Assembly (NCBI GenBank): GCA_034401795.1 | Contig: CM067367.1 | Coordinates: 49,144,485-49,208,484 of the forward strand | Length of the DNA stretch: 64,000 bases | Origin: Chaetoderma sp. LZ-2023a | Lineage: Eukaryota; Mollusca; Caudofoveata; Chaetodermatida; Chaetodermatidae | Reading direction: 5' to 3' | Shown here: positions 1 through 64,000 of the stretch, one piece after another | Position numbering within the stretch: position 1 is the first letter of the stretch | Layout of the letters: the number at the start of each line of letters is the position of its first letter | Made by a program: the position numbers and the translations under genes | Notes under the pieces: generated by a model | The model's database searches: none | Seen by the model: only the letters and a program-made list of their open reading frames with translations | What the model was told of the DNA's origin: nothing

Positions 1-972
1 TGAAACATTAACATCATTATTATCACACATATCAATCACCGACTCCAGATACCCTTCCTCCTCATTTACAATCCCTGCATTCCTTTCCTCTCTGGCAATT
101 TTGTTATCTCGCCTGGGTGGACTCAGAGTAGGAAAATCATGTTCATCCAATTCATTATTACCGGGTCTCAATTTTCGCTTTAGTTCACGTCTATCAGAGT
201 TAATAGTTTTTCTGCTGGGACCAATCTCATAATCAGATAACTTGTTTAAGTTCAAAGGATTAAAATCAGTTTTACAACTACATTCCCGTGCAAATCTTCC
301 ACACATCTCGCATAGCTGAGTGCAAAATCTAGCACAGTGTCCAGGTAATTTACACTTCCAGCAGGCAAAACTTGGACACTCACGGATTAAATGATTAGGA
401 GAGAGACAGTTTGAGCAAACCTTTTGTTGTTCATTGTGAATAACACGGAAATATTGCTGGCCATCAACTGTATTAAATTTTACACTGTACGGCAATGATT
501 TTATTTCGCTAGGAAATTTGCATGTTACGAAGCGTGTGCCATCTGCAATATCAGTATTCTTATAGCACTTTCTTGTAATAGCAGATTTGAGTATAACACC
601 ATAATTTTCAAGCTTCTCCCTAATCTCATCATCAGTGATATAAGTTGGCAGATACATAAAAGAAACCACAATGTTTTCATTAATTAGCATCTTACAGTCA
701 AAGTGCTCACCTTCAATAGTTAATCCATCCGACAGTTGAAACGCTTTATCCTTATCACACATTGTTATCTCATAAGCATCCATTCTCTTCTTCACAATAG
801 CATAGATAGAATCAACACCACAAATTTCACAAACATTTTTTAATATTACATCTGGCTTTACACGTAAATTGTCATTAACAATTATCTCAACAGTTGCCTC
901 TTTCTTATAATTCCGTGAGTTGTTACTCACTCTACCCTCATTAGGAGGGTTTACTACCCCTCCCGTAGCCAT
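1..972 (-). CDS. LINE ORF1 protein, partial, zinc-knuckle RNA-binding type
   Basis: An uninterrupted reading frame of 324 codons runs from ATG at 972 (MATGGVV...) to the window edge with no stop, so the C-terminus is missing. Residues ~186-199 form a CCHC knuckle (C-x2-C-x4-H-x4-C, CSNCLSPNHLIREC) and ~204-217 a second one; further paired cysteines follow at ~221-233. The N-terminal ~150 residues match the ORF1 N-terminus of the plus-strand LINE at 14373 (shared stretches DSIYA, GEH, VVSFM, DIADGTR), which fits an RRM-like segment. A basic, charged region follows the knuckles. ORF1 proteins of this kind bind the element RNA in the retrotransposition particle. No break is seen in the visible part, unlike the sister copy. 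Confidence 0.85.
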   Translation of the reverse strand, partial: MATGGVVNPPNEGRVSNNSRNYKKEATVEIIVNDNLRVKPDVILKNVCEICGVDSIYAIVKKRMDAYEITMCDKDKAFQLSDGLTIEGEHFDCKMLINENIVVSFMYLPTYITDDEIREKLENYGVILKSAITRKCYKNTDIADGTRFVTCKFPSEIKSLPYSVKFNTVDGQQYFRVIHNEQQKVCSNCLSPNHLIRECPSFACWKCKLPGHCARFCTQLCEMCGRFARECSCKTDFNPLNLNKLSDYEIGPSRKTINSDRRELKRKLRPGNNELDEHDFPTLSPPRRDNKIAREERNAGIVNEEEGYLESVIDMCDNNDVNVS

Positions 973-1151
973 CTTGGCCAGGGAGAGCAGAACAGATTGA
1001 TATCCAAAAGTTATTAAAGAAGCTATATAAAAAAAACAATCACTAACGCACTAACACTGTATAACACTTAGATTATACAACTGAAATTCTGGGCTTGGAT
1101 ATGAGCACTGAGTAAACACGTCTACACAGTATGACAACCAAAGACTGAATC
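1..1151 (-). mobile_element. LINE, 5' part (continues beyond window start)
   Basis: The element is read on the minus strand. Its 5' boundary is set at 1151 because homology with sister tRNA-array units resumes exactly at 1152, and because the first bases (GATTC, then a TTTGG tract) resemble the first bases of the plus-strand LINE at 14204. A leader of about 180 bases (973-1151) precedes ORF1. The rest of the element lies outside the window. The two LINEs diverge from the tRNA array, one leaving each side. The ORF1 proteins are clearly homologous but differ at many residues, so these are related families or old copies, not a recent duplicate. Clade assignment (L1/Tx1-like is possible from the endonuclease of the sister element) is an inference. 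Confidence 0.8.
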
Positions 1152-1177
1152 CTCTACCGATTGTGCTATGTGGGTAA
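1152..1177 (-). pseudogene. tRNA-like (Thr-CGT type) 5' fragment cut by LINE
   Basis: On the minus strand only the acceptor and D-arm portion of the divergent tRNA-like copy remains; at 1151 it is replaced by the 5' end of the LINE. Sister copies (for example 3021-3088) continue through the anticodon arm. The LINE therefore joins this tRNA-like sequence inside its D arm. Confidence 0.6.
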
Positions 1178-1380
1178 AAGGAGTTACAAAAAGTCTAAAT
1201 AATGGACCTATATAGTGTCTTATGGTACATTATAGTGCATCATTACCAGTCTTGTATTTTCAGTTTTACTATGAAACAAAAGGTCACCCAATTCTGAGAC
1301 AAAATACAGTGGAAAATAAATTCAATATATGCTATAACATACCATTTGTTCCATTTTTCATATTCTAAACGATTTCTTCT

Positions 1381-1677
1381 GGCTCCATAGCCCAGTGGTT
1401 ACAGCACTCCCAGCAGGCACATGCCATTGTTTAAACCTTGAATCCACGTTGAAATGACATTATTTCAATGTTGAAACAATGTCATGTTCCTGCTGAGCCG
1501 GTCTCGTAATCGGTTGCTGTTTGTTGATCCAGGGCCTGTCAATAACTAAGATGTTTTACATGAATAAACCTTGAATCCACGTTGAAATGACATTATTTCA
1601 ATGTTGAAACAATGTCATGTTCCTGCTGAGCCGGTCTCGTAAACCAGGGGTCGTAAGTTCGATCCTCCCTGGGGGCC
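1381..1677 (+). pseudogene. Split tRNA-Thr(CGT) copy A, rearranged
   Basis: The 5' tRNA part is 1381-1408 (GGCTCCATAG..., D arm mutated to GCCC/CAGC). It is followed by the palindromic insert starting CAGCAGG, as in the other split copies. Here the insert and the first bases of the 3' tRNA part occur twice (about 1433-1509 and 1567-1642), separated by a 58-base piece that also occurs at about 2239-2297. The complete 3' part (anticodon loop CTCGTAA) is 1633-1677. This is the most rearranged of six split copies and cannot make a tRNA. Confidence 0.7.
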
Positions 1678-1967
1678 CGCTGTGTAGTAAACTATACATA
1701 TGTAAAAGTCTGTATGTGGTAAAGTTAGTAAATGCATTAATAGGCCAAAAAGTCAGTCTGCATCGAAATATAGTGACATTCTGTAAAATCGAGTACGTTT
1801 GAATAGATGTGTTAGAATTTCAATTAATGTGCTGTCTGTCACGTCTATGTGATTTCTTTACTGTGTCAATCAGGGATGTGTGTTGGACACATTAACATAA
1901 TTCAGGTCTTCATTACAACCGAAATTAAAGCATCAAAAATTTCTCCAGTATCACTCGTTCATTTCAT

Positions 1968-2040
1968 GCCTCCATAGCTCAGTGGTTAGAGCACTGGTCT
2001 TGTAAACCAGGGGTCGGGAGTTCGATCCTCCCTGGGGGCT
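1968..2040 (+). tRNA. tRNA-Thr (anticodon TGT)
   Basis: A 73-base cloverleaf fits without gaps: acceptor GCCTCCA/TGGGGGC, D stem GCTC/GAGC, anticodon stem CTGGT/ACCAG with loop CTTGTAA, and T stem GGGAG/CTCCC with loop TTCGATC. Anticodon TGT decodes ACA and related Thr codons. Internal A and B promoter boxes look intact. Downstream sequence has AAAAA but no nearby run of four T, so termination by RNA polymerase III is not obvious. CCA is not encoded, as expected in eukaryotes. Confidence 0.93.
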
Positions 2041-2384
2041 GCTGCAATAAAAAGTTCGTGTAATCAAGAATATACATGTCGCCTGGCACAGACTAAATGC
2101 CTGTAGTGAAAGAAATGTATGTTAAGATCTCAGATAGGTATAAATGTATCCATATCCTAAAAAATCTAAAGGTTAATTAGCAAAGCTGTGATAAATTATA
2201 TGTGTGCTTCAATCTCAAAATTGATAATTGTATTATAATCGGTTGCTGTTTGTTGATCCAGGGCCTGTCAATAACTAAGATGTTTTACATGAATAAATGA
2301 AAATACAAGACTGGTAATGATGCACTATAATGTACAATCAATTATTATATAGGTCCATTATTTAGATATTTCAAAAGTCCTTTT

Positions 2385-2455
2385 GCCCCCATAGCTCAAT
2401 GGGGAGAGTACTCGCTCGTAATCTAAACTGAGACGGTTCGAATCCCATTGGGGCA
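2385..2455 (+). pseudogene. tRNA-like sequence, Thr(CGT) type, degenerate
   Basis: Acceptor GCCCCCA can pair with a TTGGGGC end, and a D arm and TTCGAAT T-loop are recognisable. The anticodon loop region contains CTCGTAA (CGT), but one base is missing from the anticodon 5' stem (ACTCGCTCG instead of ACTCGGCTCG) and the stems do not pair well. Probably a decayed tRNA gene. Confidence 0.55.
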
Positions 2456-2605
2456 TCTGCCTGCAGAAAGCTATGCATACAGGGCCTGTCAATAACTAAG
2501 ATGTTTTACATGAATAAATGAAAATACAAGACTGGTAATGATGCACTATAATGTACAATCAGCTACTATATAGGTCCATTATTTAGATATTTCAAAAGAA
2601 CTTTT

Positions 2606-2676
2606 ACCCCCATAGCTCAATGGGTAGAGTACTCGGCTCGTAATCTAAACTGCGACGGTTCGAATCCCATTGGGTC
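2606..2676 (+). pseudogene. tRNA-like sequence, Thr(CGT) type, degenerate
   Basis: Second copy in the 221-bp duplication. Loop CTCGTAA places CGT as anticodon, but anticodon stem CTCGG/TCTAA and the T stem contain mismatches. The acceptor begins ACCCCCA and the 3' side reads TTGGGTC. Confidence 0.55.
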
Positions 2677-2873
2677 ATCTGACTGCAGAAAGCTATGCAA
2701 ACTTTTGTACATGTAGAATTCTATATGAACTGTGCATGCGGATGCAACACACGTATTCAGTTGTAACATGAAACAAAATGTTATTAAATCCGAAGGAAAA
2801 TACAGAAAATTACCTCAATATATGCTATAACATACCATTTGTTCCATTTTTCATAATCTGAATGAATTTTTAT

Positions 2874-2946
2874 GCCTCCATATCTCAGTGGTTAGAGCAC
2901 TGGTCTCGTAAACCAGGGGTCGTGAGTTCGATCCTCACTGGGGGCT
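2874..2946 (+). tRNA. tRNA-Thr (anticodon CGT)
   Basis: The 73-base cloverleaf has acceptor GCCTCCA/TGGGGGC, anticodon stem CTGGT/ACCAG around CTCGTAA, and T stem GTGAG/CTCAC with TTCGATC. One substitution in the D stem (TCTC instead of GCTC) weakens it and also alters the A box, so activity may be reduced. This is the uninterrupted counterpart of the split copies: it shows what the empty site looks like (GAGCACT directly joined to GGTCTCG). Confidence 0.85.
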
Positions 2947-3020
2947 CGCTGGGTGGTAAACTATACAATTAAAGAAGTGATAAAGTTAGTAAATGCAATA
3001 AAAGCGAAGAAGACAGTTAA

Positions 3021-3088
3021 CAACGGGAATCGAACCCTCGTAGTTTAGGCTACGAGCCGAGTACTCTACCGATTGTGCTATGGGGGTA
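3021..3088 (-). pseudogene. tRNA-like sequence, Thr(CGT) type, minus strand
   Basis: Read on the minus strand it has ACCCCCA, a D-arm-like TAGCAC...AGAG, the loop CTCGTAG and the T-arm GAGGGTTCGATTCCC. The anticodon stem is mismatched and the 3' end (CCGTTG) does not pair with the 5' end. Same family as 3933-4004, 4870-4942, 12207-12275 and 13145-13217. Confidence 0.55.
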
Positions 3089-3297
3089 AAAGGAGTTACA
3101 AAAACTCTAAATAATGTTCCTATATAGTATAGTGTCTTATGGTACATTATAGTGCATCATTACCAGTCTTGTATTTTCAGTTTTACTATGAAACAAAAGG
3201 TCACCCAATTCCGAGACAAAATACAGTGGAAAATAAATTCAATATATGCTATAACATACCATTTGTTCCATTTTTCATATTCTATACGATTTCTTCT

Positions 3298-3461
3298 GGC
3301 TCCATAGCTCAGTGGTTAGGGCACTCCCAGCAGGCACATGCCATTGGTTAAACCTTGAATCCACGTTGAAATGACATGATTTCAATGTTGAAACAATGTC
3401 ATGTTCCTGCTGAGCCGGTCTCATAAACCAGGGGTCGTAAGTTCGATCCTCCCTGGGGGCC
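3298..3461 (+). pseudogene. tRNA-Thr-like gene split by 91-bp palindromic insert (copy B)
   Basis: 5' part 3298-3325 (acceptor, D arm, first two anticodon-stem bases), insert 3326-3416, 3' part 3417-3461. The insert opens with CAGCAGGCACATG and closes with CATGTTCCTGCTG, so its ends are inverted repeats, and it interrupts the anticodon stem near tRNA position 28/29, not the canonical intron site 37/38. The anticodon is now CAT (loop CTCATAA), changed from CGT, and the T stem (GTAAG/CTCCC) is broken. A MITE-like insertion into a tRNA gene followed by array amplification explains this best. Confidence 0.8.
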
Positions 3462-3648
3462 CGTTGTGTAGTAAACTATACATATATAAAAGTGTGTATG
3501 TGCTAAAGTTAGTAAATGCAATAAAATCTAAGAAATCAGTCTGCTTCGAAATATAAGAAAAGCAAATAACTTTGAATAGATGCGAGTTAAAATGTCAATT
3601 AATGTGCTGTCTGTCATGTCTATGTGATTTCTTTGTTGTGTCAATCAT

Positions 3649-3742
3649 GGATGTGTGTTGGTCACATATTTTCATGTTTCAGGTCATTGCTTCGGTTGCA
3701 ATGAAGACCTGAATCATGAAAATATGTGACCAACACACATCC
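3649..3742. repeat. 94-bp hairpin (inverted repeat)
   Basis: Arms of about 40 bases (GGATGTGTGTTGGTCACAT ... and its complement ending ACACACATCC) flank a short GCTTCGG-containing loop. The single-arm form is seen at about 1875-1920 in unit A, so the hairpin arose by inverted duplication of array spacer. Other copies are at 4561-4654 and 12835-12928. Confidence 0.85.
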
Positions 3743-3932
3743 CTGAGCTGTAGAGGTAAAAACCTTTTTCCAGAATATGAAAAATGGATCAAATGGAATG
3801 TAATAGCATATATTGAAGTAATTAGGTAAGATTTTTATTCATATTACAACTGAAAACGTGTGTTGCATCCGCATGCTCAGTTCATATAGAATTCTACATG
3901 TATAAAACTATGCATAGCTTTCTGCAGTCAGA

Positions 3933-4004
3933 TGCCACAACGGGATTCGAACCGTCGCAGTTTAGATTACGAGACGAGTACTCTACCGATTGTGCTATGT
4001 GGGT
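3933..4004 (-). pseudogene. tRNA-like sequence, Thr(CGT) type, minus strand
   Basis: Best-pairing acceptor of the divergent family: 5' CCACA can pair with 3' TGTGG. Loop CTCGTAA gives CGT, but the anticodon and T stems contain mismatches (GACGG opposite CCCGT). Confidence 0.55.
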
Positions 4005-4209
4005 AAAAGGAGTTACAAAAAGTCTAAATAATGGACCTATATAGTGTCTTATGGTACATTATAGTGCATCATTACCAGTCTTGTATTTTCAGTTTTACTA
4101 TGAAACAAAAGGTCACCCAATTCCGAGACAAAATACAGTGGAAAATAAATTCAATATATGCTATAACATACCATTTGTTCCATTTTTCATATTCTATACG
4201 ATTTCTTCT

Positions 4210-4373
4210 GGCTCCATAGCTCAGTGGTTAGAGCACTCCCAGCAGGCACATACCATTGTTTAAACCTTGAATCTACATTGAAATGACATGATTTCAATGT
4301 TGAAACAATGTCATGTTCCTGCTGAGCCGGTCTCATAAACCAGGGGTCGTAATTTCGATCCTCCCTGGGGGCC
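4210..4373 (+). pseudogene. Split tRNA-Thr-like gene (copy C), anticodon CAT
   Basis: Parts 4210-4237 and 4329-4373 flank a 91-bp insert at 4238-4328. Same junctions as copy B. Loop CTCATAA; the T arm is further degraded (GTAATTTCGATCC). Confidence 0.8.
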
Positions 4374-4560
4374 CGTTGAGTAGTAAACTATACATATATA
4401 AAAGTGTGTATGTGCTAAAGTTAGTAAATGCAATAAAATCTAAGAAATGAGTCTGCTTCGAAATATAAGAAAAGCAAATAACTTTGAATAGATGCGAGTT
4501 TAAATGTCAATTAATGTGCTGTGTGTCATGTCTATGTGATTTCTTTGTTGTGTCAATCAT

Positions 4561-4654
4561 GGATGTGTGTTGGTCACATATTTTCATGTTTCAGGTCATT
4601 GCTTCAGTTGCAATGAAGACCTGAATCATGAAAATATGTGATCAACACACATCC
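4561..4654. repeat. 94-bp hairpin, second copy
   Basis: Nearly identical to 3649-3742, with a few substitutions (GCTTCAG in the loop, GATCAAC in the right arm). It lies at the same place in the next array unit (offset 912). Confidence 0.85.
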
Positions 4655-4869
4655 CTGAGCTGTAGAGGTAAAATCCTTATTCCAGAATATGAAAAATTTA
4701 TCAAATGGTATGTTATAGCATATATTGAAGTAATTTTTTATTGTATTTTGCCTCGGAATTAGGTAAGATTTTGATTCATATTACAACTGAAAACGTGTGT
4801 TGCATCCGCAGGCTCAGTTCATATAGAATTCTACTTGTACAAAACTATGCATAGCTTTCTACAGTCAGA

Positions 4870-4942
4870 TGCAACAACGGGAATCGAACCGTCATAGTTT
4901 AGGTTACGAGCCGAGTACTCTACCGATTGTGCTATGAGGGTA
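4870..4942 (-). pseudogene. tRNA-like sequence, Thr(CGT) type, minus strand
   Basis: Minus-strand tRNA-like copy with loop CTCGTAA and T-arm ending TTCGATTCCC. Acceptor ends no longer pair (ACCCTCA against TTGTTGC). Confidence 0.5.
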
Positions 4943-5151
4943 AAATTTGTTTCAAAAACTCTAAATAATGTTCCTATATAGTATAGTGACTTATGGTACA
5001 TTATAGTGCATCATTACCAGTCTTGTATATTCAGTTTTACTATGAAACAAAAGGTCACCCAATTCCGAGACAAAATACAGTGGAAAATAACCTCAATATA
5101 TGCTATAACATACCATTTGTTCCATTTTTCATATTCTAAACGATTTCTTCT

Positions 5152-5314
5152 GGCTCCATAGCTCAGTGGTTACAGCACTCCCAGCAGGCACATGCCATTG
5201 TTTAAACCTTGAATCACGTTGAAATGACATTATTTCAATGTTGAAACAATGTCATGTTCCTGCTGAGCCGGTCTCGTAAACCAGGGGTCGTAAGTTCGAT
5301 CCTCCCTGGGGGCC
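5152..5314 (+). pseudogene. Split tRNA-Thr(CGT) gene (copy D), next to transposon
   Basis: Parts 5152-5179 and 5270-5314 flank a 90-bp insert (one C shorter than the others). Loop CTCGTAA keeps CGT. The big transposon begins 46 bases downstream, in the spacer and not in the tRNA body. The closest sister is copy F (13426), which has the same CAGC change in the D arm. Confidence 0.8.
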
Positions 5315-5356
5315 CGCTGTGTAGTAAACTATACATATATAAAAGTGTCTATGTGC

Positions 5357-5360
5357 TAAA
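5357..5360. other. Target-site duplication, left copy (TAAA)
   Basis: GTGC-TAAA precedes the element and TAAA-GTTAG follows it at 10965-10968. The empty site in the sister unit near 13628 reads GTGCTAAAGTTAG with one TAAA. That shows a 4-bp duplication directly. Confidence 0.9.
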
Positions 5361-5376
5361 GGTACATTCTCAGATA
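5361..5376 (+). repeat. Left terminal inverted repeat
   Basis: GGTACATTCTCAGATA; a perfect complement of 10949-10964. Its last seven bases, TCAGATA, are also the core of the internal subterminal motif. Confidence 0.93.
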
Positions 5377-5560
5377 AAATGTGCAATTATGGTAGAAAAC
5401 ATGGTGAAGAATAATCACAGACTGTGTATGTTAACTCTAATTTTTATTAAACTTTAGCGTATATACTATATGCAACACATAATGGGTCATCTTTAAAAGT
5501 AATGAATATTTCAGAAATTGCGCGTAAAACCAAGACATAAAAACACAATTCTAAAATCTA

Positions 5561-6301
5561 TCAGATACGCTACCAATTATTCATAGAGTTTTAATTGTGC
5601 ATCTCGAACACAATGCATAGAATCCCGCAATTGTACCAATTCTGAACAAATATTCAGTCATTCAACGGACTGATAGATTGGTTGAATCAGTAACCATTGA
5701 TGTTAAATGCTTAGCAAACAAACTTCAAAATATGACAGTAAATAAAGGCATTGATTGATGCATTGTTATTTATGATCTACGATGAGTCCAACACTACATA
5801 CAACATGAGATGAATTGAACTTGGTGGTCTTTTATCACTGGTGCTAAATATGGCATATTATTTTCCGGTTAACTGCCCTTGACATTATATATCTCATTAT
5901 GGTAGATTAATATGGTACATAGCAATAACTATGTCATAGGTAACGTATCTGACATCATAATACTTAGAAAAAATTACATTATCTATGATTGTTTTGATAA
6001 CATGGAACAGCAAATGCTATGGTTTTTCGCATTCGTTCAAAGATTTGGCAATATAGCAACATTACCCAGCCACTGAGAGCGTTGTTGACATTGGTTTGAG
6101 CAGATACCTTGAAATATGTGGATAGATGGAGCTAAATTTTGTTAATATAATGGTGATAAATTGTGATCCCAATCACGAAAATATAGGAAAGGTAATCATA
6201 AATCATAAAAAATCAACTTAGCAACATGATTGTAAACCTGGTTGAATAGTTTGTTTCATAGCTATGCTCCGTATACAGTTTGTGGTAGGTAACGTATCTG
6301 A
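5561..6301. promoter_or_regulatory. Left subterminal motif set (14-bp, probable transposase binding)
   Basis: Consensus GGTARCGTATCTGA. Copies: 5561-5574 (minus orientation, TCAGATACGCTACC), 5939-5952 (plus, GGTAACGTATCTGA) and 6288-6301 (plus). All lie between the left end and the transposase stop codon. Repeated subterminal sites near transposon ends usually bind the transposase; that function here is inferred. Confidence 0.75.
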
Positions 6302-6387
6302 TGAAAAGGAAAGATCAAACAGCAAATTTGCAAAAAACATGAACACTAACATTTATGAACTTGTGCCAACATGAGCCAACATGAACA

Positions 6388-8964
6388 CTAACATTTATGA
6401 ACGTGTGCCAACTTCTCAATCTTATTGAATGTTTCATCTGGTATTTGATAGAATCTAGCTGATCTACCTATTGCGACTGGGGTTTCTATATTCACTAAAA
6501 TATCCTTGAAAGGAATCCACAATTGATCATCCCCATGTGGCCATTTGAATCGTGGATTACCGACAGATTTTGTCGCGTTCATGAATGTAATGAGGGCATC
6601 ATCGTCACTCACGTCAACCTCCAAGACCTTGCCCAAATACCACTTGCCAAAGTAGATAGCTGCTACATACGTATCAACCAGAGGCGCTATGTTGTGAACA
6701 ACCGCGTCAGTGATAATGGAATCATTCTTATTCATGTCACATGTCTCTAGATTGCCTACATTTGGTACAATGGTTGTGTCATTCAAGTTTATGTGATCCG
6801 GCTCACTACAAGTGTCTGTATGCAATTTTAGTGGTTGCACGATCCAACCGCTGCAACGATTCACACCATGGATGCAGTCATCGCAATAGCAAGAAACTTC
6901 ACGTGTCAAGAGATGTCTGTCATCGACTGGGATAATTGCATGGGCTTTCATTGTTCCTGGAATGGGTTTGCAATCTATAGTTTGCAGTATTACCGCTGAT
7001 TCATCATAATCGTCTTGAGAGTATCTAACATATGTGATTTCTTTCTCATGTGTAGATGCCCAAGAAAAGAAATCATCTGCATCCTGGATAATGGTTTTGC
7101 CCTGCTTGACTGCATCTGCTGCCTGTCTCTTAGCAGTGCCACCGATCCCGTCACAGGCACCCTTCCCGTGGCCACATTCAAAGTAGTTCCAGCAAGCTTT
7201 TACCCCAAACAGTGAATCATGATGGCATACTGTACTGAAGATAAATCTGTTTCTATACTGAGAAGACGGGCTGTCAGTCCAGTAGTGGATCATTTGCAAA
7301 TCAGTGACATGTAATTTCAAGAGAGGTACTAGTTTTTTTATGATGGCAACAACTGACTTTGCGTTGTGTTCTCTGAGATCAGAAACAAACACAAAACTCT
7401 TATGCAACAACTTATTATCAGGCCCGATGAAGTAAGCAATAACTGGATGCAATGTAACACTGGTGCTATTCCAATATGCGCTTTGGATCTCCTCTGCGGT
7501 TTGGCAAGTGAAATTCTCTGAGAAGTCCATTTGAACAACAACTTCTGTTGCCGCTAGTTTCTTTTTCAATTCACACATTGCTTTATACTGCTGTTTGACT
7601 CGGCCCACGTGTGCGAGAAATGCTCTATAATCACCTTCCATCAATGTTATGAATTCATCCCTGGTTTTGGTTACTTTCACAATTCGTGTTTTCTTCACGT
7701 CGTTCACTTCAATCCTCTGCCATACTTCGTATTGGACATGACTTTGCCCAATGTTTGATAGTAGTCCACTCATTTCAGCAACGGTTACACATTTACTAAC
7801 AGTTTCTGGATTTGGACTAATGTCAATAGCAAGAGAACGCAAACAGGTAAGTTTCAAGGCAAAGTTTTGATGACATGTACATAGACAGATATTTCTGGAC
7901 AGTAACGACGTGAGTTTGATGTAAGCAGGTCTCAGTTTACAGAATTGGGCGAATGAAAGTTTACTCTCGGGATTGTCCGCTTGAAAGCGTCCGTACAGAT
8001 TACCAAGATAGTCATTGAGAATACGTGTCTGTATCTTCTCTTTGTCAATCTTAACCGCATCTCTCTTTCCAGGCATACAACGACTAACATCATCTCGTTC
8101 GAAAAACGCAATCACAGTACCTTGAAGAAATGTCCTTGCTGCTACCTGACGTGTGCGTCGGTCGTGATGTTTTACTAATGAACACCGGCGTATACCAGTA
8201 TCTTTATGAAGATAATTTATAAGCCTGTATTTGCGTATGATACCACCAGCAACTAATCGTCTCATCTTTCGGCGCTCATTCTGGGATTTTGTAGAATCAT
8301 GTGTATCCTTTATTTGGGATGTTACTGCATTTGCGAATATAAGTTTTTGTCTAATCGAGGCAGGTACATCAGAGCGACGAATACCAGCATGTGCGAGTTC
8401 AGTGTCAGTCTTACTTCTAGGTGTCATTTCTGAAACTGGGGTCACATACGATGTATCACTCTTTCTACTTAGGCGAGTATTGAGTCGTTCATTACGTTTT
8501 TGAAATTTTTTGACACGTTTTTGCAATTTCGAATTTTGAGTACTTAGTTCCTTTATTGCTTTATTTGCTTGCCTAAGAGCCTTTGAGCGTCTTTTCTTTC
8601 TAGAGGAACTATGTTGCGGAAATGCAAGTTTCACGACAAGTGGAGTAGATGTAGTCCTAGAGCCAGTGGACGTACTTGGCTGATCGGGTTCAACTGAACT
8701 GGAGACCTCTTGTGACTGAACTTCGTTGCTCACATCGTTCGGCTGCTCGGACAATTGTTCAGTAGCACGGTTAAATTTAGCCCTGTACTTTTGGCTATGC
8801 AATCTACTTTTCCCTTGTCTCGTTTTTAACTTTTTCTTAGATAGTTTAGATGCAGGGATGCGGTATCCAAATTGCCGTTTTCGCTCTCTCTCCAAAAACG
8901 CTGGGTCATTTAATTTCTTCCGTTCTCTGTAAGCTTTCGAGATCTCAGCACGAGTTTTACCCAT
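6388..8964 (-). CDS. Transposase, DDD type, 858 aa
   Basis: The single intact frame runs from ATG at 8964 to TAG at 6388-6390. The N-terminus is very basic (residues 1-65, KTRAEISKAYRERKK...), followed by a Ser/Thr/Gln-rich linker (~66-110) and a probable coiled coil (~118-165). The likely catalytic core holds MDFSENF (D480), TDSPSSQ (D564) and GKGACDGIGG (D605) within a 130-residue block, spaced as an RNase-H-like DDD/DDE core would be. Cysteine pairs lie at ~360-364 (CLCTC) and ~692-704 (CYCDDC...C). A C-terminal segment (~770-845; VAAIYFGKWYLGKV ... FKWP ... LWIPFKDIL) looks like a small SH3/Tudor-like module common in related invertebrate proteins. It should cut and join the element ends and bind the subterminal motifs. 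The superfamily name is not certain; Sola is the best fit, with KDZ-like as an alternative. Confidence 0.85.
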   Translation of the reverse strand: MGKTRAEISKAYRERKKLNDPAFLERERKRQFGYRIPASKLSKKKLKTRQGKSRLHSQKYRAKFNRATEQLSEQPNDVSNEVQSQEVSSSVEPDQPSTSTGSRTTSTPLVVKLAFPQHSSSRKKRRSKALRQANKAIKELSTQNSKLQKRVKKFQKRNERLNTRLSRKSDTSYVTPVSEMTPRSKTDTELAHAGIRRSDVPASIRQKLIFANAVTSQIKDTHDSTKSQNERRKMRRLVAGGIIRKYRLINYLHKDTGIRRCSLVKHHDRRTRQVAARTFLQGTVIAFFERDDVSRCMPGKRDAVKIDKEKIQTRILNDYLGNLYGRFQADNPESKLSFAQFCKLRPAYIKLTSLLSRNICLCTCHQNFALKLTCLRSLAIDISPNPETVSKCVTVAEMSGLLSNIGQSHVQYEVWQRIEVNDVKKTRIVKVTKTRDEFITLMEGDYRAFLAHVGRVKQQYKAMCELKKKLAATEVVVQMDFSENFTCQTAEEIQSAYWNSTSVTLHPVIAYFIGPDNKLLHKSFVFVSDLREHNAKSVVAIIKKLVPLLKLHVTDLQMIHYWTDSPSSQYRNRFIFSTVCHHDSLFGVKACWNYFECGHGKGACDGIGGTAKRQAADAVKQGKTIIQDADDFFSWASTHEKEITYVRYSQDDYDESAVILQTIDCKPIPGTMKAHAIIPVDDRHLLTREVSCYCDDCIHGVNRCSGWIVQPLKLHTDTCSEPDHINLNDTTIVPNVGNLETCDMNKNDSIITDAVVHNIAPLVDTYVAAIYFGKWYLGKVLEVDVSDDDALITFMNATKSVGNPRFKWPHGDDQLWIPFKDILVNIETPVAIGRSARFYQIPDETFNKIEKLAHVHKC

Positions 8965-8997
8965 TTTCTAGGAAAGGAAAGAAAAACAGACCACAAT

Positions 8998-8999
<2 letters not shown>

Positions 9000-9054
<55 letters not shown>

Positions 9055-9076
9055 GAGCAGTAGCAGCCGTAGCAGC

Positions 9077-9126
<50 letters not shown>

Positions 9127-9182
9127 CAGTAGCAGCAGTAGTAGTAGTAGCAGTAGCAGCAGCAGCAGTAGTAGTAGTACAT

Positions 9183-9213
<31 letters not shown>

Positions 9214-9236
9214 GAGCAGTAGCAGCAGCAGCAGCC

Positions 9237-9273
<37 letters not shown>

Positions 9274-9301
9274 CAGTAGCAGCAGCAGAAGCAGCAGCAG
9301 C

Positions 9302-9336
<35 letters not shown>

Positions 9337-9364
9337 CAGTAGCAGCAGCAGAAGCAGCAGCAGC

Positions 9365-9396
<32 letters not shown>

Positions 9397-9416
9397 GAGC
9401 AGTAGCAACAGCAGCT

Positions 9417-9453
<37 letters not shown>

Positions 9454-9475
9454 CAGCAGCAGTGGTAGTAGTAGT

Positions 9476-9510
<35 letters not shown>

Positions 9511-9679
9511 TAGTAGCCTTAGTAGCAGCAGCAGCCTTAGCAGCAGCTTTCGCAGAAGCAGTCTTTATAGCAGGTAGCCTTAGCAACAGCAGCGTTAGCA
9601 GCAGCAGCTTTAAGTAGTGGCAATGTCCAGCAGCCTTAGCAACAGCAGCGACCTTAGCAGCAGCAGCAGCAGCACAGCG
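9000..9679. repeat. AGT/AGC trinucleotide tract, ~680 bp
   Basis: Nearly uninterrupted AGT and AGC triplets alternate in blocks, ending in AGCAGC-rich sequence. The tract starts about 35 bases upstream of the transposase start codon, so it occupies the promoter or 5' leader of that gene. Long open frames here in several phases are by-products of the repeat and are not genes. Confidence 0.95.
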
Positions 9680-9806
9680 AAAATGATCAGTATTCCCAAA
9701 GATAATGAAGTAATATAGATGCAGATATGACAAAATAAAAGTGGGATACACATTTGTGGCTCAGGACACATATATAATGATGCACATTGCAACGAAATAG
9801 CGAGCG

Positions 9807-10565
9807 TCAGATACGTTACCAATTTGGTCAGATACGTTACCACATATTGACCTTGCTTATTTGACACGTGCAGTAATGATGGCTTATAGTTTATGAAACA
9901 ATATTAATCTGATCTAATACTAGATATAAAATACTGTTTGCCACGTGATAGTACGGTGATATGTATGACGCATGCAAGTGTATTGTAGAATGTGTTGATG
10001 CAACTTACCACAGACAGACGCCGTTTAGAGAGTAAATATCTTCAAATGTTGTACTTTTGCAACTTTTTCGTTTTAGATAAACTTGCATGTCATCAATACA
10101 CAATAAGCAATGACGTATTTAACAATTTTCCCTCACGTCACCGCACAGACCATCAAATTAAGGCCAGCAGTATTCAGTCGGTAGCGTATCTGATATCACG
10201 TATCTGATGTGCATAAAGTGTCTTATCCATTTACTTTGAGAAATAACTGATACTGTGAATTGTTTTATGTCCAATAAGTCATTGTATACTTGTAGTTTAA
10301 GATCACATAGTTCATGGGTTTGAATGATGTCAGATTCTGGCTAGCAGCAGTAGAATATTGGTAGCGCATCTGATGAGATGTGAACGTAACAAATACGTGT
10401 CAACTGCCCATACTTTTTCTGACATTTCCCTGGCCTAAGATGAAGTAAATGTGATACTGGCGCAACAAAATACGGTTATTGTTCACACACTTAGCCAGTT
10501 ATAGTGTTGATTTTAACAAAGGGTAGGCATGTTTTTCCTCTAAAACAACATGGTAGCGTATCTGA
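9807..10565. promoter_or_regulatory. Right subterminal motif set
   Basis: Copies of GGTARCGTATCTGA: 9807-9820 and 9828-9841 (both minus orientation, TCAGATACGTTACC, 21 bases apart), then plus-orientation copies at 10180-10193, 10360-10373 (CGCATCTGA variant) and 10552-10565, plus a partial ACGTATCTGATG at 10197-10208. The plus copies are about 180-190 bases apart. They lie between the AGT tract and the right end, upstream of the transposase gene, so binding there could also affect its transcription (inference). Confidence 0.75.
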
Positions 10566-10948
10566 TGTTAATATGGCGACATGTGTTTCAAGACTACTTA
10601 GACAATTTTGATGGTTGAATCTACCAATAATGTGTTATATATCGGATTGGGGATCCAATTTCGGAAGTAAATATGATGAGCAAGCTTTGAAACCTGCAAG
10701 AATTTAACAACCTAGTATATTTTTGTATGACACCTGTTGCTGGCGACATGGATAAATGGTTAACATTAGACCTTTTAGCATTGATTTTTATATATTATTT
10801 GGTTTTCTATTCCTATCATAACCCACCAAACCTACGAATTTAATAAAAAATAGCTATTATTTCATTTTTGGTCGACATGTTCTAGTCAGAAGTGCTGTAA
10901 TATATTTGAAATAGGACAGAGACAGTGGAAATAAGGGGTTGACCAGGC

Positions 10949-10964
10949 TATCTGAGAATGTACC
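10949..10964 (-). repeat. Right terminal inverted repeat
   Basis: TATCTGAGAATGTACC, perfectly complementary to the left end, followed by the TAAA duplication at 10965-10968. Confidence 0.93.
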
Positions 10965-11213
10965 TAAAGTTAGTAAATGCAATAATAGGCCAAAAGTCAG
11001 TCTGCATCGAAATATAGTGAAATTCTGTAAAATCGAGTACGTTTGAATAGATGTGTTAGAATTTCAATTAATGTGCTGTCTGTCACGTCTATGTGATTTC
11101 TTTACTGTGTCAATCAGGGATGTGTGTTGGACACATATTAACATAATTCAGGTCTTCATTACAACCGAAATTAAACCATCAAAAATTTCTCCAGTATCAC
11201 TCGTTCGTTTCAT

Positions 11214-11286
11214 GCCTCCATACCTCAGTGGTTAGAGCACTGGTCTTGTAAACCAGGGGTCGGGAGTTCGATCCTCCCTGGGGGCT
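11214..11286 (+). tRNA. tRNA-Thr (anticodon TGT)
   Basis: Same cloverleaf as 1968-2040: acceptor GCCTCCA/TGGGGGC, anticodon stem CTGGT/ACCAG with CTTGTAA, T stem GGGAG/CTCCC. One substitution in the D stem (CCTC opposite GAGC) also changes the A box. The first TTTT is about 40 bases downstream. This gene belongs to the array unit that the transposon interrupted. Confidence 0.85.
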
Positions 11287-12080
11287 GCTGCATAATTGTT
11301 ATGCACACAGTTAATAAGAATATTTTGCTATGTGTTGGGGTGGGGGTGGGGGTGTGTGGGTTGGGTGGGGGTGGTGGGGGTTGGGGGGGAGTTGCATATG
11401 ATATTTTATTTTTATAGATGAAAGTATGAGCGATTCTAGGTGTGGTGAAACGACTGGCTAGTTGCTGCATGACTGATTAAGAGTGATGTGCTTGATACCT
11501 GCCAGTATATATGGTTATCTGACTGACTGACTAGGCATATTTAATGATCTGAATGACACTTTGTCTGTTTGATCGATGGTTTTTGAATGAGAGGGATTTT
11601 AACTGTGTGGCTGCTTGACGTTTTAACTATACTTGCTTGAGGGATTGCGTGACTTGTTGGCTGATTGATTGAGTAATTTTATAAATGTCAGTGCTTGATG
11701 ACTAATTGTGACCGTGGACAGTAAGGGTGAATGGAATTAAGACTAATTTTTCGAATGCTACATGGTGTAAAAGGATTATGAACATAAGTTCATGAAATAA
11801 TAGTTTGACGAATGTTTTGACAAGTGAATGAATGATTTATGAAAGGCTTATTTTGAGTATCAATGCCCTAGGATGTCCTCCTTCGAAAATTTTCGCCTTC
11901 TAGGAGGATGTCCAGTGAGGGGCATTAGGATAAGTGATACATATATAGCTAAAGCATCCCTCGCCTTATTTTCGAGAGGAGAGGTGTACTGCTTTGAAAC
12001 AATTGTGATTGTGATGGAAACATCTGATAGTGTTTTATTTTAATAACTTTCCAATGAGCCAAGAAAAAAAGAAAAAAAAA
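11287..12080. other. Non-array insert between tRNA copies
   Basis: Sequence here does not match sister units. It contains a G-rich stretch (11335-11395, runs of GGGGGTGGG), degenerate GACT/TTGA-type short repeats, and a palindrome at 11862-11926. It ends in an A-rich run (12060-12080) abutting a truncated tRNA gene. No coding potential was seen. Confidence 0.5.
11862..11926. repeat. 65-bp imperfect palindrome
   Basis: AATGCCC...GGATGTCCTCCTTCG and CCTTCTAGGAGGATGTCC...GGGGCATT are complementary around CGAAAATTTTCG. It could be a tiny foldback element. Confidence 0.65.
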
Positions 12081-12132
12081 GAGCACTGGTCTTGTAAACC
12101 AGGGGTCGGGAGTTCGATCCTCCCTGGGGGCT
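12081..12132 (+). pseudogene. tRNA-Thr(TGT) 3' fragment
   Basis: Begins inside the D arm (GAGCACTGGTCTTGTAAACC) directly after AAGAAAAAAAGAAAAAAAAA and runs to the normal 3' end. Acceptor 5' strand and most of the D arm are absent, so it cannot fold as a tRNA. Confidence 0.85.
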
Positions 12133-12206
12133 CGCTGGGTGGTAAACTATACAATTAAAGAAGTGATAAAGTTAGTAAATGCAATAAAATCTAAGAAGTC
12201 AGTTAA

Positions 12207-12275
12207 CAACGGGAATCGAACCCTCGTAGTTTAGGCTACGAGCCGAGTACTCTACCGATTGTGCTATGGGGGTAA
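12207..12275 (-). pseudogene. tRNA-like sequence, Thr(CGT) type, minus strand
   Basis: Almost identical to 3021-3088 (loop CTCGTAG), same place in the repeated unit; mismatched anticodon stem and unpaired ends. Confidence 0.55.
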
Positions 12276-12483
12276 AAGGTGTTACAAAAACTCTAAATAA
12301 TGTTCCTATATATAATAGTGTCTTATGGTACATTATAGTGCATCATTACCAGTCTTGTATTTTCAGTTTTACTATGAAACAAAAGGTCACCCAATTCCGA
12401 GACAAAATACAGTGGAAAATAAATTCAATATATGCTATAACATACCATTTGTTCCATTTTTCATATTCTATACGATTTCTTCT

Positions 12484-12647
12484 GGCTCCATAGCTCAGTG
12501 GTTAGAGCACTCCCAGCAGACACATACCATTGTTTAAACCTTGAATCTACGTTGAAATGACATGATTTCAATGTTGAAACAATGTCATGTTCCTGCTGAG
12601 CCGGTCTCATAAACCAGGGGTCGTAATTTCGATCCTCCCTGGGGGCC
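12484..12647 (+). pseudogene. Split tRNA-Thr-like gene (copy E), anticodon CAT
   Basis: Parts 12484-12511 and 12603-12647 flank a 91-bp insert (12512-12602). Loop CTCATAA and the degraded T arm match copy C. Confidence 0.8.
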
Positions 12648-12834
12648 CGTTGTGTAGTAAACTATACATATATAAAAGTGTGTATGTGCTAAAGTTAGTA
12701 AATGCAATAAAATCTAAGAAATCAGTCTGCTTCGAAATATAAGAAAAGCAAATAACTTTGAATAGATGCGAGTTAAAATGTCAATTAATGTGCTGTGTGT
12801 TATGTCTATGTGATTTCTTTGTTGTGTCAATGAT

Positions 12835-12928
12835 GGATGTGTGTTGGTCACATATTTTCATGTTTCAGGTCATTGCTTCGGTTGCAATGAAGACCTGAAT
12901 CATGAAAATATGTGATCAACACACATCC
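12835..12928. repeat. 94-bp hairpin, third copy
   Basis: Same inverted repeat as 3649-3742 and 4561-4654, in the unit following split copy E. Confidence 0.85.
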
Positions 12929-13144
12929 CTGAGCTGTAGAGGTAAAAACCTTATTCCAGAATATGAAAAATTGATCAAATGGTATGTTATAGCATATATT
13001 GAAGTAATTTTGTACTGTATTTTGCCTCGGAATTAGGTAAGATTTTGATTCATATTACAACTGAAAACGTGTGTTGCATCCGCATGCTCAGTTCATATAG
13101 AATTCTACATGTACAAAATTATGCATAGCTTTCTACAGTCAGAT

Positions 13145-13217
13145 GCAACTACGGGAATCGAACCGTCGTAGTTTAGGTTACGAGCCGAGTACTCTACCGA
13201 TTGTGCTATGGGGGTAA
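13145..13217 (-). pseudogene. tRNA-like sequence, Thr(CGT) type, minus strand
   Basis: Loop CTCGTAA, T-arm CGACGGTTCGATTCCCG; stems mismatched. Same family as 4870-4942. Confidence 0.5.
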
Positions 13218-13425
13218 AAGGAGTTACAAAAACTCTAAATAATGTTCCTATATATTATAGTGTCTTATGGTACATTATAGTGCATCATTACCAGTCTTGT
13301 ATATTCAGTTTTATTATGAAACAAAAGGTCACCCAATTCCGAGACAAAATACAGTGGAAAATAACTTCAATATATGCTATAACATACCATTTGTTCCATT
13401 TTTCATATTCTAAACGATTTCTTCT

Positions 13426-13589
13426 GGCTCCATAGCCCAGTGGTTACAGCACTCCCAGCAGGCACATGCCATTGTTTAAACCTTGAATCCACGTTGAAAT
13501 GACATTATTTCAATGTTGAAACAATGTCATGTTCCTGCTGAGCCGGTCTCGTAAACCAGGGGTCGTAAGTTCGATCCTCCCTGGGGGCC
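13426..13589 (+). pseudogene. Split tRNA-Thr(CGT) gene (copy F)
   Basis: Parts 13426-13453 and 13545-13589 flank a 91-bp insert (13454-13544). Loop CTCGTAA. The spacer after it (around 13628) is the empty site matching the transposon insertion after copy D. Confidence 0.8.
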
Positions 13590-13879
13590 CGCTGTGTAGT
13601 AAACTATACATATATAAAAGTGTCTATGTGCTAAAGTTAGTAAATGCAATAATAGGCCAAAAAGTCAGTCTGCATCGAAATATAGTGAAATTCTGTAAAA
13701 TCGAGTACGTTTGAATAGATGTTAGAATTTCAATTAATGTGCTGTCTGTCATGTCTATGTGATTTCTTTACTGTGTCAATCAGGGATGTGTGTTGGACAC
13801 ATATTAACATAATTCAGGTCTTCATTACAACCGAAATTAAAGCATCAAAAATTTCTCCAGTATCACTCATTCTTTTCAT

Positions 13880-13952
13880 GCCTCCATAGCTCAGTGGTTA
13901 GAGCACTGGTCTTGTAAACCAGGGCTCGGGAGTTCGATCCTCCATGGGGGCT
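13880..13952 (+). tRNA. tRNA-Thr (anticodon TGT)
   Basis: Cloverleaf as at 1968 with intact D stem GCTC/GAGC and anticodon arm. Two changes in the T-arm region (GGGCTCGGGAG and CTCCA) leave one T-stem mismatch. Probably a slightly decayed gene. Confidence 0.8.
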
Positions 13953-14372
13953 GCTGCAATAATAAGTTCGTGTAATCAAGAATATACATGTCGCCTGTCG
14001 CAGACTAAATGCCTGTAGTGAAAGAAATGTATGTTAAGATCTCAGATAGGTATAAATGTATCCATATCCTAAAAAATCCAAAGGTTCATTAGCAAAGCCG
14101 TGATAAATTATATTTGTGCTTCAATCTCAAAATTGATAATTGTATTATAATCGGTCGCTGTTTGTTGACCCATGGCCTGTCAATAACTAAGATGTTTTAC
14201 ATGGATTCGAGTTTTGGATTTCACTGTGATCAGTTGTGTTTTCTCAGAGCTCTCTAATGTCCTGTATTTTCGGGAATATAGTATGAAGTTTTTTGTGAAT
14301 TTATGTTTGTGTTACAACTGTAAATAAGTTCTTGTTTGTGTACATTAATTGTCTGCCCTCGCCCTAGCCAGT

Positions 14373-15861
14373 ATGGCTCAGGGTAGGGATCGTAGGACTG
14401 GCCCAGCTGGGCTTTTAAATGATAGAAGATACGCTATGGAATGTACTGTGGAAGTAAATTTAGTAGACAATAGAAATGTGCGTGCAAGTGAACTAATTGA
14501 TTCTTTGGAAGACTTATGTGGAAAGGACAGCATTTATGCTTGTGTTAAGAAAGGTGGCAATGGATATGAAGTAACTGTTTCTAATAAGGACACTGCGATG
14601 ATGATCAATGATGGGATTACCATAAGAGGTGAGCACTACTCATGTATGATGATTATTAATGACTCTGTTGTTGTATCATTTATGGACATGCCAGCTTATT
14701 TAGAAGATGACATTATTATTAAGAAATTAACAGATCTGGAATAAAATAGAGTAGGAATAAAATCTGACTTGATCCGTAGAGTGTACCGTGGTACTAATAT
14801 AGCAGATGGGACTCGGTATGTTAAATGTCAGTTTCCTGAAAATTTGAAAGCTCTCCCATATAGCATGCAGTTTCAAACAGCAGAGGGCCTCAGATAATTT
14901 TGTGTCATCCATAATAACCAGGTGAAAGTCTGCTGGAAATGTCTGTCCGACAACCACTTAATTAGAGACTGTCCTAATTTTGTGTGCTATCGTTGTAATG
15001 GCCGTGGCCATACAAAGAGGAACTGCCGTGCCATTCTGTGTGATGAATGTGGAATGTTTCAATGCATATGCAGGGTTTATGATGACTTGCCTGTTGCTGC
15101 ACGTGGAGGTAGGGTCGTGAATGCTGAAGATGATGAACATTCACAAAATGAGATTGATACCTGTAATGAAGATGGTGACCGTGACGTCGATATGGAGATT
15201 GGAGCAGCTGGAGTGATGATTGATGTGACTGATGTAATTGATGTGATGGTTCATGAGGGGGATGAGTGCGTGTTAAGTGAGAATGATAGTAATGACATGT
15301 TTGATAAAATCTCAAGCAGTGCAGGTGATGAGTACACGTCAAATGAAGATGTTATTGACAATGCTGCCAATAATAAAGACAGAAAGAAGAAGAGAAAACG
15401 AAAGAAACACAATTGTAAAGCCTGCAAAGCGTCTAGTTGAGGAGCTTAACAAAGGTGAGCAATGTTCACAAACTATAGAAGTTTGTCAATCAAATAACAA
15501 TGAACCTGTGAGTGAACTGATTGGTAAGCAGGTGAGCGATATTGATATTACTACCGGCGGCGGCGGTACGCTTGTGAACACTAATTATGTTGTCGGCGTG
15601 GCTCAAGTGGTAACTGCGCGAATTGTGGATCCACAGGTCGAAGGTTCGCTTCCAAATCAGGGTGAAAATAAAACTAATGTTTCTGGTCAGATTTGTCAGT
15701 CTACGTCGGAAAATAAATTAGATGTGGATGATATGTTTTCAGAAGATATCACCCCGGTGCCTAAAGACATCAGTTCAGTTCCACCAAGTGACATAGTTTC
15801 TAGGCAATTTATTTCCCCATTTAATAAGGGCAAAGGTCGTGGAAAACCTCTGCACACATAG
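14373..15861 (+). pseudogene. LINE ORF1, zinc-knuckle protein, broken
   Basis: The start is set at ATG 14373 (MAQGRDRR) because it lines up with the start of the ORF1 at 972. The frame is broken by TAA at 14742-14744 and TAA at 14895-14897, then shifts by one base near 15400 to continue to TAG at 15859. Between breaks it codes an N-terminal domain like the sister ORF1, two CCHC knuckles (about 14931-15030; CWKCLSDNHLIRDC and CYRCNGRGHTKRNC), a further Cys cluster, an acidic segment and a lysine-rich patch near 15380-15430. The role would be RNA binding in the retrotransposon particle. Confidence 0.85.
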
Positions 15862-15869
15862 GCTTAATT

Positions 15870-16663
15870 ATGGATATCACATTTATTATATTTTCCTTTT
15901 TATTAATCATGTTAAAGATAGCATCTTTAAACACTAATGGTTTGAGAAATTATGACAAATGTGATAACATATTTGGCTTTTTACAGGTTTGGAATTATGA
16001 TGTTATTTTATTGCAAGAAACATTTTGGGATGCTAATTTGGCTTTGTATTTTACTGGGAAATGGGATGGTGACATTTATTTTAGTAATTTTGATAATAAT
16101 AGAAGGGGAGTTGCAATACATGTTAAAAATGATATCAAGCACAAATTTAAATTTGTTACTAAATATACTGAGGGAAGGTTTGTTCATATTAATTATAAAA
16201 CTGGTGATGAAATTGTAAATATCTTTAACATTTATTCACCCAATGAAACAAGAGAAAGAAGACAATTTTTTAATTTTGTTAATAATAAAATTGCTGAATT
16301 CGAAAATATAATTCTGGGTGGTGATTTTAACTTGGCTTTGACAGCTTTAGATAGAAGACCACAAGCTAACTTTGTACGGGACTGTTCACATGACATGCTC
16401 TATGAGCTTGTGACTAAACACCAGTTAGCTGATGTTTGGCGTGACAGATATCCTTTGAGAATTGTCTTTTCAAGAAGTGCTATTGTCCTAGGTGAATGTT
16501 CCCAAAGCCGCCTAGACTATTTTTTAATCAGCAAACAATTATCTGCTAATGTAATTTATACTGGCTATAAATACACAACTCTGAGTGACCACGCTTGGGT
16601 AGAACTATCAATAGACTTTAATAAAGCTGAGCGTGGGCCAGGGTTGTGGATTTTCAATGGCAC
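15870..16663 (+). pseudogene. LINE ORF2, apurinic-like endonuclease domain only
   Basis: Starts eight bases after the ORF1 stop. Endonuclease/exonuclease/phosphatase signatures are in order: SLNTNGLRN (N21), LLQETFW (E50), GGDFN (150-154), RLDYFL (~214) and LSDHAWV (D240, H241), so the nicking domain that starts target-primed reverse transcription looks complete. The frame passes GPGLWIFN, which normally leads to the reverse transcriptase, and then enters the T-run and foreign DNA, stopping at 16742. No reverse transcriptase follows within the window. Confidence 0.88.
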
Positions 16664-17104
16664 TTTTTTTTTCCTTGGAAATCAGCACGTACCTTATGAA
16701 TCTGGCGCAAAAGCACCAGAAACAAAACCCGCAGCCATATAGGTGGTGCCTGGAAAAGCCCCAGACTAGCGACCAAAAAGGGTTTTCAAAAAGTTACACA
16801 CCTAATGGCTGACAACATTACCTTATCACCTATTGCATCACACCTTTAAAACCATTATCCTAAAGGTCAGGTCTCACGACCATCCGCATATGCAATAAGA
16901 GAAATTATTATTTCTTCTAAAATTATTAATTGATTCCCTAATGCACCAGTCTCCCTAAACACTTTAACACAAGTTATCAGTTATCCAGAAAAACCTAATT
17001 AAAACCTCTCACCATTATCCCAATGGTATCCATTCAACCATACAACATAAGCTACCCAGTCACTCAGCTACACTCAGCCACTCTCAGCCCACCTATATTA
17101 CTGT

Positions 17105-17290
17105 ATACATACCCACACTCATAGACGCACGCACGCGCACACACATACGCACGCACGCACCCACCAACGTACACATGCACCCACCCACGCACGCACGCAC
17201 GCACCATATATTCATACATACACCACACCCAACACAATATCACAACCAACCTATTTTCCCCAACGCACACACACACACACACGCACGCAC
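17105..17290. repeat. CACG/CACA microsatellite
   Basis: Interrupted runs of ACGC, CACA and CACC motifs. Confidence 0.85.
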
Positions 17291-19149
17291 GCCCATGAAA
17301 CCCACTACCGCAAGAATCACAACATGACCCCTATAGGTTCAGGTCACAATGACCTATAATATACCATAAATTCCAATAAAGCTACTTCCTGTTAATTTAG
17401 GCTAAGTCTGATAAGCAATCCAAGACATCACCATCCCACGGAAACCGTGGTGGCAGTCCTACACAGGCCAGGGGTCCACATTGGCATCCTCTGGATCAGA
17501 CATTACACCGGCTGCATATGGGCGTACAATATCATCATATTTCCTTTATTATTTTTTAATTTATTTAATTATTTATTTATCTTTCTTTTTCCTTCAAAAT
17601 CTTGTTACACAAATCAAAATTTTTAAACAATAAATACTCAATAATTAAATAACAACTAATTAAAAGACAAAACTGTACATTTCCCCATATCCCAGTTGAA
17701 ACCCACCAATCCCCAATTTTCACAATCTATACAATCCCCATATACACAAAAATACAACTATGTATAATTATTCCCCAAACCGTTTCTTGGCCAAAACCCA
17801 TCACAAAAGAGCCCCGTTTTAGCGTTAATTACAATTCCCCATCCCATATTTAATCCATCTATACACCCCACTCACAAACCCCTACATAACAACACTGGCC
17901 AAAACAGCCCTGGACACCGAGAATGTACACCTGCAAGCCCAGAGAAGGCTATCTCCGGGATTCCACAACCGAAATGGCCAGCTCAACAACTGAGTCAGCC
18001 ATTCCAGTGGTAATAAACCCGATGACAGACCTCTCCCCGCCCACACGTAGACAACCAGCAAGAGAAAAAAAACCCACTTACCGTCTCGAACCTAATTAAT
18101 CAGAAAAGGGCAATGTCCTTTTGAAAATAATAAATAATTAAAACACTGTATTTACAAAAATAATCAATGACATATAAAAAACAAAAGATGATATATTTAG
18201 GGGAGACTTAAGCATAATAGTCTCCCCTACAATTCATATTTAAAATCTTAAATATATACACAAAAATATCAATAAGCCCGCACCACGCGCAGGCGCATGC
18301 ACACGCATATAATTACTAATAAAACCTAAAACAGGGGCTGACGTAACAATTATGAAAGCAGGGATAACTCCGTCATGCATTTAAAAGGATTATTCGAGTG
18401 TATGAATTTTTAAAACAACAATCCGTTGTCCATTCCAAAACTACTCTAACCGGGCACTGGCGCCACCATAGGCAGCAACAGCACCCAGTCAAACCAGGCC
18501 CAGAATGGCCAACGCATCGTCAGCATAGTCACCTTTATATGGAAATATATGAGAATCAAGATTCATTCGATCCCAACTGGAAAAAAGATATTGACGGAGC
18601 ATAGAAATAATAGAGATAAAACAATAAATGAGCAGGACATACCTAGCACACATATACACGTAGCTGACAACGCAAAGTCCGAATCAGACACATATCCATA
18701 CATAACTAACTTTAAATATCACGAGATAAAAACAATTAACCACTCGAGTTTATGACGTCACAATGATAATCCAACCGTCAATGACGAGATCACTAACAAT
18801 ATAATTTAAATCCATCATCAAACAGAAATAATCTGTCAAGTGTACGAATTGCATGTCTTTGATGAATTTATCATTCGATCATCAACTTGTTGAATATTTT
18901 GAAACTAATTTGACTGCTGCAATAGGTAACACCGGAACCCAGTCAAACCAATCTCAAAATCATACCTGTATAATTACCATGGCATTAAGGAACAAAGAAA
19001 GCAACGGTTTAATCGACCCCAGCACGTGCAAAGAGTGGGCGGAGCTTATCCAAAAGAGGGCAGGAGATAGATTTAAAACCGACCTCTCCCCTCCAACTAT
19101 ATACGACCAAACCAAAGCAGTCAAATGATTCATACCTAATAGCTAAATG

Positions 19150-19290
19150 TTTCGCACACACGTACCCACGCACACAGGCACACACACACACACACACATA
19201 CTCATGCACTCCCATACACACAGGCACGCACGCACGCACGCACGTACGAACTCACGCACGCACGCACGCACACAAGCATGCACGCACATA
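19150..19290. repeat. CACG/CACA microsatellite
   Basis: Runs of ACAC then ACGC repeats with ATGC interruptions, similar to 17105-17290. Confidence 0.85.
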
Positions 19291-19649
19291 CCAATGTTAG
19301 CGCAACAGCCGACGTAATACGCAAAACTTTGACAATTCAATGCAATATTCAACAGTTCATTTTGAGGCTCACCCGAGGCAGCAACAACTTCCAGTCAAAT
19401 CCCCCACAAATCAAACACGTCCTGTATAGTTGCCGTAAAATTGAAATATCCGGTAGTCACGTTTAAACTGTACTTAGCGTTACCGCAATAGTCGCTATGT
19501 ACGTATATATATAGCTATAGGCATGTAACACTGCGAGCTGATCTACAGTGCCGTTTCTGCTAAATTGACCTGCGACAGAGGAAGATGATTATTGATCGCT
19601 GATTGGCTGAGCGCGCTCTGGCTGCTTGGAACTGACTATAATATGGCAG

Positions 19650-20222
19650 GCCACCACCGCCAAAAATACAAAACTCAAACGGAACAGGTTAATTTCAAAT
19701 GAACCAGAAAGAAATGCTAAACAATCCAGGCAACGCCGTCAAACAGAACAGACTAATGCCAAACAGAACAGACTAATGTGTCAAACAGAACAGGCTATTG
19801 TCAAACAGAACATACTAATATCAAACAGAACAGGCTATTGGCAAACAGAATAGATTATTGTCAAACAGAACAGACAACTTTGACAAACAGAACAGCCAAC
19901 TACGACAAACAGAACAGACAACTACAACAAACAGAACAGACACCAATGATAAATAAAACAGACAACTGCAGCAAACATAACAGACATCAATGACAAATAG
20001 AACATACATCAACGACAAACAGAACAGACATCAATGACAAACAGAACATACATCAATGACAAACAGAACAGACATCAATGGCAAACAGAACAGACATCAA
20101 TGGCAAACAGAACAGACAACTACGCCAAATGACGGCTAACGTCGAATAACCTATTTAGTCAAACAAACAGAGGGCGCCACTCGTCTCTATCCAAGGGAAG
20201 ATAACTCTTCACTATCGAGCGT
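19650..20222 (+). repeat. Minisatellite element (AAACAGAACAG units), plus copy
   Basis: A conserved head (ATGGCAGGCCACCACC ... CAGGCAACGCCGTC) is followed by about twenty units of AAACAGAACAGAC plus variable ATCAATGAC/ACTACGAC spacers. The tail is GAGGGCGCCACTC and CCAAGGGAAGATAACTC. The same head-array-tail structure is present inverted at 39406-40130, so it is a defined dispersed element with an internal minisatellite. Confidence 0.85.
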
Positions 20223-22411
20223 TACAACACCGTTACAATTATGGCGACAAATACAAACACAAATACACTCAATGACGCAGTACAATTGTTAAACCATGAT
20301 GTGTCTGCTAAATAGATCAATTGCCAGCGATGGGGTTTGGAACTGTGTCTGTTACAAGACACAACAGCGTAGCAACGCCTGTGACAGTGGCGACAGTCGA
20401 TGCCGATCCGACGCCGATTATTCAGAAGAGTAAGTACAAATGTAATACACGTGGCGAGTACCGTATTATTGTTGGCGAGTACCGTATTATTGTTATTCCT
20501 TGCATCAGCGTACTTGATGACCTCGGGACGTTTTAGGTCATCTGTTGCCTTCCAACCCTAAAACGCAACACATTTTACAGCAACCATACAAGACACTTTT
20601 CATAGGCGTCGGTTAGTAGGGGGTGGGCGGGGTGAGGGAGGGTGTTGGGGGTTAGGCGATGTTTCATCGAATGTGAAGTAAAATGCGGTCAGACCTCTCT
20701 ATAGCGACCACCTGTTTTGAGTAGGGGGTGGGTTGGCGTCAAAGGATGGTGGCTCTTTAAGATGGAAGGCATAGCGCTAAAAAAAACTACCATCTTTTGA
20801 TCCCTAAAGCTATTTAGCAAGGAACTTGTTTTAATAAATTCCTTTTGGCCGTTTTCATGGTCTACATATGTATATTGTGGACGTTATATACGCAGGTTTA
20901 GGTGTACAATAATAAGACAGGATTTTAACGTTTGTACACATGATCATCCGCAGTATGGCGGGGTGGGGCTGAGGTGCGTACTAGTTTTGTTGATAAGCGC
21001 CTGATCTGGGTCATGTTTATAAACGGAATTAGCAAAACATTAGCCCACAGATAAGGTTTTATATTAGATAATGAAGCCGTATTTAGATTTGTGGGGACCA
21101 TGGACAAAGAATTAATAGGGGTGGGGGAGCTGGGACTGGGGTCGTCCCATAGAAAATCTTTGAAATGAAATCCAAATGCACTGAGACGGAGAATGCAGTT
21201 CTGGTGTGAAATATGGAGCTTCCGTTTGCTGTAAAATTATTTTATTTTGTGAATTTTTAGCTCGACTTTACGAGCTCAACGTTTCTTTTTATATCTCATG
21301 TTTGGTTAATTATACTGAACCCAAACTTGGGCACACGCTTCCTTATAATGACACGCCATCACACAATGATCTTGAGGTCAGAAGGTTAAAGGTCAATGTC
21401 ACTGATCTTGGGAGAAATCTGGGTTTTTTTCAACTTTAACATTTTTCCGTTTAGCTCAACGTTTCTATTTATAGGTCCCTATCTCATATTTGGTTACTCA
21501 TACTGCACCCAAACTGGGACATCTGCCTCCTTATAATACGGCATCACACAATGATGTTGGGGGCAAAGGGTCAAAAGTCATGGTCACTGATACGCATGTC
21601 GACCATCTGTCATTCATCGTCCGTCCGTCTACCTTTGTTTACAAACGCTACTCCTCATTAACCGGGCTTCAGAATGTGTATGCAGAATTTAGATTGTTCA
21701 ATCTTTGTGCTGAAAATCTTAGATTTTATGAAAAATTTACCGGAAATTGTCAAAGCGCTATTCATCATTAATAGCTTGACAGATTTCAACCCTAGTTGGC
21801 TGGACATACCCTTTCGTGGTAGGCTCCAGAACATCTGTATTGTAACAGGTGGATTTTTTGTGAAAATCTAATTTTTTGAAAAATGTACCGGAAATTGTAA
21901 AAATGCATCTCCACAACTGCTTCGTCGATTCTATCCAAATTTGGCTGGAAGCATTCTATAGCGGTAGGCTCTAGAAGAAATATTCATGATCTTGGTTGGT
22001 CGATTTTTTGGGTGGGCATTTGGATTTTTTTTAATTTTCAAGAACCATTGAAAACTCCTTGATTGATTGAGTGGCCCGATTTCAACGAAACTTGGGTGGA
22101 ATGATCTTATCAACATATCAAACGAGAATTTTGATTGTTCAATTTTTTTGGTGGGCACCTTTGATTTTTCGAAAATCATCCATCATGTCTACCCGTATTT
22201 AGCAAATGGTTCACATGCCCATGTGAGCATTACATACCCTTGTCCTCCGGTTGATAAGGGTATTGATACGCCTTCTATATTTATTTTATGTTTGAAGTCA
22301 AGATTCGTGGTTCATTGCAAGCTTTATAGTTCATTGCAAAATCGTAAAGTCCAGCTTCATGGTTGCATTGCAACCACATTACTGGTTATAATTAGCATTG
22401 TTGCCTAAACG
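20223..22411. other. Noncoding with degenerate dispersed repeats
   Basis: Contains a G-rich patch (20610-20650). It also holds two tandem-like segments near 21265-21430 and 21450-21600 sharing CTCAACGTTTCT, CACCCAAACT and ATCACACAATGAT, and later segments repeating TTTCAACGAAACTTGG-type sequence on both strands. A short frame at 20321-20536 has a GTAAGT inside but no recognisable homology. No gene was called. Confidence 0.4.
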
Positions 22412-22555
22412 GAGTTAACGTCAGTAGTCCGACAGCTCAGTAGTCCGACAGCCTAGTAGTCTAACAACCCAGTAGTCCGATAGCCCATCAGTCCGACAGC
22501 CTAGTAGTCTGACAACCCAGTAGTCCGATAGCCTAACAGTCCGACAATAGAAATT
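22412..22555 (+). repeat. Minisatellite AGTAGTCCGACAGCC, plus copy
   Basis: About eight degenerate 15-18 bp units of AGTAGTCCGACAGCCC / AGTAGTCTAACAACCC. The complementary array is at 28343-28575. Confidence 0.85.
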
Positions 22556-23481
22556 TAATTGTCGATAAAGTGGTTCAACTGATCCGGACTAGGCCTATTA
22601 CTGTGACAGGGTATGCAATGCAGTGCATAATAATGGTGCGTGTTCATGCGCACACACGGACAAATGTATACGTACGCACGTACGCATGCACGCACTCACT
22701 AACGACCGCACACGAAATATGTAGGGCTAATGTTATTGTACGTTATGTTATACTAAAGCATAGGCGGACTGACCAAAGAAATAATAGGTTTCTTCCAAAT
22801 CTCATAGTCAACATACGGAGATGAAGTTTCGTTAATATACTCAAAGAAAATAAGTTATGGAAGATGGACGGATCAACGTATTGAAAAATGATTTAAAAAA
22901 ACCAAGACATCAGTATTACATTGACGGGATATTGGCTAAAATCTTGCCATCGTGTGCTTCGAAATTCAAATCTAGCTTTGTATCAAGATCACAATTACTT
23001 TGACCTCAAAAGTCTGAATGACTGTGATGTTCCCGCGGGTTGAGGTAACTATATGACGATGCTTAGTTCCAATACTTTTGCCAATTCTGAAACAAAAGCC
23101 AGATGCGCTGCTGATTCCTTAGACAAAAAAAGAAAAAATAAGAAAAAGAGCCGAACCAAGCTGCTAAAGTCTGAATTTTAAACAAATATTACAATGTCCG
23201 TGACCTCTAACCTCAATAGCATTCCACTTGACATATGTAACCAGGTTCCCAAGTTAAATTCAAGTAGAGTGAACCAATCCGGAAATATAAGACAATATGT
23301 TGAGCTAAAGCAAAAACTTGAACATAAAAAAATTGAGTTTTATACCGAAATCACAGTGACCTTGAACTTTGACCAACTTGTGTTCCATACACCTGATATA
23401 AGGAAGCATGTGTCCAAGTTTAGTCCCACTCGGGTGAACCGATCTGGAGATATAAACTGAATCGAGATTAGACTCTGACAA

Positions 23482-23513
<32 letters not shown>

Positions 23514-24520
23514 ACGGCATAATGGGACCCGTCGATATATTGGCAAAACTTCTAATTTTCGCCAATAATAAATGACTTCTAACAAGATGGCCAAGGGGCC
23601 TATATCGACATTTCAAACTAGAAAAGACAGGTTCTACAAAACACTCTAGAATTCTAAGAAATTCAACAGTTATGGCAGGAATAAAAATTTAGCCTACGGT
23701 AATTTTCAAAGTACATATTGTGCCTATTATACTCCTATTTTAGGAGTAATATTTAAGCAATTTCCTGGACATATTTGGAAATCGGTTGAAATAAATTGAG
23801 CAATCCAATTTCTCTTTAGGGGTGTTGATTGAAATATACCACACTATGATCGTTACACACAAGTCTCATTGAAATTATGGGATAGATAAAGGAAGCATAG
23901 TATTTTATTTAATATAAATGATTTCCTGAGAACTTTTGGGAAAATCCAAAAAACATCGATCAATCAAAATTATTAATATAGATCCTACCGCAATAAGATC
24001 CTTCCGCCAAAATTTGATTAAAATTTGTGGAGTGTTTTAGGAGGCGATATGTTTTTAAGGATTTCCTGTTATAGAGCCTACAGCAATACGAACTCGCGAT
24101 TTAGGAGGTACGTTTTAAGAGCTCCGGGAAATTGTCGGAAAATCAAACATGACCACCAAAAAAATTGATCAATCAAAATTCTCGTTTGATATGTTTAAAG
24201 CCTACCGACGGATGGACGTTGAACGTTAGATGGGCGGTCGCCATGCCATAATCTTTCAGGTCAGCTGAGCTAATAATATGCTCCTAGAAAAGCTTAGAAC
24301 AAACACGTTGGGAAATGTTTTAAGTTATGCCCATAAGCTAGTTAATAGCCGATATAATGAGTATCTACTAAGTTAAAGGCTTTCAAATGCAAAAGCGGTA
24401 TAGATGTGACATATGCAGCCTTGGTAAAATGTCACAAATTTAACAGGTCGACCAACCGACAGACAGACAGGCAGGTAGATGTATACCTGCTGCGGAATCG
24501 CAATTAAAAATTGTCCGATG
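22556..24520. other. Noncoding with a CAGA-tailed dispersed repeat
   Basis: At 23190-23560 a repeat with GTGACCTTGAACTTTGACC and GGTGAACCGATCTGGAGATA ends in a (CAGA)n run (23483-23514) and CGGCATAATGGG. Such CAGA-tailed repeats are common in molluscan DNA. The rest is AT-rich without coding signal; 22650-22690 is a short CACG repeat. Confidence 0.45.
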
Positions 24521-24578
<58 letters not shown>

Positions 24579-24579
24579 G

Positions 24580-24657
<78 letters not shown>

Positions 24658-25115
24658 CACTACTACTTGCTGTTGCTGCTGCTGCTACTTCTGCTGGCGG
24701 TGACGCTGACGGTGTTAGCGGTGATTCTCTTGGTGGTGGTGGCTGTGTGTGTTGGTGGTGGTGGCGGTTGTTGTTGTTGTTGTTGTTATTGGTGGTGGTG
24801 GTGGTGGTGGTGGTGGTGGTGGTGGTGGCGGCGGCGGCGGCGGTCGTGGTGGTGGTGGCGGTGGCGGTGGTGATGGCGGCTGTGGTGGTGGTTGTATTGT
24901 TCGCGGTAGTGGTGAGGGTAGTTGTGATTGTGGTGGTAGTGGTGGTGGTAGTGGGGGGAATGATGGCGAGATGATGATGATGATGATGGTGCTGTGGATG
25001 ATGATGATGGAGAGGTGGAAGAAGAGGGTGATGAAGAGTAGGAGGATGGTGGTGGTGGTGGCAGTCCTGGCGCTGGTAGTGATGATAATGATAATGATGA
25101 CGATGATGATGATAA
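24521..25115. repeat. Compound trinucleotide tract (ACT, TGG/GGT, GAT)
   Basis: (ACT)n from 24521 to ~24666, TGC/TGT triplets, long GGT/TGG/GGC tracts to ~24960, then GAT-rich triplets to ~25115. Glycine, valine or threonine-only frames on either strand are by-products. Confidence 0.95.
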
Positions 25116-25117
25116 CG

Positions 25118-27435
25118 ATTTTTAGCTCGCCTGGCCTGAAAAGCCAAGTGAGCTTATGTCGTGTCGAACGTCCGTCGTGTGTCCGTCGTCCGTCCATCAA
25201 CTTTTCCTTTAAAAGACTTCTCAAGAAACAATGGGCCAATTTCAATTATATTTGGCAGGAAGCATCCTTAAGGCATTGAGATCCAAGTTTGTTCAATTGA
25301 AGCCGATCGGCCAATTAGGTCGGCGACCATCTTGGATTTTGTCCGATTTTTAGAAAAATCTTCTCCGAAACCGCTTGAGGAATTGAAGGAACCCTCATGA
25401 AATATGATCTAGGGCAAGAGCTCAACCAAGTTTGTTCAAGGGAACTTAATTGGTCAAATGATTCGACGGCCACTTTGGGTGACCTAGTTTTAGTGAAAAT
25501 AACTTCGTCTCCAGAACCGCTGAAGGGATCAGGCCGAGATTTGGCAGATATTATTAGGGCCAGTAAAGTTTGTTCAAGAGAAGTTGATCAGTCAAAAAAC
25601 ATGGCCGCCGTGGGCTAATAAAAATATAGGATGTTTGGCGGCCATATTGGATTTTTTTATTTGATGGATTTTGAGGCCGAAATTGGTTTTATATAGGTTT
25701 TTGGGTATTCCGATCTCAAATTTGCAATTTTCGAAACTGTCGGATGAATGGTTTGGCGGCCATCCTGGATCATTTTCCCGCCAAAAGCTCCCATACTAAA
25801 GCAATGGGAAATTAAAAATATCTACTCGAGAACTACTGGGCCGATTTCAATTATATTTGGCATGAAGTATCCTTAAGGCGTAGAGATTCAAGCTTGTTCA
25901 AACGAACCCGATCAGCCAATTTGGCCCGCGACCATCTTGGATTTCGGCCAATTTTTAGAAATGTCTTTAAAAATCTTCTTCTCCAAAACCGTTTGAGAGA
26001 TCGATTCACAACTCACGAAAAAATCGACTTCTTCCCCAGAACCGCTGAAGCGACCAGGCCGAAATTTGTGATATATAATTAGCGACTAAGGGCTAACGTT
26101 TGTTCAAGAGAAGTTGATTCGTCAAAAAAACATGGCCGCGTTGGACCAATCAGAAGATAGTGTGTTTGGCAGCCATATTGGATTTTTTTATTTGCTGGAT
26201 TTTGAGGCCGAAATTCGGTTTATATAGGTTTTTGGATATTCTGATCTCAAATTTGCAATTTTCGAAACTGTTGGATAAACGGTTTGGCAGCCATCTCAGA
26301 TAATTTTCCCGCCAAAAGCTCCCATACTAAAGCAATGGGAAATTTAAAATGTCTTCTCGAGAACTGCTGGGCCGATTTGAATTATATTTGGCAGGAAGCA
26401 TCCCTATGGGATAGAGATTTCATTTTGTTCAAACGAAGCCGATCGGCCAATTTCGCCGGTGGCCATCTTGGATATCGGCCGATTTTTGAAATGTCTTTAA
26501 AAATCTTCTTCAAAACCGTTTGAGGGATCAATTCAAACCTCATGTAATATGATCTAGGGCCAGAGCTCACTCAGGTTTGTTCAACGGAACTTGATTGACC
26601 AAATGATTTAGCGGCCATCTTGGATGCCCTCGTTTTCGCAAAAACAATTTCTTCCCCAGAACTTCCCCGGAAATTTGTGATATATGATTAGGGACTAAGG
26701 GCCATTAAAATTTGTTCAAGAGAAGTTGATCCATCAAAAAAAAGCTGGCCACTATGAGCCTATCAATATATAGCGTGTTTGGCGGCCATATTGGATTTTT
26801 TTTATTTGATTGATTTTGAGGCCGACATTGGTTTTATCTATAGATGTTTGTGCGTATTGTGATTTCAAAATTGCCATTTTCAAGACTGTCGGATAAACGG
26901 TTTAGCGACCATCTTGGATCATTTACCCGCCAAAATCTCCCATACTCGAGCAATGGGAAATTTAAAATGTATTTTCATGACATGTTGGATTTTGGTCGAT
27001 TTTTAGGAGGAATGTCTTTAATGATCTTCTCCAAGATCGCTTGGGGGATCAATTCAAAACGCATGAAATATCATCTAGAACAAGAGCTGCACCAAGTTTG
27101 TTCAAGGGAACTTGATTAGCCAAATGGGTTGGCGGCCATCTTGGATGACGTATTTTTTGCCAAAACAACTCCAGAACCACTGAGCGGATTGGGCCGAAAT
27201 TTGGGAGATGTGATTAGGCACTGAGTGCCATTAAAGTTTGTTCAAGGGAAGGAGCTTAGTCAGAAACATGGCAGAATGGACCAATCAAAATGTAGCGTGT
27301 TTGGCGGCCATATTGGACTTGCAAAAATGTCCACAAACTCGTTTAAAAGACTACTCCTAAACCACCCACCAACAATTTTAACAAAAATGCACAGTGCTCC
27401 AGGTGAGCAACACAGGCCCCTTGGGCCTCTTGTTT
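25118..27435 (+). repeat. Long dispersed repeat, AGCTCGCCTGG ... CCAGGTGAGCAA
   Basis: Starts TTTTTAGCTCGCCTGGCC and ends CCAGGTGAGCAACACAGGCC then TTGGGCCTCTTGTTT. Its two ends are inverted (AGCTCGCCTGG / CCAGGTGAGC). Inside, a block of about 530-610 bp recurs (GGCCGATTT.AATTATATTTGGC at 25228, 25838, 26368; GGCGGCCAT.TTGG many times). No protein is encoded. I recognise this repeat type from molluscan genomes; its mechanism of spread is unknown to me. A degraded piece lies at 30270-30560. Confidence 0.75.
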
Positions 27436-27639
27436 ATGTTATAATTGGGAGGGTGCAATGATAATGGCGGAAGATTATTCAATTTAGGATGTTGTTTCCC
27501 GTTTTCGAAATCTTAAAATAATCTTTATATTTATTTCTCCATAACCGACCATCTGACACCTGCATCTTTAATTGTTTTAAACGATCCACACAAAATATTA
27601 GCTGTCTCTATTTCTGCCCAAGCATGATAACCACACCAC

Positions 27640-27692
27640 TCTTCGGCGTGTGCGTGCGTGCACGCGCGTGCGCGCGTGTGTGTGTGTGCGTC
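27640..27692. repeat. TG/CG alternating purine-pyrimidine tract
   Basis: GTGCGTGCGTGCACGCGCGTGCG followed by GTGTGTGTG; alternating sequence that could adopt Z-DNA. Confidence 0.8.
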
Positions 27693-27694
27693 AG

Positions 27695-28075
27695 TCCGCA
27701 TCTGCATAAAAAAACTGCTGGTCCGGTTCGGCTCATCTTTAACACGAGGAAGGACATTGCAGTGCAGCAGGATTCCCAGACTTTGGCCGTGATCCGGATA
27801 AAAAGCCCGGAGCCATATCAGATCAAATTCTGGATAGATACATATCTTGAAAATTACTGATACGATTTTGCTCAAATTTTAACGCAACAAAGTGTGAGAC
27901 CATACACTAGGATTCCACAACTTTTGGCGTGTTCTGTAAAAATCAGAGAAATCTAACAGAAATCTGGATAATTCAAAAACACTTCTTACAATCTAACCAA
28001 AAAATGGGGTGGGGGGGGGTGGAGGGAGGTGGCGAAGGTCTGAAATCTCCGATTGCTCGTGTTGTAAGCTGTAGT
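27695..28075 (+). repeat. Dispersed repeat family X, copy 1
   Basis: Shares GTGATCCGG, CATACACTAGGATTCCACAA, TTTTGGC and TCTGAAATCTCCGATT with copies at about 35750-36050 and 37365-37620. Noncoding. Two copies carry a G-rich stretch near the end (GGGGGGGGG at 28010). Confidence 0.7.
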
Positions 28076-28342
28076 CCGCCCTTGCTCCAACCCAAACCCT
28101 CCATCCATCTATCCATCCATTTATCCAAACAGATCATGATCGGATCAAATGCTGGATCTATTGCTGTTATTGTTGTTTGCATGCCCTTCACTCATTTGTA
28201 TAGTGAACAAGACGGCTTTGTTTGATAAAGGCTGCGGTGATATATAGGTCTATAATATAAAATATTTAGGATTTTCCGATGACGACGTGCCATTCTTATC
28301 CTACTTCAACATCTGCACGGTTTTAAGACAATTGCACCGTCT

Positions 28343-28575
28343 GATAAAATTACTATTGTCGGACTACTGGGTTGTCGGACTACTGGATTTGTAAATTTTC
28401 TGTTTGTTGGGTATAATTATCGGACTATTGGGATGTCGGACTAGTGAGCTATTGGACTAGTGAGTAAATTTGTCGAACTATTGGACTGTCGGACTAATCG
28501 GTTGTCGAACTAGTGTGTACAATTGTCGGACTATTGTGTTATCGGACTACTGGGCTGTTGGACTAGCGGGGTGTC
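28343..28575 (-). repeat. Minisatellite, inverted copy of 22412-22555
   Basis: Units of TTGTCGGACTACTGGG with spacers; the complement of the array at 22.4 kb. It ends GGACTAGCGGGGTGTCC. Confidence 0.85.
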
Positions 28576-29404
28576 CCCGCCGAAACAACACCAAACAGCT
28601 ATAAAACTATTTTGCCAAAAACCTCCATGATACAGTTGATGGGGTGGGGTGTGGGGGTGGGGGTGGGCAGGGGAACAATGCCAACATGGCCGGGAATAGT
28701 CACGGCAGTGGATAAATTCTTTTATTCAGTTTGTTTGATATATAATCTAATCTAACAACCAATCTTCAGGTTCCATTTACCTAGGGAGGGCTCTTGAGAC
28801 GACCAACAAAACAGCTCAAAAGATGGCTGACACAGATGAGAAGAGAATTGGAGACCATTGAAATACCAACAGATTTGCAGCCATCATTTCACATCTGCAT
28901 GCTTTGAAGGCGGAGCTAGGGAATGTAGAAGACTGACTTGTGATCCATTTCCGACTCTGTTTGACTTTCCAGCTCATCTTAAACAGGTTTGACCCCTTAA
29001 TAATTCAATGAATATAAACAACTTGTATAATTTCGCAACGTTTTGTTGATACTTTTTGTCTCACCTTTGAAGCAGAAGCGAATCATAGGTATCACTTTTC
29101 CTATTTCCGTTAAGTTTCACGTTTAGGACTTTGTTTTGGCTTTTATTTCGGGATTGGTTAAGCTAACATCGGAACTAGGAATGAATACTTGCATGTGTGT
29201 ACTGTCAGGAATCAGTGTGAGAGTTAAGTAGTTCGGTCTACGCCACTGTGACCTTGATACAAAACCTGGGTCTTTAGTCGTTATGTTTTTTTGCATTTAA
29301 CATTAACCCTTTAACACTCAAGCCAAAGCTACCTCTGTAATGTACTGGCCTTCAGAGTTGTCCATTTGCACACGAAAACAAGGCTATTTTTTATATTGAA
29401 AGTT

Positions 29405-29468
29405 TGTCACACAGGAGTGGTTGGCTCGATAACATCTAACCAGACATTCCATTTATAAATTTTCAAAA
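29405..29468. repeat. TGGCTCGAT hairpin repeat (degraded)
   Basis: GGAGTGGTTGGCTCGATAAC ... CCAGACATTCCATTTATAAAT: weak copy of the family better seen at 31050, 36305 and 47494. Confidence 0.5.
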
Positions 29469-30269
29469 AATAATGATTAATCTCTTGGTCTGCATATGGA
29501 CGTATTCTGTGACAATATTGACAATTTAATGATATTAAATTTGTATATATGGTTGCCTATGATGCTAGTCCATCCCATTTATGGCAATTTTAGCATGAAT
29601 GAGAAAGCACGGGAAATCCAGATTGCAGTTTAAGACCCCTAAATTACGGATGTGGTCACTGAAACCTAAAAAATTTAGATGCCATGAGAAACACTGATCC
29701 TTACCTCGAGTTCTGTGTGTGCACTCGCTACAAAACTTAATGTTATCTTTAAGGAGATGATTAATTTAATGGTCAAGTGCTTGCTGAACTCGATACGGAT
29801 ATTAGCATTCGAGCATCTTTTATATATATGCTTATTATAGTGTCATCAACATGGCATATTGCAACCAGAATAAGTCCTCTATTTATTATAACAAATGAAT
29901 TTGATGGGAGCTGAGGTGTTTATAGACTGTAAGGAAAGACATGACATTTAATTCCAAGGAACACATGTTAACTCTTTTTAAGGCTTTCATGATTTTCAGC
30001 TGTCTTTGAGGCGTAACATTAACTTTGATAAGTTACTAGGTGCTGAGCGGGTATAGTGATCAGTAAATTCTACAAGCCCTAGTGACTACAAGCCATGCTT
30101 GAACTTTAGCAATTCTACTCTAAGATTATTCAGTTTGCTTTTATATTATAACTGGATAAATTGTGAATTTTAGGACAGTGCTGCTGAAAACTGTTTCTGC
30201 TATGTAGCAGCACTGTTTTAAAAAACATTCCATTTTCCTATCATATTCAACATTAAAAAAACATTCAAA

Positions 30270-30560
30270 AAACGATCTAGGTAAAGAGTTGAAGCGAGTT
30301 TATTCAAAAGAAGCTGATTAGTTGGATTGCTTGGTGGCCATCCTGGATGGCTGAGTTTTCGCAAAAATTATTTCTACAAAACCGCTGAACTGATCAGGCC
30401 AAAATCTGGGAAATGTAATTTAAGGGCTAACATGACTACGGGTTTGGTGGCCATCTTGAATTCTTTCCCGCCAAAACTCCTATAGGAAAACAATTGGAAA
30501 CTTTAAATGTCTTCTCAGGAATGACCTGATTGATTTCAACAAAATATGTCAGGACGCATC
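30270..30560 (+). repeat. Fragment of the 25118-27435 repeat family
   Basis: Shares GTTTATTCAAAAGAAGCTGAT, GGTGGCCATCCTGGAT, AACCGCTGAACTGATCAGGCC and CCCGCCAAAACTCC with the long repeat. Confidence 0.75.
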
Positions 30561-31049
30561 AAACTCTACATAACACTAAGCAAAGGTAGCTTATTTTTTC
30601 TTACGCATTAATAGGTAAGTACTAATCTCACTGACACGTGGAATGACAGGGTTTATATAAAATCCAAGTTTTTGCATAAATTATATTCCGCTTTGACGTG
30701 TATGTGTTAGTATGGGATTGTTGCTTTAAATGTCTGATTTACATGTAATGTGCATATTCACACCAGAATGCTTGAAAATAAAATTGTTGAAAAGAATTAA
30801 ATTGTATACTTTTAGAAGCTCAAATTATGTGACTAGATGTAATGGAACAAAAAAAATCTTAGCCATCATGATGATTTCATTCTGTATATAGATAAATATT
30901 TTTTAGTCGTGAATTTGAATTACCGACCATTGTCTGTAATTAAATTTCACAACTAAAAAAATTGTATTAAGTTATCTGAAATTAAATCATGTGTTAAGAT
31001 TTATTTAAATACATTATATCTATGTACACAATTTAAGTATTTCTGAAAC

Positions 31050-31112
31050 TTTACCACTGGAATGACTGGCTCGATAAGACGATAACCGAGCCTGTCATTA
31101 CAGTTGTAAAAT
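31050..31112. repeat. TGGCTCGAT hairpin repeat
   Basis: TTTACCACTGGAATGACTGG and CCTGTCATTACAGTTGTAAAA form complementary arms around TCGATAAGACGATAACCGA. Family copies also at 34768-34830, 36305-36363, 47494-47555 and 48141-48200. Confidence 0.75.
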
Positions 31113-33267
31113 CTCAAAAATATTCTGTTGGTCTGCAACTGGACTGAAATCTGAAGACTGAACTGTACTCATATCTTGTAGCGCGTGCATTACATCTACT
31201 AGGTGCTTGATAGTCGCAGCTCGTCTCTCCCAAGGGGCATTGGCTGTAGTGGTTCAAGTCCACTGGGTGTCAGAAAACAAAGCATGTTACACAAGACATT
31301 CTCTCATGTCTCTTTCTCATCTCTCCTCTCTAGTTGTAATGTAAAATGAAAATGACAGCCACGCCACAATGTACACATCAATTTTTCAATTGATACATTT
31401 TGTACAAATAAATGAGCCATACCGAGGGATGAAATGCTAAATTAGTTATGGAAAAAGTCTGGAATTTCTGCAGAAGGCATACAATATGAACATCATTCTC
31501 GTGAGGAAAGCAGTCATATTTAAATGTTGTGTTTTACTGATGTCTCATTATGCTATGATGAGTAAGTAAGTAGACTTATTGTCATCATTGGCATTGTGTG
31601 AATGAATTGTCTGTTATATTTCAGGTGTTACATGAGAGAAAATTACCAGCAGTGAGAGAACTCTTGCACGTTTCCAGCACATCAAAGGCTGAAGATCCAC
31701 CAAGTGAAACCAGGATGTTTCTATTGACCATAATTATTTTAGTGATTTAAGTCCCCGTAAGTTAAAGCGCAAATATAATGACATTCTCGATGACAAGGAA
31801 AAATCCTTAAAGCACTATCAAAATACATTAGCGACATCCAGAAAGCGAATTAAGAGGCAAAAAACACTATTAATATTATGAAGGAGGTTTTCACAGAACT
31901 TAATGAGAAAAATCTTCTAAATGAAAATGGATTGGTAGTTTTAGAAAATTATTTTTCTAGTGTAAGCCTTGATTTGTTTAAGAAACAGCGTCTGGCTGAC
32001 AAAGGTCACTATAGCGAAACACTGAAATCATTTGCCTTAACGTTGAACTTTTATTCACCCAAAGCATACAGCTATGTACGTGATGCATTGAAATTCTGCC
32101 TTCCACACCCAATCACTCTTAGAACATGGTATTCGACGGTTGACGGTTCACCGGGTTTTACAGAGGAGGCATTCAATGCAATTAAACATCAGGCTAGTTC
32201 TGCAAGTATGCCACTTTCGTGTGCCCTCGTCTTTGATGAAATGGCCCTTAAGCAAGTGGTAGAGTTGGATGGGTAAAACTTTGTTGGTTATTTTGATCTT
32301 GGTATTGGTGCCATCGTAGATTCAGTTCCTGTGCCCAAAGAGGCGCTTGTATTTATGGTTGTAGCTATAAATAGCTCCTGGAAAATTCCAATCGCATATT
32401 TCCTTTGATGGTATGTATGCCATTGATAAGGCTAATCTTGTCAAACAGGTGATCTTGAAAGTTCATGATTGCGGGCTTTCTATTGTATCTTTGACTTTTG
32501 ATGGATCAACTGTTAACATGTCCATGGCCAATCATCTAGATGCAGTGCTGAGATCAGCCAGCCCTATTTTGCCAATCCGGTCGATCCCACCGCAAAGGTA
32601 TTTGTATTTGTAGATCCCTGCCACATGATTAAGCTTATCAGAAATTCATTTGCCTATAATGGTATTTTAGTAATCATGGATGGTAAGCAAGTTCAGCGGT
32701 CTTACGTTAAGAAATTGTATGATCTGCAAACAAGTGAAGGTTTCCGGCTGGCAGACCGATTGCGAAGGAATCACATCGAATGGTATCAGCAAAAGATGAA
32801 AGTGAAGCTTGCAGTGCAAGCTTTAAGTTCATCTGTATCTAAGGCTTTAGATGTTGTGGAGAATGTCTTAGAATTGCCCGAGTTCATTGTATGTGGACCT
32901 ACTGCTGAGTTCTGGTCTTTCTTTGATCGTCTGTTTGACATGCTAAATTCAAGAAATGCTTTTGCTAAAGGGTATAAAGCTGTCCTACGTGAATCTAAGA
33001 GTCCGTTCTGGGTATCCTTTCTCCACAATTCCCTTCAGTAGCTCTGTTGTCTTCAATTAAATGGGGGTACCAATGATTACTGAATGAAATCGTACACCAA
33101 TTGGGTTTGTAGCAGCATGTATGGCTCTTCCTGTTATACGTGATGGTTTTTCAGTTTGATACAGGGTAGATGTGGTTGGAACAACAACCCATCATCTCAG
33201 CAGTTTCGTGCAGCCTATCAGCGTACGTAGCAATTTTACCCCGCAGGATGATATAGGTATATTATTA

Positions 33268-33379
33268 GTTACACCAGTGTTTTGACGGGGGTACAGGCTG
33301 TTACCACATGCGCAAACAAATATAATTGTTTGCGCGTGAGGTAATACAGCCTTTACCCGCGTCAAATCACTGGTGTAAC
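33268..33379. repeat. 112-bp MITE-like hairpin
   Basis: GTTACACCAGTG.TTTGACG and CGTCAAATCACTGGTGTAAC pair almost fully around GCAAACAAATATAATTGTTTGC. It sits in the P-like pseudogene. Confidence 0.85.
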
Positions 33380-33383
33380 GAAC

Positions 33384-33972
33384 TTATTACCCCTCAGACG
33401 TCGAAGATAGAGATTTGATCATAACGTGACAATATAATTAGATAAGCACTTCTTGAATTAGTCATCTCTAGGCTAGTTCTGCAAGAGTAAAATTGACATG
33501 TGTTGCCTTGGCTGAATGCCAAAAATGCCGTCTATGGTTGTGGTCGCACTAGAGAGTTTGCGATCGATAATTAACTCGCCGTTTTTATGGCTATAATTAA
33601 TTTGTCGAGTAATGCATTCGCTATTCGAATACAAGTATTTTGCGGGATATAAAACCTTGCTGCAACAACAGCTCCCGTCAAATTAGTTTCAAAATATGCA
33701 ACAACGTTCACGTATAGTTGTCTTGAAATTGAGCTACTCGAAATCTTGAAATTCAACAATTCCGAAGCGGGCGCGTATCCGCCATTTTAGCAACATGCAT
33801 ATTATTATAAAGAGCTTTATGGTTAGCTAAAACACGTTTTTCGCGCGGGGTGGGGGGGGGTGGATACCGTGTGGTATTGCCCTCGCATGAGGGAAATACA
33901 AGATCATCCATCCCTGATCTTAACCAATTAAATAACAGTATTTGGTCATGTGACATTACTCAGGGGTAATAA
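33384..33972. repeat. MITE-like insert with TTATTACCCCTCAG ends
   Basis: TTATTACCCCTCAG at 33384-33397 is inverted at 33959-33972 (CTCAGGGGTAATAA). The 0.6-kb interior is noncoding and contains one copy of the TTTGAAACTAATTTGAC motif. It separates two homologous parts of the P-like transposase. Confidence 0.65.
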
Positions 33973-34648
33973 TAGTTGGTACACCTCTCCAGCAGCAAGC
34001 AGAATTAGAAACGTACAATGACACACAGTGTTCTTTAAGTCGTGGGTTTGAAGCTTTGCCTCCAGGTAATGACAATACAGCTGATGTAGATGTTGTATCA
34101 AATGAGCATGATTATTCCCAGCTTGTTATAGTTTTGCAGTGTAGCAGTCTGTCTGTATATGCACAGAATATTGTTGTGTATATTGCAGGATTTATTGTTC
34201 GAAAATTGTTGAGGAGCCTTACTTGTAGCACATGTTCAGCAGCCTTAACAGCTGCAGCCGATGCAGTTAACTTTTCTGAATTTTTGGTTTAAAAAACAAT
34301 GGTGGATTAACAGTGCCGTCACCGGACGTTGTTAAAATGTGCAACATAACTGAAAAGTGCATATAAGAGGGTTCATTTTCAATGGTAGGCCGGATAGCTC
34401 ACGAAATCTGTTACTACAAGTACAATGAAGTATTGTCATGTCTTCCATTGGGACAGTTATTTCCCTCCCTTAGTGAGCATATATATGATTCGGAGTTTCC
34501 TGAAAGTCATGTAATGTCGCTAATTAAATTAATCATAAATGAATACACTATAGTGAAGCACTTTCATGTTGGCCGCCTATGCACAGAAGGTATCAAAGGT
34601 CGTAATGTCAGAAGCAAATTGACCAAATCAATTCTGTTTCAAGGTCAT

Positions 34649-36879
34649 TAATATGGCATGATAATGATGTACGATCACCTTTGGCCATTTAGTGGTCAAC
34701 TGAACCACCGACAGGCTCTGCAGTGGTCTTGGACAATGTCCATTCACATGTCAAGAGGCCATTTAAAAAATTTTACCACTCGGAGGACTGGCTCGGTAAC
34801 AGAATCAGTCATTCCAGTTCTAAATTTTTTAAATATAGTCTTGTCCAGCGAATGGACACTGATTCAGCAAAACTTGCTTTTTTGACCATTTAATGGTCAA
34901 AATGATTATTGGCTTTCATTGCTCTTAGAACTTATAAATCTTCCACATGTGAAACTGTTTTGCTTTTTGAATTGGTTATGCTAAAATATGTTGCTGTTCT
35001 CGATAGCAACAGCTTTGTGTTACCTCTGTAATATATCTCCCAATGTGAAAATAAATCAACTTGATTGTGGGGTAATTATCACTTTCAAGCTGGGGTGATT
35101 CAATTTCAAATCATGCAGATAAGCTGAGAAATATTTTGAAACTGTTTTGGACTTGACGCCTTAGTTTTGTGCTAATATAAATGTCCAAAACCCATCTTTC
35201 AGTTCTGTATAGATCTATCTTGCCGTTAATTGAATTTACTTTGTATAATGTCTGTATAATACTTGTAGATTATTCCACAATAGTGCTGAAATTATTGCCA
35301 AATTAAGGACACCCGCAATGATAATGATATAGCGACAGAATGATATAATTGATAATGCAATTATTTATATTATATTGCTACATCTATGATGGCTCAATTC
35401 TACAAAATGGCAATGATATAAAGATAATATGTTTGTAATAAGAATAATATTGGTGTTAAAATGAAATAAGTTGTATAATGTTAAAGTTATAATAATCATA
35501 ATAACATATTTTTATAATGCCATAATGTTGACAGTGATATGATGGTAATACTGATTATGATGACGATAATAATCAAAATGATAATAATAATCAAGGTAGC
35601 CAGTGCTGGTGACGGTACTAGTGATTGTAATAATATATATGTGCATAGTTGTTTGTAAATATTGTACATTTGTGTAAAATGTGACCTGGATTTGTAAATA
35701 AATTGAATTTGTTACCATTTCCCTGTAAGGGGAAGAGGGTACTTTTGTCCGCACACGTCTGTATCTAAAAAATCTGCCGTACACGATGATTTCCAGAATT
35801 CGGCGGTGATCCGGTTACACGAATCTGGAACAAATCGGATCTAATTATGGATCTATTAATATCTTAGAAACTACTGGTCCAGTATGGCCCACGTTTCAAC
35901 ACAATAAAGCATGTGACCATACACTAGGATTCCACAACTTTCGGCACAATCCGAAAAAATACAGAAAATCTCATAACATCCTGATAATCAGAAAACTGTG
36001 TGCATGGTGAGAAAATCGAGTGGGCAAAGGGTCTGCAACCTCTGATTGTAATTGTACAAATGGTATGATTATAATGATATGATGATATAACAATAGAGTG
36101 ACAATGATGATAAAGATCTATGCTTCATAATTCGATTTCAAAACAAGCATACAGGTAGGCTGTTGGATATTTTGAAATCAATCTGACTTGAAGCCGCCAT
36201 AGACAACGGCAGTTATGCTTTGATGGTAAAGATTTGTCCAAAAGGTTTTTTTATTAAAGTTTTGCTTAAGTAGTGATTGCCTATTCGTTGGCTGTTTTTT
36301 TAAACTTTTACCATGGGAACGTCTGGCTTTGTAATCGAGCCAGTCATTCCAGTGATAAAATTTCAAATATATTTGTTTCTTGTCCTTCAAATCGACATTC
36401 CTCCAGACCACTGTAGAGACCGATTTTTGTCTGGCATGACGATTAAAGGGTTAAAATAATATTTGTTATCATTATCCTGTAGTATGTCAATATCTCCATT
36501 TCACAATGAAGCTACTGTGTATTTTTGTAAATATGCATCTAATTTATCATGTTATTATTTCTAATAAATCTAGATTAATTTATCTAATTCATTTGTTTGT
36601 TACTAAGATATATTTACCCATTTCACACCAAGATTAAGTATCATTTTTATACCCCGCCAAGTATTTTGTGATGGCGCTGTCCGGGCGGGTGGTAGAGTGG
36701 TTTCTGGATGATAACTCTGGTTACTATTTACCGGATCACTTTGAAACTCTTCATAGGCTGTTTGGTCTACTCTGGGGAACAGACCTATCGAAATGGAGGA
36801 ATCCAGTTTATGGATCAATCACATTACGTCATAATCAACTATGTCACATATAGCTTGACGTCACAATCCAGTGTCATAA
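34649..36879. other. Noncoding, AT-rich with dispersed repeats
   Basis: Contains hairpin repeats at 34768-34830 and 36305-36363, degenerate ATAATGAT repeats (35300-35640), repeat family X (35750-36050) and, at 36650-36700, a ATACCCCGCCAAGTATTTTG.GATGGCG segment of dispersed type. No coding sequence recognised. Confidence 0.45.
36305..36363. repeat. TGGCTCGAT hairpin repeat
   Basis: TTTTACCATGGGAACGTCTGGC and GAGCCAGTCATTCCAGTGATA form complementary arms; same family as 31050. Confidence 0.7.
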
Positions 36880-37192
36880 TCAATTCTCTTCATTGATGAC
36901 AATGCACGTCCACACCGGGGAAGAGTCGTTAATGAGTTTTTGACTACCCATGGAATTGAGAGAATTTTGTGAACTAACTCTCCAGATCTCAATTCCATAG
37001 AGCATTTGTGAGATCAGTTGAAGCGAGCTGTTTACGGTAGAGTGAGCGATGGCACTGCTTGGTGGCATGCATCATGTGTTACAAGAGGAGTGGGTGGCTA
37101 TCCCGCAACATCGTGTCACTCGACTCATCAACACTATGAGAGCTCGGTGTCGTAATGTGTTACAGCGAAATGCTGGATACACATGTTATTAA
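36880..37192 (+). pseudogene. Tc1/mariner-like transposase C-terminal remnant
   Basis: Codes FIDDNARPHRGRVVNEFL, then after a stop NSPDLNSIEHL, a second stop, and after a frameshift QEEWVAIPQHRVTRLIN and MRARCRNVLQRNAGYT, in the order of the Tc1 catalytic C-terminus (D of DDNARPH, and SPDLN.IEH carrying the third acidic residue). Two stops and one shift make it nonfunctional; the N-terminal half is absent. Confidence 0.9.
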
Positions 37193-38734
37193 CGCAGTTA
37201 ATCTGTGATCAAATGACGTGCTGTATGTTTGTTATGTTTTGACTGAACGCTCAATGAAATCTCTGTTTTGTGGTTATTAATTATGACACGAATTGATAGT
37301 GAATAAAATTGGTTTTTGCAATTTTTGAAATGGGTCAGTTTTGCATTCAAGGCATGCTCATTAACACAGCGAAGGAACTAAGTGCATGAGGATTTCCAGG
37401 CATGTGGAACCGAGTAAAAAATGGGTCCAGATCGGATCAAAATCGGAATCTATGGATATCTTGTAAACTTCTGGTCCAATTTGATTCACAGTTTAAGACT
37501 TAGGATTCTACAACTTTTGGCATGGTCTGAAAAAATCTAAAATCCAAAAAAATCTGGAAAATCTGAAAACTTTATGTGACAAAAATCGGAGGGCGAGGGT
37601 CTGCAATCTGATTTCTCTCGTTTATCAGGTTATTATTTTTAATAAATTTGTAAATTTTCTGATCTATTTGTTTGTTCCTAAGATATATTTACCCATAGCA
37701 GCCATGCATACCAAGATTAAGCACCATTTTACCACTTTATTATGCTAAATATTTTGAAATTAAAATGATGAAAACAAACGTTCCAGTTATTGGGGAAAAT
37801 TATAATTTTCACAAATACAGTGATTGCCTTGGTTAATCTGTATGTTTGTCTGTGGTTAAGTTCTTGGTAATGGTTTAAGCTCTGCATATATTGTCTTATA
37901 TCAGTTAATCCTAGTGAAACTAAATTCGAACACATGGTTACCTTATTGAAACTAAATTTGGAGACATGGTTACCCAAAGGTAGTGCAATGAAAGTGAGGT
38001 CACAGGGTCAATGTCATTGTGACCTTGAGCAATATTCATGTTTTTCAAGTTAGGTCTTCCGTTAATTTTTCTGTAAATTAACTACCTTGCGTCTGTCTTT
38101 ACCTCAGGGTTTCTTCACCCTATTGCAATCAAATTTGGACACATGTTAATACCTATATCAATAGAATGCATAATATCTTGGTTTGGCAAGTATGATGATG
38201 TATCCAGTCCTCAATCATGCTATCTTTAATCATAGCTTTATTCATGAATACTCATTATTCCATTCCAAGACCCCCTGAAAGCTTGAGAATTTTACTGATC
38301 AGCTTAGCCTGGACGCAGAAGGCCGGGCAGCCATTTCTCACATTTGCCCATGATTGTTGCTTTTTGGACGGGGTTGGTGGTGGTGGATGGAATGGAGAAG
38401 GGGCGTGGCCACAATAGGAATAGGGCCTAATATATTTATCACAATTGTTGGGGGGTGACTGTTCCGCCGATTATATTAAAAAATATCAGAAGTCATTTTG
38501 AAAACAATTTGACTAAAAGTTACTTTTTAGCAAACGTTATAATACTCGTTAACATTTCAAGGTGGCTAAATATAGAACTAGTAGAATATTTTTGAAAACT
38601 TTGACTCTCTCAGACATCTAAAGTTTCCAACCTCAGTTTTAAAGTAAGCTGATTTCTTTACCATTTAACACATGTTTACTTATGTTGATAATATGCCTAT
38701 ATAATGGGAGGTACGGTAAATACAAAGATTGTTA
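37193..38734. other. Noncoding with repeat family X and others
   Basis: 37365-37620 is copy 3 of repeat family X. 37690-38150 carries a repeat with GAGGTCACAGGGTCAATGTC and CAAATTTGGACACATG, of the same flavour as 21.3-21.6 kb. No gene. Confidence 0.45.
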
Positions 38735-39245
38735 ACCATTTTGAAAATGATTTCGCTGATTCAGGTATACATATCACTGACAATCGGGGATTATTTAAAA
38801 CATACGTCCATCTAAACAATTTAAATTATGTTCCAATATTAATTTTTTAAACTCGTAATTAGTTTTTACTCAACAGTGGTTTGTTTGTTGACTACTTAGA
38901 CACGGTATAGAGCAACAACGGTAATGAATATTGCTGACTATTTTGAAAGGAATTTCGTTGAAATGAGGGGTCTACTTGACAAAATTTACTGTTAAGATGC
39001 CTGAAAATCGGGGATTATTTAATAAAAGACCCTTCTATATATGTTCCAATTTTTTTTTTTAAATCTAAGTAATTTTGACACAACAGTGGTTTTAGACACG
39101 GCATATAGCAACAACAGTAATGAATATTAACTGACTATTTTGAAAGGGATTTCGTTGAAATACTTAACCGATATGTCTGAAAATCGGGGATTATTTAAAA
39201 GATGCACCCTTCTATATATGTTCCAAATTTTATTCAAAAATCTGG
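38735..39245. repeat. Degenerate tandem repeat, ~175-220 bp units
   Basis: AATCGGGGATTATTTAA recurs at about 38784, 39006 and 39182, with ACTATTTTGAAAGG.ATTTCG between units. Three partial units. Confidence 0.7.
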
Positions 39246-39405
39246 AGTGGTTTTTACGCAACAAGGTTTTGTTTGCACACATGGAGCCGCTAGTCGCTCT
39301 TTTGCCATACTAACAGCAACACGGGCCTGGCTGAGTGCTAGACGTCGAGTGTAATAGTAAAGTATAGGACGCGCTTTCTCTAGTCAATACCTCTATGGGG
39401 TACCA

Positions 39406-40130
39406 AGTGAGAGTGAAGAGTTATCTTCTCTTGGATAGAGACGAGAGTGGCGCCCTCTGTTTGTTTGACTAAATAGCTTAGTCGACTTTAGCCTATTTCA
39501 TTTGGCGTAGTTGTCTGTTCTGTTTGTCATTGATGTCTGTTCTCTTTGCTATTTATGTCTGTTCTGTTTTTCATTATTGTCCGTTCTGTTTGTCGTAGTT
39601 GTCTGTTCTGTTTATCATCGATGTCTGTTCTGTTTGTCGTAGTTGTCAGTTCTGTATGTCGTAGTTGTCTGTTGTGTTTGTGGTAGTTGTCTTTTCTGTT
39701 TATCGTAGTTGTCTGTTCTGTTTGTCATTGATGTCTGTTCTGTTTGTCATTGATGTCTGTTCTGTTTGTCGTAGTTGTCTGTTCTGTTTGTCATTGATGT
39801 CTGTTCTGTTTGTCGTAGTTGTCTGTTCTGTTGGTCGTAGTTGTCTGTTCTGTTTGACAATAATCTATTCTGTTTGCCAATAGCCTGTTCTGTTTGATGT
39901 TAGTCTGTTCTGTTTGACACACAAGTCTGTTCTGTTTGATAATAGCATGTTCTGTTTAACAATAGTCTGTTCTGTTTGACAATAGCCTGTTCTGTTTGAC
40001 ACATTAGTCTGTTCTGTTTGGCATTAGTCTGTTCTGTTTGACGGCGTTGCCTGGATTGTTTGGTGTTTCTTTCTGGTCCATTTGGAATTAGCCTGTTCCA
40101 TTTGCGTTTTGTATTTTTGCCGGTGATGGC
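39406..40130 (-). repeat. Minisatellite element, inverted copy of 19650-20222
   Basis: Tail GAGTTATCTTC.CTTGGATAGAGACGAG and GTGGCGCCCTCTGTTTG leads into about 25 units of GTCTGTTCTGTTTG, then the head GACGGCGTTGCCTGGATTG ... GATGGCCTTCCAT. The array is longer than in the plus copy. Confidence 0.87.
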
Positions 40131-42052
40131 CTTCCATAGGTGGGTCAAGGCAATTGCCGCCGACATCATCGCGCTCTCCCACACCCCATCAGGCGCTCCA
40201 GCCTGAAATTAAAATGGGGCAAGTTTATAAGCATCCAATCTAAAAAACCGCTTCACACTAATTAAAAGGTGAGCTTCCATGGGAATAAGTAGTTCCAAGA
40301 TTTTACGTTGATGTGAGACTTGATTTTTCTTTGAGTGCAGACGAAAGTCGCACAACATCCCTCTTATACTTATAATCTCTCCCTTTACATGGGAGGAATA
40401 TTTTCTCTTACTCCAGGTTTAAATAAATCCAAACTTTCCTTATGGGGCATGGCGAATCACCCTGGAACTTTTGGGTGTGGTCATCCCCCCCCCCCCCCCC
40501 CCTGTGACTTCACCAAAAGTATAAAAGGAGGAGATCGCACACTGAAACTTCGTCTTCCCGTCAAACTCGACACAAGGGAAGAACAAGCATTAGGCTACTT
40601 TCGTGTCACAAACAAAATTCTGCTGTTTTCTTAATGCTTTTTTTATTACTACTATTAATATCATTTGGCCAGGAAAAGTATGAAGAGTTAGGAAAAATAG
40701 ATTAGGTTAGGTAGTCCACACCGTTATCCATATGCGGAAATAAGATGTCACTTACCAAGGACCTTGCCACCTCATTCCGGAAAGAAGTATCTGTGTACAG
40801 CATTACAGCTCAATGGACAGCCGTGTAAGTGCACTTTTTCCCACAATTCGGACTTGACGCTACATATCAATTGTGATCATCTTTTTCCTCGCGCATTCTG
40901 TATGGACTGCAAGTACCTTTATACAGCTACACGGTACGGTGTGACGCACGCATTGATGGATAAACATTGTGTGCTAGTAGTAACATTACAGCCTTGTGAA
41001 CGAAGTGAGAATCTTGAACTGCTAGCCGCTCGTTTTGAAACTAGACTTCTGCTTAATGTGCTTCCTATGGGAAAGATGGCCAAGACCAAGCGTACAAAAC
41101 GGCAACAACCAGACTTTCCACATTACAGACCAGCAACAGCAGCCACCGCATTCACCTCGTGACATGCATAAGTCACTATATCACACCAGCCAGCGAAACG
41201 ATGGCGTCACCAGCACGACCAGCACTGGCAGCACCTGCAGTAACGGTACCAGCATCACCTGCAGTTTCCACCCTGGCAGAACCCGCAGCCACTCCACCAT
41301 CCGCATCACACACGATATCAGCATCCGCATCCGTAGTTGGCTGACAAATTTCTGTGGTTATTTCAACACTGGTGACCATATCTGAACAGGGGTTACAGGA
41401 TGTTTCAGACAGATCTATATCTCCTTGTAGTCTTATCATCGACGAGGAGATCCGCCTTACGGAAGCAACACTAACCACCACTGCATCACGAAGCAGCATC
41501 ACGTCACACCCATACAGCAGCACTCCTACGGATCCAGTAGTTCGGAAAGTAACTACACCGGATCGTCCCTACGCTGGAAAGAAATGCATCGCAAATTCAA
41601 TGGAAATGCATGCAGTACCAAGGACGACCGCCAGTAAACTTCTGACGTCCACCAAAATCCGGAAATTATCTGCTAGCATCGCATCAGCAACCACATCAGC
41701 ATCCGCATCAGCATCTGCAAAAGCATCATCGTTTCAGCGACTGCTCATTCAATTTACGGCACACAGTTCACCCGCAGCACGGACCACCACTCCGACTTCA
41801 ACAACAACAGGGATGTCAGCCTAATGAAATGGGCAATGTCCAGGAATATCAGTGAAGTTCACTAAGCCCAATATTTTTAGTTTTTTTGCATCAAATGATT
41901 CACATCCATTCATTATAGGGGACACATGGATGCCTCGTTGCACAATTCTGGGACACTAAATTGCCTGCTTACAATGAAACACGCAAGTAGACAGGCATTC
42001 ACATTCTCGCTCCAGACATTATTAAAAAATTGTGCTTATTTATTATTTGCAG
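40131..42052. other. No clear gene; (C)n run and a doubtful small frame
   Basis: A run of about 18 C lies at 40485-40502. A frame of 132 codons at 40764-41162 includes CKCTFSHNSDLTLHINCDH, loosely like a C2H2 finger. It is followed to ~41830 by out-of-frame Ala/Ser/Thr- or His/Gln-rich coding-like sequence made of ACC/AGC triplets. This could be a decayed repeat-encoded gene; I do not recognise it. Confidence 0.35.
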
Positions 42053-44297
42053 GTTGGGACATATATGGATTTCCAGCTGGAACCATCCACCCTGGTCTCC
42101 GTATTCTTCTATCTGGTAATATATTCATAGCTATCTTAAATAATTTAGACTGAAGCTTCAATGTGTCAATAATCGTACATAATAAGTATTTCATGCATAT
42201 GATTTTTATCCATCATCGATTCGAACACAAAACTTACATCATTTTTATTTACACAATGCTATGTGATAAGTTGGAGGAAACGCAGAAAGGACATGTTATA
42301 AGAACATGTGGTAGATGTAGTAAAATAGCCAGTTAGAATTGCTTTGTATATATTGAGGTGCTAACTGATATCATACGCGTGACTTCAACAGGTGCGTGTA
42401 ATCAAAACCATACTGTCCACATGATATATATGCACATCGTCAGCTAAAAACACATAATCACCCTCACTGTATCAGATTCTTGTTACATTGTAAGATTCTT
42501 TGTTAATATTTGAGCCAAATCTGGCCAGTAATTTCAGAGACATCCATAAATATAGAATTTGATTTAAGCTTGATGCCGGTTGGCTAACCAAGCCATGTGC
42601 AAAGTCTGGAAATCTCCTTTTACAGAAAGATACGGTATGAGATTATAGGGCCACCTAGTAGTCATCTTCATAATCTCTCAGCGTACAGAAAAGGTACCGG
42701 GGACGTTTTCATATTCTAAATAATCGAGACCCAAACATTACGCTAAACGATACTTATAGCAGAGCATCAGTTGACCAGTTAAATGCCAAAATTTATAATT
42801 GGTATCAGTTTGATTCAGGTTGATTTGTCTAGAAATCAGAATATAAAGTGTTCTGTACACCTACAGATGACATCAACTGCTTCAGAAAGAATCATTCCAC
42901 CAGCTTCGCGCATATATAGAAATCTGATCAAAACAAAAAACACCTGATTCTTTCGAAGTTCTAGCAATTGGCAATATCTAATTCATTCGATTCCTATTCG
43001 TTTTTTAGCTTGGAAGACACAAGCAAGTCTAGTTAGCCTGCTTTCTTTGAAAACGTATAGCAGGTACAAAAATGATCATGACAATTCTAAACCGCATAGC
43101 GGACCAAAGATTGAACATCTGCAAATTAAACACAGCAAACCAATCCTGCACAAAGAGTTTTTTAATTTGCCAAATAAACAGATGCAAAGTAAACTAGAAA
43201 TCACTCGAGATCCATGCTGACTTGCACTTTTGTGCTCTGACGAGGGAAGGCAATAAGTGACACTAGTGGCCTAGAGAGTTGCGCGGTCGACCTCAAACTC
43301 AAGCATCAGAAAATGTCATAATATGAAGGCATGGTGTAAATCTAGTGATTCTGCTTTCTTGCACTCCATAGCTATGGCTGCAATGTGTATTTCCGCAGAC
43401 ACTTTGTGGCCCAGTGAACTAGAAATGTCATGCTTTATCCTGAGAATGTAGTCTATTTGATCAATTGTGCCCTTTGCCAGAAACAGTATGTTGGTGAAAC
43501 AAAAAATGCATTTAGAGTGCAGGCTAGACGCCACGTTTCTGATATTAACACCTCAGCAGATACGCCAATTGCTCAACATTTCCAACTTCCGGATCATTCA
43601 GTTGAACATCATTTTGAAATCATGCCAATAGAACAGATTCCGACCTTCGATAGTGAGGAAGAAACGAGTTCGTTTCGCAAAATCCGAGAGGGCCATTGGA
43701 TTAGAACACTCCAAACAAAAGCACCATTTGGAATAAATGTAGATTCGGGAATATCACAAAAGAACAAAATTATCCCATTTCAACTCATATACAATAGACG
43801 TAATGTTGAATTAGCGAAAACCATGAAAGACGAATATTCACAGTTGCAATCTAAATTAAAGGAACCGATCAAAGCACGACCAGTAATAGCTTACAATAGA
43901 GATCCAAACCTGAAAGCCGGGCGTTTGTTCGTATGTGTGTATGTGTGTGGGTGTGTGCTCGTACATCCGCACGTGTGTGCATCTATACTTGCGTGGGTGT
44001 ATGTGTGCGTGTGTGTATGTGGGTGTGGGTGCATTAATTCGTGAGTACATTAGTGCGTGGGTGTGTGCGTGTGGGCGGGCGTGCGTACGGGCGTGCATTC
44101 GTGTGTGTGTGATTTCTCTATAATGTAGGATCAATCCCAGCCTTTACCTGTTAAAGCGACCTACTGATAAGTTCATTTTACCCCAACTAATCTCAAGGAA
44201 CCACTCTAAGTAAATCTAAACTTGGTCTCGATAGGACAAATTTAGGTAAAGAAATTTTCAATTAAATTCCTGTGCCAATGCGTTTTTTTCAATGTAA

Positions 44298-44349
<52 letters not shown>

Positions 44350-47300
44350 GAATGCACACACGCACACACATACATACACACGCATGCATACACAGACAGC
44401 CACAGAAATGCACATGCGCATGCACATACACAATGCACGCACGCAGGCACACAGACACCCACACGCACGCACACACGTACGCACGCACGCACGCACGCAT
44501 GCATACCCACACAAACGCATGCACACATGCTTGCATGCGTGCATGCACAGACTGAAAGCTGCAATACTCCCAGCGGCCTTTTGTGGTGTGAATAACAACA
44601 CTATTGTAGACAGACACACATTTGAACAGATTCCGTATTTTGATTCCAATAAAGAAACACGTGAATTTAGTAAACTAAGGACATTACAAACAATTCTTAC
44701 TGGTCTGAATACAATGCCCTCTTCTGCTACAGGGTGGGTGCAATGGCAATGGTGATTTTCTAAATGACTAATTTCTATTGCATAGTTCTTTGTGCGTGTG
44801 TGTACTCGACTGATTGTGTGATGCATATGCGTGAGCGAATATGCGTATGTCTAGGTTGTCTTTCTCATGTATACATTCGTATACATGTCTAAAATTGCAC
44901 AAGCTGTTGACAGTTTTGTTGGGCTATGCGCGCTCTTTATAACCTTGGAACTGTGTTATCTTGACATCAAGTTTCTGGGAATTCATGGTTCAACGGTTTA
45001 AAAGATACCCGTAACATTTACACCACATGGGTTATTCATCTGATAACATAGTGTCCTTGTTCAAAAGCAGCAGAAGACATATACACATTTATATTCCTAG
45101 TTAACTTCTTATTATCATAATTTCGTACACTCGACGTTCGCTGGCATTGTGTGGAAAAAGTGCAATGCAATTTAAATCTATTTTCTTATTAAATTCTACA
45201 GGTTGTTTCCAAAGGAAATGCTGAAATGTTGAATCTCAATTCGCCAATGAATGCCACACAGTTCAGCATAATGACAACATCTGAAATGGCCCCTATATGT
45301 GCTGTCATCGCATATTTCATTGACAATTGTGAGGTTACTGCGGATAGTGTGACAATCAACGTTTCTGGTATCTTACGAAATCAGGTAATTTAAAGTACAC
45401 TTGCTATAGCGAAATCCAATATGTCAGTCGTGTATATAAAGCTGTACTCAATTACGTCACGTATAAGCTGACGTGACGATCAACTTTGTAATGGATGATG
45501 CAGCTAGGCCAGTTCAGGATGAGAGTAGACTCAGTCTAGCGAATTGTGTTTATAGTTATGAACATTGCGAGGGGAGGCGACGTGAACACTCCTTCCATCC
45601 ATTAAGATGCCAACAAACAGGAACATTGTAATGTAGCCAAGTGGTTAGTTATATTTTTAATTATATACTACATGTTTACAATAATTATGTAAGGACATAT
45701 CAATTCTAGGTTCTAAGTAGTCGATCTCGAATGAATAAATTACTGATGAGCAAGAGCTATCTGAATTTCATTAAATAGAGCGTGTATGTGCACGCTTTGT
45801 CCATAGTGTTCCTAGAGAGGGACAATACAGATGGACACGATGTATTTCCATATATGATGAAAATTTATACTATCATTACTAATTTGTTTTCATCTTGTAC
45901 TTCAGGATAATCAGCAGAGGATACAAAGAGACGAATAATGGCAATGAAACTATCAGATATTGCCATGATAACACCAGTTACTAAGCCAGTACTGGGCCAA
46001 TACCAGACCATATTTTCACGGTATAGGTCCAGTACCTGCCCAGTAACCTGCGAAATCATGGAAATATCAATTTGCATGTTATGCATGATGGCATGATACC
46101 AACAACTAACTAAAATTGTGACAAGCACAGGGGAAGATGGATTTATACAAATCGAAGGTGTTAATGTACCAACTTAAGAATGTGAATAGGGTGGCTTGAG
46201 AATGGTGTGTAAACGGGACAAGTCGTTGTCTTGCATTATATATACAGATTTCTGTTCGATACATATCACAATCAAACGAGTTAATAATTCGATTGTTTAA
46301 TTTATAATTTCACTTATTACACAGGTCAGTTCAGCCTTTGGTGCCAGACAGTTAAATCCTGGTACTAGCACGACATTCACTGTTAAATCTGAGCCGAATT
46401 CATTCATATACGCTTTAGCTTTCGATAAGACCGTAGTTCAATCGGCCGGAACTAATGACATCACAGAGAAAACCGTTAGTATAGGCTGCTTCATTCCTAG
46501 CTATGTCCGCCTATTTCTATTTCCCGTATGTGTACTTTGTTTGTGGGAGCATGCAAGTGACAGATCTGGATGCTATAAACTATTAGCAAATGGAGGATCC
46601 AGCTACAATTGTTCTCACCCAAATATTCGCAGCATTCCTTCAATGCCCCATTCACATTATTTAGGTACACACTGTATATTATATACATTCATGTAATGCA
46701 CTGTAACATTCTCACCCATAGTATGTGTAATGATGCTAACGTAGCTAACATATCATATATGGTGAAACAAGCTATAGCAAATAGATTGATATTAATGTTT
46801 GAAATATTGTACTGTATGGCTGTTGTGATATAAATATATTAGCATATAAGTGTTGAATCCGTTAAGAGATGGTCTAGAGGAGACAATCCACGATGAACAC
46901 ATTACATGATACATATCACGGACTTGCTTCCTGCGCAACTTTGTGGATGGTATTGGGTTGAATCATTTATTGTCAGGATATCTTTTAAGGGGTTGACATA
47001 CGTGTATATGTTATATATATATATCGGGCTTGGGTACAGGTGCAGGGTATTGCATTTAAATGCAAATGCAAATGTTTGCAACTTATTCAAATGCATGTGC
47101 AAATGCAAATGCATTTACAAATGCATTTTAATATGTGGACACACCTCTGGTACTAAAATTCTGGTCCACAGTATGCATCTATCAACTATGCATATGCTGG
47201 GAGTGAGTATCTTTGGGAACATGTTTTGTAACTTAATGATGTAGTGGGTTCTAACTTATGAGAAATGTTTTGGTTGTAGTATTTTAATAATCAATGTTGG

Positions 47301-49240
47301 AAAGTAAAATAATCCATTTCTTTTAGATTTATAGATTATTAAAGCCTGATAAACAATAGTGCATGTAGTATAGAATATGAATAATATAATAACATATTAT
47401 TAGTAACCCAGGAATGGCCAAAATGACAAAACAAAGGTTCTGTATTGATCTTGAAGAATGTAAATTTGAACACCAAGAAAATAATATTTTTGAGATTTTA
47501 CCACTGGAATAACTGGCTCGCTTACCAAACTAGTCATTCCAGTGTAAAATTTTCAAACCTAGTCTCTTTGTCTGAAAATGAAACTGTTCTATGAAAGAAA
47601 TAATACTTATTTTACCATTAAGGGGTAATCATTAGAGAATTTATTTTTCAGATTTCCGTTGATTATTTTTAGGCTAATCTTACTGATCACTATTGCGCCC
47701 ATGGAACCAACATGTGCCAGTCAAATTACTTTCAAAAATACTTATCAAATATAATGTTGAATATCTGAAAAGTAATTTGATTGATAGTCGCTGCTGTGCC
47801 TATGCTGTGCCTATGGCAGCAACATGTTTCAGTCAAAGTATATTCAAAATATAGCTGTAAGCTAAAGCTTCCAGTCAAATTTGTTTCAAAATATTCATCA
47901 GCTTGTTCAATAACTGAATTAAGATGCTAACATTTCAGGATTCAAATGTTTAAATGTTAACTCATATGGCTGAGAAAACACATGGCTGAGAATGTGTGCA
48001 TAGTAGACTGAATGACAGATGCTGCTAATCACAATGGGTGAACAGTAAAAAATTAACCCATGTCATGCTGAATTATCTGCATCTATTATTTATTGATCTT
48101 AGTAAATGTCTATTTGCATTCCAAGAAGATGATCTTTGATGATTTACCACTGGAATGACTGACCCGATTACAAAACCAGTCCTTTCAGTCATACATTTTC
48201 AAAAATGGTCTTCTCTTGTGATACAAATGGACATTCAAAAAGCCAATCTTGACAAATACAGGATTAGGAGATTTCTGAATGAATGGAGTTAACAACGTAC
48301 TACCCTATTCATAGATTGAACAGTCAGAGATATATTACTAAGCTCAAGCTAATTACTTTGAAAGGATCTTGACAAAGAATATAGCAAGTACTTATTGAAC
48401 AGATTGTACAGGCAAAAGTTCTCGAGTGACCAAAAGATTGCAGTTCTTTAAAGCAGATTATTGTATGAATATTATTAATCTTCCTGAAAATCAGCATATT
48501 GATTAACGCAGCAACAACGTTTAGTCCAATAGTTTTATTAACGTATCTGTGTCCAAACCGGCAAACGCAGCCTTTAGTGTGGTCTTTACAAATGCCCATT
48601 TGCAGCACAAGAGAAGAGGATCACTGAGCCAATCATCCCAGTGGTCTGGTATGTAAGGGGTAAAGGGCATTGGCCAGGAGAATAGAGGCACCAATTCCTT
48701 ACTATGTATAAGATGAGTATATGTATTATACTCTAGAGATACATTGCTGTAGATTATCTCGGAAACAAATTAACTAAAATCTGTTGGCTTGCTAAGATCT
48801 CAACTGACGTAAACTAATTTCGAAATATGCATGATTTTGTACATATGTATATTTATGGCTGAGAGCTACATGCTAAGAAATTCAGAGTGAAATGAGTTAA
48901 TAAATCACACAGAATTAAATTTCTTTAAAGCAACAGAAATCGCAGGTTTATGATTTAACAAATAATTTGGTTGAATAATTTGAAATTAATTTGACTTGCA
49001 GCTGCTTGGTTCCTTCCAATTTTGAAAGAAATACAGAATGAAAAAAGTGGTGCATTTGAAAAAACTCAAATGCATTTGAAAACTCAAATGCAAATGCAAC
49101 CGTTTTTATGCAAATGCAAAATGCAAATACATGAAATTCAAATGCAAGTGCAAATGCAAATGCAAATGCGTCAGAAATTGCATAATTGCATTAAATGCAA
49201 ATGCAAGTGCAAATGCATTTGCACTTGTACTTAAGCCTGA

Positions 49241-49339
<99 letters not shown>

Positions 49340-50433
49340 GGTACCGAAGTTCGTGAATCTAAGCAAGTAATGCACTCGTGAAAGAAAACTCTTAAACAGA
49401 TCTGCGCAAGAACTTAACACAATGTGAAATAACACTTCCCAATACAAATGAAAAAATTTCAGTACAAAATTTTAATTTTTAAACAAATCCCAAAGCATTT
49501 GAACTGACCCACCTCGCCAGGTTATGCGTGAAATAGCGGTACCGAATTTCGTGAATTGCATCTTCAGATGTCTGGTACATGCTTGTAAAAGCTTGCAATT
49601 TTTATCACCACCATCAGTAAGTGTATGAAAAGTTTCTTGTTTTGACCGTATTTTGCTCAAAACTTTGTCAAAAGCTTCAGAACTGTCAATCAAAACGTGG
49701 CTACTGTGTAGATGCGTTCCATTCAACGTTACATCATAGAACGAGAGCGATAAAAACAACTTCACGAATTTCAGTACTCACGAGTATATATGCATGAACT
49801 ATCGTGACCTGCACGGCACAGATTAGAGCTGCCTTCTGGCACATTCTTTGTGCATGTTAGTTTTGGGACATATTGATCATTGACAGCATCCAATATCAAA
49901 GTAAACAATCAATCATTCAGAATAGGTATTTCAGGAGATAGGCCAAGAAAACGAACTCGTTGTTCATGAGCATTTGCAGAACAAAATTGTAGCATGAACT
50001 TAATGAGCTTAGGAGGCATATGCGCAGTACAGGGTGGGTTGACGAGGGTATGCTCATTGCCGGCATGCGCGTAGGAATAAAATTGAACGAATAAATACAA
50101 AGTGTTTTATAGCTGTACATGCAAAGTTATTATATCTATGTATTACATTGTCTGCAGATCGAGTATGGTCTTCGTGCATTTAGCTCAGTGCGGCAATACA
50201 GTCCACTATTAGGAAACACGGATAAGCTTATTAAGGTGATGTATATATTTACCTCTTAATCTGCATAACGCTTTATAGACATTAGGTGAAGCTAAATATG
50301 TTTGTATCGATACAATTCTTTAGTGACCACAACATGATCATTCTTTCAGGCATGTGATCAGAAGATCAGCATTTTAAAAACAAATTCACCATCTTTGACC
50401 AAGTTTGCAAATTTTACAGTTGAGGTCTACTGA
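42053..50433 (+). CDS. Alpha-2-macroglobulin/TEP/CD109-family gene, partial, spliced
   Basis: Exons: 42053-42115, 45202-45384, 46325-46474, 50158-50235 and possibly 50350-50433. All have AG|...|GT borders and phase 0, and join into one frame. The joined product has VFFYL then VVSKGNAEM, EMAPICAVIAYFIDN.EVTADSV, and PGTSTTFTVKSEPNS then ALAFDKTV and NDITEKT. These are the order and motifs of the macroglobulin-domain region just before the thioester domain (MAP.A..L.YY, E..ADS, PG..V.L.V.A.P.S.., A.DKSV.., ND.T). Such secreted or GPI-anchored proteins trap proteases or opsonise microbes. No thioester GCGEQ exon is seen, and the last exon ends in TGA, so the gene is either truncated or ends with an alternative exon. 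Upstream exons were not identified. Confidence 0.7.
43391..43915 (+). pseudogene. Penelope-like element GIY-YIG endonuclease fragment
   Basis: A 160-codon open stretch codes NVVYLINCALCQKQYVGET (GIY-YIG motif with the CxxC typical of Penelope-like elements), ARRHVSDIN, AQHFQLPDHS, IEQIP and REGHWIRTLQTKAPFGIN. It follows the order of the endonuclease from the VYLI/YVG motif to the last Asn. The reverse transcriptase that should precede it is missing. The frame then runs into a TG repeat. It lies in the intron between macroglobulin exons 42053 and 45202. Confidence 0.85.
43920..44115. repeat. TG-rich microsatellite
   Basis: Interrupted GTGTGTATGTG and GTGCGTG repeats directly after the GIY-YIG coding piece. 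Confidence 0.85.
44300..44555. repeat. (CAGA)n and CACG/CACA microsatellites
   Basis: (CAGA)n at 44300-44348, then CACA/ACGC repeats to ~44550; it precedes the second GIY-YIG fragment. Confidence 0.9.
44567..44740 (+). pseudogene. Second Penelope-like GIY-YIG fragment, decayed
   Basis: EQIPYFDSNKETREFSKLRT and LQTILTGLN correspond to the EQIPTFDSEEE ... RTLQTKAPFGIN stretch of the first fragment, with internal deletion. Only the C-terminal third is left. Confidence 0.7.
47494..47555. repeat. TGGCTCGAT hairpin repeat
   Basis: TTTTACCACTGGAATAACTGG and CTAGTCATTCCAGTGTAAAA are complementary; one of the best copies. Confidence 0.8.
48141..48200. repeat. TGGCTCGAT hairpin repeat
   Basis: TTTACCACTGGAATGACTGA and CCAGTCCTTTCAGTCATACA arms; slightly decayed. 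Confidence 0.75.
49060..49225. repeat. AAATGC hexanucleotide repeat
   Basis: Repeated CAAATGCAAATGCATTTGAA in both orientations. A smaller array is at 47047-47130. Confidence 0.85.
49243..49334. repeat. (AT)n microsatellite, ~92 bp
   Basis: Uninterrupted TATATA run; readable as alternating Ile-Tyr on either strand but not coding. Confidence 0.97.
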
Positions 50434-52277
50434 GAAGCTTTGCTAAACGTATTCATATTTAGAATTTCAACTTTATGCATAAATTTGCTGGCTCAAGTTG
50501 GTAATCTCTCCTAATTTATCTGTCTTAAATTCTCTTTAATGTGATAAGAACAATGCTGCATTGGTGTTATCAGTGGACATCGAATAGTGAACTATGCTCA
50601 CAAGAAATAAGTATTACACCTTACGCTACCAGATTCACATGAGACCTTTACAATTAAGCTGACAAATAATACAGTGTTGCAAATCATTAATGAACATATC
50701 TATGTAAATAAATACCATCAAAATCGGTATCATACATACAAATAGTACACACATGCCAGTCCAATATAAAGTATGCGTGGAATTAAAATTTTAAAATTTG
50801 CTTAACACATTACCACTCTGACTTCAAAATGTAAAAAATTCAAATTAAATTAAAAGATGAACTGGTGTTCAACAAATTTGGTAGAAGATATTTCTGTCTA
50901 TTGACTCAGCAAACGATAGAATATTAGCATAAGAATGGTAATGGTTATGGAGATTTCTGAGTTCACCTTTTTAATATTTGTGGCATTTCAGATTGGACAT
51001 ATAGTAGTTTTCTGCTGAATGTGTTCATACTTTTATGCATTTTATTAAACAAGCCGACGCATCGCTAATTGGTTTTCAAAAATGTGTTTTTCAAGACTGG
51101 CAAATTTGACACATTTCATTGAAATCATGATGGAAGATAGATAAATGTTGGTGTATAAGAGGTTGTGTGTAGACATAAATTAGCATGATTTGAGTACAGC
51201 TCCTAAATACGTTAACATGTTTTAAAAAAACCCAGAGACCTGTTAGTAAGATATGTGATTTTGAATATTTTTAACATAATTAGCCCATTTTATTTTCTTA
51301 TTTCTGAGCTGTACTGTGTATCCCTTCAAGGGGCTGTATAGTGTATTGGAAATCGGTCACAGTGTTAGATGCATTCTGACGAATATTGAGCAAAATATGT
51401 TTTGTTATTAGCCTTGAACCTTTCAACCGAATCGCTGTATATTTTCTGAAATGATGACATACTTTTAATCTATTTATGCAAATTTATATGCATCCTGTCA
51501 CAGCTTTAAGCCCGCTTCTAATTTCTTGTATCAATTGGATCCACCGTTGGTGGACTGAAATACATTTTGAATACATTTTGAATCTAGTTTTTGTGTAAAT
51601 GTGCCACACAATAATTGCATGGTCTCGTGTTTATCCTGGTGATCAAGGCTGTGTCTTGAATTTCCAGATACCACGTTAGTCATTTAAAACCTGAATTTTT
51701 CGATGCTCCAATTCAAGGTAATACGGATCAGCAACTGAATTTTCTGGAACTTATTTGACATAACACACTCCCAGTGAAATTAGTTTCAACATGTTCGCCA
51801 GGATATTTACCAAATTCTAAATGAATTTGTGGTGTCTACAGCTGTATTTTCGGGGTGGGCGTTGGAGTGCTACCAACTTTGGTAGTATTAGTTAAATGAG
51901 AAATTCAAAATGGCATCCAGGGTGACCGCCATAACCTTAAAATGTACATGTCATTAACTCGTCGTACTTGATGGTGGGAGAAATAGTGTACCATGATGGA
52001 ATTTTCCATTGCATCACCCTAAGTAAAATGTCTATTGAGACATGTATGGACTCAATGCCACAATACGCAGATATGCTTAGGAGAAGCTATGGACTATGAG
52101 CTCCAGTTCGCTTCGAGGATGAAATGTTTTTTGGAAGGCTGACACGCGTCAACTAACAGAGTGCTGGTGTACTATTAGCCAGTACCTAGGTCCCTGAAAC
52201 AAACATGAGTTTACTGGCTTCATTAACATGAGTAGCAGAAGACGTCTTTGAATACAGTACACAACATAGCTTTCAAG
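50434..52277. other. No gene seen
   Basis: AT-rich sequence without recognised coding, RNA genes or clear repeats. No further macroglobulin exon (thioester motif) could be found. Confidence 0.45.
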
Positions 52278-53568
52278 TCAATGTGCAATTTCGTCATCAA
52301 TCTCTACTGTGCTTCTGGATAGAGACAAGAAGCTTTGCACACGCTCTGGAAATACAGTCCATACGTTCCACGATGTTCTTTTACCTCGTCCGGCACACAG
52401 CAGTGTGGTGTCACCATGTGAATGCATGAAAAAGGCACTGATGATGCTTGTGCATGTCCGAGGCTTGAGAAAATTCCATGTGCAGGGATACATCAATAAT
52501 GTTTGGCAAGACTACATGCCACCCAGCTCTAGCAGACCTGCACGTCCTGAGCTGTGGCCACTGCGAAGTCCAAAACATCAGTGTCAACAATTCTAAAAAG
52601 AAGTTTCATGTGGCCATTTCTAACGGCATGCGCAGCATGGAGTATCATTCTAGTGTCTGCTTACTCTTGATTACTGGGGTCAATGGATGCAGTTGATTCT
52701 TTGTCACACTGATGTGCCGTATTTTCTGCATACTGATCCCAAAGCGCATTCAATGTTTGAACATTTTCAAACTGAATCATGATGTATGGGATGAAAAGGG
52801 TTTCAGCATATTCATGAAATGTACGAACTGTTGCTGGCTTCAACATGTTGATTATAACAACACCATCAATTATTTGGATTGTCTTGCGTGTTTGGCCTTC
52901 AATACAAGCCATGCTACACATAGCTTATAGCTTCTAGGCATGGTAGAAGATCAGACTTTGACCAATGCCTTAGCTTATAGCAAATGAGTGATGGTGGTTC
53001 TGGCTGGCTTCCATGCTCAAAATGCTGTTCGAGGTCCCCATCCCGTGACTGGCATGATATGAAAAACCTTGCGAATAGGTTGCCGTGAGCTCATTTGGGA
53101 AAGTTATTCTTGGTGATTGTATCTGAGATTGGACAGCAGTCAACACAACTGATGCCCTCATTGATAAACTGCTGGCACTGTTTTCGTCCACGGTCTTTGA
53201 CTGTTGAAACTCCTCTCTCTCTCTCTCTCTCATCCATGATATCATTAGTGTCTAAAAGTGAGAAGGTCAGAACTGCACTCAGGAAATGGATTAGCCATAT
53301 CTCCTCACACTTGGATGAAGGCTTTGCCATCTTTGGCAAATGATTCTTGGATATAGATAATTTGTTCAGGATGTGTGCTGCAGATAAGTCCAGTAGCCAG
53401 TGTCTGTTCAAATTCAAACACTACATGAGACACTTCGAGACCTGCTAGCATCAGCCTTCTCAAGGCAGCAGCGTTTTCTATCAGGCCGACGGCACGTCCG
53501 TCCACTTTGGCATACTTATTTGATTCTTCATGTGACTGATCGAGGGCCACCAGTGCGAAGTTACACAT
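52278..53568 (-). pseudogene. Decayed member of an unnamed multicopy invertebrate protein family
   Basis: Read on the minus strand from 53568: ALVALDQSHEESNKYAKVDG, AVGLIENAAALRRLML, FEFEQTL and ESFAKDGKAFIQV. After frame changes come LLDTNDIMDE, ITKNNFPK, FISCQSRDGDLEQHFEHGSQ, KSDLLPCLE, IDGVVIINMLKPATVRTF.EYAE, LWDQY and, near 52400, TSWNVWTVFPERV. These blocks are in the order of a long protein found in many copies in cnidarian and molluscan genomes; I know the family only as unnamed. Several frameshifts, stops and a (CT)n run at 53212-53230 make it a pseudogene. Function unknown; high copy number suggests it travels with a mobile element. Confidence 0.6.
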
Positions 53569-53779
53569 TTCTCTCTATGAAATTCATCATAGACTTATGG
53601 ATGTGAGTCTTTGAGACCTAGCATGTCTCGCACATGGATTGGCAACCAACGTGCATAGTGGACATGAGCTAGTGCAAAACACCACATGATTCCAGTCCAT
53701 TATTTCTGGCATATTAGTCGTTTGAGCGTCCGCCGGAGTGACACGCCTACGAGTCTTAAATTCCATTATTAGCAGCAAT

Positions 53780-55857
53780 AACCATGCAAGCTTTCTACTT
53801 TCTTTCTCAGTATATCGAAATATGAAAATATAAATTTAGAAATTACAACAACGATTATCAATTATTTGATGCCAACGATATGCACGTTTTCTGAACACTA
53901 GATCAGACCAGGTGTGGAATTGAGATTTCATCATTATTGTATACAACTGTTCTCTAAACACCTATATCCCTTCAGTACAATCTGCTGTTCCTAAAGGTAT
54001 TTATTCTGATTCAGATTAAATTCTTTGTAGCTTTTTAAAAATTATCCTGGAACTAACATTTGTCAAAATAAATGTATTCATAAAAAGAAAGAAATGAAGT
54101 GTAAAATAGCTTAAAATCATATAGATATAAATAAATCCGAAATGTATCACGTGCCTCACCAGTAGCAGTCTTTGAGGAACTGGACTAAAGTCTGGTCGGA
54201 ACTGGACTGAAGTCTGGTCGGAAATTTAAGGAATGGTGTTCTGGTCAATATCTCCGTTACTATAAAATCCATGATTGGCAGGTTGCCAAAATATTTTTGA
54301 ACAATTTTGTAGTAATTTGTCCGATATTAACCGAGATATTAACGAAAACGTCATTCCCTGAATTTTCCGACCAAACTTTAATTCTGAAATCTCGGACTGT
54401 ATTGTCAAAATAATATTAGGATACCTAAAAGACTGAGCAGATTCTATCATGTGAGTTCTTGTGCCATATTTTTTTTTTTATCAATTGTGATATCATTTCA
54501 TGCATACAGGATAAGCAATTGAGCAAAAACATTGATTTTATGGAAACTAAAATATCCGGTTGGTGGGATAAGATTTTTGGGGCAAAAACTGTTCTTACGT
54601 CATGGAACCGCGACTCCAATGAAAACTATATATTATCCTAGATTTGTACCAAAGTTGGTGCTTTTATCACATTTTGAACGATTCTGGCATTTTTACTCTT
54701 TTATTAGCTACACTAATAGCGACAGAATTAGAATAAAGATTAGTTAGATATATACGCTATGCATGTCCGCCCATTTGTGTTATTATATACCAGTATTTCA
54801 CTTTGCCCTAATGACATGACCGGCCACAGTAAAAAAACCTCTCACTGAAGGATCCCTGCATAGTACCAATATTAGATTGAAGCCAAACAAGTTTACATGG
54901 TTAGGTCCTTATACCAAAGTTATATTTATATACACATAATCTTTAATCAACCTATATGACAACGCCCTTTCCCAAAAATTACTTAGTTCCCCAAAACCAA
55001 GGGTGAGGTCCAGCCCTCCAGGGCGCATATCACACATAGGCAGCCTTGCCGAAATTGTTTTAAAAAATACTCACAGATCAACACAACAAGCGACTGAACA
55101 ACATATTGATACTGACTGACGCATGCAAGTTGTGAGTTGGGTCTAGATGTCTAGAATGCTTTGAATTTGTGCTAGACGCAGGAGGAAATAACTTGGTGAC
55201 AGTTATTCTCAAATGAAAGCAGCCACGAAAAATCGTCTGTAGTTGATCCACCATAACTGCAAACAGCTCCATCGGATTTTGAACCTCAGAGTACACGAAC
55301 AGCCATTTAGTACTGCTTGTGGATGAGTACATACCTAATAGTGTGACAATCCGAACCACGATCATCCTATTGAAAAAGAGCTTTACAGTGATATTTAATG
55401 TGGGGGAAATGTTACCTTATAACTGGATGCATAGCAATTTCAGCTAAAACAATATTGTTTACTATATGGCATTAATTTTGTTTATTTAATCACTGATTAT
55501 TTGACTTCTTATATTGATATCAAACTAAGGTAGGTTGTCCTAACAATTGCAGGAAGGGGATTAGTTGTATATATCATTGTGTGCATTGGTTATACAGAGG
55601 TACGTAGCAGAGGCATGTTCAGATTTGTAAACACTGACATTACGCACAATGAAGTAGTTTGTTCAATACATGGATGTCTTAATATCACCTCAGCATCGTT
55701 TGATCCTGCGAATCAATATTAATTGATGGTTGGCTAGTTCATGGAAATATGTGGCCATTATTGTTGCCAAGCTTCAGGTATTTACAGGAACCTATGTATG
55801 ATTACTGTATTCTGTGGGTGTAGTAGTAGAAACATCCTCCATCTGCAATCAGTTCAT
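53780..55857. other. No gene seen
   Basis: AT-rich. At 54186-54420 TCTGGTCGGAACTGGACTGAAG is tandemly repeated and partly inverted (GGTCGGAAATTTAAGGAATG against CATTCCCTGAATTTTCCGACC), forming a hairpin-like repeat of about 190 bases. No coding recognised. Confidence 0.45.
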
Positions 55858-56953
55858 CTACACTTTTGACCACTGTCTTGTCCTCATATCAGCCAAAATA
55901 TTTAGCCTCTTCTTAATATGACTACGGAGTCCTGTTTTCTTGAGCTCATCTCGCAGCATGCTTAACATATGTTTGCAGTGACGTCCTCTCCTGGCTTTTG
56001 ATTTATTGTCTCTCAGTATGGCGAATTCCAATGCTCTCTGTGTTGCGGTATTTTCTGGCATCCTTGGCCCATGCCCAAACGTTGATCATCTAGAATGAGA
56101 GCAGCGATGTATTACACATCTTGAATACGACAGCATTGGCCATTATGCTGTTTGGCCATCAGTGTCCAGTGATAGGGAGTAAGTATTTGCGGTGGCAGAC
56201 ATCGAATTTGTATAGAATTGCCTTTGGAGCTACCCAGCTGCTACAGTTGTATAGCATCAAGGAGACGCATATGGCGCCGTTCAAACGTAGTCTTTTTGCC
56301 AAGGACATCTTTGACCTACGAAGCCACAGCTGCCAGAGGAACTGGAAGTTTATGCTTACCACGACGCAGCGAGCAACAATCATGCAGTACTACAGAACAG
56401 TGAGCACTTAATTGTACTTTTCCTCCTTAAAGTAGATCGTCCTTTCTTTAGCTTTATGCATTTTCCATAGTGATATGTGATTCTGTATTCAGAAATTTCA
56501 GTTTGCTTGTAGTTCATCATCACAACTGGCCTGCTGTAGTATTTATAGGATCCGTGTGCGTTTAATTGTGTCAAAGGCTCCTGATATGCCAATGCCCATT
56601 TGGTGGAAATCCCATTGTTTGGACATCACTACTGACACAATCATGACGAGCCAATGCAACGTATGGCCAGCTGCGTCCACGTTCAAAGCCACTTTGACAT
56701 ATACCAGTGAAGTCATCGATCTTGTCCACGATGCGATAAATGGTAACATTGGATACAATTTCCGCTACCCTGTTGAGGAGAACAATGGGATGCATATCGT
56801 CTGGAGGACTTGCGTTCCTGAGCTTGTGTACTGTGTTAGGGGGTGTTGGCCTACATCATCTATGGGAAGCTGGTCCATAAAGGCGGAAGCGATCATGTGC
56901 ATGATAAATTTTGAGATAATGTCACGTGCGTATTTGAATAGGTCATTGCCCAT
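55858..56953 (-). pseudogene. Non-LTR retrotransposon reverse transcriptase, decayed
   Basis: On the minus strand from high to low coordinate: LPIDDVGQHPLT, then around 56760 VSNVTIYRIVDKIDDFTG and CQSGFERGRS, then SVVMSKQWDFHQMGI and AFDTIKRTRIL (the palm D motif region). The C-terminal portion follows: MLYNCSSWVAP, PENTATQRALEFAI and RRGRH...LRDELKKTGL. Multiple frameshifts; the YADD-containing part between 56540 and 56390 is deleted. The style resembles RTE-like elements; the clade name is tentative. Confidence 0.72.
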
Positions 56954-57939
56954 TCCACCATGTCCGAAGTGCTTTCTCGCCTGCTACAGCTTTAATTAGG
57001 GTGGGGGAGGGGGGGGGGCGTGTCATCAGAAAATGGAGGCAAGGGCTCATTATCATGGTTAGTGAACTGTTCCTTGAACCATTCTAGAATTACGCTTGCG
57101 TTGCCCTGGTCAGTCCCAATAAAGTGTCATTCAGAGCTGTGTACAGTGTGTGGTGGTGTTAACTCGGCAAGTCACAGGGTTCAGACAGCCAGAAACATTA
57201 CCAGTCATCCGTGACAGTAATTTCATCTGCTAGGAAGTCTGCTTGTTGAATAGCAAGATATTGCAAGTGTTCGTTAATGTGGCGCATAATGTTATTGTGT
57301 TCCAAGCATGGTTTCGTGCGGTGTGCCGTGGTTGTAATTTATTAGTCTATGATAGTTTGTTCTTATTGGATTGCGACCACCCACCCCAAATCGCCAATTA
57401 AAAAAAACATTGTCGCTTGTGTAACACAGATGCCATCTGGAATTTGCCTATTTCATGTTAATCACATGAGAGTTTACCTGGTATTAATGAATTGCTAGGC
57501 TTCAACACATAGGTGTATGCACCAAACCATCAATCTAGTAATACTAGTTAGTAGGTCATTTATGCGTTTGGCTGTCAGCTTGGAAGTTATCTTGAGAATC
57601 ATGACTTCCGACGATCAGACTGCGGTAAACATTTAATATATTATATAGTATACCAGACACTAGCATAAACCGCTGATAAATCTTGTGTAGTAATTTTGAG
57701 ATGCAAACCATATATTGGCCCGACCATGCAACTTACTATGCCTTATTTTCATTAAATTGATCTGCATGTGTGGGAAATTGGCGTAGAATTGCCTAGGTGC
57801 ACTGGACTGCAAATGAACACATTGTTTCTTTGAAATCAATACGATTCACGTTGACCATTTCGGAAACGTATATATGCAAATGTATTTAATGAATTAATCT
57901 TGAACATGCTCGGTGTATACAACACTATGTTTCGTAGTA
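56954..57939. other. No gene seen
   Basis: Includes a G-run (57001-57020) and AT-rich unique-looking sequence; nothing coding or structured was recognised. Confidence 0.4.
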
Positions 57940-59069
57940 CGTAATAATAAATAATAATACAGCATTTGTATAGCGCCATTCATCAATTTGACTAATTTTC
58001 AAAGGTGCTTCGGTATATATGTGTTTTTAGTTTTTCTTTAAATTTCTCCCTAGAGCTTATCGTTTTAATATCCAGTGGTAGGGTATTCCAAAGTTTTGGC
58101 GCGGCGATGCTGAAAGCTCTGTCTCCACATGACTTCAGATTGGATCGTGGAATGTTTAGCAGGTGTTGATCTGTAGAGCGAAGAGCACGGTGCGGAGGGT
58201 GGGGCATAATGAGATCCTTCATGTATTCTGGAGCTTCATCGTGCATGCATTTCCATGTTAGGAGGATAAGTTTGAAGTCAATTCGTTGACGGACAGGTAG
58301 CCAGTGGAGGTGTTTCAGTATAGGGGTTATCTGATCACGTTTCTTGATCTGCATCAGGACATGGGGTGCAGAATTTTGAACCTGTTGTAACTTGTTCAGT
58401 GACTTTGCCGTTATACCATATAGCAGGCAGTTACCATTATCCAGACGTGATGTTATAAATGCATGGATAAGCGTTTCTGTTGTTTGATGTGTTAAAACAG
58501 TTCTTATTGAATTAATGTTTCTTAGATGGTAATATGCCGCTTTGCAAATAGATGTTACCTGCGCATCCAAATCCATAAACTGACCAAATATTACACCTAC
58601 ATTTCTGGCTGATGGATTTGCCATAATCAGACTGTTTACTAGTTGGACTTCGGTAGTATGAACCTTACTACGTTGATGTTTTGTCGATATCACGAGGAAC
58701 TCGGTTTTGTCTGGGTTTAGTTTAAGCTTATTAAATGTCATCCACTGACTAATGTCTGCAACACAATTCCGTACATGTTCAAGAGCCATGGTCTCGTTTG
58801 TATGCACGTTGGGTTGGAATGTCGGGTAAAGCTGCGTATCATCCGCATACATGTGGATCTGGAGATTATGTTGTTTCGCAATGTTTACAATAGGTGCCGA
58901 GTACACAGTGAAAAACTTTAGACCGAGAACTGAGCCTTGCGGTACACCGTACTCTAACAGGACACTAGCGCTGGAGGAGTTGGAGATAGTCACAGCTTGG
59001 TGTCTGTTTGTGAGATAGGACCTTACCCATGATAAGGCCGTTCCAGTTATGCCTATGCTTTTGTTCAAT
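57940..59069 (-). mobile_element. CR1-like LINE, 3' half (minus orientation)
   Basis: The minus-strand frame 59068-57992 (358 codons) starts NKSIGITGTALSWVRSYL and has GVPQGSVLG (41-49), HMYADDTQLY (YADD 74-77), LNPDKTEFLV, the thumb, and a C-terminus ending EKLKTHIYRSTFEN. The 3' end beyond the stop reads GCGCCATTCATC on the plus strand and finishes in an ATAATAATAAATAATAAT-type tail at about 57941, typical of CR1-group tails. One change is notable: the residue after VLG is Leu-Lys instead of the usual Pro-aromatic. The 5' half is on the other strand (59127-60388). Confidence 0.88.
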
Positions 59070-59126
59070 CGCGTGATTCACGTGAGACACGATTCACTTC
59101 AATGATATCATCGATAGTGCTAATCT
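59070..59126. repeat. 57-bp inverted repeat, left copy
   Basis: CGCGTGATTCACGTGAGACA ... GTGCTAATCT; complementary to 60427-60483 with a single mismatch. It lies exactly at the junction between the two opposed LINE halves. Confidence 0.93.
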
Positions 59127-60388
59127 AAACCACACACGTGCAAGGTCATACGCTTGATTTAATTATTGGTAGACCATCCGATGACATGATAAGTAATGTC
59201 CGTGTAGAATCATTCATTACGGACCATGCCGCAGTACACGGCACTCTCAATATTGTCAGACCACGATCGCCTAGAGAGACAATTACGTTTCGGAAGCCAA
59301 AACAATAAATCATAGTGACCTCGCAACGGATTTGAAAGCAAGTGAGTTGTTTTCGCATCCACAAACAACATTAATCCCATCTATCGAACAATACAATTCT
59401 GTGCTGGGTCAACTCCTCAACAAACATGCTCCCGAAAAGACGCGCACCATTGCTGCACGACAACAAGCACCTTGGTATAATTCAAACCTCACATCGGCCA
59501 AAAAGACGTGTAGACAATATGAGAGAAAATGGAGGAGAACTCGTTCGATGACTGATAGGTTGGCTTTTCAGTCTCGGAGAACATGTGTCGTAAATCTGTT
59601 CCATAAAGCAAACTCAGACTATTATTCAAATCTGATATCAGCTACAGCAGATCAGAAAGAACTATTTAAGGTGATAGATGAGCTTCTTCATAGGAAAGCA
59701 AACCCCAAACTGCCGAAACATAGTGACACTGCTACCTTAGCGAACACATTCAACACATTCTTCTCTGAGAAGATTGCCACCATTCGCAAAAACCTTGACA
59801 GCGTACCCCCTGTTGCAGTGCACGACGAAGAACTATACCATCCACCGGATCTAGAAATTTTCCGTCCAACAACCGAGGAGGAAATCTCTAAAATCATTAT
59901 GTCCTCGCCAAGCAAGACTTGTTCGCTCGATCCGATACCAACTACAATAGTTAAGCACCATCTTCAAATCCTTGCACCGATAATCACAAAAATCGTGAAT
60001 GTGTCCTTAGCTAATGGAGTTTTTCCATCTCTCATGAAAAATGCCTTAGTGACCCCGTTGCTCAAAAAGTCATCATTGGACTTGGATACCCTTAATAATT
60101 ACCGACCAGTTTCCAACCTTTCATTCTTGTCTAAGCTTGTAGAAAAGGTCGTGGCAGATCGTATATCTAAGCATATGCAGCAGTACCAACTGGCTGAAAA
60201 ATTTCAGTCAGCCTATAGAGAGCACCATGGAACAGAGACCACCCTGGTCAGGGTCCAGAATGACATTCTGCGTGCATTAGACAATCACAATGCAGTGTTC
60301 CTGGTTTTACTCGATCTTTCTGCCGCGTTCGATATGATCGATCATGAAATTTTAATTGAACAAAAGCATAGGCATAACTGGAACGGCC
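59127..60388 (+). mobile_element. CR1-like LINE, 5' half (plus orientation)
   Basis: It begins with the end of the endonuclease domain (THVQGHTLDLIIG, FITDHAAVHG at 59141-59240). After a one-base shift near 59305 it runs open from about 59330: APWYNSNL, HSDTATLANTFNTFFSEKI, SSPSKTCSLDPIPTTIVK, NNYRPVSNLSFLSKLVEKV and LVLLDLSAAFDMIDHEILIE (first catalytic Asp of the reverse transcriptase). It stops being LINE at 60388, exactly 34 bases into sequence that is also the start of the 3' half. Frame beyond that (to 60459) is not LINE. Together the two halves would make one reverse transcriptase if on one strand. Confidence 0.88.
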
Positions 60389-60426
60389 TATTTCATCACT
60401 TAATGTTTTCATTAACTAACTGTTGT

Positions 60427-60483
60427 AGATTGGCACTATCGATGATATCATTGAAGTGAATCGTGTCTCACGTGAATCACGCG
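60427..60483. repeat. 57-bp inverted repeat, right copy
   Basis: AGATTGGCACTATCGATGAT ... GTGAATCACGCG; partner of 59070-59126. A 38-bp spacer separates it from the LINE end at 60388. Confidence 0.93.
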
Positions 60484-62270
60484 ACGTATGACGTAATGCA
60501 TTTCATATTTTTGATCAAAAAGAACAAAAGGGTTGAAGACAATCTGCAGTTGAGAAAACGATTATGCTATTAATGTTTTATAGGTACATAGTCAGAAATC
60601 TTGGATAAGAATCGATCCATAATTTTGATCACTTACTTATTAGTAGATTATTCCAAACCAGGTCACGCCCATTTCTAGATAAGCGCTGTCCACATTCTAC
60701 ACACGTTTGCTGAGATTTTGACACTTGTAATGCTGACATCCCAAAATCTCAATTTTAAGGCATGCTCTTGAATAGTTTGGGCTCATTTGACTTGAAGCTG
60801 TAGTTCAACAACAGCTCTCATTCGAACAAATATTCAACATAATATTTGAAAAATTGTAAATTTACCAAAAACATACAATTCAGACGTTTTCTGTCGAAAC
60901 CTTGCCCTTTTTGTGTCGTGCCATGTCATGTGATTCTGCTAACAGTTGACATACTTTAATTTTGAGTAAAAGATCGACTTAGGTCATTGATAGCAAACCG
61001 TATCAAAACCAAAATAAAACGTACTCTTGAATACTTTGAACATAATTGGATTGCAAGACATTGCTGCCTAAGACAAACGTGGCTTCCAATCAAATTAAGT
61101 CCAAGATATTCAATTTCGCAGTTCTTACATTGTGTCCAAAATTGTACTAACCAGCATGCATCTGTTTTTGTTTTGGAAGCATGTTAATTTATTTATGATC
61201 TGTACTGCACTTTCAGCATGCTGGTCTCTTCTATCTCACATATTACCATGTACTAGGACCACGTGAGTGATTAGTCAATGTTCTCGGATTTATTATCTTT
61301 TAATTGGATATTGGCGTTGGTCATGACGTTGGTACTTTCATCAAGACTCGGTGAGAACTGAATGATATTGACTATGAGGATCAAATCTAATCTAAGAATA
61401 AACATATGTTGCATTGTATTAAACCTCACATCTCAGGGTTATCTAAACCTGGAAATATGATTGATGTAAGTAGAAGGGCAACGCTATGTGCGTCGATTCT
61501 GATTTGTCTAGAGATTGATGACATCATCAAGATTTGAATTACGCTACGCCACCTTTTTCCCGCCAAATAAACTCGAATCTGATGGGTTGGGAGAGAAATT
61601 ATTTGTTCTTTCTCGTCCAATGAGGTTCGAGTATTTCTTGTGCAGAAAATGGGGGCGAGGTCTAATGCATCTATTAATAATCACTCTAGCGACCAATCAG
61701 TTCGTCGCCCATATTATTGCTGTTTTCAGAAAGTTAAATGTAGCTCTGCTAAGGGAGTCAATACTATCGCCATGGCTGGGTCATATGACGCCATCTATGT
61801 TCGTTGTCATGCCTACCGACCCATTGAAAGGGAGTATGACTTATCGTGTGGGATAAGGCATAATGTAGTCCATATCGCAGCACTGGTAAACGAGTCCATA
61901 CCATCAGCCTTGGGTAGGTCAGAGTACGGGGCACCAACTGTCGTGGTGTTGGGCCTAATGCCCCATGAAAAGGGGCATGCTCTAAGCACTGTGGGCGGGG
62001 CCTAATATTGATGACGTCATCATTCTTTCGACCAATCTACATCGACGCCCATATCGTCACCCTACATTTGTACAGTTACAACATGTGCAGACATGTTCTG
62101 GCCAGTAGCCCATGCTCCCTCCCCCTGGGGATAATAAGGATAGAAAGTTTGGGAAGAGCGTAAGTTTGCAAAGCTTTGCCTAGATTAAGTAAAATTTCTA
62201 TAATAGTTACAATGAATTCAGCGTAATTTTATGCTGCAACATGCCTGTAGATCTCGGCGTAGATATTGAA
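60484..62270. other. No clear gene; repeated GACCAATC segments
   Basis: AT-rich to about 61500. Near 61650-61710 and 61980-62060 two similar blocks share GGGGCGAGGTCTAAT/GGGGCCTAAT, CGACCAATC and CGTCGCCCATAT/CGACGCCCATAT. A 121-codon frame spans 61640-62005 between and through them; I do not recognise it. Confidence 0.4.
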
Positions 62271-62279
62271 GGAGGATGA

Positions 62280-62890
62280 AGAGGATCAGCGAAGAGGAAC
62301 ACACTTTGTAGAATAACTATAGAACGGTTATGGGATCTAACATGGTTTACTCTGCGTGATGGGCCTAACGAATCAGAAAATTATATCTTAGACCTGCTAC
62401 ACCCACCTCTACCTACACTACAGCCATATCTCGACAATACATTGCTAGAGGATTTTCCACAGCTAGATCTAACCGCTCACACTCTAACAGAATGCGAATT
62501 ACCAGGAGAAGAAGAGGAATAATGAGAAGATTGCAGACCCCTAGAGTCCCAGGCTATGGCAGATCTCGATAATATATTAGCTGGGTTTGATAACGCTACA
62601 CCAGAAAGTGTCATTTTCGAGAACAATGTAAGGGGTGCACTAATTACTGAGGCACTCTTCCTTTACTACACATCTGCTGAGGATGACTATGGTGATATTT
62701 TTAATGATAACGATTCGCACATTCAAAGTGTGGCTATAAAGACACTTGCTCAGGCACTATAGCATTGAATGATGCTATAGATTATCAAGCAGATTGCTAC
62801 GGTTGTTAGCATAATCGGCTGACTCAGCGAGAACATGTGTACTCAGGAATAGACCATGTTCTAAGACCTGTCGATAACGTCATGCTATAC
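62280..62890 (+). pseudogene. Unrecognised coding-like tracts, probably decayed
   Basis: Without an ATG, 62280-62522 is open and codes an acidic, leucine-rich stretch (RLWDLTWFTLRDGPNESENY ... LPGEEEE). A 68-codon frame follows (62556-62762, MADLDNILAGFDNATPES). In a shifted frame 62740-62890 codes ALNDAIDYQADCYG and, after a TAG, EHVYSGIDHVLRPVDNVMLY. Amino acid composition looks protein-like, but I recognise no family and frames are broken. Confidence 0.35.
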
Positions 62891-63337
62891 TAGGTAAAGG
62901 AAAATATGACTTGTCATGCACATTATCTAATGAGGAATGCATGTATCCACTCTAAAGCAACAGCTATGTCCTCTACTAACGCAACAATAACAATTGTGAA
63001 CCCTGCAATTCATTATAAACCCCATGAGTGCATAACAGCGCTGAACACTTTGTAGATTCTGAACACATTTGGACCCTATGTGGAATCGAGTTTGATATAC
63101 TTTTTAAAGCTTGAATTACTGTAATACCATTTCAAAAGTAGCTATAACAGAAAGTTGGACGAATATCTTGAAACTAATTGAGACCTATCGTCATAAACAA
63201 TGCTCAGTCGAATTAGTTTCACACTATTGGTCAGAATGTGGATTATTGTTATTGTTAATATGGAGATGTATCAAATCGTCAAACCCTGATCGCTCTTTTG
63301 GGTATTCATGACACTTAGCAGGCTCTATTATTTTCAA

Positions 63338-63340
<3 letters not shown>

Positions 63341-63386
<46 letters not shown>

Positions 63387-63392
63387 AACCCT
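63341..63392. repeat. (CT)n microsatellite
   Basis: CTCTCT run with one TT interruption; a short CT run also lies at 53212-53230. Confidence 0.95.
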
Positions 63393-64000
63393 TTGGGGGA
63401 AGCAACACAATCCTTCTGGGAAGCACCTCAAATAATGGCATGGCTTGAATACATCTAGGTGTGAGCAGCCATTAAAACTAAACCAACACCAACAAACAAT
63501 GCGCATGGTAATCTAGCTTGGTTTATGGTTGAGCCGCAATCAACTCACCCTGGCGAGATGGCATTGGTCGTGTTAATATGCTGGTGGCCTTGCTTGCTTG
63601 CTGCTGTGTTCCTCGTGACGTCTCGTCGGGTATCGCCCGATAATGAAATGACATGGACGTGGAGACGAGTCTGTGGCGCTGGATACATGCAAACTGGACA
63701 TGTGAGTCGTGACTGGCGTGGCTTTGCTTTCGGTGCAGATGCTGGCACTCTGCTTTGCTCTCCTTTTGTGAAAGGGCATTTTAGCGACTTGACGACGTGA
63801 CTAGTAGGCCCTTTTTAATCTCCAAATAGCGCCATTTGCATTCAACTTATTATTTCTAATAGCAACAGATTATAATTTTCAGTTTTAATTTGGAACTTTC
63901 ATTTATAGACACTAGATTTTAATTTCAGTCTCTCCCGTTTCTTGCACATGTCATTATTTTAAGTTACCTACGTTTAGTTGATAGTATTATTTTTCAGTTT
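63393..64000. other. No convincing gene at the right edge
   Basis: A 91-codon frame at 63525-63800 starts MVEPQSTHPGEMALVVLICW and has a hydrophobic stretch at residues 14-31. It has no recognised homology and no sign of splicing. It may be chance. Confidence 0.3.

Follow-up and report, generated by a model that had tools for sequence, protein, structure and literature searches.

An apparently intact Sola-like DNA transposon with a readable empty site in a tRNA-Thr array of Chaetoderma

A tRNA-Thr array in Chaetoderma sp. LZ-2023a is interrupted, in the spacer after a tRNA-like unit, by 5,604 bp that a sister unit of the same array does not have. The question raised by this locus is what the interruption is, to which group of mobile elements it belongs, and whether it might still move. 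We address it here within a stretch of 64,000 nucleotides, referred to as the window, in which the element occupies positions 5361 to 10964; features for which no strand is given are unstranded.

The element is real. When its flanks are joined without it, they are 97.6% identical over 743 bp to the sister unit at 13223 to 13963, so that the element-free sister unit of the preliminary description is borne out, as is its observation that removal of 5604+4 bases restores the sister spacing (454 bp in both units; 13880-13426 = 454 and 11214-5152-5608 = 454). The TAAA of this paralogous empty site lies at 13632 to 13635 within GTGCTAAAGTTAG, and beyond the sister unit (13633), the same uninterrupted junction is present in array units 3505, 4417, and 12691, with a variant containing ATAAAG in units 2982 and 12168. 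The perfect 16-bp inverted ends described previously were found again, with GGTACATTCTCAGATA at 5361 to 5376 on the plus strand and its counterpart at 10949 to 10964 on the minus strand; identity stops there, and the inner sequences differ. Such ends do not by themselves carry the argument for a transposon, since perfect 16-bp inverted repeats with equal flanking 4-mers are common in the window (54 pairs including that of the element, 49 others among the repeat units of the array, and 4 elsewhere). The argument rests on the way the element cleanly interrupts a unit that is collinear elsewhere, together with the enclosed transposase gene and the internal tip-like repeats.

The surroundings include other features. 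Six tRNA-Thr-like units of the array (1381, 3298, 4210, 5152, 12484, and 13426, with 1381 cut short) share an insert of ~91 bp, CCCAGCAGG...CCTGCTGAGC, which contains TTGAAAT repeats and interrupts the tRNA sequence after GCACT and before GGTCT; units 1968, 11214, and 13880 are without it. Non-LTR retrotransposon-like open reading frames lie at 14349 to 16742, with an endonuclease domain at 15870 to 16742 and, by eye, a zinc-knuckle-like protein, the piece at 14349 to 14744 being without a Pfam match. At 31878 to 33041 there are fragments of a transposase resembling that of the P element, with Tnp_P_element, TNP-like RNase H, and GTP-binding domains, and at 57992 to 60459 two reverse-transcriptase pieces in opposite orientation, accompanied by short inverted repeats in the interval 59040 to 60479.

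The length of the target-site duplication is a main mark of transposon superfamilies, and hence its ambiguity here carries weight. The TAAA reported earlier is indeed present on both sides (5357 to 5360 and 10965 to 10968), but 4 bp is only one of the possible lengths of the duplication. The empty-site target in the sister unit reads GTG-CTAAAG-TTAG, and a 2-bp AA (with ends AGGTAC..), a 4-bp TAAA (with 16-bp ends), or a 6-bp CTAAAG (with 15-bp ends) would each restore that unit exactly. With an empty site of C-TAAA-G and tips of GG..CC, the boundary slides, and the three end-symmetric readings fit equally; one insertion cannot choose among them. The coordinates used here follow the 4-bp reading, and the element would span 5360 to 10965 under the 2-bp and 5362 to 10963 under the 6-bp reading.

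Inside the element, a search for GGTARCGTATCTGA allowing two mismatches returned eight copies with at most one mismatch, all of them within the element and none in the gene, against an expectation of 0.41 for the whole window and a maximum of 3 in 100 shuffles. The copies lie at 5561 to 5574 (minus strand, GGTAGCGTATCTGA), 5939 to 5952 (plus, GGTAACGTATCTGA), 6288 to 6301 (plus), 9807 to 9820 and 9828 to 9841 (both minus), 10180 to 10193 (plus), 10360 to 10373 (plus, with one mismatch), and 10552 to 10565 (plus). Their TATCTGA core is also present in both tips, and it occurs 10 times in the noncoding part of the element, not at all in the gene, and 13 times in the other 58.4 kb. In transposons generally, repeats arrayed close to the ends often serve to bind the transposase. 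These subterminal repeats, and the Tudor-like domain described below, add to the preliminary description.

The transposase gene is a single open frame of 858 amino acids on the minus strand (6388 to 8964), as previously noted, with an ATG start and an in-frame stop just upstream. A 550-bp TAG/AGC microsatellite within the element (8998 to 9547) begins 33 bp upstream of the start codon. Codons 461 to 644 (7033 to 7584, minus strand) are predicted to form an RNase H-like catalytic core, in which we propose D480 (codon at 7525 to 7527), D564 (7273 to 7275), and D605 (7150 to 7152), all on the minus strand, as the first, second, and third catalytic residues. The first is aspartate in 45 of 46 aligned rows and asparagine in one, and the other two are aspartate in all 46. 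In the predicted fold, D605 opens the helix that follows core strand five; E596 is equally invariant in the alignment. Prediction and conservation together thus point to a DDD transposase with an RNase H fold. Among viral proteins, the best match was to a transactivator/viroplasmin protein of a phage (E value of 1e-4), which was taken to reflect the shared RNase H fold.

Sequence comparison places this protein in a large, poorly named animal family. The full transposase had no Pfam match above the cutoff and no relative by sequence in the PDB, while 86 relatives passed an E value of 0.001 among the 7,993 candidates scored in a protein sequence search, with names from Lytechinus, Holothuria, Haliotis, Mytilus, Pinctada, Mya, Branchiostoma, Epinephelus, beetles, a planthopper, and a spider. 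The closest of them share 50 to 55% identity with the transposase, so that no recent kin was found in the proteins searched. Starting from the arthropod members, a search with the core region matched 441 of 670 candidates, with names taken from the best 120 of these, and the named family members in the match lists are mostly "uncharacterized" or "hypothetical." The element gives this family a tangible representative that appears complete and whose empty site can be read. Domains precomputed for a few relatives (P0050, P0116, P0119, and P0126) were taken as neighboring or fused genes.

A quick tree of 52 rows (the window plus 51 hand-picked from 219 proteins listed by three protein searches) splits in two, with 13 of its 49 inner branches open. 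Clade A, with 23 rows including the window, has marine invertebrates, amphioxus, and two Sedimenticola bins as its named members, and clade B, with 29 rows, holds arthropods, molluscs, one starfish, one fish, and a Wolbachia bin. The entries from Sedimenticola (P0008 and P0027) and Wolbachia (P0104) are animal-type transposase genes in bacterial metagenome bins and most likely represent contamination with host DNA. No relatives with flanking DNA were found in the bacterial and archaeal genomes, viral contigs, plasmids, and phages searched; the 15-base tip occurred in 71 viral-contig stretches, with a single match in each, which was taken as chance.

When these results are placed beside published descriptions, we consider it probable that the element is a cut-and-paste DNA transposon, autonomous and apparently intact, and that it comes from a family spread across animals, most likely in or next to Sola, with Sola2 as the best fit. 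Passages of one account give Sola a DDD transposase, 4-bp duplications, ends of 11 to 1,124 bp, and lengths mostly of 2 to 9 kb (PMC10741241), and the first two of these traits had been attributed to Sola in the same way by the preliminary description. The ends of the element (16 bp, or 15 to 17 bp depending on the reading) and its length of 5,604 bp fall within these ranges, and TAAA would fit the duplication, as AA and CTAAAG would fit the site equally. For Sola2, the passages of a second source describe AT-rich 4-bp duplications and an 888-amino-acid transposase (PMC3627910), and the element resembles it in its predicted DDD-type transposase, its 5.6 kb, its short inverted ends, and a possible AT-rich 4-bp duplication. 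Fourteen Sola2 and eight Sola1 families are counted in a curated mollusc library (PMC10294476). Among the matches listed by the sequence, profile, and region searches of proteins (86, 88, and, of 441, the best 120), most of them nameless, there was no dictyostelid name to serve as a yardstick for Sola2. The earlier suggestion of a Sola-like or undescribed DDD lineage is upheld by the predicted fold, the near-invariant acidic residues, and the distribution of the family; the 4-bp duplication is ambiguous. The element, whose features are compatible with the published description of that superfamily, is filed as Sola-like and not as Sola.

A lesser but substantial possibility is that the element represents a DDD/E lineage outside Sola, either its own or another named superfamily, that uses the same cut-and-paste chemistry and duplicates either 6 bp of its target (ends GTAC..) or 2 bp (ends AGGTAC..). 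This would agree with the equal fit of CTAAAG and AA to the empty site, with the deep split of the tree into two clades, and with a Pfam search of 29 family members in which any one Pfam family hit a single member at most (best E value of 0.00057). Against it, the description of Sola fits at every point that could be checked, and a family this widespread would be unlikely to have escaped Repbase. Among named superfamilies, piggyBac, Kolobok, and Sola3 duplicate TTAA and were set aside, the target here being CTAAAG. Dada, as described in passages of PMC3706591, inserts inside an RNA gene, makes duplications of 6 to 7 bp, and has no terminal inverted repeats in the families examined. The element shares with Dada its place at multicopy small RNA genes, and a 6-bp CTAAAG is one possible reading, but Dada was set aside because the insertion lies in spacer DNA beyond the tRNA-like unit and because of the perfect 16-bp ends.

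Whether the Sola-like element can still move is a separate matter. It was described as young and possibly active, and possibly so it is, on the basis of the intact ends and gene of one copy only. That it is a recent but already immobile copy, with an open-looking gene that no longer moves or that relies on other copies, seems to us somewhat unlikely: a single copy was examined, and the microsatellite so close to the start codon may disturb expression, but the tips are identical, the 858-codon frame is intact, and each proposed catalytic position carries the residue of the family. Mimicry of a transposon, whether by a domesticated gene of the host or by a join in the assembly, has nothing specific in its favor and is extremely improbable given the exact empty site, on which the domesticated gene was set aside, the perfect tips, and the tip-like subterminal repeats.

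The C terminus of the transposase could add a further function. Codons 758 to 828 (6481 to 6693, minus strand) are predicted to fold into a Tudor/SH3-like barrel of the Tudor type, for which comparison with the Tudor domains of PHF1, PHF19, and MTF2 gave a Foldseek E value of only 0.015, and sequence searches were only suggestive. Residues Y771, Y776, and F794 align with W41, Y47, and F65 of PHF1, three of the four positions of the aromatic cage that binds methylated lysine in Tudor domains. Of the 23 clade A rows, 18 extend over these residues, and all 18 are aromatic at the first and second and 17 at the third; the other 5 lack the region. The model for clade B had no Tudor row among the 50 matches listed. 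It could be speculated that the members of the marine-invertebrate clade are DNA transposons that carry, within the transposase, a working Tudor reader steering insertion to histone-methylated (H3K36me3-like) chromatin, as the DNA-transposon counterpart of chromodomain retrotransposons, although we regard this proposal as tentative and rather unlikely. If the Tudor-like tail does read histone marks, the DNA transposase would carry its own chromatin address, with a bearing on how cut-and-paste elements spare their hosts and a possible use in targeted gene delivery. No DNA transposon with a Tudor domain was found in the literature searched, which excluded most subscription papers.

A mechanism can be envisaged from these parts. 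At the N terminus, basic helices and a coiled coil may bind the TCAGATA core of the tips and subterminal repeats and would pair the two element ends. The predicted core, through D480, D564, and D605, would then cut the ends and join them to staggered target DNA, a chemistry suggested by the fold and the conservation. Gap repair would leave a short AT-rich duplication, with TAAA on both sides and a length of 2, 4, or 6 bp. The Tudor-like barrel probably has a part in selecting or retaining the target, through DNA binding in the manner of integrase C-terminal domains or through recognition of a methylated histone tail.

Comparison with known systems sets the element apart in several respects. 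Retroviral integrases (ASV, HIV, and STLV) share 5 to 14% identity with the transposase, and Mos1 mariner transposase shares 8 to 9%. The transposase has a long N-terminal helical part where integrases have an HHCC domain, and its proposed third acid is D605, with 40 residues between, whereas integrases have D,D-35-E in the passages of PMC6784120; the element is also a DNA transposon and not retroviral. The mariner group is described as making 2-bp TA duplications (PMC10045372). The passages on Sola mention no Tudor-like domain, whereas the transposase of the element has a predicted one, and in contrast to PHF1, PHF19, and MTF2, the domain here sits in a transposase, with methyl-lysine binding being putative. 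A C-terminal Tudor domain has been described in the Gypsy retrotransposon Gypsy-10_Ec32 of Ectocarpus, which, in the passages of that report, is to its authors' knowledge the first transposable element reported with one (PMC12477816); that element is an LTR retrotransposon of a brown alga, whereas the present one is a DNA transposon of an animal.
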